This document shows, piece after piece, positions 1-64,000 of a DNA stretch of 64,000 bases. Origin of the DNA: Cliona cf. orientalis (Eukaryota; Porifera; Demospongiae; Clionaida; Clionaidae); the NCBI GenBank assembly GCA_963930775.1, contig OZ005690.1:13418411-13482410 (forward strand), read 5' to 3'. Under the pieces are notes generated by a model, which made no database searches, had not been told where the DNA came from, and worked only from the letters and a program-made list of their open reading frames with translations. The position numbers and the translations under genes were made by a program. Every line of letters begins with the position of its first letter. The stretch's first letter is position 1.

Positions 1-342
1 CAGCTGCTGCTATGTAAGTTTGACACATTAAAGCCCTTTACAAGGATCATTGGTTGTCTAGTATGCTGTAAATGCATGTGCATAATGGACCTTGTATGTA
101 TGAATGTACTATGTAGCTATTAAAGTTTGAGTAGTGTTAAGTGTGTTTACATAACTATGAAATAACTCAGAAAAAAAGCAAAAGCGCAAAAAACAAAACA
201 GCTCACCAGTTGTAGTAACATCACGTTTCCTTACAGTAACATTATTACTTCAAGTCTGAAAACAGTATACCATCAATAGTATCAAGCCTTTTCCCCACAA
301 ACAACGTAGCTAGGTTACATCAAAGCTTATAATTAAAGAGTG

Positions 343-768
343 GTACCATATGGCGGGTAATTTTCGTGGGGTGCTAATTTTCGTTATTTTCGTGGTTGAC
401 TTGGCAATCATGAAATTTTCCCACCCACGAAAATTAATGCTTGGGGTGATATGGTACTATGGGAGTCCATGATGATGGGCGTGGCCACAAATATTGTGGC
501 AGCGCGGCCAACACTTACCAGTATAGCAAGCAACAGTAGCCACTGTCATCCAGCTGATAGATGGTCGACACTACTATCACATGTTATTTGTCCAGGTCTC
601 TGTAGGTATGGCTTAGTAACAAAGAAGATCATGAGCGTGTGTATGCAGCAGTGCCACGCCCCTAAAATGATTGCTATCACGAAATTTAAAACCACGAAAA
701 TTAATTTTGAGGGCCTTTTCGGACTTTCCACGAAATTAGACCCCACGAAAATTACCCACCATACGATA
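343..768. mobile_element. MITE-like inverted-repeat element (TTTTCGTGG type)
   Basis: The left end (about 343-372) and the reverse complement of the right end (about 740-768) match over a GGGTAATTTTCGTGGGG core, giving terminal inverted repeats of about 28 bp with a few mismatches. The interior carries several further ACGAAAAT/ATTTTCGT blocks in both orientations, plus a nested half-palindrome ending near 455. No transposase coding is present. The apparent 129-aa open frame at 451-840 runs through the repeat and is not credible as a gene. Exact ends and target duplication were not resolved. Confidence 0.55.
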
Positions 769-2590
769 TTTTCAAGGAAGGCGGCTGATGGGGTGGCTGT
801 TGCCCTTAATGTGCATGCAGTGATCATGATTATGTTTTAGTATACACCCAAAAAGGAAACATGTTTACAGGAAAGATGTGTTTCCTTTGGGAGCTTTCAT
901 CAGTATCGAAATTTAAAGTACACCATCATACATTTCAGATGATAAAAACAGTGGCACTATAAACGATATATACCGTGAAATCTCCAGCATGGTTGAATAG
1001 CACGGTCTTGTTTGTTGTAGCTGCATGCATACATGTGGCGCATGTTTGTCAATGTGTGATTTCCCAACCAGATATAAGAACAACATATGAACATGGGCAA
1101 GCATTGATCTGCTATATTTTGAACAATCTTGAAATCGTGAATTATGCTTAAGCGCCCATGGGCGCTTACCCAGGACACTACAGTAGAATGAAATGTCCAT
1201 AATATTCATGTCTGATCATGCATGTACATTAATTTTACCAATTAAGGTTTCCTACATGCATATGTGTGTCCAAAATTAATGAGATCAACAGTCTTGCACT
1301 TTCTAGTTCCTGCACTAATATATTACCTATACAACAGATACATGACACTGAATCAGAGTGAGAGGGCTTCAACTCATTGAGGAAGGTTACCATAGCAATA
1401 GCATTTTCAATTGTTAGCTGGGGAAGCCATATCCATACTCAGTTTTAATTACTTTAAGTGCCAGATAAGATCATAATGAATCTAAAATAAATGGCTTGCC
1501 TACAATGAACATGAGGAAGTTCTATAATATTAATATGCACTCAATATGTTGCATACATTATAATATTAATTGCTGTTAATTATAAGTACCAGGATCCCAA
1601 GAACGCAGGGAAATTTATATATGGTGCCAACTGCAGGTGTTTTTCACAAAGGGTTGAAGCATAATTCCTAGCTTTTCAAGATCGATAATTATTATGGTAC
1701 ATACACTGAAAATTTTGTACTCCTATCTATTATCAGTATGCAGGTAATAAAAACTGAGATACTACAAGCAATAAAATATTAGAACAGAAGTTTATAGGTC
1801 AATGTGTGGTTTTCAGTGCATATATAATGTTATTATGAGCTGGGAATTGAATTTTCATTCAAAGACTTTGTCAAAATTTAATTACTACCGCTATATATAA
1901 TGGTGCACATGAAACTTCGGTAACCAAGGTTAGAGATCCAAATGAAATTCTCCACACAATAGTGTATTTTTAATTTTGTAGCCTAGGTCTTTCAACAGCA
2001 TGGAACATTGAAAGTTGGGAATGGTCCTACAGATCTATAGACCAGGCTAGTATTATTTCTTGCAATACTGTGTCCATTGAGATGAATTTTCATTGTTTGT
2101 GACATATAATGTAATAGGCCTAGGCATTATTATCCATCGATATCTTTAATTTGTTTTCAGAGCTAAGCTAAAAAAGCATGAAAGTTTGTGTATACAGCAG
2201 ATGCTTGCAGATCGATGCTTGTTTATATATTGGGAAATAGCATCAACCTATACTTGTTTGTGCATAAACATACTTGTACCAAATGCAAGCTGTTACCAAA
2301 AACAACTTAGACACTGTTTAGGAGATTTCTATGTGATTAAGAAGATCGAAGGATTCTATGTAGAATCCCAAAGTGAGGGTTCTACTGAGCCCTGAGGTCT
2401 TCTAAATCACGTAGAAACCAACTAAACAGCTATATAGTATCTAACTCCCTGACTCCCTTATAGACCAAGGACTCACTTAAACTAAGTATATTATACTAAA
2501 GATTATTATCATACAGTCGTGAACTGCAGTACATACATGTTATTACTGTGGCACTCTGTATATAATATAGTAGTTAGACACTGAGGACAA

Positions 2591-2697
2591 GGGATCTACG
2601 GTATTTAGCATCCCGATGACTCCGAGCTGTGACACCCGAGCGTAGCGAGGGTGTTACTAAGGGGACAGAGGGATGCTAAATACTGTGGCCGGATCCC
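2591..2697. repeat. Palindrome with GC-rich centre (CCTCGGGC class)
   Basis: GGGATCTACGGTATTTAGCATCCC at the left is mirrored by a right arm that reads GGGATCCGGCCACAGTATTTAGCATCCC in reverse complement. A small inner hairpin, ACACCCGAG-cgt-agcGAGGGTGT, sits at the centre. The arrangement and flanking words (TTAGACA...GGGATCTAC) resemble the palindrome at 22983-23086. Confidence 0.7.
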
Positions 2698-3276
2698 ATT
2701 GGCCGAGGTGAGCTAAGTTATTTAGAGTTTTACAACTGTTGCTATAGTAGTAGAGCTATTTACCTTGGAGCTCTCATAATACCATGGATCCTATTGGCCA
2801 AAACTTATAAGTAAACCTACAAGTAACTAAGCTACTTAGTTACCTTCTATTGACCATGCAATCAGATTACAGGGAAGTGGCAGTAAATTCTAAGCATGAG
2901 TAAACATGTGGTGTACACATGTGTCTTACTGTACGTGGAACCATGAACACCAGCAAATCACTGTAAAAGCTTGCACTTTGGTGCCAAAGCCTTTTTCTTT
3001 TATACAACTGTATTATAGTAGAGGAATCTACATAGCATCTGGGTATGCCCTACAAATGTATCCGGTATTAAGGGAAGCGTGAGGCTAACCGCAAAAATGA
3101 ACCAGATACTCACTATAAATAACCACCAACTGAAGTTGATTTGTTCCACTAACAGGCTTCTAGAAACTACATAATTCAGTGGTGCAAATTACATGCAACT
3201 CACATCAGACCTTGGAGCCATCAAGTCCATCACTTAGCTTGTGTGAATTATAGATAGATGTTGGAAATTCACCATT

Positions 3277-5264
3277 ATGAGATCTTTAAGTTTAGCACTC
3301 CAAGTATCGCTCATTTGTGTCTTACTCATGCACCATATTGAAGGTAAGCTATTTATTGTATGAAGCTGTCATTTATCGTATTTTACATCTCTTAACAAGC
3401 TAGCTAGGATAAATATACATGTATAGGCTTTCTTGCAGTGATATATGAGAATTTTTCATGATAGCTACATCTATAACCCTATCACCACTGGGAATGGTGT
3501 CTGTCTGTCCTGGAGAGCAAGGTCTGTTGATTTGTGAAAGAATGTCTGGCTTCTTCTTGTACTGGAATGTTTCCATTCCTCATCTGGCTATGAGTCGTGA
3601 AACTATTATCTCAAGTGTAGGAGCTGTCAATACAACATATTTACAATTTGATGGAATACTTTCTATAGCATTTAATATCACACGTACATCCATTAGCCCA
3701 CTGACTAGCCAGATGATGATTAACAATGTGACTACTGAGATAAATGGATCAACCATCTACTGTTCAAATAGTAGTAATGAAAATGGAGCGCCAATGGCAA
3801 CAATTAATGTCATCAATGAAGGTATTGAATGATGCATGTGTTTTTGTTTGAAATTATAATTAAATCTGTTTATGATTCTTTGTGAAGTACAGAATCTAAT
3901 AATCCTCTTAATGTTACCATGGTGAATCATTTCTTGAGAAATTATGTCATTATCACACTTCAATGGCCTCGAAAGGCTGGAGCAGTTTATCACGTCAACA
4001 TATTACCAGAAACACCTCGTACTGAGCTTATCAATACAACAAGACATGACCATGTTTTGATAAATCTAACTATTTCTTATAACATTCAATACAATGTATC
4101 CATTGCATCAAGGCTCTGTGTCACTACAACCAAGGTGTTACAATTCAATTATGGTAATTAATTATATTATCCCTTATGATTCATAGAACTATAGCATTCT
4201 TTACATACTCCAGTTACCTGTGATCTACCATCACAACTGTCAGGGCGACCTATTATTCTGGACACTGGATCTCAGGAGATCCCTCACAGAGAGGGACAGT
4301 TCATCACATACACATGCCCTACTGGATTAGTTCTGACTGGACCGAATGTATCAGCGTGTACTGGGAATGGAAGATGGGAACCAGACCCTGGACAGGTGGA
4401 CTGCATAGGTGACTATGCCAATAAATAAAATCCATGGAAATGGACATATCATAATATAATAATATAATGCAGCTGACTGTGGAGTACCACAAGTGGACAG
4501 AAATGTCACACTAAACTACACTTCTACTCTGGAGGGTTCTATTTTAACACTGAGTCAGATCTGTGAAAATGACATTTCCTCTAACAGACAGATTTTCAGA
4601 CTGAGTGTGACATGTCACAGCAGTGGAAATTGGATTCCTGATCCAACTCAATTTACTTGTTCAGAGTTTACAATTGTACCACCAGGCACAGAAATATTGA
4701 TCTATTCAACTCAACATTCTTCAGGTAGCAAAACATACACTATCTACTACTGTACATGTGCATGTTTTTTTTAAATAGCTAGACACTGTTTCTACATGAT
4801 TTAAAAGATAAATTAATGATCTCATGCACTCATCCTTACATTATTCTGCCAAAAGAAACACTCAGTATCATATTATGCGCTATAATTTCATTTGTCACTG
4901 TGCACTGCACGCAGAAATCTTTGTAGTTTATGGTACAATTGTACTTCATATATAAAGATAATATTACAACGCAAATTTTCTCAAAATTTTTAATGCAGAA
5001 ACCTCATTAATGATACCAGGAACTGGAACTGCTAATTTGACAGTAGCTGTGTTCTCATCGACTATAGTTGTTGTGTGTGCTGTAAGCTCAATAGTGTTCC
5101 TTTCCGTTGGATATGCCTGTGGCTATAAGAAGAATTCATGCCACAATGAAGGATCTCAAACTCCAGGACCACTATACGAAGAATTACAGCAGAGATCTAC
5201 ACCAGAACATCAGGACCTGGTTGAACTGAAAGAGAATGTGGCCTATGGACCGATTATAAGATAA
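3277..5264 (+). CDS. Gene A: Ig-FN3-CCP-CCP single-pass receptor with tyrosine tail
   Basis: Six exons are inferred: 3277-3343, 3465-3821, 3893-4153, 4214-4408, 4473-4724 and 4999-5264. All internal junctions are phase 1 with GT-AG borders, giving 465 aa. Exon 1 is a signal peptide (about residues 1-23). Exon 2 is Ig-like (VSVCPGEQGLLICERM...LYWNV...IYCSNSS), with many N-glycosylation sequons. Exon 3 is FN3-like. Exons 4 and 5 are CCP/sushi domains (CDLP...YTCPTGL...SACTGNGRWEPDPGQVDC and CGVP...ICEND...VTCHSSGNWIPDP...FTC). Exon 6 gives a TM helix (about 391-415) and a tail of about 47 residues with PLYEEL and a C-terminal NVAYGPI, the latter matching the VxYxxI ITIM consensus. Domains and splice sites are read directly; cell-surface recognition and signalling are inferred. 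Gene B shares its ectodomain. Confidence 0.85.
3465..4770 (+). repeat. Left arm of large inverted duplication (A/B ectodomains)
   Basis: This block reappears in inverse orientation at about 8070-9370. Exon sequence and introns are both conserved: the intron at 3822-3892 is identical in both arms, and the central part (about 3540-4160) appears almost free of differences. Divergence rises towards the CCP2 exon and the outer ends. The two arms are separated by about 3.3 kb holding the unrelated 3' halves of the two genes. Confidence 0.9.
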
Positions 5265-6147
5265 GTGACTTACGTAATTATAATAATTATATGGAGACAG
5301 AATCGATATCATACATTATAATAATACTATAATACCATAAAAATTATATGAGCTAGTGTACATAAGAGTTTAAAAAGAATCGAGCAAGCCATAATTATGT
5401 TATTTGCTAATAATATTAATGTTGGAGGAGGTGACAGGCCTAGGGTGGAATTACTGTGATATGTATTAATAGTGCCATGCCTATAATAATATTATTAATA
5501 TTATTATTTTATATATACCTATAGTACCTGGACCTATACAGTTACTGTAGTATACTAGAATTAAGGCGAGAGTGTGTATATATAATTAATATAATAATTA
5601 TAACTACGTATTATATCACAATATTATTATTGCTCTTGCCGTGACTCTAGATAGCTAGGGTCTATTCAATAGCTATTATAATAATATTATTATAGAAGCT
5701 CTCACAAAAGGTTATACTATGTTTATAAAGTGGCACACACCACCACACTGTACCTATATCGATCAGTATAATATGCAGCAATAGGATGGCTTCCTACATT
5801 ATTATGCATGCACCACAACATGATATTAATACATGCACGTGCATAAATTTAAAGTTGCTGTATCCCACTACATTTCGATGGAATAGATGTGATGACAATT
5901 ATATCGCGATTTGGGAATATTTTGATGAAAGATAAATCATCTCTGAGTACATAATAATTATTATAATAATATACTATAACAATATTATTATGTATTATCA
6001 CACAAAATCATAATAATTATGTATACAAAATGGACACGTATTATGGCATTACATGCATCACACTATCCTTTGGTTTTCAGTACATTTATAACACACATCA
6101 CTGAGCATCATTGTGTATTAATTCATTCCACAGTTCCAAAGGATATA

Positions 6148-9100
6148 TCATTTTGCTGTGTATTTTGGTGGTCTAGGAGGAGCTAACATCTTTTTAGGCA
6201 CATCAGATCTGCATTATTAATATATATATACATTAATAAAGAGTAAAACACTAAGAATCTACTAGTAATTGGACTCTATTGAATTAATACCACGTACACA
6301 CGCAAGTAATTATAAAGTTATAGCTGGGTACGTACGTAGGTTATACTATAACCTACCCAGCTATAACTTTACTTGTGCTAGGTGCATAGGTCAATAATAA
6401 TGTTTTTGATCAGCATCTTGCATTGATCTATTTTGTGTGAACCTCAAATTTCACCAGAGAATTTTTTTGCAGCCACTCTCTGAGCCCCGAAACCTTGAAA
6501 GTTTAGGCAATTGCAATGTGATAGTTGTTTAATCAACTTACCCAGCTAGTGGCTTTGGAGGAAGAGGTGGTGCAGACTCATCCTCATTCTGACCACTGAT
6601 GTTGAAAGTAGTTGTCCTTGTAGTTTCCTCCCCTTGTTGAGGTAACTCCAGAGCAGTTGCGGTGAGCACTTGTTGGGTATCATCATTATCATCAACTTGT
6701 ATAGGGAGTTTTCCTGAGATATAGATTACCAACTAGGGCAATAAAATTGAATTGCTGCTTACTAAACTGCATAGTCTGTTATGATACCCTCACTGGTTGA
6801 ATAATAATGATATTCATGATTATGCATTACCCTTGATTTGATATTAACTCTCACTCTTATACTCTTAGTATTATATGTGTAGCTATGCTAGACTCAACCA
6901 TGCAGACCAAGCGAGAGAGATCTCAGAGTACTAAGTGTACCCACATGCATTGATATACATGTAATAATATTATTCATATCTATCAGAAGTGATATACCTG
7001 TTTCATAAACCATTTCAATCTCATTAGCCAGTTGCTGAATACCAGTCCTTCTCAGTGCATTAGTGACATCTCTCCAAGTTGGGCGTCCTGGGAAGTTCCT
7101 AAGCCACTGATCCAGTACCTCCACAATGCTCTCCTCAGGTGGATAGTTGGAACACTTGTCCAGAACATCTTTACTGACTTCAAGAGCCTGACCTAACTGA
7201 TACCAGTGTGGTGTTACAGCTCCTCGTACTTGGATCAGTAGAGTGTCAAGGTTGAGGGAGTCATCTTCATCAAATTTGATGGTTACATACGTATTATAAT
7301 GAACATGCAATAAAAATATCTATTTTACCAGCAACGGAATTGTGCCGCTTAGTGTCAATAGTTGCAGGTTTCTGTAAACTGTGATTCAGTACTGCATACT
7401 CCACTCTATCATCCATATCATCTGGCCTTAGAGTGACAGCGTGTTTGCCTCTCTTTTTTACAGAGGATGGTCCAATATCTGCATAAATCAGAGTAGCCTG
7501 CTGGACTACTGGGTCCACTGGCTGAACATGTTTTGATGAATTCTGCATAAGAACCATAATTTTATAATAGCTTTAGAGTAAGCAGTTCTATGTCACTGAT
7601 TGATGCTATAATAATTCTACCTCAACGTAGGAATGATAAGTATTTTCTACTTTGATGTCACTGCAAAATGAATTGAGCACAAAGGTTTAAGAATTCTAAT
7701 TCTATGTCTGCTTCTCTACATCATGGGATCCTAAAAAATTAATATCTGAGCAGCGACGTGCTGGTCTTATCATATGTCTCTAAGTCAACTTACGAGGACC
7801 TGTTAACCCTTTTTGGATGTAGAAAACCTATATAATCAAATTTTGAATGGCTTTGTAGTTCACGTATTACTTGTATTATAGTACCTTTTTTAATCAAGCA
7901 TAAAATAGCTGAAATAGCAAAGATAATGGCCATAGCACAAATTATTAGTACCCCCAGCACACCACCAAGAATTCCAGCGGTATTGCTCAACTCATTGTGT
8001 ATGACTATAGCGAAATGAAGCATAAGTGCCAAAAATTAATATTATGGTCTGTTTTAAAATCATAATAATATACATGGCATGCAATAGTAGGTAGTATGAT
8101 AAATATTTGCTACCTGAAGAATTTGGAGTTGAATGGGTCAATATTTCTGTACCTGGTGGTACAGTTGTAGATGGTGAACAGGTAAATTGAGCTGGATCAG
8201 GAATCCAATTTCCACTGCTGTGACATGTCACATTCAGTCTGAGAATCCGTCTTTCAGTGGAATTCGAAATGTCATTTTCACAGGTCTGACTCAGTGTTAA
8301 AATAGATCCCTCCAGAGTAGAAGTATTATAGCTTAATGTGACATTTCTGTCCACTTGTGGTACTCCACAATCGGCTGCATTATATAATTATATGATATTA
8401 TATCCATTTCCATGGATTTTATTCATGGGCATATAGTCACCTATGCAGTCCACCTGTCCAGGGTCTGGTTCCCATTCTCCATTCCCAGTACACACTGATG
8501 CATTTGGGCCAGTCAGTACTAATCCAGTAGGGCATGTGTATGTGATGAACTGTCCCTCTCTGTGAGGGATCTCCTGAGATCCAGTGTCCAGAATAATAGG
8601 TCGCCCTGACAGTTGTGATGGTAGATCACAGGTAACTGGAGTATGTGCATAATGCTATAGTTCTATGAATCATAATGGACAATATAATTAATTACCATAA
8701 TTGAATTGTAACACCTTGGTTGTAGTGACACAGAGCCTTGATGCAATGGATACATTGTATTGAATGTTATAAGAAATAGTTAGATTTATCAAAACATGGT
8801 CATGTCTTGTTGTATTGATAAGCTCAGTACGAGGTGTTTCTGGTAATATGTTGACGTGATAAACTGCTCCAGCCTTTCGAGGCCATTGAAGTGTGATAAT
8901 GACATAATTTCTCAAGAAATGATTCACCATGGTAACATTAAGAGGATTATTAGATTCTGTACTTCACAAAGAATCATAAACAGATTTAATTATAATTTCA
9001 AACAAAAACACATGCATCATTCAATACCTTCATTGATGACATTAATTGTTGCCATTGGCGCTCCATTTTCATTACTACTATTTGAACAGTAGATGGTTGA

Positions 9101-9460
9101 TCCATTTATCTCAGTAGTCACATTGTTAATCATCATCTGGCTAGTCAGTGGGCTAATGGATGTACGTGTGATATTAAATGCTGTAGAAAGTATTCCATCA
9201 AATTGTAAATATGTTGTATTGACAGCTCCTACACTTGAGATAATAGTTTCACGACTCATAGCCAGATGAGGAATGGAAACATTCCAGTACAAGAAGAAGC
9301 CAGACATTCTTTCACAAGTCAATAGACCTTGTCCTCCAGGACAGACAGTCACCATTCCCAGTGGAGATAGTGCTGTAGATGTACCTTCACAGTCGCTGGA
9401 GAGTAACATTATCATCATTGCTTGGAGTGTTAATATGTGATTCAGCAATAATTGGTACAT
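6148..9460 (-). CDS. Gene B: Ig-FN3-CCP-CCP receptor with ITIMs and a Death domain
   Basis: Minus-strand exons: 9460-9028, 8956-8696, 8635-8441, 8374-8114, 8004-7794, 7660-7621, 7542-7329, 7264-6998, 6713-6542, and possibly 6172-6148. Phases agree throughout, giving 692 aa. If the last intron is not spliced, a TAA at 6540-6538 ends the protein at 685 aa. Signal peptide and Ig share exon 1; FN3 and two CCPs follow. The TM (about 393-419) is in exon 5, and exon 6 is a 40-nt microexon. Exon 7 carries LIYADI (Tyr487) and VEYAVL (Tyr516), both fitting the ITIM consensus [SIVL]xYxx[ILV]. Exon 8 (about 539-627) matches a Death domain in length and pattern (HWYQLGQAL...WLRNFP...TWRDVTNALRR). The end has PPLPPKP, a class II SH3-ligand pattern. 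Function is inferred: a surface receptor linking phosphotyrosine and death-fold signalling. Confidence 0.82.
6998..7264 (-). other. Death-domain exon of gene B
   Basis: This phase 1-1 exon encodes about 89 residues. The order LDTLL..VRGAVTPHWYQLGQAL, then an acidic helix ending in EEVLDQWLRNFP-like sequence (actual text EVLDQWLRNFPGRPTW), then RDVTNALRRTGIQQLANEIE, is the classical Death-domain layout: the conserved Trp after helix 1-2, the 'W L' of helix 4-5 and the 'L...L...G...LA..I' of helix 6. Because both flanks are phase 1, the exon can be included or skipped without shifting frame. Alternative death-fold classes (CARD, DED) fit less well because of the W-x-x-L-G and TW motifs. Confidence 0.8.
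8070..9370 (-). repeat. Right arm of large inverted duplication (A/B ectodomains)
   Basis: This is the mirror copy of 3465-4770. It covers the Ig, FN3 and both CCP exons of gene B with their introns, plus about 40 bp past the CCP2 donor. Similarity stops at the leader, which has a different signal peptide and no leader intron, and before the TM exon. Only the ectodomain was therefore duplicated or homogenised. Confidence 0.9.
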
Positions 9461-10250
9461 TCTAACACCTGCTTCTTTTTATTAAAAAATATTCACCCTT
9501 GTATGTCAGAATAATGATCGACTTCTGACTCTGAGCCGATCGACAGACGTATTATAATACGCAGTCTATTGACACCGACAGGCGGCGTCAGCAATAGCCA
9601 CAAACGGACTATTGACACCGATTGGTCCGTCGACCCTGTACCGTACACATAACTGGGTCTATTATTGACTGTCAACAGCTCAGATCAGGGAGCTTCAACA
9701 TATTCCTGTCAGTCTGTGGTGTCACCAGTTTAATATTCTAGCAAGGCTCAACTTATGTAAGGAATACTGTACTACTATTCAAGTATAAGTGTTTGAGCAT
9801 GAACCTACACTGTGTTACGGTGTGTGTGTGTGTGTACTGCATCATGACATGTGTGCATGTGTATCATGGGATGTGTATGCTGTAGGTTTATAATTATTTT
9901 ATACGCGTGCATGCTACACTCGAGATGAAAAATCATATCATGATGCATACATAAAATGTGCAGTGGTTCATTCTAATTCTCTAGATTTCACAATGAGTTA
10001 TCATTGTAGACTCCAGTATATTCGGTGGAGTTGACCTTAATAGAAGAGATATTGACAAAAATCAAAATTCCAATAGCTATGACCTTTGCACCTGAGCACA
10101 AAAATTTGCTTAGTAGAATAGCTATGACCTAAGCACATGGCCCAAGTAGCTATGGCAAGTTGTAGTGATTCTAGTGAAGCACCTGTTGATCAACTTTACT
10201 CTTCACTGGAAGACTATATTGAGGCATCCATTATGTTAATTACAGTACAA

Positions 10251-10549
10251 CAAGGGGGTGACACTATATAGGCATCTCTACTTACACCCGCGACCGGGGT
10301 CAAGATCTTGACCCATCAAATTTTTGAGCTTGACCCCTTGACCGCTCCAAAAATCTAGCCTTGACCCTTGACTATCCAGCATTAACCACGCCCACCGAGC
10401 CCCTGGAGCGGCTTTGACCGTTTCTAAGCTACCCTCGATTCCTTGCTTGACCGTTTGACCACCTTCAGAATTTCGCCTTGACTGCTTGACCTCATCTTGA
10501 CCCCGGTCGCGGGTGGGAGTATAGTCGCCTATGCAGTGTCCCCCCCTTG
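10251..10549. mobile_element. MITE, CAAGGGGG ends, 6-bp TSD GTACAA
   Basis: The left end CAAGGGGGTGACACTATATAGGC and the right end reverse complement CAAGGGGGGGACACTGCATAGGC form TIRs flanked by GTACAA on both sides (10245-10250 and 10550-10555). A second, inner inverted repeat (CACCCGCGACCGGGGTCAAGAT at 10286 and its mirror ending near 10509) encloses a string of CTTGACC-like heptamers. No coding capacity. Superfamily not assigned. Confidence 0.75.
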
Positions 10550-10714
10550 GTACAATAACAGGTCGTAATTAATTTTAGTCGTTTTTCGAGATGTAGCTAT
10601 ACATTTTTCATTGAGACTTGTGGGTGTGAGTCTTGAGACTAATAGGTGAAAAACATGAGACTTGTAGACTTGACTAATAGGTAAATTTTGGAGCATAATT
10701 GGGCAAGGCCTATT

Positions 10715-10760
10715 GGTGACCGACGTACCATAATTATAATATTATGATACGTCGGTCACC
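10715..10760. repeat. Near-perfect 46-bp hairpin
   Basis: GGTGACCGACGTAcCATAATTATAATATTATGaTACGTCGGTCACC folds back almost completely on an AT-rich loop. It could be a minimal foldback element or a cruciform-forming site. No function is indicated by the context. Confidence 0.7.
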
Positions 10761-11078
10761 CTTTAATAGCCAGCTCTGGACATAAACGCGAAATAGTCTA
10801 TTGCGCATTCTCATGCCTGACACTACGAGCCGTATATATTCCGTTCTAATTTAGCGAATTGCAAATTTACCCTCGGTTTTTTTTGTACATCGCGCACGCA
10901 CTGGACTAGCCTCGTACCCAGGCCCTCACTGGACGAGATCGAGAAGTACAGTAAGGCTCCAAAATAGGGGGTTGGTGTAAAACCTGGACTCTGGACTGGG
11001 GGTGGGGTCTGGGCACGAGGATCGACTGAATGAAGGGCAGTAACTCTATCACTTCTGTTGGAGCATAGGGTTGGAGAG

Positions 11079-11381
11079 TAGCCTCGTACTCAGGCCCGGT
11101 AGGAGGAGAAAAGAGGGCCTGGTACCTATTGCACGCGCATGCGCCAACTACCCCAAGAAAACCTGGTGTGCCGCGAACTACTGTACGCTTTTTCGCCCTC
11201 CTCCAGGGGCCTAGGGTACGAGGCTACACCAATATGACATCGCTTCGTACCCTAGGCGCGAGAGGAGAGCGAAAAAGCGTACAGTCGTTCGCGGCACCCC
11301 AGGTTTTCTTGGGGTAGTTGGCGCATGCGCGTGCAATAGGTACCTCCTCCCTCTCGATCAAAGGGCCTGGGTACGAGGCTA
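11079..11381. mobile_element. Mutator-like non-autonomous element, 9-bp TSD GTTGGAGAG
   Basis: The ends read TAGCCTCGTAC...GTACGAGGCTA and are flanked by perfect 9-bp duplications GTTGGAGAG (11070-11078 and 11382-11390). The interior is almost a complete palindrome: the arm from about 11128 (TTGCACGCGCATGCGCCAACTACCCC) mirrors the arm ending near 11335. A 9-bp TSD with long TIRs is typical of Mutator/MULE elements, but no transposase is present. It is inserted in the left arm of the foldback element around it. The open frame at 11129-11317 follows the palindrome and is not a gene. Confidence 0.8.
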
Positions 11382-12204
11382 GTTGGAGAGGTGCCTTGGC
11401 TAATAGAAATGGAAAACAATAGGCTTACTTTCTCATAAAGTCACGGTGGGATCAAGAAATCAGCATGCTGTGTTATCAGTAAGCCTGAATTAGTGTTTGT
11501 CAGTGCTTCATGAGCCAGACTGCTTGTGTCCAGGCTGCATTTCCCTTCTTTAAGCTTACACCATGAAGTCTAACTGTTCTCCGGGATATCATAACCTCCT
11601 TGACAGCAACACAGAATATCTGCAGCTTATGTTTGGTTTTTGTGTGAACTGTTTGTTTTTGTTTTTTGTGCAATCTAATAGCACTGTGTTTTGATTCATG
11701 ATTACCAGTGTTGCAACTTCAGTGTGAATATTTACCATGTGGAATCAAGGTGACAAGATTGAAATGCACTCTGTGTTGTGATACATGTATGTGCTAGTAA
11801 GATCCAAAATTTCTGCTCAGGTGCCACAGCCATAGGCTAGTATGTACGTATGATCAAGATATCAAACGATTTGAGTCCAATATCATTTTAAGTAACTCAA
11901 CAGTCATTTGCATCACAAACTTATATTTGAAGACTATAAACATTAGCTGAGGCAGCCCAGAGGTTTGATACTAGTGAATCAGAAGCACTGACATGTAGGC
12001 TTAATGACAAATACACTGCATGCTTAGTTCTTGATCCCACCGTGACTTCATAAGGAAGTAAGCCTATTGTTTTCCATTTCTGTTACCCCAGACACTACTC
12101 CAACCTTATGCTCCAACAGAAGTGATAGATTTACTGCCCTTCGTTCAGTCGATCCTAGTAAGGTTGATTGGAAATGGTCGTCAAAATCGAACGCGTCAGT
12201 CCAA

Positions 12205-12270
12205 AATCCAGCCCAAATCTCAGTCCATAGTCCAGTCCACAGTCCAGTCCAGAGTCCAGAGTCCAGGTTT
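12205..12270 (+). repeat. AGTCCAGTCC minisatellite
   Basis: Irregular tandem copies of CAGTCCA/GAGTCCA. Shorter relatives occur near 38325-38360, 42863-42920 and 60830-60845, usually next to AAAATCCA(A/G)(T/C). This suggests a dispersed repeat family rather than a local expansion. Confidence 0.6.
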
Positions 12271-14693
12271 TACACCAACCCCCGGGAAACTCCTTGCCCG
12301 TAGACACTGTAAGCGTGAGTTCGAGCGCTTGCGAACATCACGGGCAAGGAGTTATGTGGCCGCCTAACACTATGAGCACTTATTACATGTGCGACCATTT
12401 CCATATAAACACGATGTCATTTTCTCAACATCAGCTATGCGCAAACTTTCGATTCAAATCTCACACACTAGTCGGCTTAGTCCAGAGGAGGTTGGACAAG
12501 GTCTCATACATAATTGAGGAATTTTTGGAATTGGGGAATAAAACTTGGCCAGTTAGTCTATGTTCAGAAGAGATGTCTGTGCCCAACCTGTGCCCCGTGA
12601 GAAAATCAACCATGGGATACCTTTGAGCTCCTTTACATACATGGAATGCAATGGAATATATTGTAAATATGCACCCCATCGGACAAGTAATACTATTTTG
12701 ATGATCACAATAGGCTAGGATGCGATGTTTCATCATTATGGAGTCACTGATAAAGTATTATCCCACAATTCAAAGATTTTTGTCTTTATGTATTACACTA
12801 TGCATGTCCGACCTCCTCTGGGCTTAGTCCTGTGTTTAAAATATACATTTTTAAATTCGTTGAATATCCCTCGTTAAACCAAGGACTCAAAATTGAACAT
12901 AATTTAGTGTAGAGAAAAGTAGGAACTCTAGTAAAACTAGTGGCCTCAGAATACCCGGTATGAACAAATTTTTGTTGCCGATTTTACTCCCATGGAATTT
13001 CTTGCTTCTTGAATCCAATATCAAAATACAAGTGAGAAAGAAAATGATTTTTAAGCAATAAAAAAAAGCAGTCATTTCTTGAGAAATATCCAGTAAAAAA
13101 AGTGCCAGATTTTGAGAAATTTTCTCAAAAAAAGTAGCCATATCACCTTAAAATTTAATTGGCACTAGGAAAGAATAGCTGGCACGGTGTTAATAATAAT
13201 TGTAATATTATTTGACCTAGCAGGAAGCTCTACCCTATACAGCTGTTCATAAAACAGAATTTCCATGTTTCCTACAAATTATCAAAGAAGTCCAATTCAC
13301 CTAACACAATAAGTGTGGTGGTCATTGTGTACATGATATAACTATTATTATAATAGTATAATTGTTATCTCCCCAGTAGCAATTTACTTTTCTGTGGTTA
13401 TGAGGTAATTATGGTGTAATTATGATGAAACCTATGGTGTAATCTATTAGGTAATCTATGAGGTAATTATGAGAAAATTCAGGGCCTCGCTGGAGCCTTT
13501 CTGGGACTTGAAAATCAGTAAATATGTAGAGTATCTTACGCGTGTATCCAGCGAATACATTACAAGCTGAGCGCTACTTTCTCTGAGAAGTACTGTTGGT
13601 TGAACTTCACGTGTTTTCTTGGCTTACGTAATGCCGTGGATAAATAAAGCTAGCCTTGCGCTATATATAGCACGCATTGTCACAAGGGGCTGGCCCGCGC
13701 GCGACTGCAGCAGCATGACCAACCTGAAGTTCGGAAGGAATACTGTACTGTCGAGTTCGTCTCTGTGATTGAAGCATCAAAACTTGTCGCTGTCAAGGCT
13801 GAGAGTCGATCTTAGACACCATCTCCATGATTTCTGGGGCGAGCATCGATGTATACGCATTCTATTGACGACCTTTTACCACATGCACCATTACACTATG
13901 CAGCTACTGGGGAGATGGTCAAGGGTTCATATAAAGCTGCATTTAATATGCATTCATTTCAAAATATATTAATTTTGAACAATAATGCTCACGAAAGACC
14001 ACCAGATGGCTTATGTCAGTAGTGGGAAGAGGAATTCCATAAGACAAACTATTTACTGATTTCATATAAAGTATAAAAAAAACAATCCAGTCAAGGAATA
14101 AGCAATTTGTCTATGGATAATTAGCTCAGTTGTCAAACTAGCATGAGCTATTTTTGGTGGCAAACGTTAACGGACATTAAATGTTTTCCTCTAAAGCAAA
14201 CTTCTATTCTGTGATGGATCCACAACACTAGTTCCGTCAACTGTGCGATTTGGACAACATAAAGGTAATTTAGGCTCGATCACTCGGAATACATGGTTAT
14301 GTTATGATCATGATAATACAAGATGGAACCCAGCCATAAGTTTATCAAAAGTTGTGCATCAATATTGAAATGGGATTATTATTATTTTTGCTTCACCGAT
14401 GCTACAGCATAATCAATATTATGATACAGGTGCCATATTATTATTATAATATCTAACAAGCTTTCAGGGTACACTATAATAATGATGCAGAATAAATACT
14501 GTTTGCTCTTGAATAATATGCCATGGCCATTAATATGTTTTTTGAACCTATAGCTGCGATGTTGCAAAGCTGTCTGTTATCTACTTGTCTTCCGTGTATT
14601 GTGAACCTGGAATCTTGTTAGGTCAACTGTAGGGCTGATGTTTTTCCCACTGGATTCCGCTCATTTCATCGTCAACAAGACAAGTTATGAGAT

Positions 14694-15093
14694 ACCGTAG
14701 TGCTAGAAATAAATGCGTGCTATTAATTAATGCGAAAAATGCGAGTTGCTGAGTGATCGCATTATTTAACATCGCAATGATTTCAACAACGCATTTTATT
14801 CCAATTGGTGCCCGCCCACGTTAGTATGCAAGAGCATTCAACACAAGGCGAGTGTACTTTAGAAAAAACTGGATCTGAACAGGAAGAATAGTTAGCCGGT
14901 GAGTCAGATGACTTTAGATTCTTAAAGCTTCATGATGATGTGCATGATGCACGCATGTCACTGCCAGTGGTGCTAGCATGTTATCTGGACTCAGGAGAAA
15001 CTCGCATTATTAAAATTCGCATTGCTAAGAAAAATACTGAAAATTTAAAGAATCGCAATGTTTTATACACGCAAAAATTTCTAGCACTACGGT
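14694..15093. mobile_element. ACCGTA-ended MITE, 7-bp TSD ATGAGAT
   Basis: ACCGTAGTGCTAGAAAT at the left is mirrored by ATTTCTAGCACTACGGT at the right, with ATGAGAT directly repeated outside both ends. Subterminal blocks (AATGCGA, TCGCATT) also occur in both orientations. No coding capacity; the 75-aa frame at 14940 spans the right half and end. Confidence 0.75.
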
Positions 15094-16723
15094 ATGAGAT
15101 AGAAACAAAACCAGATCATAATGCATTAGGTGAATTTGTGCATACTAGCAAGCACAGTCGAACATAGAGCTGGGCTCATTTTGTGGTATTCATTCTTTAG
15201 TAATGTATGCACTGCATGTAGTTGCTACACTAGCACACGAAAGCCACGAGGTTTGAGTTTGTAGTGTGTGCGGATGTATGCATACACGGGTGTGAATAAT
15301 ATGAAAAACTTACATTAATTATTGTCAGGTGCATGCTACCCAATACATGCACAATTGTTGGCTGAGTGCTGGTCGGATGCAATACATCCAGCACTGCAGA
15401 AAAGGGAGGGGTCTGGGTTCGAGACTAGGCTGAGATGTTAAAAAAAAAAAAAGCCGATGAATAGAATAGTTTTAGATAATATTCAAAAGCCCCCTAGCTG
15501 CTATATACAGCTCGTGCGAAGTGGATCACAACTTGATGTATATTATTGTACATCCATTTAAAATAGTGGGGCATCACAACCGTTTAATGTGTACCAGTAC
15601 CAGCCCCAAAGCCTTCCTTGCCATCCATGACATTGTACGCATTTAACTTGGTACTGGTCGTCGCGTATACTTGTCAAGGTATGTCATCACAAAAGTGGCT
15701 CACGGGCTAAGGCTTGAGTGATGGTATCGGTAATGGTCGACTTGACTCCATCCAAGCCGCGATTGGATATGGTGGGCTCTCTACATGCAATTTTAAGGCA
15801 TGAGCCCAATCTAGATCTATGTATTGGGCTATGACATAACGTACCTTGTATCATCAACTCTCAATTCTAGTTCTGGCGATAAAAATTAATGACTTTGATC
15901 TGGGGCGCCGGCGACGTCACGCGCGAGAATTCTTTGCCCGTGACTCATTATGACTTTGATTCCATGCATTTTCACCCCGTGGCGTCCATTACCGTTTATG
16001 AATAAAGTCTTTACTCGTGCCTCTTTAATTTGAAATCCATTAGGTGAAGGTTTTATTGTTGACGACCATTACCCTTGTAAATATAACAGTGCTGCAACAT
16101 GAATGTCCACCACATTCTGTGTCATAATACACGAGTGGAATCATATTATGGCAAAATTTATCAGTATGCTTAGTGTGAAAGGATCTGCAGTATATAATAA
16201 TTATTATACTCGTCAGGAATGAGATAGATAATTACTAGTGGACATACCCCTCCCTATCGATCTTCTAGCTTTGATAAGAAAGCTTGAATTCATGTGCACA
16301 ATATCATCAATAGCCTAACAAACCCAGCCTGTATGGAAGGCAAGTCCAGAGGACAAGACTGAGATTCATATATAGTCAATGGATCCATTGGTCAACAACT
16401 GATGGTATGCAATGAATAATACTATGATCAATGCACTTGTAATAATAAGTATGATACTTCTTATAATTATATACCTACCATGTCATGCACATGCAGTGCA
16501 AGTGGCCTCATTTGAATTACCATTGTGTACATCATGCAGGAGTATCTAATCTACTCTTACATGTGTGCATGCACTGATGTGGTGTATAGCTACATACTGA
16601 AACAGAATATAGACAGGGAGCTCCAGGAAGCTGTGATTTAATAGAACTATAGGCTGTCAGAGGTGGACCTACGTAGCTAGCAGCTAAGCTTAGTAAGGGT
16701 AAAATTATGCCTATTCTACTATC

Positions 16724-19576
16724 ATGATCATCTCTGGAACTTTGAGGGGGATCAAGCTCACGTGGATCAGAATTGTGTGTACGATAGTTTTATTTAAGGC
16801 CAGCTCAACCAAACAAGGTACGTAATGCATGTTTTATTATTATCATTATTGCTTCCTTACTGTAACAGCTCATGAAGGGATACCCTAGCTACCAGTGAAA
16901 TCATCTGCCTAATTCAAAAGTATATGATGTGAAATTTAATGGTCTTTTGTGCTACTGTAATAATATATTATAATAGTTTACAGAGGTACCTCCATGCACC
17001 TAGCACTCTGTGTACACACAAGTAGGTTGTGGTTAGGCTCGTGGCTATTATAATAATTATAATATTATACTACCTGTCAGCTGGCATGTTGGAGCATACA
17101 TTACAGTTGATAAAAGGGTGTGGTTTGCAATATGCTATAATTTGTACTGAGACTCGAGCATTCAGCACATAATATTATGTGCTGCGATGAATCGGTTTAT
17201 GCTATAGGTTAATTGATTATCAGAGTCAAAGAGCTCTAGACACAGCTATGCAGTATCACTATGCATATAATGGAAGGGATTCAATGTCCTCATCTGTAGC
17301 GAGTCTCAGTGCCCTGTGTGTACTTTTCAATCTTTGCAGTGAATGATAGCTGTAGAAATCTCAGTAAAGATGTTAAAATGTACTTTAATTCTCAGCCATT
17401 TCAGAACAGTTATTACTGGAACCAGCTGGGGATCTGTACGTATGTCAAGGAGGAAGAATGAGAATAAGGTGTAACACAAGTGCAGCTGCTCTGCTTGGAT
17501 GGAGAGTTGCAATTCCTGGTTTTCCTCAAGAGAGAAGATTATTCGAGCTTGAAGATAATCGTGTAACGACTACACCAATAGTTGTGAATTCGGCCATTCT
17601 AAACATCTCAAGATCTTTTCCATTGGTTATAGAAATATTCACTGATAATGTAACAGCTGATCTTAATGGAGCTGTGATAACCTGTGAAGAGCAAATATCA
17701 GTTATATCAGCAAGTACCCAAATAATCTTGTCATTGATTGGAAGTGGTGGTGGAAGTGTGAACAGTAGGCGTGAATAATTATAGATTTATTACATAACTG
17801 GCATTAGTCTTTTCTCTCTTTTTTCTACAGTTTCTCCAAACGTGAATATTTCTAGAGAGTTTGAAGCTGACAGAGTGAGAGTAGCTCTGAAATGGACTCA
17901 CAAAAATGGTGTATCATATGCCATCAGAGTTGATCCTGAGGTGAATGTCAGCTACTCATGGAGGAAGAGTGCTCAACTAGTGGTGCCCTATAACACCAAA
18001 TACAATATCAGTGTTACAGCCTCCCTCTGTGGAAGAAACAGAACAATTTTTACAATAATTAAATATGGTAAGTTATACAAAATGACTATTAAATTTAGTT
18101 ATCATTACTTATGCTTGTAGCAAGGTGCCCTCGAGTAACTACTGACAACCCTGTAAGAGTTGTAACTGGTTACAGTGATCCAGCTCTAGAGGGGACTACA
18201 GTCATGCATGTTCAGCTGTCCTACTGGACTGATACTCTCCGGGTCTAGTTCATCAACTTGTATAGAAGATGGAGAATGGGAACCAGACCTTAAAGAAATA
18301 AAGTGTAAAGGTGGGTACATAGGGATAGGTAGATAATTTAAAATTTTGCCAGAATAAAAAATATTATGACTAAGCCTTACAGAATATCAGGGATGGAATC
18401 TTAGAGCTACTCCTAAAGTATTAACTTGAAAAATTATTTATTACAGTTGACTGTGGCATTCCTATGGTGAACAGTAATGTCAGTCTGAACTATAGCTCCA
18501 CTCTGGAAGACTCAGCTTATATTCCAATGTGAAGACAGACTCTTTCCAGATGGACTGTTTTCATCAAGGTGCTATCGGAATGGAAGCTGGATTCCTAATC
18601 CTTCTGGTCATGTATGTGCTACCTGATCAGCAGGTAATTAATTTTAGTAGCTACATATACAAGTGATACACATTAATTTAATTACCCTTCTTGTACTGCA
18701 GCCAATTGTGGCGATCCTCCCCCTCCCTCAGACGGTTATCTTGAGCCATATACAAGCACTTCAGAGGGGGCAAGGGTTAACAGAGTTCACGTCTGCCAGA
18801 ATGGACAAGTGGAAACTGAAGAAATTGTTTGTAACTCTGATGGACAATGGGAAGTATCCAGGAGCAGTGCTTGCACCATAAAGCCAAGTATAATTATAGA
18901 TGATAATTATTATTATTAAAATAATAATAGGGTGCCATTAGTGTCAAATTCGCTGAATACAGTGAAATTTATCTCTGATCCCTTAATTGACCTTAAATGC
19001 CCGATGATATATATGTACAGCATTTGTATACTGGTATATATATTGTTTATTATTTTTATGATGATTATGCATGCATCATTGCCTATAATCTTGAGCTCTT
19101 AATAATTATTGATGTAATTATATATGCAGATTCAAATTCTGAATCCACCGCGACTATCAGTATCATTAGTGGTACCCTGGGATCTCTATTGGCAGTGGCA
19201 TTACTGGTTTGTGGAATTCTGATTATAGTTATTGCTATTCTTAGAAAGAAAGGTAATAATACTAGGGAATTCGAAGTCGTGCAACATAATGAAATTAAAT
19301 TATTCTTAATTGAAGTATCTTAATGCTGGTATTTTGCCTGCAGGCATAGCAATGTCAAGTTCAGAAGAGCAAAAAAGTGGACAGATGAAGGTAATAAAAA
19401 TGGTATGACATCACACATAAAATTAAATAATTAGACAACTCTATTATTAGGGAAAAAATCCTGAGTATGAGGAAGTGGTGATGCCCTCGAGAAATGAAGC
19501 TGCTCATAATATTGCACAAGAAGACCTCAATATGATGCAAAATGTTGCTTATGGTCCCTTAAAGTTTCAACGATGA
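16724..19576 (+). pseudogene. Gene C: Ig-FN3-CCP3 receptor with ITIM tail, two CCP exons damaged
   Basis: Exons: 16724-16817 (signal peptide), 17396-17764 (Ig-like), 17831-18067 (FN3-like), 18121-18310 (CCP1), 18447-18633 (CCP2), 18702-18887 (CCP3), 19130-19252 (TM), 19344-19390 and 19451-19576. Borders are GT-AG and phases match A. CCP1 carries one extra base near 18208-18212, which brings TAG into frame. CCP2 has an extra base near 18520 and an in-frame TGA just before its donor. CCP3, TM and tail are intact. The tail has PEYEEV and ends NVAYGPLKFQR, with VAYGPL fitting the ITIM consensus. All exon junctions around CCP1 and CCP2 are phase 1, so skipping both would leave an open frame of 393 codons. 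It may be a decaying copy, a skipped-exon receptor, or the result of assembly indels. Confidence 0.75.
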
Positions 19577-19884
19577 ATAAGATATTTAACTTAATCTGTC
19601 TGTTAGAGATATATAATAATAGTAATGTACAGTAATTGCCAGGCTCAGGTCCTGCACATGCTTATAAAGGTCTAGCAGCTAGAGGTATCCATATGAATAT
19701 ATGTATTAAAATTAATGTTATGAAGTCTTCACCTTCTTGTATCATTAAATTAATTACATGTATAATAAGTACTGATAACCACACATCTCCTGATCACGAG
19801 AGTACTTAATTAGTGATCAATATTACATACATCTAGTAGAGTTCACATAACCACACAAAATACTATTGTATTACTGCAGCAACA

Positions 19885-20115
19885 TATCTCCCAGTATTAA
19901 GAAAACGTAGAAAGAGAGACCAGGAAAGGAGAGCTGCAGAAACACAATTGAGAATAGAGACAGACAAGACTTCAGAGAAAGCGCTCTAGGCAGAGCGAAA
20001 GTTTATCATCAGAAACTGAAGAACAGCGAAGGGTCAGATTGATTAGATTAAGTAATAACCAAAGGGAGAGATTGGCGAGAGAGTCTCAGGACGAGCATCC
20101 ACTCACTTTATTATA
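19885..20115 (+). pseudogene. Decayed Arg/Glu-rich mobile-element ORF fragment
   Basis: Two overlapping frames encode highly charged text, first RKRRKRDQERRAAETQ and then SETEEQRRVRLIRLSNNQR, with a frameshift and TAG between them near 19988. This RRxRDxxRRAAET...RxxRLxxLSxxQRERLARES style is, from memory, common in the N-terminal region of mobile-element proteins of marine invertebrates (often next to helicase-type ORFs). No helicase or transposase domain follows here, so it is a fragment. Confidence 0.45.
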
Positions 20116-20294
20116 GGAACATATATAATATTATGCACAATCATATGAATTCAGCAACTTTGTATAGAACAACAGACAGCTGTGAAATATTATCTGAACG
20201 TGGAACTAGCCTATTGAAAATTCCACTTCTATTAAGTATACCATAACACTTGTGTGGGGTTCGCGGAGGCTCGCCCCATTGACATCTTCTCTAG

Positions 20295-20651
20295 TATGCA
20301 CCTATCAATGTCAAGCCCCACTACCCCCCATAGGGGCGAGGGTGGGGGTAGGGTGGGGATTTGACACCCGAGAAGTTCAAAGTCTCCGCCCCCTGGGCCA
20401 AAATTACAGGAAAATCCCCCTATTAATCAAGGTCTATAGGAGCTGTGTATTGACTTCGCCTTGCACAATAATAAATGGTGTATTAATGCACATGTGCAAT
20501 AATTGCACACTAAGCATGATCAAATGCCCCTCCCATCCCCTACTGGGTCAAATCCCCCACCCTTTAGGCCGAGATTTGCGTCAATGGACTTTGAAATGCC
20601 CGACCCTCGCCCCTATGGGGGGTAGTGGGGCTTGACATTGATAGGCGCATA
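20295..20651. mobile_element. GC-rich inverted-repeat element (about 50-bp TIRs)
   Basis: TATGCACCTATCAATGTCAAGCCCC continuing through CACTACCCCCCATAGGGGCGAGGGT at the left is mirrored almost exactly at the right end (about 20598-20651). Each TIR also contains an inner CCCCCCATAGGGG near-palindrome. No coding capacity; the 127-aa frame at 20252-20635 is a by-product of the TIRs. No clean target duplication was seen. Confidence 0.7.
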
Positions 20652-20960
20652 ATGGTTAATGGTAATGGGCGCCCGCCCGCATGTAAAATGCAGGAAGCCA
20701 GGACGGGAAACTATATTCCCATTTGGAGTGGGGTTCTGGAGTCGGAAGCTGTACTACGCAGAGTCTAGTCTGCGACTGAGGCGTACTGTACCGTGAACCC
20801 AATATATTGACGACCTTTACCATATGCACCACTTCTACAATGCAGCTACCGAGGACACAGTCAAGTTTTCATTATATCAGAAAACATAGGGGGGCACCAG
20901 CCCCCGGAGCCCCCATGGTTCCTACGCCTATATGATGTATGAGTAAAAATGACATTATAG

Positions 20961-21103
20961 AGCCTTGGCATTGGTGGTGGGGGACTTCGCAAGAAAGTAT
21001 TGAATCACAAGCGGATAATGACACTGAGGTTGAAAAGTCTCAAGAGAAGGAGATGGAAATGATGGAGAATGTTGCATATGGTCCACTTCATTTACGTGTG
21101 TAG
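20961..21103 (+). pseudogene. Orphan receptor tail exon ending NVAYGPLHLRV
   Basis: After a possible acceptor (CATTATAG at about 20953-20960) an open frame runs to TAG at 21101-21103. Its end, KSQEKEMEMMENVAYGPLHL, is clearly related to the last exons of gene C (MMQNVAYGPLKFQR) and gene A (KENVAYGPIIR). No TM or ectodomain exon was found upstream before gene C, so it is either the remnant of a fourth family member or an alternative last exon for gene C. It enters in phase 1 whereas C's own last exon enters in phase 0. Confidence 0.6.
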
Positions 21104-21681
21104 AGTGAGCTAGCTGATAGTAGTAGTATTTTGGACATAATAATCATATTATTGATAGAACATAATAATATAATAATATTATTATAGTGTGAGATGATTT
21201 CATATTATTATTACGGTTTTTTTACTATAACAATTCCTGCATTATTACATACAGAGGCATACATAAATAGCAAAGCTGACTCTAAGTATGTAGCCAGGGA
21301 AAGGGCAATTACAAAAATTAATATTACAAGATATATTTCTTGAAACTTGGTAAAGATTGTACTGCCAAAGCTTCTGCAGGGAGAAACTTTATTGTGTCCG
21401 GAAAAAAAAAAGATCTTTGAAACTGAGTTGTTCCGGCTCGGTGTTGAACAAATTGCCTTGAATTAGACCGTCTAGAATTATAGTGATGCATTTTGGGGAG
21501 TAGAGGTGCATTCGGATAGCTCGTTCACAATCTTATAAAGGTGACTTAGTTTGGCTTGGGATCTCCTGGACGCCAGTGAGGCTACATTTGCCACTTGAAG
21601 TACGGTTGTGCTTAATGTGCATGATCACATACTTGTTGGCATGGTTGCCTAGCAACCAAAGTTCTTGATTGGGTGTTCGTC

Positions 21682-21820
21682 ATATTGATATGTACGAGCT
21701 AGATCGTGTTACACCAATCTTGGCATTATTTCTCTTAATCGGGCATCAATGAATTATTTTTTATTGAGAGAAATAATGCCAAGATTTGTGTAACACGATC
21801 TAGCTCGTACCTATCAATAT
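21682..21820. repeat. Hairpin element with about 58-bp arms
   Basis: ATATTGATATGTACGAGCTAGATCGTGTTACACCAATCTTGGCATTATTTCTCT and its mirror (ending CTCGTACCTATCAATAT) are separated by a short AT-rich loop. Only a few mismatches separate the arms, suggesting a young or conserved foldback structure. Confidence 0.75.
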
Positions 21821-21967
21821 AACTATTATATTATGCGTGTCAATTGGTAATGCCTAAAGCTGAAGGAAGTGAAGCTGGCCTATAATTATGTATACCCCCA
21901 TACCCAGGCTCTAGCGCCTGCATGGGCACAATTACAAGACCTGTATAGACCTATATGTTATAGTTAT

Positions 21968-22071
21968 AGCACGGGTGCTAGGGATTTATGGCAGTAAACC
22001 AACCCGAGTCCGAGGGCGAAGCCCGAGGACAAGGGTGGTTTACGTTGCCATAAATCCCTGGCAACCGTGCT
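21968..22071. repeat. Palindrome with CGAGGGCGAAGCCCGAGG centre
   Basis: The arms AGCACGGGTGCTAGGGATTTATGGCAGTAAACC and GGTTTACGTTGCCATAAATCCCTGGCAACCGTGCT flank a GC-rich centre. The same unit occurs at 50177-50287. Flanking DNA (about 22080-22520) is also shared, in inverse orientation, with about 49020-49360 and 50020-50170, so the palindrome is one part of a larger mobile unit. Confidence 0.75.
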
Positions 22072-22982
22072 GTAAGTATTATATATCCCACCTGATTGGC
22101 CGAAAGTCACGGGCGCATCATAGTGTACATGCATAGCAACAACCGTTCTGACCTAGCAACAATAGAATTCTGAACAGAAGAGAGTTGCACAGAATGTTAA
22201 AATTATGAATGAGTAGCTAGTTGAGTCAACCAGTGCAGAGCCAGACCAGTGCTTCAACTTTCCGTGAGTGGAAAATAGCCAGGTAGCTTCGAAACCATAT
22301 TCAAAAGTAGTTTCAATATTCAACAAACTCCTGAGCGACGGCTACTAGAGCTACGCTAACTATTAGACTGCAAAATCAGCTACATACGCTTCTTCACTGT
22401 TGAACTTTGCCACGTGGCAGAACTGCCAGATCGAGAGATAACTAATTGGTTCCTGATTAGTCTCAATTAGTGCGTGTGTGTTTCCGTATCTGTGTAAACA
22501 ATGTCTGCTGCCTATGTCACTGTGTGCATACATAACACTGTATTATAGTGTATGCAAACCATAGATGCACACACAAAGGTATGTACTACTAGAGGAATGG
22601 CAGAATAATAGCCAGAGGCTTGTAATTTAAATTTACAAGACAAGGGAAATATCAGTGATATTTCCTGGTGAATATCACAGTTAAACCATGGCTGTTGCCT
22701 AGGATACAAGGCTGATCAGGATATATAAATTATTAACATCTATGAAGCCGCAAGTAGAATTGTGAAGCCAACATCTAACTGTTTGTTAGACTCTAGCTGT
22801 CACAAATACTGTGATTTGATTGGTTAAAAACAAGGGTTCTAAGTTACTTAGAAACCCTCTACTTAGAATCCCTCTACTAAGAACCCCTCTACTTAGAAAG
22901 CTAGTTCCTTAGGCAACAACATACAAAGTGTTACTAAGCAACAGCATGCTAGAGTCTAAACAAGTTAGACACCTCAGCCAAT

Positions 22983-23086
22983 GGGATCTACAGTCTTTAG
23001 AATACTTCAGACACTTATAAAACCCTCAGGCTTCGCCTTCGGGATTTTATATCAGTGTCTTCAGTATTCTAAATCCTGTAGATCCC
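22983..23086. repeat. Palindrome GGGATCTACAGT...GTAGATCCC
   Basis: GGGATCTACAGTCTTTAGAATACTTCAGACACT is mirrored by the right arm around a CCTCAGGCTTCGCCTTCGGG centre. Adjacent are imperfect tandem copies of (G/A)A(A/T)CCCCTCTACTTAGA at about 22840-22900. It is related to 2591-2697. Confidence 0.7.
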
Positions 23087-24024
23087 TTGGCTTCAATGTC
23101 TAACTTATATGTAGCAGTCACTGCTGACCCGTTAACATACTAATGACCCTCCATTACCTCTAACTATCCCACAATCAAGTTTAATATCACGTTGCTATGA
23201 TACCTCAGGGGAGGCGGAACAGGGGGGGCAGGGGGGGCAATCGCCCCCCCAAAGTTAAGATCAGTGGGCCTTGCCCCCCCAAACTGGATTGCTATAGTTA
23301 GACCTACATTATTATTATGATGCATGTAGCTACACTGTATTTCTGGCAACTCACCTATCATCGATTCAACCAAAATTCTAAATTATGAAGGCGGACCTAA
23401 CTAGCTAGCTACAAGCTCTGTTTACTGAACTGTACTAAATATATGACATTTGTTATAAAACTTGTGGGTGCCTGACTGCCCCCCCAAACTGACCTACCCT
23501 CAGCCGCCCCTGTACCTACCAAAAATATCTATAGCCACGTGCATAAGGCTACCAGCACAATAATAATATTATTATGGCTTCTAGTAGATCTCAGTGTTAT
23601 ATATTATTATTATTTATTTATTCTTTTTAGCAATATACCCGCTTTAATTATTATACATGGATTATTGGATAATCTACTGGGTCATTCTGATATGATCTGA
23701 GCATGTAAGAAGAATGACCACCTTATAATTATATGCAGACTCATGTGCCACACAATATTATGCATGATGTATATACACACACGTGACCATCATTCTGGAT
23801 GTACGTTAATTTGGGTGCATGAATATACGGTACGGTAGCTATCCACAAGGGACTCAAGTTATAAAAGTGTTTGTGTAGGCCTACTGGAGGCTGGTGCGCG
23901 GGACTACATCAGAGCATGTATATTCAACAAATAAGAACCATAAAGGTAAGAAGATATCTGTATGAATTTTAACAGCCCTGATCGGCGCCCACAATCCAAG
24001 GACCCGGCGTTAGCCTAACGAGAC

Positions 24025-26288
24025 TAGTCTCGCAAGCCACACCCTTCAATCTCCGCACGCGAGAAAGAGGGTCTGGTAACTTTGCGTACATCGAGTTGTA
24101 CTTGTACACGCTCCAAGATCCTGGAGCGACCAATCAGATTGCAGCTTTTCAGCGCTACCATAGCGCAATAACCGCGCATTGTTGTTAAACATCGCGCGCC
24201 TGTGTATATGCGTTTCACCGCCCAACTTAGTCTTTAATTAGAATTTACGGTACGGTTGTAAATTTCAATTACACGCATAGCAACGCGAACTCATTAGCGA
24301 CCTCCGTGGTTGCTATATATACTACCAGAGCCTTTTGCCATAGAAGGCAATAAAAACAGTCTTAAAATAGCAAACAAAGTCTCCTGATTCATCCAAGACC
24401 CAGTGCGCAAATATAGAACACTCTGTACAGTAGTGCGCATAGGTACAACGGTTGCCACCCCTGAACAAGACTTTTACAATGGTCATGTTTGACAGCCTAC
24501 AGCGCATCTCCTAAAGTTTTCCTGGCTTCTGCTCCACTTCTAGCAGATAGCTGAAGGCCTAACAAATCCAGATATACCATGAGTCACTTGCTCCTACTTT
24601 TTTTACATGTGGATATCAATGTCCAAAAATTCATGAATAATCACTAACAAATACACAGAAACAAGCTAATCTACAGATCCAGCAGCATCAGGAGACACCA
24701 GTGGAGTTCCCTGAGGCTCAGGAAAGGTGTTGTGGAATGAAGTCTTGCCTACCCAGGCCAAAAAGTCCTGCTGAGTGTGTGCAAATGTACGATAGTACTG
24801 AGATATGCAATGTCGTGATGTATTGTATACAAAATGCTTATTGCTCATGGTATGAGAGAGTATTAGAGGCAAAGGTAGAAGGGAAAAGAGATGGAGAGAG
24901 AGAGGGAGTGAGGGATAGGGGGGATACAGAGAGAGAGTATAGGTAGGAGATGAGAGATGTACCCTTGCATAATTATTCACTGTAAAAGCTTATATTGGCT
25001 ATTAGGCCCATACGAATACATGGAGTGTACAATCCCCACAATATAACCTTCCAAAAACTGAATTACACAGCTTTTGAATGTTTCCTGAGGCTGTTTTATC
25101 AACTAACTGGTCCTTCACAACAGAAACTATCTTCATTCTGGGCTTACCATTCTCACAAACGGCCAGGAACCATAGTCAGAGCTTGAAATCTTCAATAATT
25201 TCCATCGCGTAAAGCACCAACTAAAAAAAGGGGGAGCAACTCATACTATGGCTTACAGGTAACTTCAGTCATAGCACAAGGCTACTCCAAAACTCACCTT
25301 GGCAGGAAAACTTCACAAGAGCCAGCATAGGCTGTCAAAGAGACCCATCACAGAAAGATTAGTGTGCGCGCGGAGCCATAACTCGATGTAGGAATGTCGT
25401 AGAAGAGTCAACCTTGGACCATTCAACTCAGCTCGAGTTGCTCCATCTTGCTATGCTGTGGATAACCACGTGTTTTTAACGATATTCACAGCATGGCCAG
25501 TGCAAGGTGCATAGAGTGGTTGCTAGGAAGTGCATCCTGGTTGCTACGTGTAGGAAACAATTATGCGTGGGCGACTAAGTTTCCACTATACGTATTGGGC
25601 TGAAACGCCCGTGATATATATATACGTATGCTAGGCAAGCGCGCGCCGCGCAATCTAAACTTAATGTGACGTCACGTAAAACAGTCCATTATTATATTAT
25701 TGCATTCCAGCAGCACAAAATTAATGTAGTTTAACGTAGTTAATGGCGGGAGCCGGCTCGGCATGCCACGCCCACACGCACGGCGGCGCGGCGCAAGCCA
25801 GCAGCATGCGCATGCGTGAACACAGAGTTACCTTGGTGACATTCGAGCTTCGAACGCTGTCGAGCTACTACTCTTCACGGCCCCTCCATCCACCCCTTCA
25901 GCAATACCACCACCGTCGGTCGCGAATCTCCATCCGCCAGATGTGATGTCAGGCTGGCATTCGGCCCCCCGATGGGAGCCCTCATTCACACTCCCCCCAA
26001 AGCATGACAGGTCACGTGACATGATCGTACCGTACCAGGCACGCACCAGGCATGCAGTCCGGAACCGGTAAGTGATCCGCGACTACATACCATACCACAG
26101 ATCGCGGAACGGTACAGCACTCACGTGACAAGCAATCGCCAGCCTGGCTCCCGCCAAAAGTAGTCATAGTAGCAACAGCAATACCACCACTGTACTAGAA
26201 GGTGGGAGCGATCAGAGTTAACTCTATGTATGCGAAGTTACCAGACCCTCTTTCTCTCGGAGATTGAAGGGTGTGGCTTGCGAGACTA
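24025..26288. mobile_element. 2.26-kb Mutator-like element, 9-bp TSD TAACGAGAC
   Basis: The left end TAGTCTCGCAAGCCACACCCTTCAATCTCCG (continuing to about 24095) is mirrored at 26220-26288 with few mismatches. TAACGAGAC is duplicated exactly at 24016-24024 and 26289-26297. Internal pieces (AATCAGATTGCAGC near 24135; the GTGACGTCACGTAAAA/GCGCGCGCCGCGCAAT stretch near 25640-25690) are shared with the 325-bp element at 27932-28256. No transposase-length frame is present. The interior includes a GA-rich low-complexity tract (about 24880-24945). Confidence 0.8.
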
Positions 26289-27931
26289 TAACGAGACTAG
26301 GTGGCATGGTAACTTGAGCTAGAATCTGGTCACCCACCCAAGTGCTAGTAAGAATTCACAGTAAAAATAAACGTGTTATTTTAACACGCGTTCACGTGTC
26401 ATTTGAAACTCTCAAAAAGGTTAACTTTTACCGCTCTGTCAGTGAGCGCTCGAGCATGCTCATTAGAAATGGTGCGCTTTAATTAGAATCGAGTGAGCTC
26501 TATATCCCGCGCCGCAGCCCCTATGTCGAAGAGTCAGCGTATTGGTCAACATGAACACTCGTCCCTAGGCCCTTCTTTTTGGGGCGGGGTCTGGGCACGA
26601 GACTAACAGCCCCGGGCCAAAGGGTCATATGACTACCTATCAAAGTAAGGATATGATTGGTCAGGTCACGTGACAAATATATATAGCTATGGCAAGCAAC
26701 ACAATACTTCTATATGGCAACATGGGGCAACACCATAGGGTCTGGAGCCCAATATGGAGAAAATCACAAGAGACTAGCTATATCTTCATTGATTCATTTG
26801 ATAAGTATGGTCAAAGGCTTATTGAGCCGTTTGGCGGCGAGAGCCGGGGCATGTAACGGCAAAATCCTACATGTTACTAAAAATAGATTTTGACTAGCTA
26901 TGAAATTTTGTTTGACGGCTTGTCAGCCCGTTTTTTTTGAGATTTAACAAAAATGAGAGGCTATCATGGTCCTTTCAGGTGGTTCTCAATGCTGCCAAGT
27001 ATCAGTAACAAAATTGAGCCCAGTCTGAGTCTCCAGCAGTGTAAAGCTCCCATTCACTTTACCACCCAATGACGGAGACAGAAGCCGGATGGGGTACATG
27101 TAAGCTTCTGGTTTTGTTATACATGTATCAAAGACTAGCGCAGAATGAAGATCTTTGATGACCCCAGCTTAGTCTGATACAATGTATGATGGTATTTCGT
27201 CAGCTCAGAGCTGTTGCCTTCTGGATCGTTTGGTGCTGCCAACAAAGGCTTAGCGTGCACATGTGCTCAATGCCGTCAAAGCCATAATTTGTATACTTTT
27301 GATGGAGAAAATGTTGAATTACCAATGTTGAGACTGTTGAGAACTTGTTGTGATACATGTGTTTCCAGTCGCCATAGGCAGCAAGAAAGCATGCAGCATA
27401 CACGCACATAGACTAAACTCTTAAATGTTACTAAAAACAATTAATGCAAAAGCTACATTACTATGCTTTCTACAAATACTTGTACCAAACTAGAGCTCTG
27501 TAGAGCACATACCCCGCGCACTCTGTAGCCACAGTAGCGTAGTATTGCAACACTCTGAGGCATACATGTAGCTGTTTCATGACGTGACGACCCTTTCCAA
27601 CACCGTGCTTGAACATGCGTGGTCGCATCCGCATACTATTAATATTATGCTAAAAGAGTGGGTGTGGTCGATGAACCACAGGCATGCTGAACAGAAAATG
27701 CACGATTTATAGCACTAGTAAGCCTTTTTGAAAAATTTGAAGCGCATAAAAACCAGTTTTTCACCGATATCTACCGATTGGCTGTGCTTATAGCACGCAC
27801 AGACGCCTAGAATTCGAGATCTGGCGATTTTAGTGCCGATGACAACAACAACGATAACGACGACAGACGGACAATACATTCTGTTCCACACACAAGAGCC
27901 CTAACCACTACACCACCGCTCTTGTCACTGC

Positions 27932-28256
27932 TAGTCTCGCGGAGCCAGACCCTTACGCGGGGGGAGAGGGTCTGGTGACTTGCTATACACGGAGTTGTTT
28001 TGCTGGAATGCAATAATTGGCCATTTTACGTGACGTCACGTTAGGTTTCTATTGCGCGGCGCGCGCTTGCCTATCATTTCAAAGGGCGCATGATATTTAA
28101 TGACAATGCGCGATATTGTAGAGGCGCGTGACTATGGCAACGCAGTGAAGCTGCAATCTGATTGGTGCCGCTCTGTACAGGGCGCCGGAACAACTCCGTG
28201 TATAGCAAGTCACCAGACCCTCTCCCCGCACGTAAGGGTCTGGCTCCACGAGACTA
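27932..28256. mobile_element. 325-bp Mutator-like MITE, 9-bp TSD TGTCACTGC
   Basis: TAGTCTCGCGGAGCCAGACCCTTACG (TIR about 68 bp, through GGAGTTGTT) is mirrored at 28188-28256. TGTCACTGC flanks both ends exactly (27923-27931, 28257-28265). It appears to be a deletion relative of the 2.26-kb element at 24025-26288. The 106-aa and 68-aa frames across it are TIR artefacts. Confidence 0.85.
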
Positions 28257-29019
28257 TGTCACTGCTGCCAATCATTATTTTCCCCTTTCATAGACAAACC
28301 CTAGAGACTAATCCCCCATCCCCAAATCTCCCAGCCCTTCCCATCCATACCATGTATAAGCTTACTATAATATTATACATTATACACGCGCATGATTGCG
28401 TCATAACCACGCACCAATAATCTAATTAGGATGTCTGTACATAACAATTTCGGATTACTTTAATTTACCCCTGCGCATGCGCGCTTACATACCTGTCGAA
28501 AGAATAGCATGTATATATGTGGATACATTGACGTTAGACCAAGTGTGGCTGGTGGGCCTCCCAAAGGAGACATTACCTATCAGCTAGCCTGTACTATCCA
28601 GCGCTATGGAAAAGGGAGGGATCTGGGTTCGAGACTAATCTCAAAGTTGTTAATGGGCAATTCCGTGTAAAGTGAAACTATGAGGTCAAATTTTAAAATT
28701 GATGTAATAACCACATTTGACACATCATTTTGTAGCTATATGCATCTAGTTTTAGAAATTACCCCCACATAGTGAAATTCCATTCATTTTGAGGGGTGTG
28801 GTCAATTGTACGAGGGTATTGTGGATACCGATAATTTAAATATTATGGGTATCTTCTTAAATTAGGTTGCTTGTTAGAGGCTATGTACACATATCACCCA
28901 TAAATAAATATTGTTGGATCACTTTTGAGCTATTTAATGCATATTTTTGGAAAAATTTTTTCTGGCAGGTATAATTAAATATTTCCTGGGGATAAATATC
29001 TGGACGTCAAGCTGTTCGT

Positions 29020-29218
29020 ACGTCCGTCACAAAACTTACAATTTTTATTAATTAAGGCCAATATATTTAATCTCTGCAAGTAACAGTTTGTTTCCTCTTT
29101 TAGCTCCATAGCAAGCATTAATTACCATAAAAAGTTTTAAGCCATGCCCAACAGTTTTTTAATAATTGCCGTGACAGACGTACACTTTTTATGTACGTCC
29201 GTCACGTACGTCCGTCAC
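29020..29218 (+). promoter_or_regulatory. Left cluster of ACGTCCGTCAC motifs
   Basis: Three exact 11-mers (29020-29030, 29195-29205, 29208-29218) and one inverted near-copy (29171-29181) lie inside the left part of the transposon, 0.4-0.6 kb from its end and upstream of the ORF. Their restriction to this element suggests binding sites for its own transposase or an element promoter. Confidence 0.6.
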
Positions 29219-30032
29219 AGTATATATGGTGAATATAAGAACATGGCTATATTTGTCAATACCATGATATTTTACACATTTCTAGTGATATTGTAGTATA
29301 CTGTACCCACGTGACATTGTGTTTGCAGGAAAATCTAGAGAAAATTTGTTTCAATAATGTGTAATAATATAGATAAAAATATTCCTGGAAGATATTTGTC
29401 CCCTCGTTTGTTCATAAAATTATTGACATGTTTATAGAAAATGGTATAATGAAAAGAACATGCACAGAAACGAATGTGGCCATTCAATCCAGAGGTCTAA
29501 AATTTGAGATCATTATTTCTGAGATCTAATTGCACAACGTTGACCATGAAGTCATAATTATTATCACTGTCTGAATTAAGGATCTGATGTGTTATCTTCC
29601 GCCAATGCCATCAACTACTCCCTTTGCAAGTAGTTCATAAATTTTAGAGTATGTTGACTCAACATGTTGGCTTCAAGTGATTTATATGCATTGCCATACA
29701 CTCTCTGCTATAACTGGTCCCAAGCATGACATACATGTGTATTTATTTTGCTTGATTATTATTATTATTACTATGCAATTGCATACTTTAACTCTCCGAG
29801 TCTCCAACTTTTCTTATCACGACACTTTCTCAAATCTATTCAATGCTCTTATGTAGCATAATTAGATAGTACTTTTTGATAAAGGACGGAGCCGATAAGC
29901 TTCATGCAGTGTGATAATTAGCTAAGTTCTTCATAGCTAGCTGCAGCTGTACGAACAGATAGCTATAGGTGTGCTATTTCTAGAAAACATCCGAGTGTTT
30001 TGTGACAAAAAGTGCAGAGGTTTAGAATCGCT

Positions 30033-32132
30033 ATGTCCACTTGCAAAGAAAGGCAAGCCAAACGAAGGGAAAAAATTAAGCAGGACAAAGAACTGTATCA
30101 AGCCTATCTAGAAAAGGACAAGAAAAGAAAAGCAACAAGGTGTGCAGCTTCAAAGTTGCAGATGAGTGCACATCAGTTAGAAGAACATCGAGTAAAAGAA
30201 CGCTTGCGCCTGAGAAAATATCGCGAAAAGAAAAAGTTGGAGACTCTGCAGAGTACACAGACGGAAAATGGCCAGCAATCAACAAGCACTTACACTCCAT
30301 ACCGTACTTCACAGTCTTTGGGGAAGGCTGTGAAGCGGGCACAGGTTTCCCTACCATCCTCTCCACGTAAGAAGCGATGCGTAATTGAAAATCTAGCAAA
30401 AAAGGCTGGCCTTAGTATTGCTAATAGCTCACCTTCTCAAAAGAGAGGATTAAGTGAGGAAACCAAGGGTGCTGTGAATGCCTTTTACCTCAATAATGAC
30501 ATTACTTGGCAAGCCCCAGGTAGAAAGGATAGGGTCATTATACGAGAGGTAAATTCTGATGGAAAGATGGAAAAGAGAACTGAACAAACACGATACATGC
30601 TGATGTCGCTAAGCGAGGCATATGCCAAATTTATTGAGGAACACCCTAGCCATAAGATTGGCCGAAGTAAGTTTTGTGAGTTGAGACCAAAGAATATTAA
30701 GCTCTTTGATCACATCCCTCACCATGTATGTGTTTGTTCATACCATGAGAATGTACGTCTTTTGCTGGTAGCATTGAGAGAGCATACATCACTTGCTGTA
30801 GAGTTTCACGATTTTATATCACAAGTGACTTGTGATCCTCAGGCTAAAGAGTGCTTGAGCAGTCAGTGCCAAATCTGTCAAGACCGAATTGACAGATTTG
30901 CTCCCAGCAATGGTAGTGTTTCTGTTCGCTATCTCCAATGGCAAAACAACGAACGAGTGGAAAAGGTGGAAATCTTAGGAACAGTTGAAGATGCTTTCCT
31001 TGAGCTCAAGAGGCAGCTTAAACCATTCCTAAACCACACATACGTCAAACGCAAGCAGGCCGCTTACTTAGATACAGTGGTATCTAAGTGCGATGGCAAT
31101 CAAGTTGTTCTTCAGGTTGATTTTTCAGAGAACGCAACCATAGCTAGCCAACGAGAAATTCAGTCAGCACACTGGAGTCACGCACAAGCCACCATTTTTA
31201 CCGCACATGCATGGATAGACTCCAACACTAGTGAAAGCGTGGTACTTGTATCAGACGATCTTAATCATTCAAAGCAGAGTGTGTATGTGTTCATGCAATA
31301 CATTTTCAATCACTTGAAGACAAAGTGTCCTGACATGAAGGTCATTAATGTATTTAGTGATGGTGCTAGCTCCCAGTTCAAACAGAAGTACCTGTTCTCA
31401 AATCTTTATGGTTGGGAACAGGAGCACAGCCTCACGATCATTTGGAATTTTTTTGCGACCTCGCATGGGAAGGGAGTAGTTGATGGCATTGGTGGCACAG
31501 TCAAGCGAGCTGTGTGGAGGCATGTCAGAAGTGACCAGGCTCATGTCACCAACGCGGAGGAGTATGCTGCTATAGCTCGCGAGCGCTGCCCCAATATCCA
31601 CATTAGCTACATTAAACGAGAACAAATAGAATCCCTCAAGCCATTCCTTGAACAGAAATGGAGTGATGTTGTGGCTGTGCCCATGACACATCAAACTCAC
31701 TGCTTCAAAACCAGTGGTAAAGTCAAGCTCATGGTGGCAGACATTTCCGCATCCACAGCATTTCGTATTGTCCGTATACGCAAGGCCAGCTCTGACGATG
31801 AAGACGTACAGTCAGATAAGAGTAGTGGCAAAGAGGATAGCCATGCCAAAAACAACTCACCAGATCCTCCGGACAGTGATACGACCACACAATTACCCCT
31901 ATCAGTCGGGCAGTGGGTTCTTGTCCGGTACGATGGCCTCGAATTTCCAGGGGAGGTAACGGCTTGTGGCGAGACTGATGCCGAAGTAAATGTAATGCAT
32001 GCAAGTGGTAGTGCCTGGAAGTGGCCAACCAATCCAGACAAGATTTTCTATGAGCATGCTAACATTTTGCGACGAATTAACCCTCCAAGGGCAGCTGGCC
32101 ATCGTGGTCAATTTATATTCGATGACATTTAA
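30033..32132 (+). CDS. Transposase-like protein of the 4.0-kb element
   Basis: Uninterrupted 699-codon frame. The frame stays open 21 bases further upstream, but only from a GTG, so the first ATG at 30033 was chosen. The N-terminus (about 1-60) is very basic and helix-prone. A Cys/His cluster follows: HHVCVCSYH (Cys233, Cys235, His238), then C-x6-C-x4-C-x2-C at 267-282. A probable RNase-H-like catalytic core contains VLQVDFSENA (Asp363), INVFSDGASSQF (Asp443) and SHGKGVVDGIGG (Asp484). The C-terminus (about 625-695) has VGQWVLVRYDGLEFPGEV...WKWP, resembling a Tudor/SH3-like fold. Related proteins with the SDG..SQFK and HGKG.VDGIGG signatures are, from memory, widespread as unnamed proteins in animals; the superfamily name is not assigned. 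An AATAAA lies at 32179-32184. No introns needed. Confidence 0.85.
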   Translation: MSTCKERQAKRREKIKQDKELYQAYLEKDKKRKATRCAASKLQMSAHQLEEHRVKERLRLRKYREKKKLETLQSTQTENGQQSTSTYTPYRTSQSLGKAVKRAQVSLPSSPRKKRCVIENLAKKAGLSIANSSPSQKRGLSEETKGAVNAFYLNNDITWQAPGRKDRVIIREVNSDGKMEKRTEQTRYMLMSLSEAYAKFIEEHPSHKIGRSKFCELRPKNIKLFDHIPHHVCVCSYHENVRLLLVALREHTSLAVEFHDFISQVTCDPQAKECLSSQCQICQDRIDRFAPSNGSVSVRYLQWQNNERVEKVEILGTVEDAFLELKRQLKPFLNHTYVKRKQAAYLDTVVSKCDGNQVVLQVDFSENATIASQREIQSAHWSHAQATIFTAHAWIDSNTSESVVLVSDDLNHSKQSVYVFMQYIFNHLKTKCPDMKVINVFSDGASSQFKQKYLFSNLYGWEQEHSLTIIWNFFATSHGKGVVDGIGGTVKRAVWRHVRSDQAHVTNAEEYAAIARERCPNIHISYIKREQIESLKPFLEQKWSDVVAVPMTHQTHCFKTSGKVKLMVADISASTAFRIVRIRKASSDDEDVQSDKSSGKEDSHAKNNSPDPPDSDTTTQLPLSVGQWVLVRYDGLEFPGEVTACGETDAEVNVMHASGSAWKWPTNPDKIFYEHANILRRINPPRAAGHRGQFIFDDI

Positions 32133-32178
32133 CTGTCTAAGAGATAGAGATAACTTGCTCACATGTACAATTAAGAAT

Positions 32179-32184
32179 AATAAA
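32179..32184 (+). terminator. Polyadenylation signal AATAAA of the transposase gene
   Basis: Canonical hexamer 47 bases after the stop codon of the transposase-like ORF, within the element. Confidence 0.5.
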
Positions 32185-32274
32185 TATTATTCTGTTGTCT
32201 TATAGCATAAATTACCTGTGAAATATATATTTATGATGTTATTAAAAAAATTGGCATAAAACATTCACACAAGT

Positions 32275-32662
32275 ACGTCCGTCACAAATTTGTGTATGTC
32301 CGTCACAAGATTAAGTAATCAATTTAAAGGACATGCACCAACCATTTTCTTTCTATCCCCTGACATATTTCATAGGCATGCTAGCTTATCAATTTAAGCC
32401 TATAGACAATTAAATTATCTTGCACACTTCACAAACTTTCAATGGTAAAGATATCACCATACCGAAACTAAATTTCTCTGAATATGTCCGTCACAGGACT
32501 TTAACCTCAACCTCCACCCACCAAGTAACTGAAGTTTCTAGATTTTATATTAAGTTGAGTAGAGTAGATAGAGTGATAAGGGATTATATTGTAATGAACT
32601 GGTTGATAACTAAGGATATCATTTTTTCAACCAAAATAACCTCCAAACTGTACGTCCGTCAC
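32275..32662 (+). promoter_or_regulatory. Right cluster of ACGTCCGTCAC / ATGTCCGTCAC motifs
   Basis: Four copies (32275-32285, 32296-32306, 32484-32494, 32652-32662). The last lies 13 bp inside the right terminus. They have the same orientation as those on the left side, so the sites are direct and not mirror-symmetric. Confidence 0.6.
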
Positions 32663-33544
32663 AATGGAACTGCCCTAATGATAAATTAAATTTACACAAG
32701 TATAAAAACAATTGAATAAAATTAAAGAATGAAGTAGGGATGGCAGGATCAAAAAGTACACAAACAAGAAGCGAGATCATCGTGATGGTGAGTAAAATTT
32801 TACCGTGACTATATATGCATTATGTGTGCTTTATCCATGCACCTAAATCAATGAAAGAGAGAAGAGGCTAAAAAAACAACAAACAAAAAACAACGATATG
32901 GGGAACGATGACAGTTTTTCCGAGCGAAGCGAGGTCTCTACTCGGGCTCGAGAGTCGTTTCGTGTGGCTTCTGGGCGTATCTTTCGCGTGCGTCTAAATT
33001 TTCTTTCTTACTCTCTTCCTCGACTCAGGCCACGTCGCCATGTGCTACCGAGTCAAAAGCTGTGGCCTCCCTCAAGATGGTCATGCAAGGCCTACAAACT
33101 CTACTGTTCGGCTGGACTGTGCTTACCGGGTACATGTAAATCAATCTTCGCGCGGCCAAAAACGATCGCATCTTCTTGGCCCAAAGTTGTTCGTCCTGAC
33201 GCTGATGGTAAAGATGTTGCTAGCTGTGGCCTGTCAATTGATTTACTCTTGGCTTCATTCTTCCAAGACTGACGACATAATGGAGCTCCTTTTGTTGCTA
33301 ATACTTCAGCATATGCGCATAGACAAAAGAAACCACTCCCTTGTCACGTGATCTACACGCGCAACACAAATTTAATTTACAGGGAAGGGGGAACCCTAAT
33401 ACAAATTCATCACGCATAAACAGGAAGTTCAATACAGGATATTGGTTGGCATAGTGGCTCGCTGAGTGAGGACTGCTACACAAAGTGTAACTCTAGTTTT
33501 AGTGCAATATTAGTGGCTGAAGAAAGGGGTATGTAAATGGTTAT

Positions 33545-33733
33545 ACCGTAGATCTGGAAATTTTCGTGTACAGAAACTTTCGTATGATAAATTTTCGTGT
33601 AAAAATATTTTCGTAGGAACGACCCCTTACCGCATTAGCGTTAATAGTGCATACTAATTTTCGTAAGATTAATTTTCGTAGCCGCCACCGACTACGAAAA
33701 TATTTTTACAACGAAAATTTCCAGATTTACGGT
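33545..33733. mobile_element. ACCGTA-ended MITE with TTTTCGT repeats
   Basis: ACCGTAGATCTGGAAATTTTCGT is mirrored by ACGAAAATTTCCAGATTTACGGT. The interior has at least five more TTTTCGTA/TACGAAAA blocks, similar in style to the element at 343-768. Confidence 0.7.
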
Positions 33734-34227
33734 AACTGGTGCTGATATTATACGTATTAAAATTAATACTTGCCTAAAGTGTGGTATGTAAACTATCGAG
33801 GACGTTAAAAGTTTATATAAATTACATGCAGTTTTATTGTCACCGAAATCGCTGTTGAAGGGTGGTCATTATTTAGATTCAAACTAGTAGAAAGTATGTG
33901 CTAGAACAGAGGCCGGAGGTTGGATACACATCATGAAATTAATATTCCTGCATAAATTATTAGTGACTTAGTACTGCACTTGTTTCGATCACAGATTTAG
34001 TCAAAGACGACTTTTTTAGCCTGATTTCAAATCCAGAGAGGGAGAACAGACGAACGAAGCCTTAATCAGCCTGAAATGCTGACTTTTGAGTAATTATGAG
34101 CAACAACAAAGCCTCAGTACTCACTTATTTGGCAGGGATTTAACGGGATTGAAACAAGTTGTCAAGGCTCACCGAGTTCTTTCCTAACGGCATCCTTCGT
34201 GAGGCACAGGAGTGCGTGACTGATATA

Positions 34228-34728
34228 CAGTGGACTCTCCGAATAACGGACACCTTGGTACATAGGCTTCTGTCCTTTATTTGGGGTGTATCCTTTATTG
34301 GGGTGTTTTATTTTAATCACCCCCCGCTTCATCTAATATATAGTCAGACCTCAGCCATACATTGACAGAATTCAAGAAATAGTACTGTAACAGCCATTAC
34401 TAGCCAAAGGACTACTTTAGTGTGTCTACATGTATTGCCGTCTTATTATTTTTGTACAGATTATTAATAATGCCATGACCTGCATGTAAGAAGGTCGAGG
34501 GCGGGGTTAGCCACACCCACTGCCGTCCGTTAATCGGAACTTTTTTTGTATATTACTGTATTACTTCGTGCTAACTGCTGTGTCCGTTATCCGGAATTCG
34601 GAGGTTGTCCGCTATTCAGGTGCTGCTACTGTATTGAACATATGGAGATATCGGTTGGTACATATAGCAGTGTCCGTTATTGGGTAGAGGTCCGTTATTG
34701 GGAGTGTCCGTTAATAGAGAGTCCACTG
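34228..34728. mobile_element. Mariner/pogo-like MITE, TA target site
   Basis: CAGTGGACTCTC...GAGAGTCCACTG ends are flanked by TA on both sides (34226-34227, 34729-34730). CAGTGNACTCTC-type ends with TA duplication are typical of pogo/Tigger-like Tc1-mariner elements. The interior has repeated (T)GTCCGTTATT(C/G)GG blocks in both orientations. No transposase frame remains. Confidence 0.75.
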
Positions 34729-35058
34729 TATACCTGCCACGTTTCTATATATTTTATGTTGGTCCACGTGACACGTCCATTGGTGACATTTGATGACACA
34801 TGTCCAACCTCCCCTGGTGCTAGAAAGGCTACACTCGAACTTGTGATCTCTGAAGTCCCACTGTTCAATTGCAGTGCTCAAGGGGGTGGGGCCCAAAGGA
34901 TTATATTGACCCCACGTGCATCCGCAGGGGTTGAAGTATAATTGGTACGTCATGTCGTTGTTAGCACAAAAGTTGCCTTATCTCAAGATCAAGGCACCTG
35001 AGCAACTCACAAGCGCAATGAATTTGGTGAGAAACTGGCTTCCGTATTTATTAGCTAT

Positions 35059-36078
35059 ATGTAACCGGATCTGAGAAAACCCAGCATATTTGTCAAACGC
35101 GTGTATGGTGCAATACGTGTTTTTAGCATCTCCAGTCAAACAATATGAAAATCCAATTTTTGTCATTTTTGTCATATTTATGTCAAAGAACTTTCTACTA
35201 ACTGTTGGCACTGCCTACGGAGGCTAATGATCGGCGCCTAGCTGTTGCCAACAACGAAATCCGACCCTTGCTTAATCTTTACGTTCATTTTGAACGGTTC
35301 CACCCATGGCCATTTACGTAATTGATTTCCGGGTCACATGTAGTATACGGATACGTTATACGCGTGCATAGCAACGCCTTTAGACCGTAATTTCTCTATT
35401 ACCGTAGGACGGGTTTTAATTGCGTAGTTTAATAATTGCGTTCTAGCCAAGTCAGGCCAAATTGCGAATCCAATAATTGCGATGGACGACCCCGTACCGT
35501 ACTGTAGTATACGTGCATGTTTATGTTTGCGAATCTATTAACGTAGAAAAACTCGCAATTCGCAATTAATAGATACTCGCAATTAAAACCCGACCTACGG
35601 TATTGGAGGTGTGGCGCGATCGCAAACAAAGCGCTCTAGCTCCACAGCCAAGCGTGCGATGTGTCTCGGACTTGAAGGCAGGTTAGCCCTATGATACAGT
35701 TATTCAAATATACAGCTAACTAAATTTTCATGGGCAAAATATGGCGGGTTTTCTCAGATCCGGTCACATATGTGACCCGATTTGGGAATACCCTTCGTAA
35801 CGAACTTTTTTCTGAAAATCGAGTGTGATGTATGGTTGATAAGCTCTACCATAGAGCTAATCTGCGTTCAAGTTTTAGGCCGGAGATACAGTGCTTTGTT
35901 TGCGATCGCGCCACACCCCCCAATAATTGAGAGATTACGGTCTAAAGGCGTTGCTATGCACGCGTATGGCGTTTCCGCATATTACGCGTGAACCGGAAAT
36001 CAATTAAATGGCCCTGGGCGGGGCTGTTCGAAATGAGCATAAAGATTAAGCAAGGGTCGAATTTTGTCATCCAAAACG
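35059..36078. mobile_element. Two abutting/nested inverted-repeat elements
   Basis: The first element runs about 35059-35769 (ATGTAACCGGATCTGAGAAAACCC and its mirror ending CGGTCACAT). Directly adjoining, ATGTGACCCGATTTGGGAATACCC starts a second unit. A further pair of arms (about 35225-35402 and 35929-36078) shares TAAAGGCGTTGCTATGCACGCG and ATTAAGCAAGGGTCG-type words in opposite orientation. Sequence GCGATCGCGCCACACC occurs in both halves. The same family gives a simpler copy at 53930-54361. Confidence 0.6.
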
Positions 36079-36319
36079 ATAGCCGATTGTTCTTCGTAAA
36101 AGGTGAGCTAACTTCCAGTAGTTCGGTGAATCTATATAGCTGTATCTAGATAGCCCGCTGGCGGGAATTCTAATTAGCACCATAGCAATGGGCTCCGGGT
36201 ACGGCAGCTGTGCCAACTAGGTGGGTCAAAATGAAGGCTTATTTCGCCTTGGTATAGCACAACTAGCCTCCATAGACGACGGCAACAGTTAGAAGAAGGG
36301 TTGTTTGACATGTACCGTA

Positions 36320-36800
36320 CAGGGTTTCATTTAGAATTTTTGTCAAGGGGGGGGGGGGGGGCAGATGCAACAATTCCAGAGTTAAGAGGGGGCAAAGACT
36401 ATAGTATGTTTTTCCATCAGTAAAGAATGACGTTATGCTCATTAATTTTATTATATTAGCGGGGTCTGGGGGTATGCTCCCCCAGGAAAATTTTTTTATG
36501 TTTCAACCTCAGACTGTTTCTGGTGGCTTCTGAGCACTCAGATAGGGAAAGTTTGTCAGTAATATCCACTGGCTCCCTTGATTTCAAGTCAAATGTTGCA
36601 AGGATGTGGGATGTGTATCCTACCGCACGTAGCGCAAAGCTTTAGCTAATTTATGGCTTAAAAATGAGCAAAACTGCCGCTTTGGACACTTTAACTTTTA
36701 CTTGTGCATGTATTGCATGTATGGTTGGTGGCTACTCTCAAGGGGGGGCAGCCAGCTTCCAAGGGGGGCGAGTGATGACCCCTCCCTAAATGAAACCTTG
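36320..36800. mobile_element. hAT-like short element with poly-G tract
   Basis: Ends CAGGGTTTCATTTAG and CTAAATGAAACCTTG are mirror images apart from one base. The interior has a run of about 16 G near 36346, a second CAAGGGGGGGCAGCC block near 36740, and GGGGTCTGGGGGTATGCTCCCCCAGGAAAA, also seen in the element at 43688-44254. The flanking 8-mers do not match, so the TSD has decayed or the ends are slightly off. Confidence 0.5.
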
Positions 36801-37892
36801 CCATATTTTCCCGCTATTAAGCGCATGCGCTTATATCTCCACAGGAAAAAAACCTGCGCTTAATAGTGAAGTGCGCCTAATAGCGAGATGCACCTAACAA
36901 AGAATAGCTGCGTTCAAGAATGCATGCGCGTTCGCGGTATCGTTTAGGGGCGTGGCCAATCAATCGATCACACAATCATTCGTGTTGCTTCATTCTACCC
37001 AACTTTTGGGTTTGGGTTTAGTTTTATTGTCCGTTTTGAGCGCAATACCATGGAAACATTACTTGCTCATTGCCTATGGCATTATTTACTCCAAGTTTGT
37101 TAATTACGTACTTTTACCCCCTTGTGCAGGGTGAAAATATACAGATATACATGTGGTTTATATTGCCATCGTTTGCTTGTGCTTTACACTCATACCAGTA
37201 CTTGTACATGACAGATAACAATAATAATATATTATTATAACATACGTATATATGTTTCTATGTACTCCCGCATGTGCTCCTGCTTGTACATGCATGTATA
37301 CTTTTGTGCTACCATCTCTTGCTTATAACTTTTAAATGTACATACTAATTTATTCATGTATTACAGGGCTGGTTCTGCATACTATGGACAATTTTATTTG
37401 GTGAGTGTAGTGTATAGCACATACATATGTACCATGTACCATGTACCTGGCTTATCCATTGAAAATATGGCCATTTTCAAGGGCAGTCTCTGTTTACTGG
37501 ACTGGAATACTAGACTCACCTTTGACCTCAAAATACCAATTTAACTGAGCATTATTCAGCCATTGATAGCCCTAGAATGCAGTGGTGTCTCTATAACTAT
37601 GGCAGTACGTACATATAGAACAATGGGTTCCTATTCATACTGGGTCATCAATTTCAGGTTAGTCTAGCATTGTATTTTCAGCAATTAACTTTAGGGCTAC
37701 TCCCTCCAAAACCTTTTACGACTAAAACTTGTTTCAGGGGTCATATCTTCAATGTTGCTTTTCATTGCTCCTTCATTTTCATCACTTAAGTACTGGTTAC
37801 ATGTACCTCACACTGCATTAACTGTTGTCCAAATTCGAGTATACATGATATGATAAACAAGAGGTAATATCCAACCTTGATAATAAAATGTG

Positions 37893-38092
37893 CCGTATAG
37901 TGGGAAACTTTTGAGGGAGAAAACTTTCACGCGATTTTTCAGCCATCAGCGAAAGTTTTCTCCACGAAATTCTAGGCATGCCACACCCATTATGCGACCA
38001 GTTTTAACATTCCATGAAAGTTTTCTCCGCGAAATGCTCCTTTCCTACCGATCCGTGAAAGTTTTCTCCCTCGAAAATTTCCCGCTATACGG
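37893..38092. mobile_element. MITE, CCGTATAG(T/C)GGGAAA ends
   Basis: CCGTATAGTGGGAAACTTTTGAGGGAGAAAACTTTC is mirrored at the right end (GAAAGTTTTCTCCCTCGAAAATTTCCCGCTATACGG). Diverged copies lie at 43074-43271 and 47240-47420, with the same inner CATTATGCGA and GCGAAATGCT words. Confidence 0.8.
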
Positions 38093-39150
38093 TACATACA
38101 TATACATGTACTAGAGGCATATTAAATATTGTTGATCCTGACTAAATTGCGGGCTGGATTTGTCACACTCTTAATAGTGGTACAACTAACCACAGCATAG
38201 TTGACATTTAGTAATCTCAGACCATTACACATGTAGGAACATGCAGGTCTGAGGCTACCAGGGCAGTGCCGAGAAAGATATTGGCACTAAAACAGGCCAG
38301 GCTAAACCAATCACACGCCCCACCAGCGAGTCCAGTACTCCAGTCCAGTGATCCAGCCCAATGAATAGAGACTACCATTTTTGCATGGTGTGGATTTTGT
38401 TGAAAACACTATTCAAAAGTTCTGGTGACATTTGCTGACCACCACTGCCTTTTTTTTTTACTTCTTGTGAGCTCTGGATGGATAAAAGAGACAGCGATTT
38501 TTTCATTGTCCCACGCATTTGCGTGGTAAAACGCCATATCTGGAGATCTGAACAAGTTGAAACTATAACATACACCGTATTTGTCGGAATCGTCAAAAAA
38601 ACTAGCTTTTAATTATTATATATTTGGAATCATTTAGCATGGTTCACAACCGTCACAACCATTGTGTTTTATTGTCCATCTGTATTAATGCCACCCACTG
38701 CAGGCTATGTTCGTTCTGCTCATGTGTATAACCTAGCTCAATGTGCAAATAAAGGTCATTCATGTTTGTGTTGATGGTAGCCAAACTCGTAAAATTGCAA
38801 GCTTTGTTAGAGAGAATAGTTAAATTTTGGGAGGATAATAAGGCCAGGCAAACTGCATTCATAGTTAAGCATCATCCACATTGATTCCTTTAACTACATA
38901 TGGGTGGGCGGTACTATAATTAGATTACATTCTTGAGGTCAGTATAGTAGATACTCCACACCGGATACACCCTTGAGGCCTTGCTCAACCCCCAAAGTTG
39001 GTGCTATACCCCTCGAATTTGAACCAAATCAGGGGAGGCTGAGCAGCATGCTGGCGCTGATGCTGAACTACATGTATGGATGTAGTTTGCATCTATAGCC
39101 TAATGATTATTATTGTTGGTGCATGTACGTTTGTTATTACACACCTGCAG

Positions 39151-42100
39151 CTGTTAGCGTATCGTGTCAAGAATTGACCACTGTACTGCCACAAGATGAT
39201 GATGCCTGTATGAGGAATGAAGTTACCTTCACTTGTACAGTAAGAGGCTCGCTAACCTTGACACAATTGATTCTTGCTTGGAGCAGCCCTGAGTACATCG
39301 GCCTAGGTGATGCTCTGCAATTCACAACACAAGATATGCCTGGAGCGAATAATATGTCAAGTATGATCAATCGGAATGTAACTGCCATATTAATAAGCAA
39401 CATGAGGATCAACGAAGTGCCTGAACTGGTGTCTGAATTACATGTTATCGATGCTAGTCAGACTTCTGTGATTACATGCAGCAGTGAATTGAATCAAACT
39501 TCAGTGTCAACACCATTTATTAGTTCAGGTACATACTATTCATTCCTACAATAATTATTTAATATCTTAATTTTAAGATTACATATCGGAGTTCAAGTGA
39601 AATATTTATGTCCATAAACAAAACAGTTTATGTCAGCCCAACACTGCATGCATCAGACAAACTAACTAGAGCCACTTAGATCCTACTTATAACAAAAGCT
39701 ATGATCTGATTTGTCAAATTAAGGTATCTGCTTCATAGAAATAATGTAGGCTCCATAGAAAATTATGTAAAGCTTTGTAGAAAACCTTATAATATTTGTT
39801 GCCTATGGTTAGGGTTATTGCTAGGCAGAAGCTTATACATGTATGTCAAGCTTTTAGTGTAACGGTTGTAGTATAGGTAATGGTGACCTTAACTAAAAAT
39901 CGGTTATCAATACAATATGGTTGGTTTTGTCATGGAAGGTCACATTATATTCATAACGCAAAATAATTATTAATTACAGTATGTGCAAGACATGTACTTG
40001 TACTTATCGCTTGCTGGTTGTGTGCCATACTTGTAACTAGATTGAGCGATTCCATTTAGCCTTAATGAAGTCTAATTTGAGCTAAATGAAAACATTTTGG
40101 GAGCTTTTATGAAAATGAACACGTACTGTTTATTTTGTTGAGAATACGTGGTTTTCACTCCAGTGAAATGCAAGTGCAATGGGTTTACACTATTAGAGGG
40201 AATGTACGTTGTACATAAAGCATAGGTAGTAGTGGTTTACCTGAAATACACGAGACAGTTACTATAGTAAACCACGAGGGCAAAGCCCGAGTGATTTGCA
40301 TAGTGACTGTCGAGTGTATTTCAGTGGTAAGCCACTACTACCTATGCTTTATGTGGCTTGTATCATGTTCTAACTACTGCCAGCCATATTCTAACTACAG
40401 TGTTCTAGCTATAACTTCCAATCATGCTCTAACTACTACTACCTCAGGTCTGTGTCAGATAAACTACAAGCGGTGCCTTTGATCTGTATGGCTTCCATGA
40501 TACAAATGTGCTTAGACCATGATGTCTAGTAGTACCCAATAGCACTTGGCTAAAGTAATGCACAATATTAAATAATGTAGCAATGTCAACCAAACCAGGT
40601 TAATGTGTTGAAACTCCCCTTGATTATTATGTGTATACATGTATATATATGTATTATTGCTACAACTTTGATTATGCACACATTTTAAGCTTATCCTGGC
40701 AGTCCACAAATTGTGGTGGCAAGAGAACGTTCAGCTGGTAGTTGTGATTTTCTGGTGACTTGGAATCCTCCTACCAACGTTGAGATATTTGACATTGGCA
40801 GTTACATAATTTATGTTCCATCGCGAAACATGAGGAGTATTTCATTTTCTACCACGATTGATCTTATTATACCGAACTGTCGTGTTGGTAATAATAGTAT
40901 ACTAGTTGCAGCTGTGAATCGCTTTGGATGTATAGGACCAAATTCATCTCACATCAATCTGAATTTTATGGAAATGCAAGATCCACCTTCTGGTAAGTAA
41001 AATAATACATGTACATGTAATTTCATGCATTGTGTATATGGTATATGTATATAAAACGGAAACGAAACATCAATTCTTTATATTAGTGCATGGCTGCTAC
41101 ACATGAGATCATTGGATGCTTAATAATTATAGGTCCTGTAACTCGATGACAACTGTTTAGGACGGTTAAAGAGTTAGAATACTGATAAGTATACGATTAA
41201 GAGCCTATACGATACCTAGAAAGTCGAACGCCCAGTAGAGCGAGCCTTACCTGGCAGATTTGAATGTACATGTACACGCAAACTTATCAACCATCCACCA
41301 CGCCCAGTGTTCACTACCGCATGGGTGCGTGCGGCTTCAGTTAGCAGGCAATCAGCATTTATAGCATGGCACAGTGCATAATAACGTTTTGTTTCATCAC
41401 ATGCATCATTGAATGGTGAATGCTATGAACAAAATGAGACAATCGTTTTATTGCAGGTGAGATACATTCTTAGCAAGCACAGTACATACATGTACTACGA
41501 TAGCCTTAGTTGCCTCCAGCGTTGGCTATTGCGATTGCTAGACCGTTTCTAACTACCATGTGTTTGTCATTAGAAGTCAAGCTGATCACATTTTTTGTTC
41601 GAGGAGACTGCTCAATCTACTTGCATAAAACTTACCTTGTGAGTGATACAGATCAAAAGGGCGACGTTAGCTAATTTAGCTAGTCTGTGCAAGATCTTAT
41701 CGTGCTTCTCTGTCACTCACTACTTTCTATAGCTGGTTTCTTGCACGTGGCAACGAAATGATCAATTATTGCATTATTTCAGACTTTGTCTTTTTGTTTA
41801 CAGGTCAACTTGGTGTTGGTGCTGTAGTTGGGATTATTATAGCTGTGATACTGCTTATATTATGCTCCCTGGGCCTTGTTTTTGTCTGTATCTGCTGTGT
41901 TTGTATTGCAGGTAATATCAATGTACATGTACATGTATATTAGATTGTTTATGTGTGTGTACATCCAAACTTTGTAGATTGTAAGATTAACGTTCTGCCC
42001 ATAACAATTAGGAGTGATGCTCTCTAACTTTTACCACCACTTAACATACCCACCACTTTATAATAATATTCTTATTTTAGCTAAAGCCTATAGCCATCAT

Positions 42101-45100
42101 CATCACTCAGACTATTCTACCATCTTTACAGTACATGAGGCCAAGCTTGATTGTACGTATATTTTTGGATTACAGCTACATATAGATGACAGTAGCTGTC
42201 TGTAGTCTAGCAACCTGGCCAGTACTGCTGTTTTAATAAACAGCTCTCAATGGTTTAATAGTATTTCAGAGCTACATGTACACAACTGCATCAACACAAT
42301 TTAATATTGTAGCACTGCAAGAACACCCCAAAATGTCATCTTCACAAAACCATTCCTAATCTTGACTAATAATATCAGCGATATCGAGTATACTGTTTTA
42401 ATATTATGCTACATTTGCACCGAGTGTTTTGCACTTTAATACTCTAGAGCCCTGTTTATACTAGGCCTTTAAACGGCTTTGGAAACCAGCTTAGTGTAAA
42501 CACACTAAACCCTTTACAAGTCGCTTTTTATAAACCACGTCTGGGAGGTGGTTTGAAACCGGTTTAGGATATGTTGTTTTACAAACTGTCCATGTTTAAA
42601 TGCTCTGAGCTGGCTTAAGGCCCTACGTGTAAACGCGATTAAAGTGCATTGAATTTCCAAAGTGGTTTAGTCTAAGCCAACTTGTACTATAAAAGGGGGT
42701 TAGTTACGATAAGCAGACAATTAGCACAAGAATTTTATGCTGTGTGCATGTCACTGAGTGTTTCAAACTCGTGTTCAAACTTAAAGAATGAAGCTAGTAT
42801 TTGTCTCTGGGTGACATTCAGTTAATCTGCACTGGAATGGTCATCATTGATTGCTTATCGGTCCAAAATCCAATCGAAATCTCAGTCCACAGTCTATGAG
42901 TCCAGAAGAGTCCAGGTTAAATACTTACCCTGTATAGACACACACAGTAATGTTGCAAATGTAACTACATCTGTCTTTCTCATTCTCTCTTTTGTTTGCG
43001 CACCTTATTATTACCATATTCTGTGGCTGAGTATGAAATATGGCTACAAATTTAAAGTACATGTAATATGACCTTATAGTGGGAAACTTTCAAGGGAGAA
43101 ATCCTTCATGAATTTTGTGATTTTACAGCCACCCGTGAAAATTTTCTCCACGAAATTTAGGCAAGCCACACCCATTATGCGATCAATATAACATTTAGCT
43201 AAAATTTTCTCTGCGAAATGCTTCCTTCCTACTGATTCGCATAAGTTCTCTCTCGAAAGTTTCCCACTTAGTTTATGCAATAATAGACAATTGGCTAATA
43301 TGCTTGAGGAATCCATGGGTTTTAAAGCTGCTGTTCCTTTTTGAACATTTCTACAGCTAAATTTACAGAAAAATCTACACAAGTGCAAGAGAGGCTCTTA
43401 TATGAATTATCAAAACTCCATCAGGTAAATGAAACATGATTCATCTAAACAATGTTACAGTACAATTTTCAAATTTAGTGATTATTTGAAACACATTGAT
43501 GCCCATAAAGCAGTAGACCAAATCCCAGGTCACTACACTTTTACGAGATCCAAAGGTCCAGGATTGTAACTTCCTGAGCAAAGCGAGACTACTAAGAGCC
43601 TGAGGTGTGGTATTTGCTAGCAATCCGTGATAGCATTTGATATCAATATTATTGTGATAAATCAATATCATGAAATACTGTATGCATCAGGGCCGGCGGA
43701 GCCGGTCCGGTTGGTCAGGCCAAAACCGGACCACTTTTTTCATCGTTTGAATAGGTAATGGTCGCTAACACTATCGATTGTGTGGTAAAGGTCGTCAAAG
43801 AACTCGCATATGCTTGAACCAGACCTAGCTTGTCCGGACTTCACTAAGGTATCAGTATCCTCTGGCTCTAGTGCAAAAGTATTTTAACTCATACCCCGGT
43901 ATACTGGTATTAAAGTGAGCCACATAGGCCATGCATGGGATCACAGTTATTTGCCACTAGTAGCTACCCCCAGTATCTGTGTGGAATGTACAGCTCATCT
44001 AATTGCCTACAGATAACAAGGTATTAGCTGTAATTTTCTGAATATTGGATATCTTGTGAAGCTAAAGTGTGTCTGTTAAAATTGGACTCAGAAGCTACCA
44101 GAAGCCATCTCTGAGACTGTAAATTTCAAAATTTTCCCGGGGGAGCATGCCCCCGGACCCCCCTACTTTTAGCGTGCTTACGCACGCCACTACCCAGCAC
44201 AATACACTGACTAGATTTGGCCTGACCACATGAAAATTGCTTCCTCCGGCCCTGTGCATGGAGACTGGCACTATATATATATGCATTTTCTTTGCCCTGG
44301 GCATGCAGCCGTGCAACATAAGACCTAGTTCGGGGGCTTTCACAAACAGATTAGTGCCACACTTAACATCAAATTGACATGGGGGGAGGGGCGTATGGTA
44401 TGCTGGTACAGTGTACATAATATTTCCATTGTTCTATTATGTATACTTTATATTCATAGTAACCTGTTTACTATTTTGACAACTTATTGTTAAGGCTGGG
44501 GGAGGTCTGGAGTTAATGTCATGATGACATTGAGCATGACACAAACCTGTTAGTATACAAGGTCTTCCAGGAGGTTTATTAGTGAAATATGGGACCTCCA
44601 ACTGACCAGTACAGTGTGAATTATAACGTTTTGTTGGGGTGACCAATGTCAGACCATATCCCAGTTTGATCGGACATCAACAACTGTTGGTCAGACATTG
44701 TACATGTACATGTATAAGCATAGTACAGCAGTATCTATGAGTATCTTTGCAAAGGAAGGCAGCAGCAATGGCGAGGTGCAGTTACCACAAACCACAGCAC
44801 AGAGTAGTGATAGTTGTAAGCTAAATGCACATGGCTAAATAGTCTACTACTACTCTACTAAGCTACTGACCACTGTCTGCCCGAATGCATCACACAAACT
44901 ACACTGGCAAGCGATGGTAAGCAGCCATATGTCCAACCAGGGGCAGTTTGGGCAGCCATGGAGCCGTATTGGTCGAATTTTAGCCGATGACCGACAATCC
45001 ACACTTCCAGTCACAACTATATTAACAAATTCCATGGACACCCGTTCTTTGGAGCATGAGGCCAATCTTGATTGTATCCATAAAATGCTGAAATGGAAGC

Positions 45101-48100
45101 TGCAATCTAGCACCTTAGTTGATTCACCAATATCAAAGTATCTATGATGTCCCAGTGTAATATTAATATACTTGCAGTTTTGCCAGTAGTGTGTTCATTG
45201 CTGCTTGTGGCTAGTGTTAAAACACTTTTATAGGCTAGATGTATATTTTGCATTTCTTATGCAGGAAACGTTTCATAAAGTTCTAATGGATATCTATATA
45301 GCTATCAAAAAAAATTTGACTGAGGACAAGAAAGTAAGTTTATGTCCATTGATTATCACTAGCAGCTACGTTGTAACCATCAGCAAGAGTACATGTATTA
45401 TAGTCTAGTAGTAGTAATAGTAGTTCCAGTTTTGATTCTAATATTATACCGTCGTTAGATTACCATCAGATTTAAAATGGCAAGGGTTATAAATTATTAC
45501 TGTACCCTTCTGAAGACAGCACAATATGAGAGCAAATTTGTTCGTCCACACCAGTGAGACTACGGTATCTGCATAGCTTATAAGGCTTTCTGACAATATT
45601 CTCCCATCTAGCTCGTAGCTTTAACTTTATTGCTCTTTTGACACTATAACTTCAAACCAATGCACGTAGAACTCAACGAAGCCATTATAACATGGGGTCT
45701 GCGACCATCGTTTTATGCAAATATGTCACTCATGTGAATGGTTTCAATCCTGTTTACATATGAAGTGACATCATTCTCAGTTGCTATCAGCATGAAACAA
45801 ACGAAGATTCTTTGCGGACAACTTATTAACTGTTTGGTAAAATTTACCGACGTTTCGACTAGATGCTCTAGTCCACCTAACCGAACAGTTACATATAAGT
45901 TGTTCGCAAAAAATCTTCGTTTGCTTCCTATTTACATAGTTTATATTACGTATCTATGGTCTAGCCAGCTTGCATTGGTTACGATGTGATAAAGACGTGG
46001 GCGATAGAAACCTTATTTCAGTGCAATGATAATAATATTATGAACCCTGTACTTACGTTGAATGTACATGTGTATATACCAATACTTGATGATGATAATA
46101 TTATGATACATAAAAATTAATTATATATGTAAATATTTTGTATCTAGAGTTCTGTGGAGTATTTGCACCAAAAGATGAAGGAGACTCGAACATCAGTTAA
46201 GAGGCTGTATATCAAGGTGACTCAATTTATACTGGATGATATTGTATACAAATTGTATGTGCACAATAAAGGTCACCATGCATATATCATCTATATAATC
46301 ATTGTACAGTGATAGAATCTGAGGCACTTTGCACTAAACATGATTCATTCCAAGGCACCACGAGCCGACTTGGTTTATCAGCAGTTTAGCTAGGCCATCT
46401 ATTTCACAGATCCAACATTAGAAGCCTGAGCAAGCTTCCTATACCAAGCAGTGGGCCGCCAAAGTAGAGCGATTTTCCAATGCGATCCGTGCATGCACTC
46501 GCCCCACCCATACAGGAAGTGGGAGTTGTCGGAATTCCTAGCGAGTTGTATCATAGGATGATGGGAGAATAATATTATTCATGCCAGATTTGAAGCCCAT
46601 AGCTAGTATGGTTCCTGAGATATACCGTGTTTATGCTGATAAAACGCATGACTAATTAGCTCAAGAAAATTCACGTTTTAGGATTTTTCATAGTGTATCT
46701 TAATGGAGCAAATGAAGACCTTTACCAGAAAATTGTGCTAATTTAAAATCGTAATTATTTTTTTAGCTTGCGTTCTATTAGCATAAACACGATAAACGTT
46801 CTAAAATGAAGATTTGGGGATTATAGTGCGAAGTGCCCCCTTTAATTACTCAGATCCTAGAGGTGAGAGAAGTGTTGATCCTGGAAGAAATTTCAGGATC
46901 CAGCCGAGATTCGAACTCGGAACCTTCTGATTTCTAGTCAGACACTCTTACCACTGAGCTAGCTACTGGACCCAAGTGGCAGCAGAGTGTAGGAAAATGG
47001 TATTTTCCTAGGACATCACTCAAATCCCAGCTACACTTCTCTCCTCTCAGGGTGGTGGGACTGAGTTGTACTTGCTGTAGAACAGCCAGGTGCACAGCCG
47101 TGGCCAAGGCCCTCCTAGCAGTCCTCATCAGATCCTTGCTATCAAAAATAATTAGTGTGACAAATTTTCCGCCAATGAGAGTACATATAGGTCACAAAAT
47201 TGGTGGGAATTTCTCCTGGCGAAAATTTCCACATATTCTACTGTATGGCGGAGAAACTTTCGAGGGAGAAAACTTTCATGGATTGCTGTAATATAGGAAG
47301 GGAGCATTTCGCAGAGAAAACTTTTGTGGAATGTTAACTGATCACATATTAAATGGGTGCCTAAAAGAAAACTTTCATGGGTGGCTATAAAATTTCAAAA
47401 TTTGTTCCCATTATACGGTATTCCTGCTATAATGCTGTAGATATAATAATATTTTGATTTCAATGCTGCTTGGGATATGCGAGTGCATTTGGGGGGGGGG
47501 GGGGGGGGGGGAAGCTAAAACATATTTATTGGAAACAATGGGCTGGAAAATAGTCATTAAGCAATCTCTCACTTTATATGCAGTATACATTATAGAAGCA
47601 CAAGAGAGTTATATATACATGTACCATAGATAATCTAATACAACGGCATGATCCAATTTAACGCAATAAATAAGCATTTTATGAATTCTCATAACATTAT
47701 CTATGGAGCGATTGATGACTTTTACCAGAAAAACGCACGTTTTTCAAAATTGAAATTATTTTTTTTCCATGCGTTATATTAGATTAAGTGTGGTAATATT
47801 ATCAAGAGTACATAATAGAGAGAGAGGAGAGTATCCTACTCCAGTATAGTACAGTGTAACAGCTATTAGGCAAGGTTATGACCTTATTCAGTTTACATAA
47901 GCTGTCTGCTATACAGTGTAGTGTGCACACTAGCGCTGCGCATGGCTTCCCACAGGCATGAATATGATTATAAAGGTCATAACCTTGCCTAACAGCTATA
48001 TATTACACTGTAGGATACTCTCCTCTCTCTCTATTATATACTCTTGATATTATTGATAGCAAAATATATTATGTGTTAGTGATTGTGACATCACCAGCAG

Positions 48101-51100
48101 TAAATTAGTGCATAATAGTATCATCTAAAGGAGTTTAACTTATCATAATGTACATTGTGATGGTAGTCAGGGCTTACTAATGGCAATAGTATACATGTAC
48201 ATAGTTTATTGACAACTTATTATTCACCCAGTGCTGTTAATTAAGTATTCTTCCTCGCTCTTTTATGTACTACCGTAGACTCTGGTTAATAAGCGCATGC
48301 GCCTATAGCGGTAAATGGAATGACAGTATGCGCTTAATAGAGGATATGCGCTTATATGGCACATAACCACGCCCACAAACGTTTGGGCACGTGATGGATG
48401 CGAGGCCCGCTAGCACTAGCGCTCGATCGATCGAGCACCTTAACGTTTACAGTTGCTGCTCAAGATGACGAGTGCTGGCGATTTGTCAATCTTCTTGCAT
48501 GATAACGTTATTCGTGGCCATCATTTCTCCAAAGATAGCTGCATGGACTCCCAATACTTTCCAGCCGGTCAATGTCAGGTTCATAGAACGCCATGCCTAT
48601 TAAGCGCATGCGCTTAATAAACAATAGCTTATGACAAGAAGAGGGCATGCGCTTAATAGCGGGGTGCACTTAATAACCAGAGTTTACGGTACTACATTGA
48701 TAATAGGAAGCTGTAAAAGGTGCATTGAAAACAATAGAGTTGGATCATGGTGAAGATGTGAAGGTAAGCTCTGTTGATCCAACCTTTCATAAACCGCTCT
48801 AGATGTATAGACTATGATACATATATATAATGTGCCTTAAGAATTATTGTTAATAATATTATATCCCACCTAAGTATTATATCAGCCGGGGTATAACTAG
48901 GATATTTTCCCTCCCTGAGGGGTACAAGGGAAAATATGATCCACATTTCCCTCCCTCTGGCTATTACTTTGACCAATCAGAGCCATTGTTTTATTTTTGT
49001 TCACACAAGCAGTCACATCATCATACCTACTATATTTGCGTGTGCATCAGCACAGTGCCACTACTGATTGCACCATGGTTGCACACACACTCCACTGTAC
49101 ATAGGCAGTAGACATTGTTTACACAGACATGGAAACACACCACACTAATTGACACTAATTGACACTAATCAGGAACCAATTAGCTATCACTCGATCTGTC
49201 AGTTCTACCATGTGGCAAGTTCAACTGCAAGTGAACTGTATTAGCTGCTGGACCAAGTCTCAATAGCCATTGCCCGAGTTTGTTGAACAGTGAAACTATT
49301 CTATTTGTTTTCGAAGCTACCTGACTGTCTTCTGTTCACGGAAAGCTGAAGCACTGGTTGATTTAACTACCCTATACGAAATCTTGTGCATGTAACATGC
49401 ATGTTACATGCATATTTCAGGTGATGACATGCACTCACCTTGGCGCATGTTATACACAGGTTCCATTTGTATCTACGTGCATGTAGCACGCATGTTTCAT
49501 GTAACATGCATGGATTTGGGACGTTTTCCATGCATACTACATGCATGTTACATGACATGCGTAAAACAACTAAGGATTAAAACAGGCCACTGAGAAGTTA
49601 AAAATTGCTTTCCTCATCTGTGTACACGTACATGTACGCATGTAGATCTAGGTGGGATGGGGTCAGCATACGTTTAAACATCGAGAGATTCAGAACGAAT
49701 ACCTATATGATATACTTAGCACATATACTTTTTTCAGCATGCATCAGACATGTCTTGTCACTTACATGAAACATGCATGTCACTTGCCTGTTATATGCCT
49801 GTTACTCCTGCTACATGCACTGTGCATGCTACCCTTATTTTGACATGCATACAACATGCATTTTGCCCCTAGTGTAACATGCATGTTGTCTTGACATGCA
49901 CTACACATGCATATAACATTCATGTTACAGGCATGTTTGGGTCAACATGAATGTAAGTGCTAGTAACATGCATGTTACGTGCATAAGATTTCGTATAGGG
50001 TAGCCATGGTTCCGTGACTCAAGCCATCCGTCATCGGTTGCTTCTTTGCTGGTTTGTTTTTACTGTGCAACTCTCTTTCTGTTCAGAACTGTTGCTGCTA
50101 GGTTAGAACGGTTGTTGCTATGCATGTAGACTATGGTGCGTGTGACTTTTAGCCATTCAGGTGGGATATATATTAGTTATAGCACGGTTGCCAGGGATTT
50201 ATGGCGACGTAAACCGCCCTTGTCCTCGGGCTACGCCCTCGGACTCAGATCGGTTTACTGCCATAAATCCCTGGCCCCGTGCTATAATTATAACATATAC
50301 TTGTACATTATTTTCCAGAAAGTTCTCATCTATCTGAAAAATAATGTTCCAAAAGTACTTGCATCGTTCGATAACAAATTAAAAGTGAGTTACACGTACA
50401 TGTATTGAAGCATAGCTTGTACATGTCTGTATAAACTTAATATTATACAAGGAGCTTCACTAAATTTCTCACTCCTAGCTTGTGTGTGCATGTTTGTGAA
50501 TGGTAGGGATATGGTAAATTAAATGTACTGTTGCAATATGAATTTCAATCATGCATTTGTATATTAAGTCTCTGGAATTAAACATGAGAATATTGTATGA
50601 AGGTCTAAATCCCAAAGTTACAATTTCAGATTATAATTGTGCTAACCAGGTGTACATTACATGTACATGTTTCATCCAGTGGGGGGGGGGGGGGGGGGGG
50701 GGCTTTGCCTCCAAACTCCCTAGCTCCCCCTTAATTAAATTAAGCATCATAATTATCACAATCAAACTACTAGCATTTGTTTTTGATTAAAAATTACCCA
50801 AAACAATCTGGAGAAATTAAAGAAGTTCTCCTAAAAATTCATCCCAAGGAACTCGGCATGTTGAATACGCCCACTCATTTATCACACTTCCACCCCAAAT
50901 TTTTATTGCTAGATGAAACCCTGCGGAAATTATCACCAATTTTGCCAATGCCTGTAATCTAAGAGTTTATTCTAACAAGTATGAATAGAATTGAAGGATA
51001 TAGTAGGGATAGCAGTGTCAAAAGTACACAAATAAGATTTGTAGGGATACTTACCATATACATATCAACTATACGTACATCCCTACGCCAGCTTACTTTT

Positions 51101-54100
51101 CTGGATAATATCATGCACCTATTAATCGCTGTTGACACTGATGCAGGGAATCCCCTGCTATTAGGTATCTCCAGGAGTACATTACAATCTCTGATTCTGT
51201 ATGTAAGTGTCGCTATACATATACTTTGATTTTCACTCTATGCATTTGGAAAAAAATCCATAGATACATGTACATGTAGTCAGTATTGTTGGTTAGTTTA
51301 TTCCTGCATGCATGAGAAGAGAAGTGAAGAATCTTATAATTTAAGTTGTTCTGAATTATTAATATTAATTTTTTGTAATGTATAATTACATATGATATGT
51401 CATATCTGGGCCATCCCTGCTTAAAGCCTACTGCGTGGGTGGATCAAAGTGCCGCGCACTTCCGCTATACGCCGTAAAGCTGACCAAGGCGAGGGCAATG
51501 TATACTCATATCACCCAGGATGTGGTTAGGGCAATACGAGTATTGCCCGGCCGCTCTTGCGCCATGAGCTTTGCCATAGAAGCTATGTCCAAAGCAATGT
51601 CTATGTATGTACGAACAGATTAGATTGGTGTTATGAATGTTTTGGCTGTGTTGACTAGCGATTTAATCGCTAGTTTTGTAAAAGGACTCACGCTGCAGCT
51701 AGCTACTGCTGCTGCAACGCGCGTACGCCATATGTAGCGATCGTAGCTAGCTTGTAAATACAATCTGGATCTCTACCACGCACTACAAAACAATTGTACA
51801 AAGCACAGTAAGCCTGATGCTGCCTGTTTCAGCTACGCACACTCCCCATTTACAGCTAGATCCCTCCAGGCCATACAAGCCAATCTTTTTGCTTACCTTA
51901 GAAATAAAAACGAGCAACAAAGGCCAAAATTTCAGTCAAGGAATTGCTGCAGATGATCGATAGTCACTGTAGGGATCCAAGAGTCAAGAAGCTAGGTAGA
52001 ATCATCGCTACTACTAGCGTACAAAAGCGCTGCCAGCTACACAGCTACACAGCTGGCTAGCTAGTACATACATTCAAACGGTATGACGTCATACAGTCGC
52101 TATGGAGCTGCTGTAGTTGCTATGGTTGTGGTCGGATGACGTCAATACGGGATGCGTTACTATAGTAATGCAGATGCGTTGCCATAGTAGGCTTTAAAAT
52201 AGTTATACCACGCCCCCTCGGGCCGTATGGGATTTATTGCCTTCGCCCTCGGGCTCCGCCCTCGGGCTCAGGCAATAAATCCCATACAGCCCTCGTGGGC
52301 ATGGTATAACTATTACTTATAGGACAAAGATACTGATATCACAATGGACGGTTTGATTCGTGCAGCAGAGCAGAATGTACACGAGGTGAGCCTACAGTAG
52401 CTATGACTCTGAGAGTGTATAACACTTGCCATTCTGTCACAGGAAGTATTTGATGAATTGATAGAAATAATCGATACCACAGAACCTGAAATTGTTGAAG
52501 TACGCTTCCTATTATTGTACACTAACAGTTTATACTATATATATGCAACATTATAATTTATGATGTAAGAGTAATGAATTACATGTAATTGATTTCAGTA
52601 TTTATGCTTAATTTCATGCAGGGACTTCTACGGATGATGTTTGAAGAACTGCAAGTGAGTAGCTACATGTACATATATGTACATGTAACTTCCATCATCC
52701 TATTTGCTGTACACTTAATAACGTATGGATTTATTTAGAGGGTGGGGAGCACATTGGGGGGATGGGCCGACATTCAAGGTATCAGTATTTAGACGTGAAA
52801 GAGCGCCCAGGTACATGTAAGTTACCCACGCTATCTTCATAATTTGAATAGTAGCAGTGGCTACTATTCTTATTCAAGCACGATTACCAATCCAGAGCAA
52901 GGGCAGCCGCGATACTTCACCGTATGTTGTGGACTGCAGCCGTATTAAGTGGGCATGGTTTTGATCGCTAGCCGTGCACGATCGTTCATTTCTGCTGAAA
53001 CATGGCATAAAGCTAGTTAGGCTTAGTTTTACGGCTGTTTAGCACATAAACCAGCCATTTGAGCTGCGATTTCAAGGGCAGCTACACATGGGTGTATATT
53101 CAATTTAACACTACACCTTAGCAGAAAATTGAGCCCAAAGTGGGGGGTGGGCCGAAATTCCGTAGTGGGCCTCTTTTGCGAGGATACGGAAAGTATAGCC
53201 AACAGTTGGTAGAAGTGCTTAACATTGATAGTAAAATGTATTACGTTTTAGTGATCATGACATCCCTAGCAGTTTATTAGTGCGTAATAGTATCATTTAA
53301 AGGAGTTATCATAATGTACATGTACATTGGTAGGCATTTTCCAGCCCTGCATGAGGTTGATTTCCGGATCCCCTCCCTAGAATTTTTTTAGAAGTAGATC
53401 CAGTGTGTTAACTGTTGCTAGCACTCTAGCTCTGCTGTGGTAATACTTCAGAATCATTCACTGGTGGTACATCATTCTCCCAATCGAATATGCCATCCTT
53501 TTGAGTTGTTTCTGGATCAAGTCCATATCAATTCACTGTGTATTAGGCATCATCTGAAATGTAGCCTGTACAATATCATGCAACAATAATTTTCAAGGGT
53601 GGCAGAGGAATAAAATTGTTATCAATGTCCCCTAGCCTCCAAATTCCACAACATTGTGCAATATGAGGTCCCTCCTTGTAGACATCCCTGAAATGCGGCC
53701 ATATACAATATCATCATAATGTTGATAATGGTGCACTTTACTCAATAATTATATTATTGTTATACATACCATGATTATTATCATAGTCACCATCTTCTGT
53801 AATTATGTCATTGCAGACACATTTGCAATCTAAAGCTTCTCCTGTAGAAATGGTAAGTTATACCAGATCTTGAGCCAGTTATCAGAGATCATTAAATACC
53901 GTAGACATTGATTTTTGAGTGCATCATTATGTGACCAGATTTGGGAAAATCCTCTGTAAGGGATCGTTTTTAGTAGCTCAGATCGAAATTTGTCAAAAGT
54001 CCAGATTTTATCATATCCATGTCGAACAAACCATTTAACTGTTCCCATCAACTATGGAGGCTAATTATGAGATACAAAAGCAAAAGTAAACCTTCATTTC

Positions 54101-57100
54101 AACCCACCAAGTTGGTACAGCTGCTGTCCCCGGAGCCCGTTGCTAAGAGCACTAATTAGAATTCCCGTGAGCGGGCTGTCTATGTAGATACAGCTAGATT
54201 CATCTAACTACCGTAAGTTCACTCACCTTTTAAGGGCACGATCAGCCTAAAACTTGAACGCAGGTTAGCCCTATGATAGAACTTATCAACCATACATCAA
54301 TTTGAAACTCAATTTTCAGAAAAAAATTCCCATACGGAGGGTTTTCCCAATCCAGTCACATGTTTATCACATTAATCTACATTTTAGATGTACTAAAATT
54401 TAATATTATTAGTATAAAATTATCACATACTGTACTTATAAAAATATTCGGCCCTTCTAATTATTTGTTATGCTTCACCAAATGATTGAAAGTAGTTTCT
54501 ACTTTTCAGTGAAGGTCATCGCTCATAGTATTATGCTATAAACAGAATAGAATGCATATGCATATGGAATATTGAATATTAATTAATGTTTAAAAATTCT
54601 GCAAAGCTCAAGCAATCTTATTTCCATGCTGAATTGAAATACAGCATATATGATGGGTTGGTGCATGCATGTGATCGAAAAGCCTGCATGTCTATAAATG
54701 TTAATCTGCTTGACACAGTTACATGTACATGTAGGCTGTGTATGACATTGTAATATTATAAAGCACCTAATATACCGTGCGAGTAGTAAGACCAGATAGT
54801 CTAAGAATATATAATAATCAAAGATGCACTTGTTTCCTGGGGCCTATATAGGCATGCTTTAAAATTAATTATGCCTATATATGTACCAAAATTTAATTGG
54901 AGTCAGTAGCACGTACATGCTCCCTAGCTGTCCTGTAAAATTGTAATGGGAGTACATAGGTTCCCAGTGTATACGTTCCCCACCTCCTCCCTCTCTCTTT
55001 TTTGTCTTGCTAGGGTGCTTTGGGGGGGGGGGGGGGAAGCTTCCCCCTGCCCCCCCCCCCCCCCCCCCCCCCCCCCGCTATGGATAGAACCCTGCCTGTA
55101 CATGTATCGGTCCGATAGCCGAGTCAAAATTATGTTAGTTTCATTGCTGCTCTCCTTGAAATTAACTGTTTTTTTTGCAAGTCGTTTATCTTTGTTTCTT
55201 CATATTTGCCATCAGTTTCATGGATACATGTACTTTACCATTAGTTAGTGCGCATGGCTTGAAACTTTGCGTACAGGCTGTCCTACACCTTGGCTCCCTT
55301 CATTCAGAATGCTTCGATCCGGCACCTATGGAGTATTAGAAGCATTAGCATTTCTCCATCGAAGTGTGGCCTTAATCTCGTTTGAGAGTTAGTTGTGGCC
55401 AGTATCAAGTGCATACCAGATCAGCAGATCTAGTACACACAATGAAAGTAAAGCCATGAAGTGTAGTTGATAGCCTTCTGTGACCAGCGATGAGTCAGTC
55501 AATTTATAAGAGCTATCGCTAGACCTACACACTATACTAGATTTTTGTGCGTACAAAGACTGACATGAAAGTTTTAAGTGCCAATAAGAGAACATATTTG
55601 CATTGGTAGTCTCAAATTTGAGAGCAAGAATTAATGCATAATAATATTATTATACATTGTATTTGTCTGTTATACAGGATGGTAACTCATATGAAGAACT
55701 TCCAATGGAGGAACTTTCAATGCCAACTCCAGCGAGCACGGTAGGAGTGTGTTTATCTACTGTACATAATAACTATGTGACCATTCAATACAGAACCTCC
55801 CAAACTTATTTGTGATGAGTAAGGTGATAATATTATAATACCGTATAGCCGGAAATATTGGCGGGAATTAAATTTGGCCAAAAATTAGTCGCTATTGCAA
55901 GAATATTAATTTAGCGGATTTAAATTTGGCGGTTCGGTACGGGATTGCCACATGTATATATGCAAGTAGGAAATTTTGGTGGATTTTAATTTGGCGGTTG
56001 TAATATTAATTCCCCGCCAAATTTTCCGGCTATACGGTAATAACACGAACATCTGTTTCATAGCTTCTTAAACACAACTTTCCAAGCTACCATGTGCATG
56101 AAATAATATACTTAAATAGAGCAGTCATGCTATGGACTTATTGCCATGGATCTATATTTATATACGTGTAGTTAAGTTACCATTATTGGGGCGAGCCTGA
56201 GCAAGCCCCACACTAATCGATATCAGTATTACGAGAAAATTGCTGTACTTATTATACTATAGACAACCTTATATAGTCCGTGTCCTAACCCGGAGGGCAT
56301 GAAAGATGCGCTCTTCTACAAGTTCAGAAGGCCCATGATTGGTCAGATTTGCAGTGCCGTGTGCACAAACAAGGGTGGCCATAGAGATGCATTCTCGAAC
56401 GAATGGTGCGAAGCACCGTGCATTTCGAGAGGCCTGCTGAGCAGGCCACCGAGCCTCGAGCGAAGTGAGATGAGGTCTATTCTTTAGTGGTAGATTCAAC
56501 AGAGCGAGGACGTCGCCATTGCAGTGGCAAGTTCGAGCAGTGCTATTGACCTGCATCGCCGAGGGGTGTGGTCTACGAAGTAATACTAATAGGTTCAAAG
56601 TTCGTGCTGCTGCAGCTGGCATGCGCACTGTACTAACAATTGACATACGTACAGCTAGGGAGATGAGATTTTCTGTGACACCAGGGCACTGAGCTATAAT
56701 ACTGTGAATATAACTCATGCATGTTGGCCATTATTCCATGATTGTGACATCAAACATACTTTTGTATATATGTATGTACATGTATGTATGTATGTTTGTA
56801 TGTATGTAGCGATACATCATCCACATGTTTGCTAGTTCATAGTGCACACACATAATCATTGCGGTAAAGATCGTCAACATTGGCTGCGCTAACTCTAAAT
56901 ATAGCTCACCAAAAGATGCATGCAGCTCGAGCGCTCGCATCCAGCTTGAGTAGACGGCTAGAAAACAAGCAAAAGTAAGGCATCAGTACAAGTACACAAG
57001 AAAAGTTTCTACAGCAACAAGCCCATGTAGTCTAGGTATGAGCTAATTTCTGTAATCTGCTACGAACGTGGGTCCATGCTAGCTATACTAGCCCAGACAA

Positions 57101-58749
57101 TTCTGTACCCTCATAGGGGCCAAAGCTCCCGACATACTTGGAATGTGGTTACAACGAAAAATATTTTTCAGACGGTCATTTTCTTATTTAGTCCGTGTCA
57201 TTACATGAGGACATGCAGGGGTTTATCTGCATAGAGCCCAGCAGGGTGTGTGTCCCCCCCCCCCCCCAAATTAATTAAAATTCATGAGATTTCACAATTA
57301 AATGCATACAGCTTTTATTTTAATTGTATACTCCTCATGTCCATTATGTTGTGAAGTGTTACTTAGATGCCTTTATGGGAACATTAATATTAATTTATGC
57401 TTTAGCTTCCCGTGCTTCGCATGGGAGGGGGCATATCCCCCTCCTGCACCCTCCTAGGTAGCCCATTACTTCAACTTCTCCCATGTTCCCCCCCCCCCCC
57501 TAAATTTTTGGGCCAGATAAAACCCTGACATGGATACGTATCTTGGATGCGCCCGGTTGCTATGAACGCGCGGTGTGGGCGGAGAGAAAGTCCGCACTAC
57601 AAGGCTCAGGATTGGTCAGAACTGTAGGGCTGTATGCACAAAGAAGAGTGACTACCGTATTTTCGGTTATTTCCGTCATCGTTTTATTTTCGTATGTCAT
57701 AACACATACGAAAATTAGAAATGCAAACGCATGCGCATTCATAACGTTAATGTATACGGTAAGGGGTCGCCACATACGAGAATTACTTTACATGAAAATT
57801 AAAAATTTGAATAATTTTTGAACAGAAATAACCCAAAATATGGTATAATGCCCCAGGCCATAGCTACAGCTAGAGATGTACATGTACATGTACATGTATT
57901 GTCGAACAATCAACGCGAAAGTGCCACGCGTTTCGAGAGACCTGCTAAGCCGGTGCTGGCGCTAGCCACTGAGTCTCGAGCGAAGCAAGAGGTGAGATCT
58001 GTTCTTTGTCATATCTGTCAGTAGTCCGGTAGCGACATTCAAGCAGAGTGAGAACGTCGCCATTGCACACTTAGTTGGAGCATAGATATTGGCCAGTGCA
58101 ATAATTGGTACAGGTTCAAAGTTTATGCTGCTTCCATCTGTGCATGTGCACAATACAGAATGCACAAGCAGGATACTGTTTGTACATGAACTATGTCTCT
58201 CTGTTTTGTGAGCATGTACTGATCATACAATGTCACACTAGCCACATTATCCCATGATTGTGACATTAAACATACTTGACAATGTACACAATTGTTCAAA
58301 CTATACATTTTCCCTCCTTTCTTGATCTTTATAGCGACAATAGATTGTGCTCAGTCAATGATGATAGCTATAATAGCTACATGTACCATGTACATGTGCT
58401 TTGGATCAAAGATAGTAGAGGGGCAACCCCCTTTACTATACTGTGAGTGAAGGGTTGCCCCCTCGATGGTTTACATCACCTCCTTTAGAAAATTTATGTG
58501 TACTGTGCTATGGTTTTGGTGGTGGGGGATTATGGTCTCGTATCGCATCCCACTGCAAGGAACAGTATACATCATGCATGCCATAATATACATATCATAC
58601 ACCATGATCACTATTAGGAGCAGAAATGGGCCACCAACCTGCCTGGTCGAACTTCTGAATTATACTCCAGTTTAAAGGATTATATCCCTATGAAACCTTT
58701 CTCTAGACTTGAACCAGGTGAAGAGGTCTATATGGAGGTCCCTACATAA
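39151..58749 (+). CDS. Gene D: Ig-FN3 transmembrane receptor with long multi-exon signalling tail (5' end missing)
   Basis: Exons inferred: 39151-39528 (Ig-like, VTFTC...LAWSS...VITCSS), 40690-40992 (FN3-like, SPQIVVARERSAGSC...VTWNPP), 41804-41911 (TM, very hydrophobic), 42081-42152, 43357-43424, 45265-45333, 46148-46216, 48707-48763, 50319-50384, 52323-52385, 52443-52499, 52622-52654, 53817-53852, 55678-55740, 58624-58749. The first four junctions are phase 1; all later ones are phase 0. About 522 codons remain open. The leader exon upstream was not found. The juxtamembrane exon has SDYSTI (ITIM-type). The tail is helical and charged, then YEELPM, and the last exon gives ELYSSL, DYIPM (YxxM, a PI3K-SH2-type motif) and EVYMEV before TAA. 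Unlike genes A-C its introns are up to about 3 kb and full of MITEs. Exon chain is inferred, not transcript-proven. Confidence 0.68.
40211..40357. repeat. Palindrome in gene D intron, CGAGGGCAAAGCCCGAG centre
   Basis: GTACATAAAGCATAGGTAGTAGTGG and beyond is mirrored by CCACTACTACCTATGCTTTATGTGGC. The centre ACCACGAGGGCAAAGCCCGAGTG resembles the centres at 21968, 50177 and 52197. Lies in the intron between the Ig and FN3 exons. Confidence 0.75.
41150..41385 (+). repeat. Copy 1 of a 220-bp dispersed repeat
   Basis: The block from GGACGGTTAAAGAGTTAGAA through CCTAGAAAGTCGAACGCCCAG and CCATCCACCACGCCCAGTGTT to TTAGCAGGCAATCAGCA recurs in the same orientation at about 63665-63885 with moderate divergence. 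No TIR is obvious; SINE-like or unclassified. Within a gene D intron. Confidence 0.7.
43074..43271. mobile_element. Diverged MITE copy (family of 37893-38092)
   Basis: CTTATAGTGGGAAACTTTCAAGGGAGAAA at the left and CTCTCGAAAGTTTCCCACTTAG at the right, with the shared inner CCACACCCATTATGCGATCA. Located about 85 bp upstream of gene D exon 43357-43424. Confidence 0.7.
43688..44254. mobile_element. hAT-like short element, CAGGGCCGG ends
   Basis: CAGGGCCGGCGGAGC at the left and, in reverse complement, CAGGGCCGGAGGAAGC at the right. CAGGG-type ends with an interior CCCGGGGGAGCATGCCCCCGG block are typical of non-autonomous hAT elements. Both flanks contain TGCAT but not a clean 8-bp duplication. 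In a gene D intron. Confidence 0.6.
45790..45930. repeat. Hairpin GAAACAAACGAAGATT...AATCTTCGTTTGCTTC
   Basis: Left arm (about 45792-45837) and right arm (about 45888-45930) share ACGAAGATTxTTTGCGxACAACTTAT...AACTGTT in opposite orientation around a 50-bp centre. MITE-like; in a gene D intron. Confidence 0.65.
46897..46973 (-). tRNA. tRNA-like sequence, anticodon loop CTAGAAA
   Basis: On the minus strand a 7-bp acceptor (GGGTCCA/TGGATCC, one G-T pair), a D arm (GCTC..AGTGGTAA..GAGT), an anticodon arm (TCTGA-CTAGAAA-TCAGA) and a T arm (CCGAG-TTCGAAT-CTCGG) can be folded. A-box (AGCTCAGTGG) and B-box (GAGTTCGAATC) are present. By position the anticodon would be AGA (Ser), but the long variable arm of tRNA-Ser is absent and the acceptor-D spacer has about 5 extra bases. 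It may therefore be a tRNA-derived SINE head or a tRNA pseudogene. A GATCCTG/CAGGATC hairpin adjoins its 3' end. Inside a gene D intron. Confidence 0.5.
47240..47420. mobile_element. Diverged MITE copy, inverse orientation (family of 37893)
   Basis: CTGTATGGCGGAGAAACTTTCGAGGGAGAAAAC at the left and CCCATTATACGGTA at the right, with AGCATTTCGCAGAGAAAA matching the GCGAAATGCT word of the other copies read on the opposite strand. Confidence 0.6.
47491..47512 (+). repeat. Poly-G tract
   Basis: A nearly pure run of about 20 G. Comparable G or C homopolymers occur at about 50680-50702, 55020-55036, 55050-55076 (C) and 57247-57257 (C), mostly inside gene D introns. Confidence 0.8.
47794..48054. mobile_element. 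260-bp inverted-repeat element
   Basis: TAATATTATCAAGAGTACATAATAGAGAGAGAGGAGAGTATCCTAC and the following ACAGTGTAACAGCTATTAGGCAAGGTTATGACCTT are mirrored by the right half (ending GGATACTCTCCTCTCTCTCTATTATATACTCTTGATATTATT). Arms are about 90-100 bp with short interruptions. Flanking sequence (48055-48157) recurs at about 53228-53320. Confidence 0.75.
48272..48690. mobile_element. ACCGTA-ended MITE, 3-bp TSD ACT, AAGCGCATGCGC repeats
   Basis: ACCGTAGACTCTGGTTAATAAGCGCATGCGCC and the mirror GCACTTAATAACCAGAGTTTACGGT, with ACT on both sides. Several AAGCGCATGCGCTTA palindromic units lie subterminally. Its right end is 16 bp upstream of gene D exon 48707-48763, so it lies in or next to that intron's splice-acceptor region. 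A relic of the same family is at about 36815-36905. Confidence 0.75.
49368..50002. mobile_element. 635-bp element built of ACATGCATGT repeats
   Basis: TACCCTATACGAAATCTTGTGCATGTAACATGCATGTTAC is mirrored at the right end (GTAACATGCATGTTACGTGCATAAGATTTCGTATAGGGTA), giving TIRs of about 40 bp. The interior holds dozens of irregular ACATGCATG(T/A)/TGTTACATG units that are palindromic themselves. It interrupts a larger repeat shared with 22080-22520. The reading frames here are repeat artefacts. Confidence 0.75.
50177..50287. repeat. Palindrome, second copy of the 21968-22071 unit
   Basis: TTATAGCACGGTTGCCAGGGATTTATGGCGACGTAAACC is mirrored by GGTTTACTGCCATAAATCCCTGGCCCCGTGCTATAA around CCTCGGGCTACGCCCTCGG. 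Ends about 30 bp upstream of gene D exon 50319-50384. Confidence 0.8.
52197..52314. repeat. Palindrome abutting a gene D splice acceptor
   Basis: AATAGTTATACCACGCCCCCTCGGGCCGTATGGGATTTATTGCC is mirrored by GGCAATAAATCCCATACAGCCCTCGTGGGCATGGTATAACTATT around CCCTCGGGCTCCGCCCTCGGG. It ends 8 bp before exon 52323-52385. Confidence 0.8.
53930..54361. mobile_element. MITE, TGTGACC(A/T)GATTTGGG ends
   Basis: TGTGACCAGATTTGGGAAAATCC and its mirror GGTTTTCCCAATCCAGTCACA. The right half carries CCTAAAACTTGAACGCAGGTTAGCCC, also found at about 35650-35700 and 35840-35880, tying it to the elements at 35059-36078. Confidence 0.7.
55840..56038. mobile_element. ACCGTA-ended MITE, 3-bp TSD AAT
   Basis: ACCGTATAGCCGGAAATATTGGCGGGAATTAA is mirrored by TTAATTCCCCGCCAAATTTTCCGGCTATACGGT. 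AAT flanks both sides. Interior TTTGGCGG / CCGCCAAA blocks alternate orientation. Confidence 0.8.
56280..58270. repeat. Pair of direct repeats of about 0.5-0.7 kb in a gene D intron
   Basis: Copy 1 (about 56280-56770) and copy 2 (about 57545-58270) share, in the same order, GATTGGTCAGA, TGCACAAA, CGTTTCGAGAG-type sequence, CCTCGAGCGAAG, GAACGTCGCCATTGCA, GGTTCAAAGTT and CATGATTGTGACAT. Copy 2 is longer because an ACCGTATTTTCGG-type insertion (about 57655-57830) sits in it. The 149-aa frame on the minus strand of copy 1 has no matching open frame in copy 2, so it is unlikely to be coding. Confidence 0.6.
57216..57527. mobile_element. hAT-like short element, CAGGGGTTTATCTG ends
   Basis: CAGGGGTTTATCTG and CAGATAAAACCCTG are mirrored ends (one base extra in the left G run). 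ACATG adjoins both sides. Poly-C tracts and a GGGAGGGGGCATATCCCCCTCC block lie inside. Confidence 0.55.
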
Positions 58750-58900
58750 TAATGTAAGTTTAAACCAAAGCTACATGTAGCTGTTAGAGCTCATAAAGTA
58801 CCATTAGAGTCTGTAGCATGTACATATATGACCTACATACATGCACATGTATGAAGTTTTCCCATAGCTGCACTGAATTACTTGTAAACCCAGCCATCTA

Positions 58901-59247
58901 TAGTCTCGTGCCCAAACCCCACCCACCCCAAAAAGGGGGAAAGGGGTCTGGTGAATTTGCACCATTAATTTTCCTTTGTTTGGCTGGCTCGGTGGGCGTA
59001 CACCGACACTGCATTAGAGAAACAAACCTTGGACCTGATTGGTCATGGGCATGGCTGCACATGGGCCAATGATTCAGATTTATACAGCAGACGATGGCAC
59101 TATGCATTCCTGCGGTTGGCGAGTCACATGACTTTGCTAAAGCTGCAATCTTATTGGAGCGCTCATTCCCTTCCCTGACCCAAGGATTGTGTCCAAATTC
59201 ACCAGACCCATTTCCCTCCTCGAGGGTGGGGTCTGGGAACAAGACTA
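58901..59247. mobile_element. Mutator-like MITE (TAGTCTCG ends)
   Basis: TAGTCTCGTGCCCAAACCCCACCC...GGTCTGGTGAATTTG is mirrored by CAAATTCACCAGACCC...GGTGGGGTCTGGGAACAAGACTA. Terminal sequence and TIR style match the elements at 24025 and 27932, but the flanking 9-mers differ at several positions. Confidence 0.7.
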
Positions 59248-59458
59248 AGCATAAATTTTGGGAGCAGTCTAATTAACATAGCCTTACTGGTACCCTTGTC
59301 AAGAGGCCAAGGCACTATCAAGGAAGGTCATGACGCTATGCAGTGTGCACTGCTGTCTTGCATGACGAGAACACTGTCCGTGACAGTAACTAATCATAGT
59401 GCTTAACATTCTCATGTCTGTATGTGATAGCAGCTAACATGTGCTAGAATGAATGGAG

Positions 59459-60083
59459 CGCTATAGTGCAAAACCCTCAGTGTAATAACAGGAGCATATG
59501 AGCCGCCGAAGGCGGCGAAGGAGCGTGCAACTACCACGTACGCCCGGGTGCCATCAAAATACAAATTCAAGCGCAATACCTTCCAAATATGGAAAGTGCG
59601 CGTCTATTGGAACTGGCTATTGCCATACACATACACAGAGAGCCACGCCCAGTTCCGCGTTTGAATTTGTATTTCGATGGCACGCAAGTTACATGCTCCT
59701 TCGCTGCCTTCGGCAGCTCATATGCTCCTGGTAATAACAATAGCTATTCTGCATGTTGAAAATTTGCAAGCTTAGTCATGCATGCAAAAACATTTTGAAA
59801 TAGTCTTAACCACATTTTCGTCATATTTTACGTCACAATTACCTCATCGGTCGGCCGAATTGTTTTTTTCTAATTGGGACTCGGGACATAACTAGATCTG
59901 CTGATCTGGCATGCACGTGGTACTATTATGTTATACCATGCAATCTGTATTAGTGCATTCTTATGGTTACTCCACAGCTACAAAACCAGAACTGTACACT
60001 GTACCAGTCTTAGCTTGCAAATTTTCAACATGCAAACTAGCTATTGCTATTGCGCCGAGGGTTTTGCACTATAGTAGCGATTC
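59459..60083. mobile_element. Foldback element carrying a nested insertion
   Basis: GCGCTATAGTGCAAAACCCTC and, after the nested element, AATAGCTATTCTGCATGTTGAAAATTTGCAAGCTTA are mirrored in the right arm (TTAGCTTGCAAATTTTCAACATGCAAACTAGCTATTG...GAGGGTTTTGCACTATAGTAGCG). Confidence 0.65.
59489..59730. mobile_element. CAGGAGCATATGAGC-ended MITE, 7-bp TSD GTAATAA
   Basis: CAGGAGCATATGAGCCGCCGAAGGCGGCGAAGGAGCGTGCAAC is mirrored by GTTACATGCTCCTTCGCTGCCTTCGGCAGCTCATATGCTCCTG. GTAATAA flanks both sides (59482-59488, 59731-59737). An inner inverted pair (CAAAATACAAATTCAAGCGC / GCGTTTGAATTTGTATTTCG) makes the element almost wholly palindromic. Inserted in the left arm of 59459-60083. Confidence 0.75.
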
Positions 60084-60638
60084 CGGACAATCAACCTAGG
60101 CGTATAAAAGCAGTTATAATTTAGGCTGCCTGCTTGCATTGTATGGTTCCACTATGCATCCAGCTCGATTATATGGTGGTTTTTGGACAATTTTTTTTCT
60201 GCTTAGTGTTCTGGTCTCCTTGATAACAAAAAAAAACAAACAAAAATCACAAGATAGCTTAGGAAATTCGCTTTCATTTAAGCCTCGAAATAAGCGAATT
60301 GGTCTGCTATAATAATATTACCGTAGAATCCCGCAATTACGCCCCCCCTTTGTGCATGCTAGCATTGAGCAAAAGTGGGGTGGGGGCTTATACGCAGGAT
60401 ACTAACATTTTCGTGTGACGACCATTACCAACCGTCGAATGCCACGTGGGCATGTGATCTCTGTACTTTCTCTAGCTGTTTGGTGGGCAAAACTCGAGAA
60501 AAACGACAAAGTAAGGCATAATACGACAAATAGCTAGTTTGTTAGTTGTGGCTATATACTATTTTTACGTCTAGTCAGAGGCGGGGGGCTTGTACGCGAA
60601 ACAAAACTACCTATGCAGGAACTTTATCAAGCTGAAAA

Positions 60639-61579
60639 TCAGTCTGCACGCAGGGGTATGTGATTTCTTTACATGCACGCACGCCGCAGCGCCCACACTT
60701 AATTATGATGTCAGCACGAGTGGTTAATTAAGTTCAATTAGTATTTCCATTGACTGTCTACGGAGCGCTCTTACCGCACGCGCGATAAATAATTGTTTTG
60801 CCGGGAATGGGCACTGTACCCGCCAGAATCCAGTCCAGAGTGAACAAAATCCAATCTTTAAGTTGATTTTTCTTCCTTTCTGCACAGAGTTATACTACCC
60901 CAGGGCCACATACTGTAGTACTGATGGTAAGGTAAGTATACGGAGAGTTAGAAAGGTGGGAGTGGCTTTGCCCAAAAACGAGCAAAAATCAAAGTTGGCA
61001 GTAAACATAAATTATCAAAAATAGGGGTATAAACTTTATTATACAACAATAAAACTATACAGGGTATGAAACTGAGAAATGTTCTGTATCTTCATGGGGT
61101 CCAGTAGTCTTCATCTGTCCTGTGTTGGAGCTCCAGGCCTCTGTTTAGCAAGAGTAGCATGGCCACAAAATATCGCCAATTTTTCGATAATCGAGGGTGC
61201 TGTATCTCACTATCTGTAAGAAGTCAAGGTTATTCAGTCAAACACACACTTCTTTACATGCTTAACTAAAGTTACATCCAGCTAAAACAGCTTCAGCTAC
61301 CTTTGCCTAAAAACGAGCAAAAATCAAAGTTGGCCAAATTGCTAGTTCAGCGTTTCTCGTGAAAAATCGGGGCAAGACTAAAAATTTACAGAAATACTGA
61401 ACATCACACGAAAATATAATCTTACTTCTTACCTCGAAGCACTTATCCACCCTTCAGAGCCGTTCTTGTGAAGAAAAAACATGCTGATATTGTAGCTACT
61501 CCATTTCTTGCACACTCGCATGGTCAATTTATGATGACGTAATCGGGTAAAGAAATATATACCCCTGCGTGCAGACTGA
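60639..61579. mobile_element. 0.94-kb TIR element (TCAGTCTGCACGCAGGGG)
   Basis: TCAGTCTGCACGCAGGGGTATgtGATTTCTTTA and its mirror at 61548-61579. A direct repeat of CGAGCAAAAATCAAAGTTGGC lies inside (about 60977 and 61315). It sits within an outer ACCGTA...TACGGT unit (60320-61613) flanked by ATT on both sides. No coding capacity. Confidence 0.65.
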
Positions 61580-63664
61580 ATGCAGGGGTGGCATAATCAC
61601 GTGATTTTACGGTATTAACTATTGTTTGCAATCTTGATTATTAGGTGCAGGGAAGAACAGATTGAGCTACGAACAGGCAAGTTAGTTTACTGAACACTAG
61701 TCTTGTATTGAAATCACATTATAATTTTAGGCATAGCTCCATAATAATAATATTAATATTGTACGTGTGCATTTTGACGTGTTGTATTGTAGACCAGTAT
61801 AGGTGCCACATACAGCTTGTTTGTCGAAATTAAACTTCACTTTTTATGCAAACGATTTGATCTGTTTGTCAGCGCAACATTGTGTATAGCTTCATTATAC
61901 AGTGCTACACAGCAAAAGAGTAGATTTTTTTCTAACTTTGCATGCACACTTATTATTACCTATAATGAGTAGAAATATCACTTTTAGCAGTAGTATTAGT
62001 GAGCAAAGCGTCAAAGAAAGACTGCTCCATAACAGAAGCTATGACGAATAATGACGTTGGTCTGGTATCACGTGCACAATACATATAGCAATAGAAACGA
62101 TCAAAAATCGCAAGATTGAAGGCTATAGACAAGATGAGGTAAGTTTCTGAAGGTAAAGAATCGCTCTGGTATGTCTACTTCTACACAGTATTACCATACA
62201 TATCTAACACGAGCGACTGTCGGTTCGCCTAGTGAGGCAGTGACTGTCAACCCCACAAAAAAAACTTGGAGCATTAAAAAGGCTTTTGGGCTGCCTATTG
62301 TTACTATCTTACCTCGCTTCAACGACTTAGAAGTGAAGTGCTCCATGCGTTCAACGCTAACAACTCTGTTCTTGCTGCTTTCTCGTTCTTGGATTGCCAG
62401 TGGGCGTGGTCAATAAAAACGTCATTATTGTACACGTGCATTGGGGACTACGTCATCAAAGTGGACTCCGACCCGTCTCGAGCAGTCGGCGGGAACGTTT
62501 GCTTCCGGATTGAGCGTTTCCTGCAAAACATTCGCAGTTCCACACATACACTAGAATTATTAATGCATAAGGATGCATTGAGCACAATATTGACTCTTAA
62601 CTAACATTTTCATGCAAGATTTGTGCCTAAACATAAATAGACCGTATTTTAGGCTATTTTGGTCAATATCTCCGTGATCCTTTGTAGTTAAGACTTCTTA
62701 TTTGGTACAAAGATGTATCTAGTTGATATCTATCTTTATCTCAAATCTGGATTCTTAACTATAATCCAGTCCCATGAAATGTGCCTAACATAAAAATTGG
62801 AAATTTTTGGCTATTTTTGCATGCTGAAGCCATATAGAAGGTGATGTCAACATTCCACTACATATGTAGATAGTCCATCCATTGACCTAACTGGGTATCA
62901 AATCAAATCAAGATACATGCAAGATTAACCACAAAACACTGCAAAAACCATACAGTGGTAAAAATCTACTCTCTTGTTGTGTAGCACTGTACTTGACATT
63001 TCTGTGAAACATAATTTTGTTTATATAAGAAAGTCTGAAAATTTTATGAAATGACAATATATTGAAAGGAAACAGCTGCAACTGTGCACATAGCCCAAGA
63101 TCAACAACCTAGTCCCAAAGGAATGACTGAGGCTTGACCACCATAATATTATATATACGTTTTTCTATTGATTCTTTGGAGTACACATTGCACTGGCCTT
63201 GAACAGGTACCCATTGTACATGCACTGAGGGCAATAGAGCACATCTGTTACGTGGCATGGCAGGCACAACCTTATTATTGGCCTGAAGGTCACTGTGTAT
63301 ACCTAGTTGAGACTGTAATATTCATGTTTATGTTGGAGAATAATGTAGGTAACATCTAAAATGAATAATACTATGGTCAATGAATGATCCCAATACAGGA
63401 TATTTTATCAAATTTCCTGGTACTGACCTCAACTAATGAATTAACAGCTAGTGAACATGTTATTACTGCATGTTAAAGGCATTGTGTCCATACATAAGGC
63501 CTAATTGCTTCTTAATGAGCTCATTAGTTCAAAAATTCAATTAAAGTGGGCACAGGAAGTACGGGCACGCCCAATATCACGGTATAGTCCACGAAAGTAC
63601 GCGGAGATCGAACACGTGCAGCGCAGAAGACATTCACGATGGTCGAGTTGAGAAGCCTGCAATC

Positions 63665-63885
63665 TTCGGTTATGGACGGCTAAAGAGTAAGAAACTGATA
63701 AGTATAGGATCGAGAGCCTACACTATGCCTAGAAAGTCGAACGCCCAGCAGAGCGAGCCTCAGCGGGCAGATTTGAATGTACACGCGAACTTATCAGCCA
63801 TCCACCACGCCCAGTGTTTATTTACCGCGAGGGCGCGTGCGGCTTCAATTAGCAGGCAATCAGCACTTATAGCATGACACAATGT
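63665..63885 (+). repeat. Copy 2 of the 220-bp dispersed repeat
   Basis: Same orientation and order of words as 41150-41385 (GGACGGCTAAAGAGTAAGAA, CCTAGAAAGTCGAACGCCCAG, CCATCCACCACGCCCAGTGTT, TTAGCAGGCAATCAGCA). The GC-rich, conserved middle suggests either a SINE family or a conserved functional RNA-like unit; it does not fold as a tRNA. Confidence 0.65.
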
Positions 63886-64000
63886 ACACACCAATACATT
63901 AGGAGTGAGTCTGGTTCCATGTCAGCAACACAAAGTCCCATTCCAAATCTCATTCTACTGGACATGCACATACTTACCTATACACTATGTACAGTCCACT

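Follow-up and report, generated by a model that had tools for sequence, protein, structure and literature searches.

Recurrent Ig matching between ITIM/Death-domain-type receptor genes and differently tailed neighbors in a clustered family that looks like paired receptors

Genes A and B, which lie tail to tail in the window (the whole 64,000-nucleotide stretch of DNA analyzed here) with their stop codons ∼1.3 kb apart, join near-identical ectodomains to different tails. We think they are probably one of several matched pairs within a clustered receptor family, in which gene conversion copies the Ig domain between partners, selection keeps both on the same ligand, and the tails differ in output. 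Judged by their sequences, the pairs look like an independently evolved counterpart of the "paired receptors" that characterize NK and myeloid immunity in vertebrates. A second such case, of separate origin and with a genomic signature that is repeated and can be counted, would open the idea to testing outside vertebrates, and these genes are candidate recognition genes for an animal group whose receptors are poorly known.

The window sits in a 14.8-Mb contig of a 217-Mb genome, and its genes are animal-type and intron-rich; the sequence-only reading took the host to be a probable sponge. Spliced in silico, gene A (+ strand, 3277-5264) consists of six exons coding for 465 amino acids, and gene B (− strand, 9460-6538) of nine exons coding for 685; every one of the 13 introns is GT-AG, and both proteins are free of internal stops. 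These clean models confirm both genes at the positions where the sequence-only reading had put them. Ectodomain exons follow the same order and phase in the two genes: Ig-like, FN3-like, CCP, and CCP-like. Gene A opens with a leader exon carrying the ATG start (3277-3343), followed by its Ig-like (3465-3821), FN3-like (3893-4153), CCP/Sushi 1 (4214-4408), and CCP/Sushi-like 2 (4473-4724) exons; exon 6 (4999-5264) encodes the transmembrane (TM) segment, the short tail, and the stop. On the opposite strand, exon 1 of gene B (9028-9460) joins a leader to the Ig-like domain; because an AG stands at the same place, this leader may be fused to the Ig exon or, alternatively, may be spliced from an upstream leader exon. 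There follow the FN3-like exon, identical to that of A (8696-8956), CCP/Sushi 1 (8441-8635), CCP/Sushi-like 2 (8114-8374), and a TM exon (7794-8004) that has relatives in the B-type gene B2 and in five of the six other B loci fetched. The B tail comprises a 40-base exon (DIKVENTYHSYVE; 7621-7660) in frame with the exons on either side, an exon with two ITIM-consensus motifs, TLIYADI and RVEYAVL (7329-7542; 19 matches in the genome), a Death-domain exon (6998-7264), and a last exon with a proline-rich end (PPLPPKP) and the stop (6538-6713), which resembles the end of B2.

The Ig-FN3-CCP-CCP naming proposed earlier holds to different degrees along the ectodomain. CCP1 scores above the Pfam Sushi cutoff in both A and B (for B, in the full protein), and CCP2 matches Sushi below the cutoff in all three paralogues scanned. 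The Ig exon also falls below Pfam cutoffs, with an Ig_3 match in 3 of 10 members (best E, 0.051); against PDB, of the 17 sequences listed for the profile of this exon, 16 are chains of the nanobody, antibody, or T-cell-receptor type, at a best E of 0.0094 and with nearly all other matches above 0.3. The FN3 name of exon 3 in A and exon 2 in B comes from the sequence pattern, and neither Pfam nor PDB backs it. As for the B tail, the two ITIM-type motifs and the proline-rich end were read correctly by the sequence-only reading; a Pfam Death match in the tail, the mark of a Death-domain receptor, was obtained with the isolated exon (24.2 bits; cutoff, 22.6) and fell below the cutoff in a longer open frame (22.4) and in full-length B (18.7). 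All seven copies of this exon that were scanned match Pfam Death at an E of ≤0.1, and the B domain has weak profile matches to FADD and CRADD (E of 0.43 and above).

The near identity of the A and B ectodomains, introns included, is borne out: the two arms (3463-4732 and 9386-8106), which span the ectodomain exons and their introns, are 94.8% identical over 1,281 columns. The TM and tail parts gave no BLASTP alignment at an E of ≤100, in keeping with the earlier claim that they are unrelated. Within the arms, a run of 502 identical aligned bases (3667-4168 on the + strand, equivalent to 9182-8681 in B) takes in the 3′ portion of the Ig exon and, after the intron, the entire FN3-like exon, and ends early in the next intron; when the mismatches were shuffled (55 over 1,260 aligned positions; 20,000 trials), the longest run obtained was 302 bases. 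Divergence along the shared exons is uneven, rising from no change in the FN3-like exon to four synonymous and six nonsynonymous changes in the Ig exons (dS, 0.05), 7 changes in CCP1, and 26 in CCP2 (dS, 0.15). Such a run is typical of the footprint that recent gene conversion leaves.

The family to which A and B belong comprises at least 59 usable Ig exons, 57 of them on contig C2 between 12.6 and 14.0 Mb and two on contig C10. We compiled them by reading 260 kb around the window directly and by DNA searches of the genome, which outside the 260 kb started from three B-type Ig exons and the FN3/CCP1 stretch of the window; the count is a lower bound because the searches scored only part of the candidates (for each Ig search, the best 40 of 61 to 65). 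Three short copies, a split exon near 13198447, and partial matches near 12992522 and 13185927 were dropped or are absent from the list. By tail label, the set holds 12 B, 11 C, and 35 A genes, with 12990698 left as "?". Tail types were mostly assigned by distance, with A as the default label, and at 13293055 and 13308205 (the latter with a stop inside) another Ig precedes the nearest A tail. The B tail was tied to its Ig domain exon by exon at 7 of the 12 B genes and by distance alone (∼2 to 3.3 kb) at 4; in the B gene on C10, ∼18.5 kb separate the Ig from the Death domain, and a search of 7 kb of this interval revealed neither an Ig nor an FN3 exon. Two of the 14 close Death-domain tails (12601186 and 12947367) have no assigned Ig.

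Ectodomains in the cluster vary widely while the tail modules that follow them, A, its relative C, and B, stay conserved. The type A module consists of a TM segment and a short tail with PLYEEL...NVAYGPI, ending PGPLYEELQQRSTPEHQDLVELKENVAYGPI; the YEEL and VAYGPI motifs previously noted in gene A are present in its exon 6. This tail is highly conserved in the 14 readable of 16 copies taken out, and its relatives occupy ∼40 distinct places in the genome. Type C has a different TM segment and a similar tail end (PTYEEI...ENAAYGHI), with 12 matches, one of which contains an internal stop. That the ends of the A and C tails are homologous is supported by profile comparison (probability, 87%; E, 3.8e-6). 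The type B tail combines two ITIM-consensus motifs, both conserved at each of the 10 B-type loci whose sequence was read, with a Death domain that has 14 copies at ≥83% identity and many more distant matches elsewhere in the genome. Here, the ITIM label on B denotes the motif, and inhibition by B is putative.

The sequence-only reading assigned opposing outputs to A and B, an assignment that the canonical marks of such receptors do not support. VAYGPI itself fits the ITIM consensus, in A as in all 14 readable type A tails. Read by eye, a charged residue is absent from the membrane segment in 12 of 13 type A tails with a readable TM (gene A included), in B, and in four of four C tails; the one departure is 13305677, whose TM is altered and contains two Asp residues. 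The ITAM consensus is YxxL/I-x(6-12)-YxxL/I, and we rejected a canonical ITAM reading of the A tail, whose YEEL and YGPI are separated by 19 residues. With an ITIM-type motif in A, ITAM spacing too wide, and the charged TM residue missing, the outputs of A and B may or may not be opposed, and either partner might be the activating one. Phosphotyrosine readers are abundant, with 103 exon-level SH2 matches in the genome (some with internal stops, so that matches do not equal genes).

Evidence that pairing extends beyond the window comes from comparing the 59 Ig exons all versus all. The best Ig match was the immediate neighbor for 8 of 12 B genes (7 of these 8 neighbors being non-B), 3 of 11 C genes, and 4 of 35 A genes, each of the four beside a B. 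Counted as adjacent pairs, 8 of 17 B-non-B pairs held a best match versus 0 of 36 A-A, A-C, and C-C pairs. Shuffling Ig positions yielded a mean of 0.43 matched B-non-B pairs (P ≤ 5e-5) and shuffling B labels a mean of 2.96 (P = 0.0006), compared with the 8 observed. Because the link between Ig and Death domain in the C10 pair is uncertain, we repeated the count without this pair and one gene of unclear tail, and obtained 7 of 17 versus 0 of 36 (Fisher P = 1.3e-4; label shuffle P = 0.0014). Ascertainment was considered as a cause of the B-neighbor pattern and rejected: in a control search with an A-type Ig (best 40 of 65 candidates), all 40 places were already on the list.

Matched pairs occur in both orientations. 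Among the seven convergent pairs less than 20 kb apart, four of the five with a B are matched, versus neither of the two without. The four are the window pair (Ig identity, 96.9%; next best, 87.1%), 13315277/13326024 (94.8%; next, ∼80%), 12861513/12874741 (95.2%; next, ∼87%), and 13202324/13212805 (91.5%), in which the next best match of B is 89.9% and the best match of the C partner is another C, at 91.6%. The fifth convergent pair with a B, 13032049(+)/13043447(−), is a B/C pair and is unmatched (85.8%; ranks 9 and 15). B genes matched to a tandem neighbor are found at 13032049/13023173, at 12720223/12732062, and in the C10 pair, with its uncertain Ig-Death domain link; in the tandem pair 13545772/13555045, only the A gene has the other member as its best match. 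Four of the 12 B genes do not have a neighbor as best Ig match, and one further B is matched to another B. Matching can be confined to the Ig domain: in pair 2, FN3, CCP1, and CCP2 are not mutual best matches. The partners of pairs 3 and 4 resemble each other in the FN3-like region too, at ∼87%, a level that is not unusual in this receptor family. Few changes underlie the dN/dS ratios between partner Ig domains, which range from 0.22 to 1.27 and do not demonstrate purifying selection for all pairs.

In a maximum-likelihood tree of the Ig domains, B tails are scattered about as at random: 12 changes are needed for the 12 B-type rows (11 to 12 across bootstraps) compared with a shuffled mean of 11.1, and the tree resolves no sister pair made up of two B genes. 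For six B genes, the strongly supported sister is the neighboring partner. Tail and Ig have thus gone separate ways in history while matching locally, and the tree attests to this uncoupling rather than to selected pairing. We infer that local gene conversion has kept the partners alike as paired receptors and that the recurrent matching is its footprint.

Conversion could also act neutrally, with neighboring repeats overwriting each other by chance and without functional pairing. This would account for the 502-base tract with its diverged flanks, for the near identity of distant A copies (the Ig domains of 12999965 and 13176737, 177 kb apart, are 99.1% alike), and for the 5 of 12 B genes whose best match is not a non-B neighbor. 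We nonetheless regard it as unlikely: non-B neighbors start closer together than pairs with a B (median distance, 5.6 versus 11.4 kb), yet none of their 36 adjacent pairs matches, so proximity alone is no explanation, and two convergent A-A pairs only 4 to 9 kb apart are just ∼78% alike.

By analogy with known receptors, the likeliest mechanism for the matched pairs would be one in which two receptors compete for one ligand with different outputs. Local gene conversion would copy the Ig domain between partners (in the window pair, the FN3-like exon too), and selection would hold both to the same ligand. B would cluster on that ligand and recruit SH2 proteins through its two ITIM-type tyrosines and an adaptor through its Death domain. 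Once phosphorylated, YxxI/L/V motifs with a hydrophobic residue at −2 bind SH2 phosphatases, and Death domains recruit FADD-like adaptors; the PPLPPKP of the B tail end resembles an SH3 ligand. The A or C partner would bind the same ligand and would signal, dock a kinase, or internalize via its conserved tyrosine motifs: YEEI/YEEL of the C and A tails resembles a Src-family SH2 ligand, NxxY a PTB-type motif, and YxxPhi an AP-2-type motif. The cell would then read the A/C-versus-B balance, as with vertebrate paired receptors. More tentatively, a non-vertebrate, perhaps non-bilaterian, animal may have independently evolved a paired-receptor complex in which short-tailed partners with matching specificity, their ligand-binding Ig domains repeatedly copied by local conversion, shadow ITIM-plus-Death-domain receptors, possibly with a role in self/non-self recognition or immunity and with the pair balance coupled to cell death. 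No described receptor known to us carries both a Death domain and ITIM-type tyrosines in a single tail.

Instead of competing with different outputs, partners might act together as heterodimeric co-receptors, a model put forward for Botryllus FF/FcoR. Adjacent Ig-plus-Sushi receptor pairs with tyrosine motifs do resemble the FF/FcoR arrangement, to judge from the portion of its description available to us (PMC12065747), but each partner here has its own tail with tyrosine motifs, and near-identical binding faces would better suit competition or homotypic assembly than a two-part site; we consider this improbable. More doubtful still is a scenario in which one gene underwent a recent inverted duplication and the tail exons were then exchanged, without subsequent homogenization: the arms are inverted and the tail types are intermixed across the Ig tree, but uneven divergence in the window pair, from an unchanged FN3-like exon to CCP2, and the tandem rather than inverted arrangement of several matched pairs speak against it. 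An assembly artifact in which one arm duplicates the other, as long perfect identity within an inverted repeat might suggest, is hardly credible, since the arms lie within a 14.8-Mb contig, differ outside the identical tract, and lead to unrelated tails, and since matched neighbors recur at other loci.

Searched against 5.8 billion proteins, gene A had one partial relative, P0001 (39% identity over 39% of A), which shares CCP2-like sequence and the A tail; gene B had no relative in that search. In the open-licence literature searched, no such pair in a sponge is described among the matches listed, as judged by title and the beginning of the abstract. A review of Ig-superfamily proteins in invertebrates, in its available portion, assigns those of sponges mainly adhesion and recognition roles (PMC11999971). 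Sponge genes with Ig, FnIII, Sushi, and Death domains respond to microbial patterns in a transcriptome study whose accessible portion includes one FnIII-plus-Sushi gene and one with Ig domains and a CARD, and describes no receptor pair (PMC6208332). In the Hydractinia allorecognition complex, the Alr candidates belong to the Ig superfamily and have ITIM/ITAM motifs (as cited in the accessible part of PMC12065747). The pairs described here share with Alr, as far as that citation goes, the Ig superfamily and ITIM-type motifs. To our knowledge, Alr proteins have no Death-domain tail and form no matched pairs with different tails.

The nearest invertebrate case we found, on the part of its description accessible to us, is Botryllus FF/FcoR, adjacent pairs of Ig and Sushi receptors with ITIM, hemITAM, and YxxI/L/V motifs (PMC12065747). 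Like them, the receptors described here are invertebrate Ig/Sushi proteins encoded as adjacent pairs. Co-expression, which also marks the FF/FcoR pair, and common descent with it would be conjectural for the receptors here. Unlike these receptors, Botryllus fester has three TM segments and no known signaling domain, and the FF/FcoR pair is proposed as a heterodimer, with neither a near-identical shared ectodomain nor a Death domain in the accessible portion of that description (PMC12065747).

In vertebrates, the activating member of a pair is defined, in the part of the source available, by a short tail and a charged (Arg/Lys) TM residue for an ITAM adaptor (PMC3533184), and Siglec-11/16 are kept alike by gene conversion over a region that includes the binding-domain exon, according to the accessible part of a second source (PMC5701461). 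The linked genes with highly similar extracellular regions are present here, as is, by motif, the ITIM partner (B); A and C have the short tail and lack the charged TM residue. Vertebrate pairs also share a ligand, send opposite signals, and are expressed on overlapping cells, traits that would be predictions for the pairs here. The paired-receptor proposal of the sequence-only reading gains from the recurrence, at other loci, of Ig matching between a Death-domain/ITIM gene and an other-tailed neighbor. As in KIR, LILR, PILR, SIRP, and Siglec-11/16, clustered genes combine near-identical ectodomains with different tails and one ITIM partner. Unlike in these vertebrate systems, the other partner has its own tyrosine motifs in place of a charged TM residue, B adds a Death domain, the ectodomain is Ig-FN3-like-CCP-CCP, and several matched pairs lie within one cluster.

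The plus strand of the window carries, at 17405-18620 (C2:13435815-13437030, C2 being the contig that carries the window), a divergent receptor-family relative that has an Ig (~31% identical) and CCP-like exons; it represents a further subfamily inside the window. The window also holds two copies of a repeat, at 2565-2749 and 22932-23110, which are inverted relative to each other and 73% identical.

Elsewhere on C2, a divergent B-type gene on the minus strand (C2:12540900-12545500) has both ITIM-type motifs and a Death domain; directly upstream, on the same strand, is an A-like tail (PIYEDL...ENVAYNSI) belonging to another gene. At C2:11324300-11326300 (plus strand), an A-like tail is followed ~160 bases on, in the same direction, by a partial Death-domain exon, an arrangement that is perhaps a remnant of one tail type turning into the other. 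Our genome search for Death-domain exons, in which 150 matches were scored of 450 candidates, found many more of them, on C2:11.0-12.5 Mb and on other contigs (C3:4.2-4.4 Mb, C10:7.58-7.63 Mb, C1, C13, and C18); most are ~30-65% identical to that of gene B, and the weakest of these matches could be Death domains with no relation to it.

The Ig exon at C2:13198447-13199014 is interrupted by ~215 bases, and one 116-base part of it matches, at 100% identity, the Ig in the B gene at C2:13202324. Two A-type Ig exons, at C2:12999965 and C2:13176737, are 177 kb apart, yet 99.1% identical, which could reflect either long-distance conversion or recent duplication.
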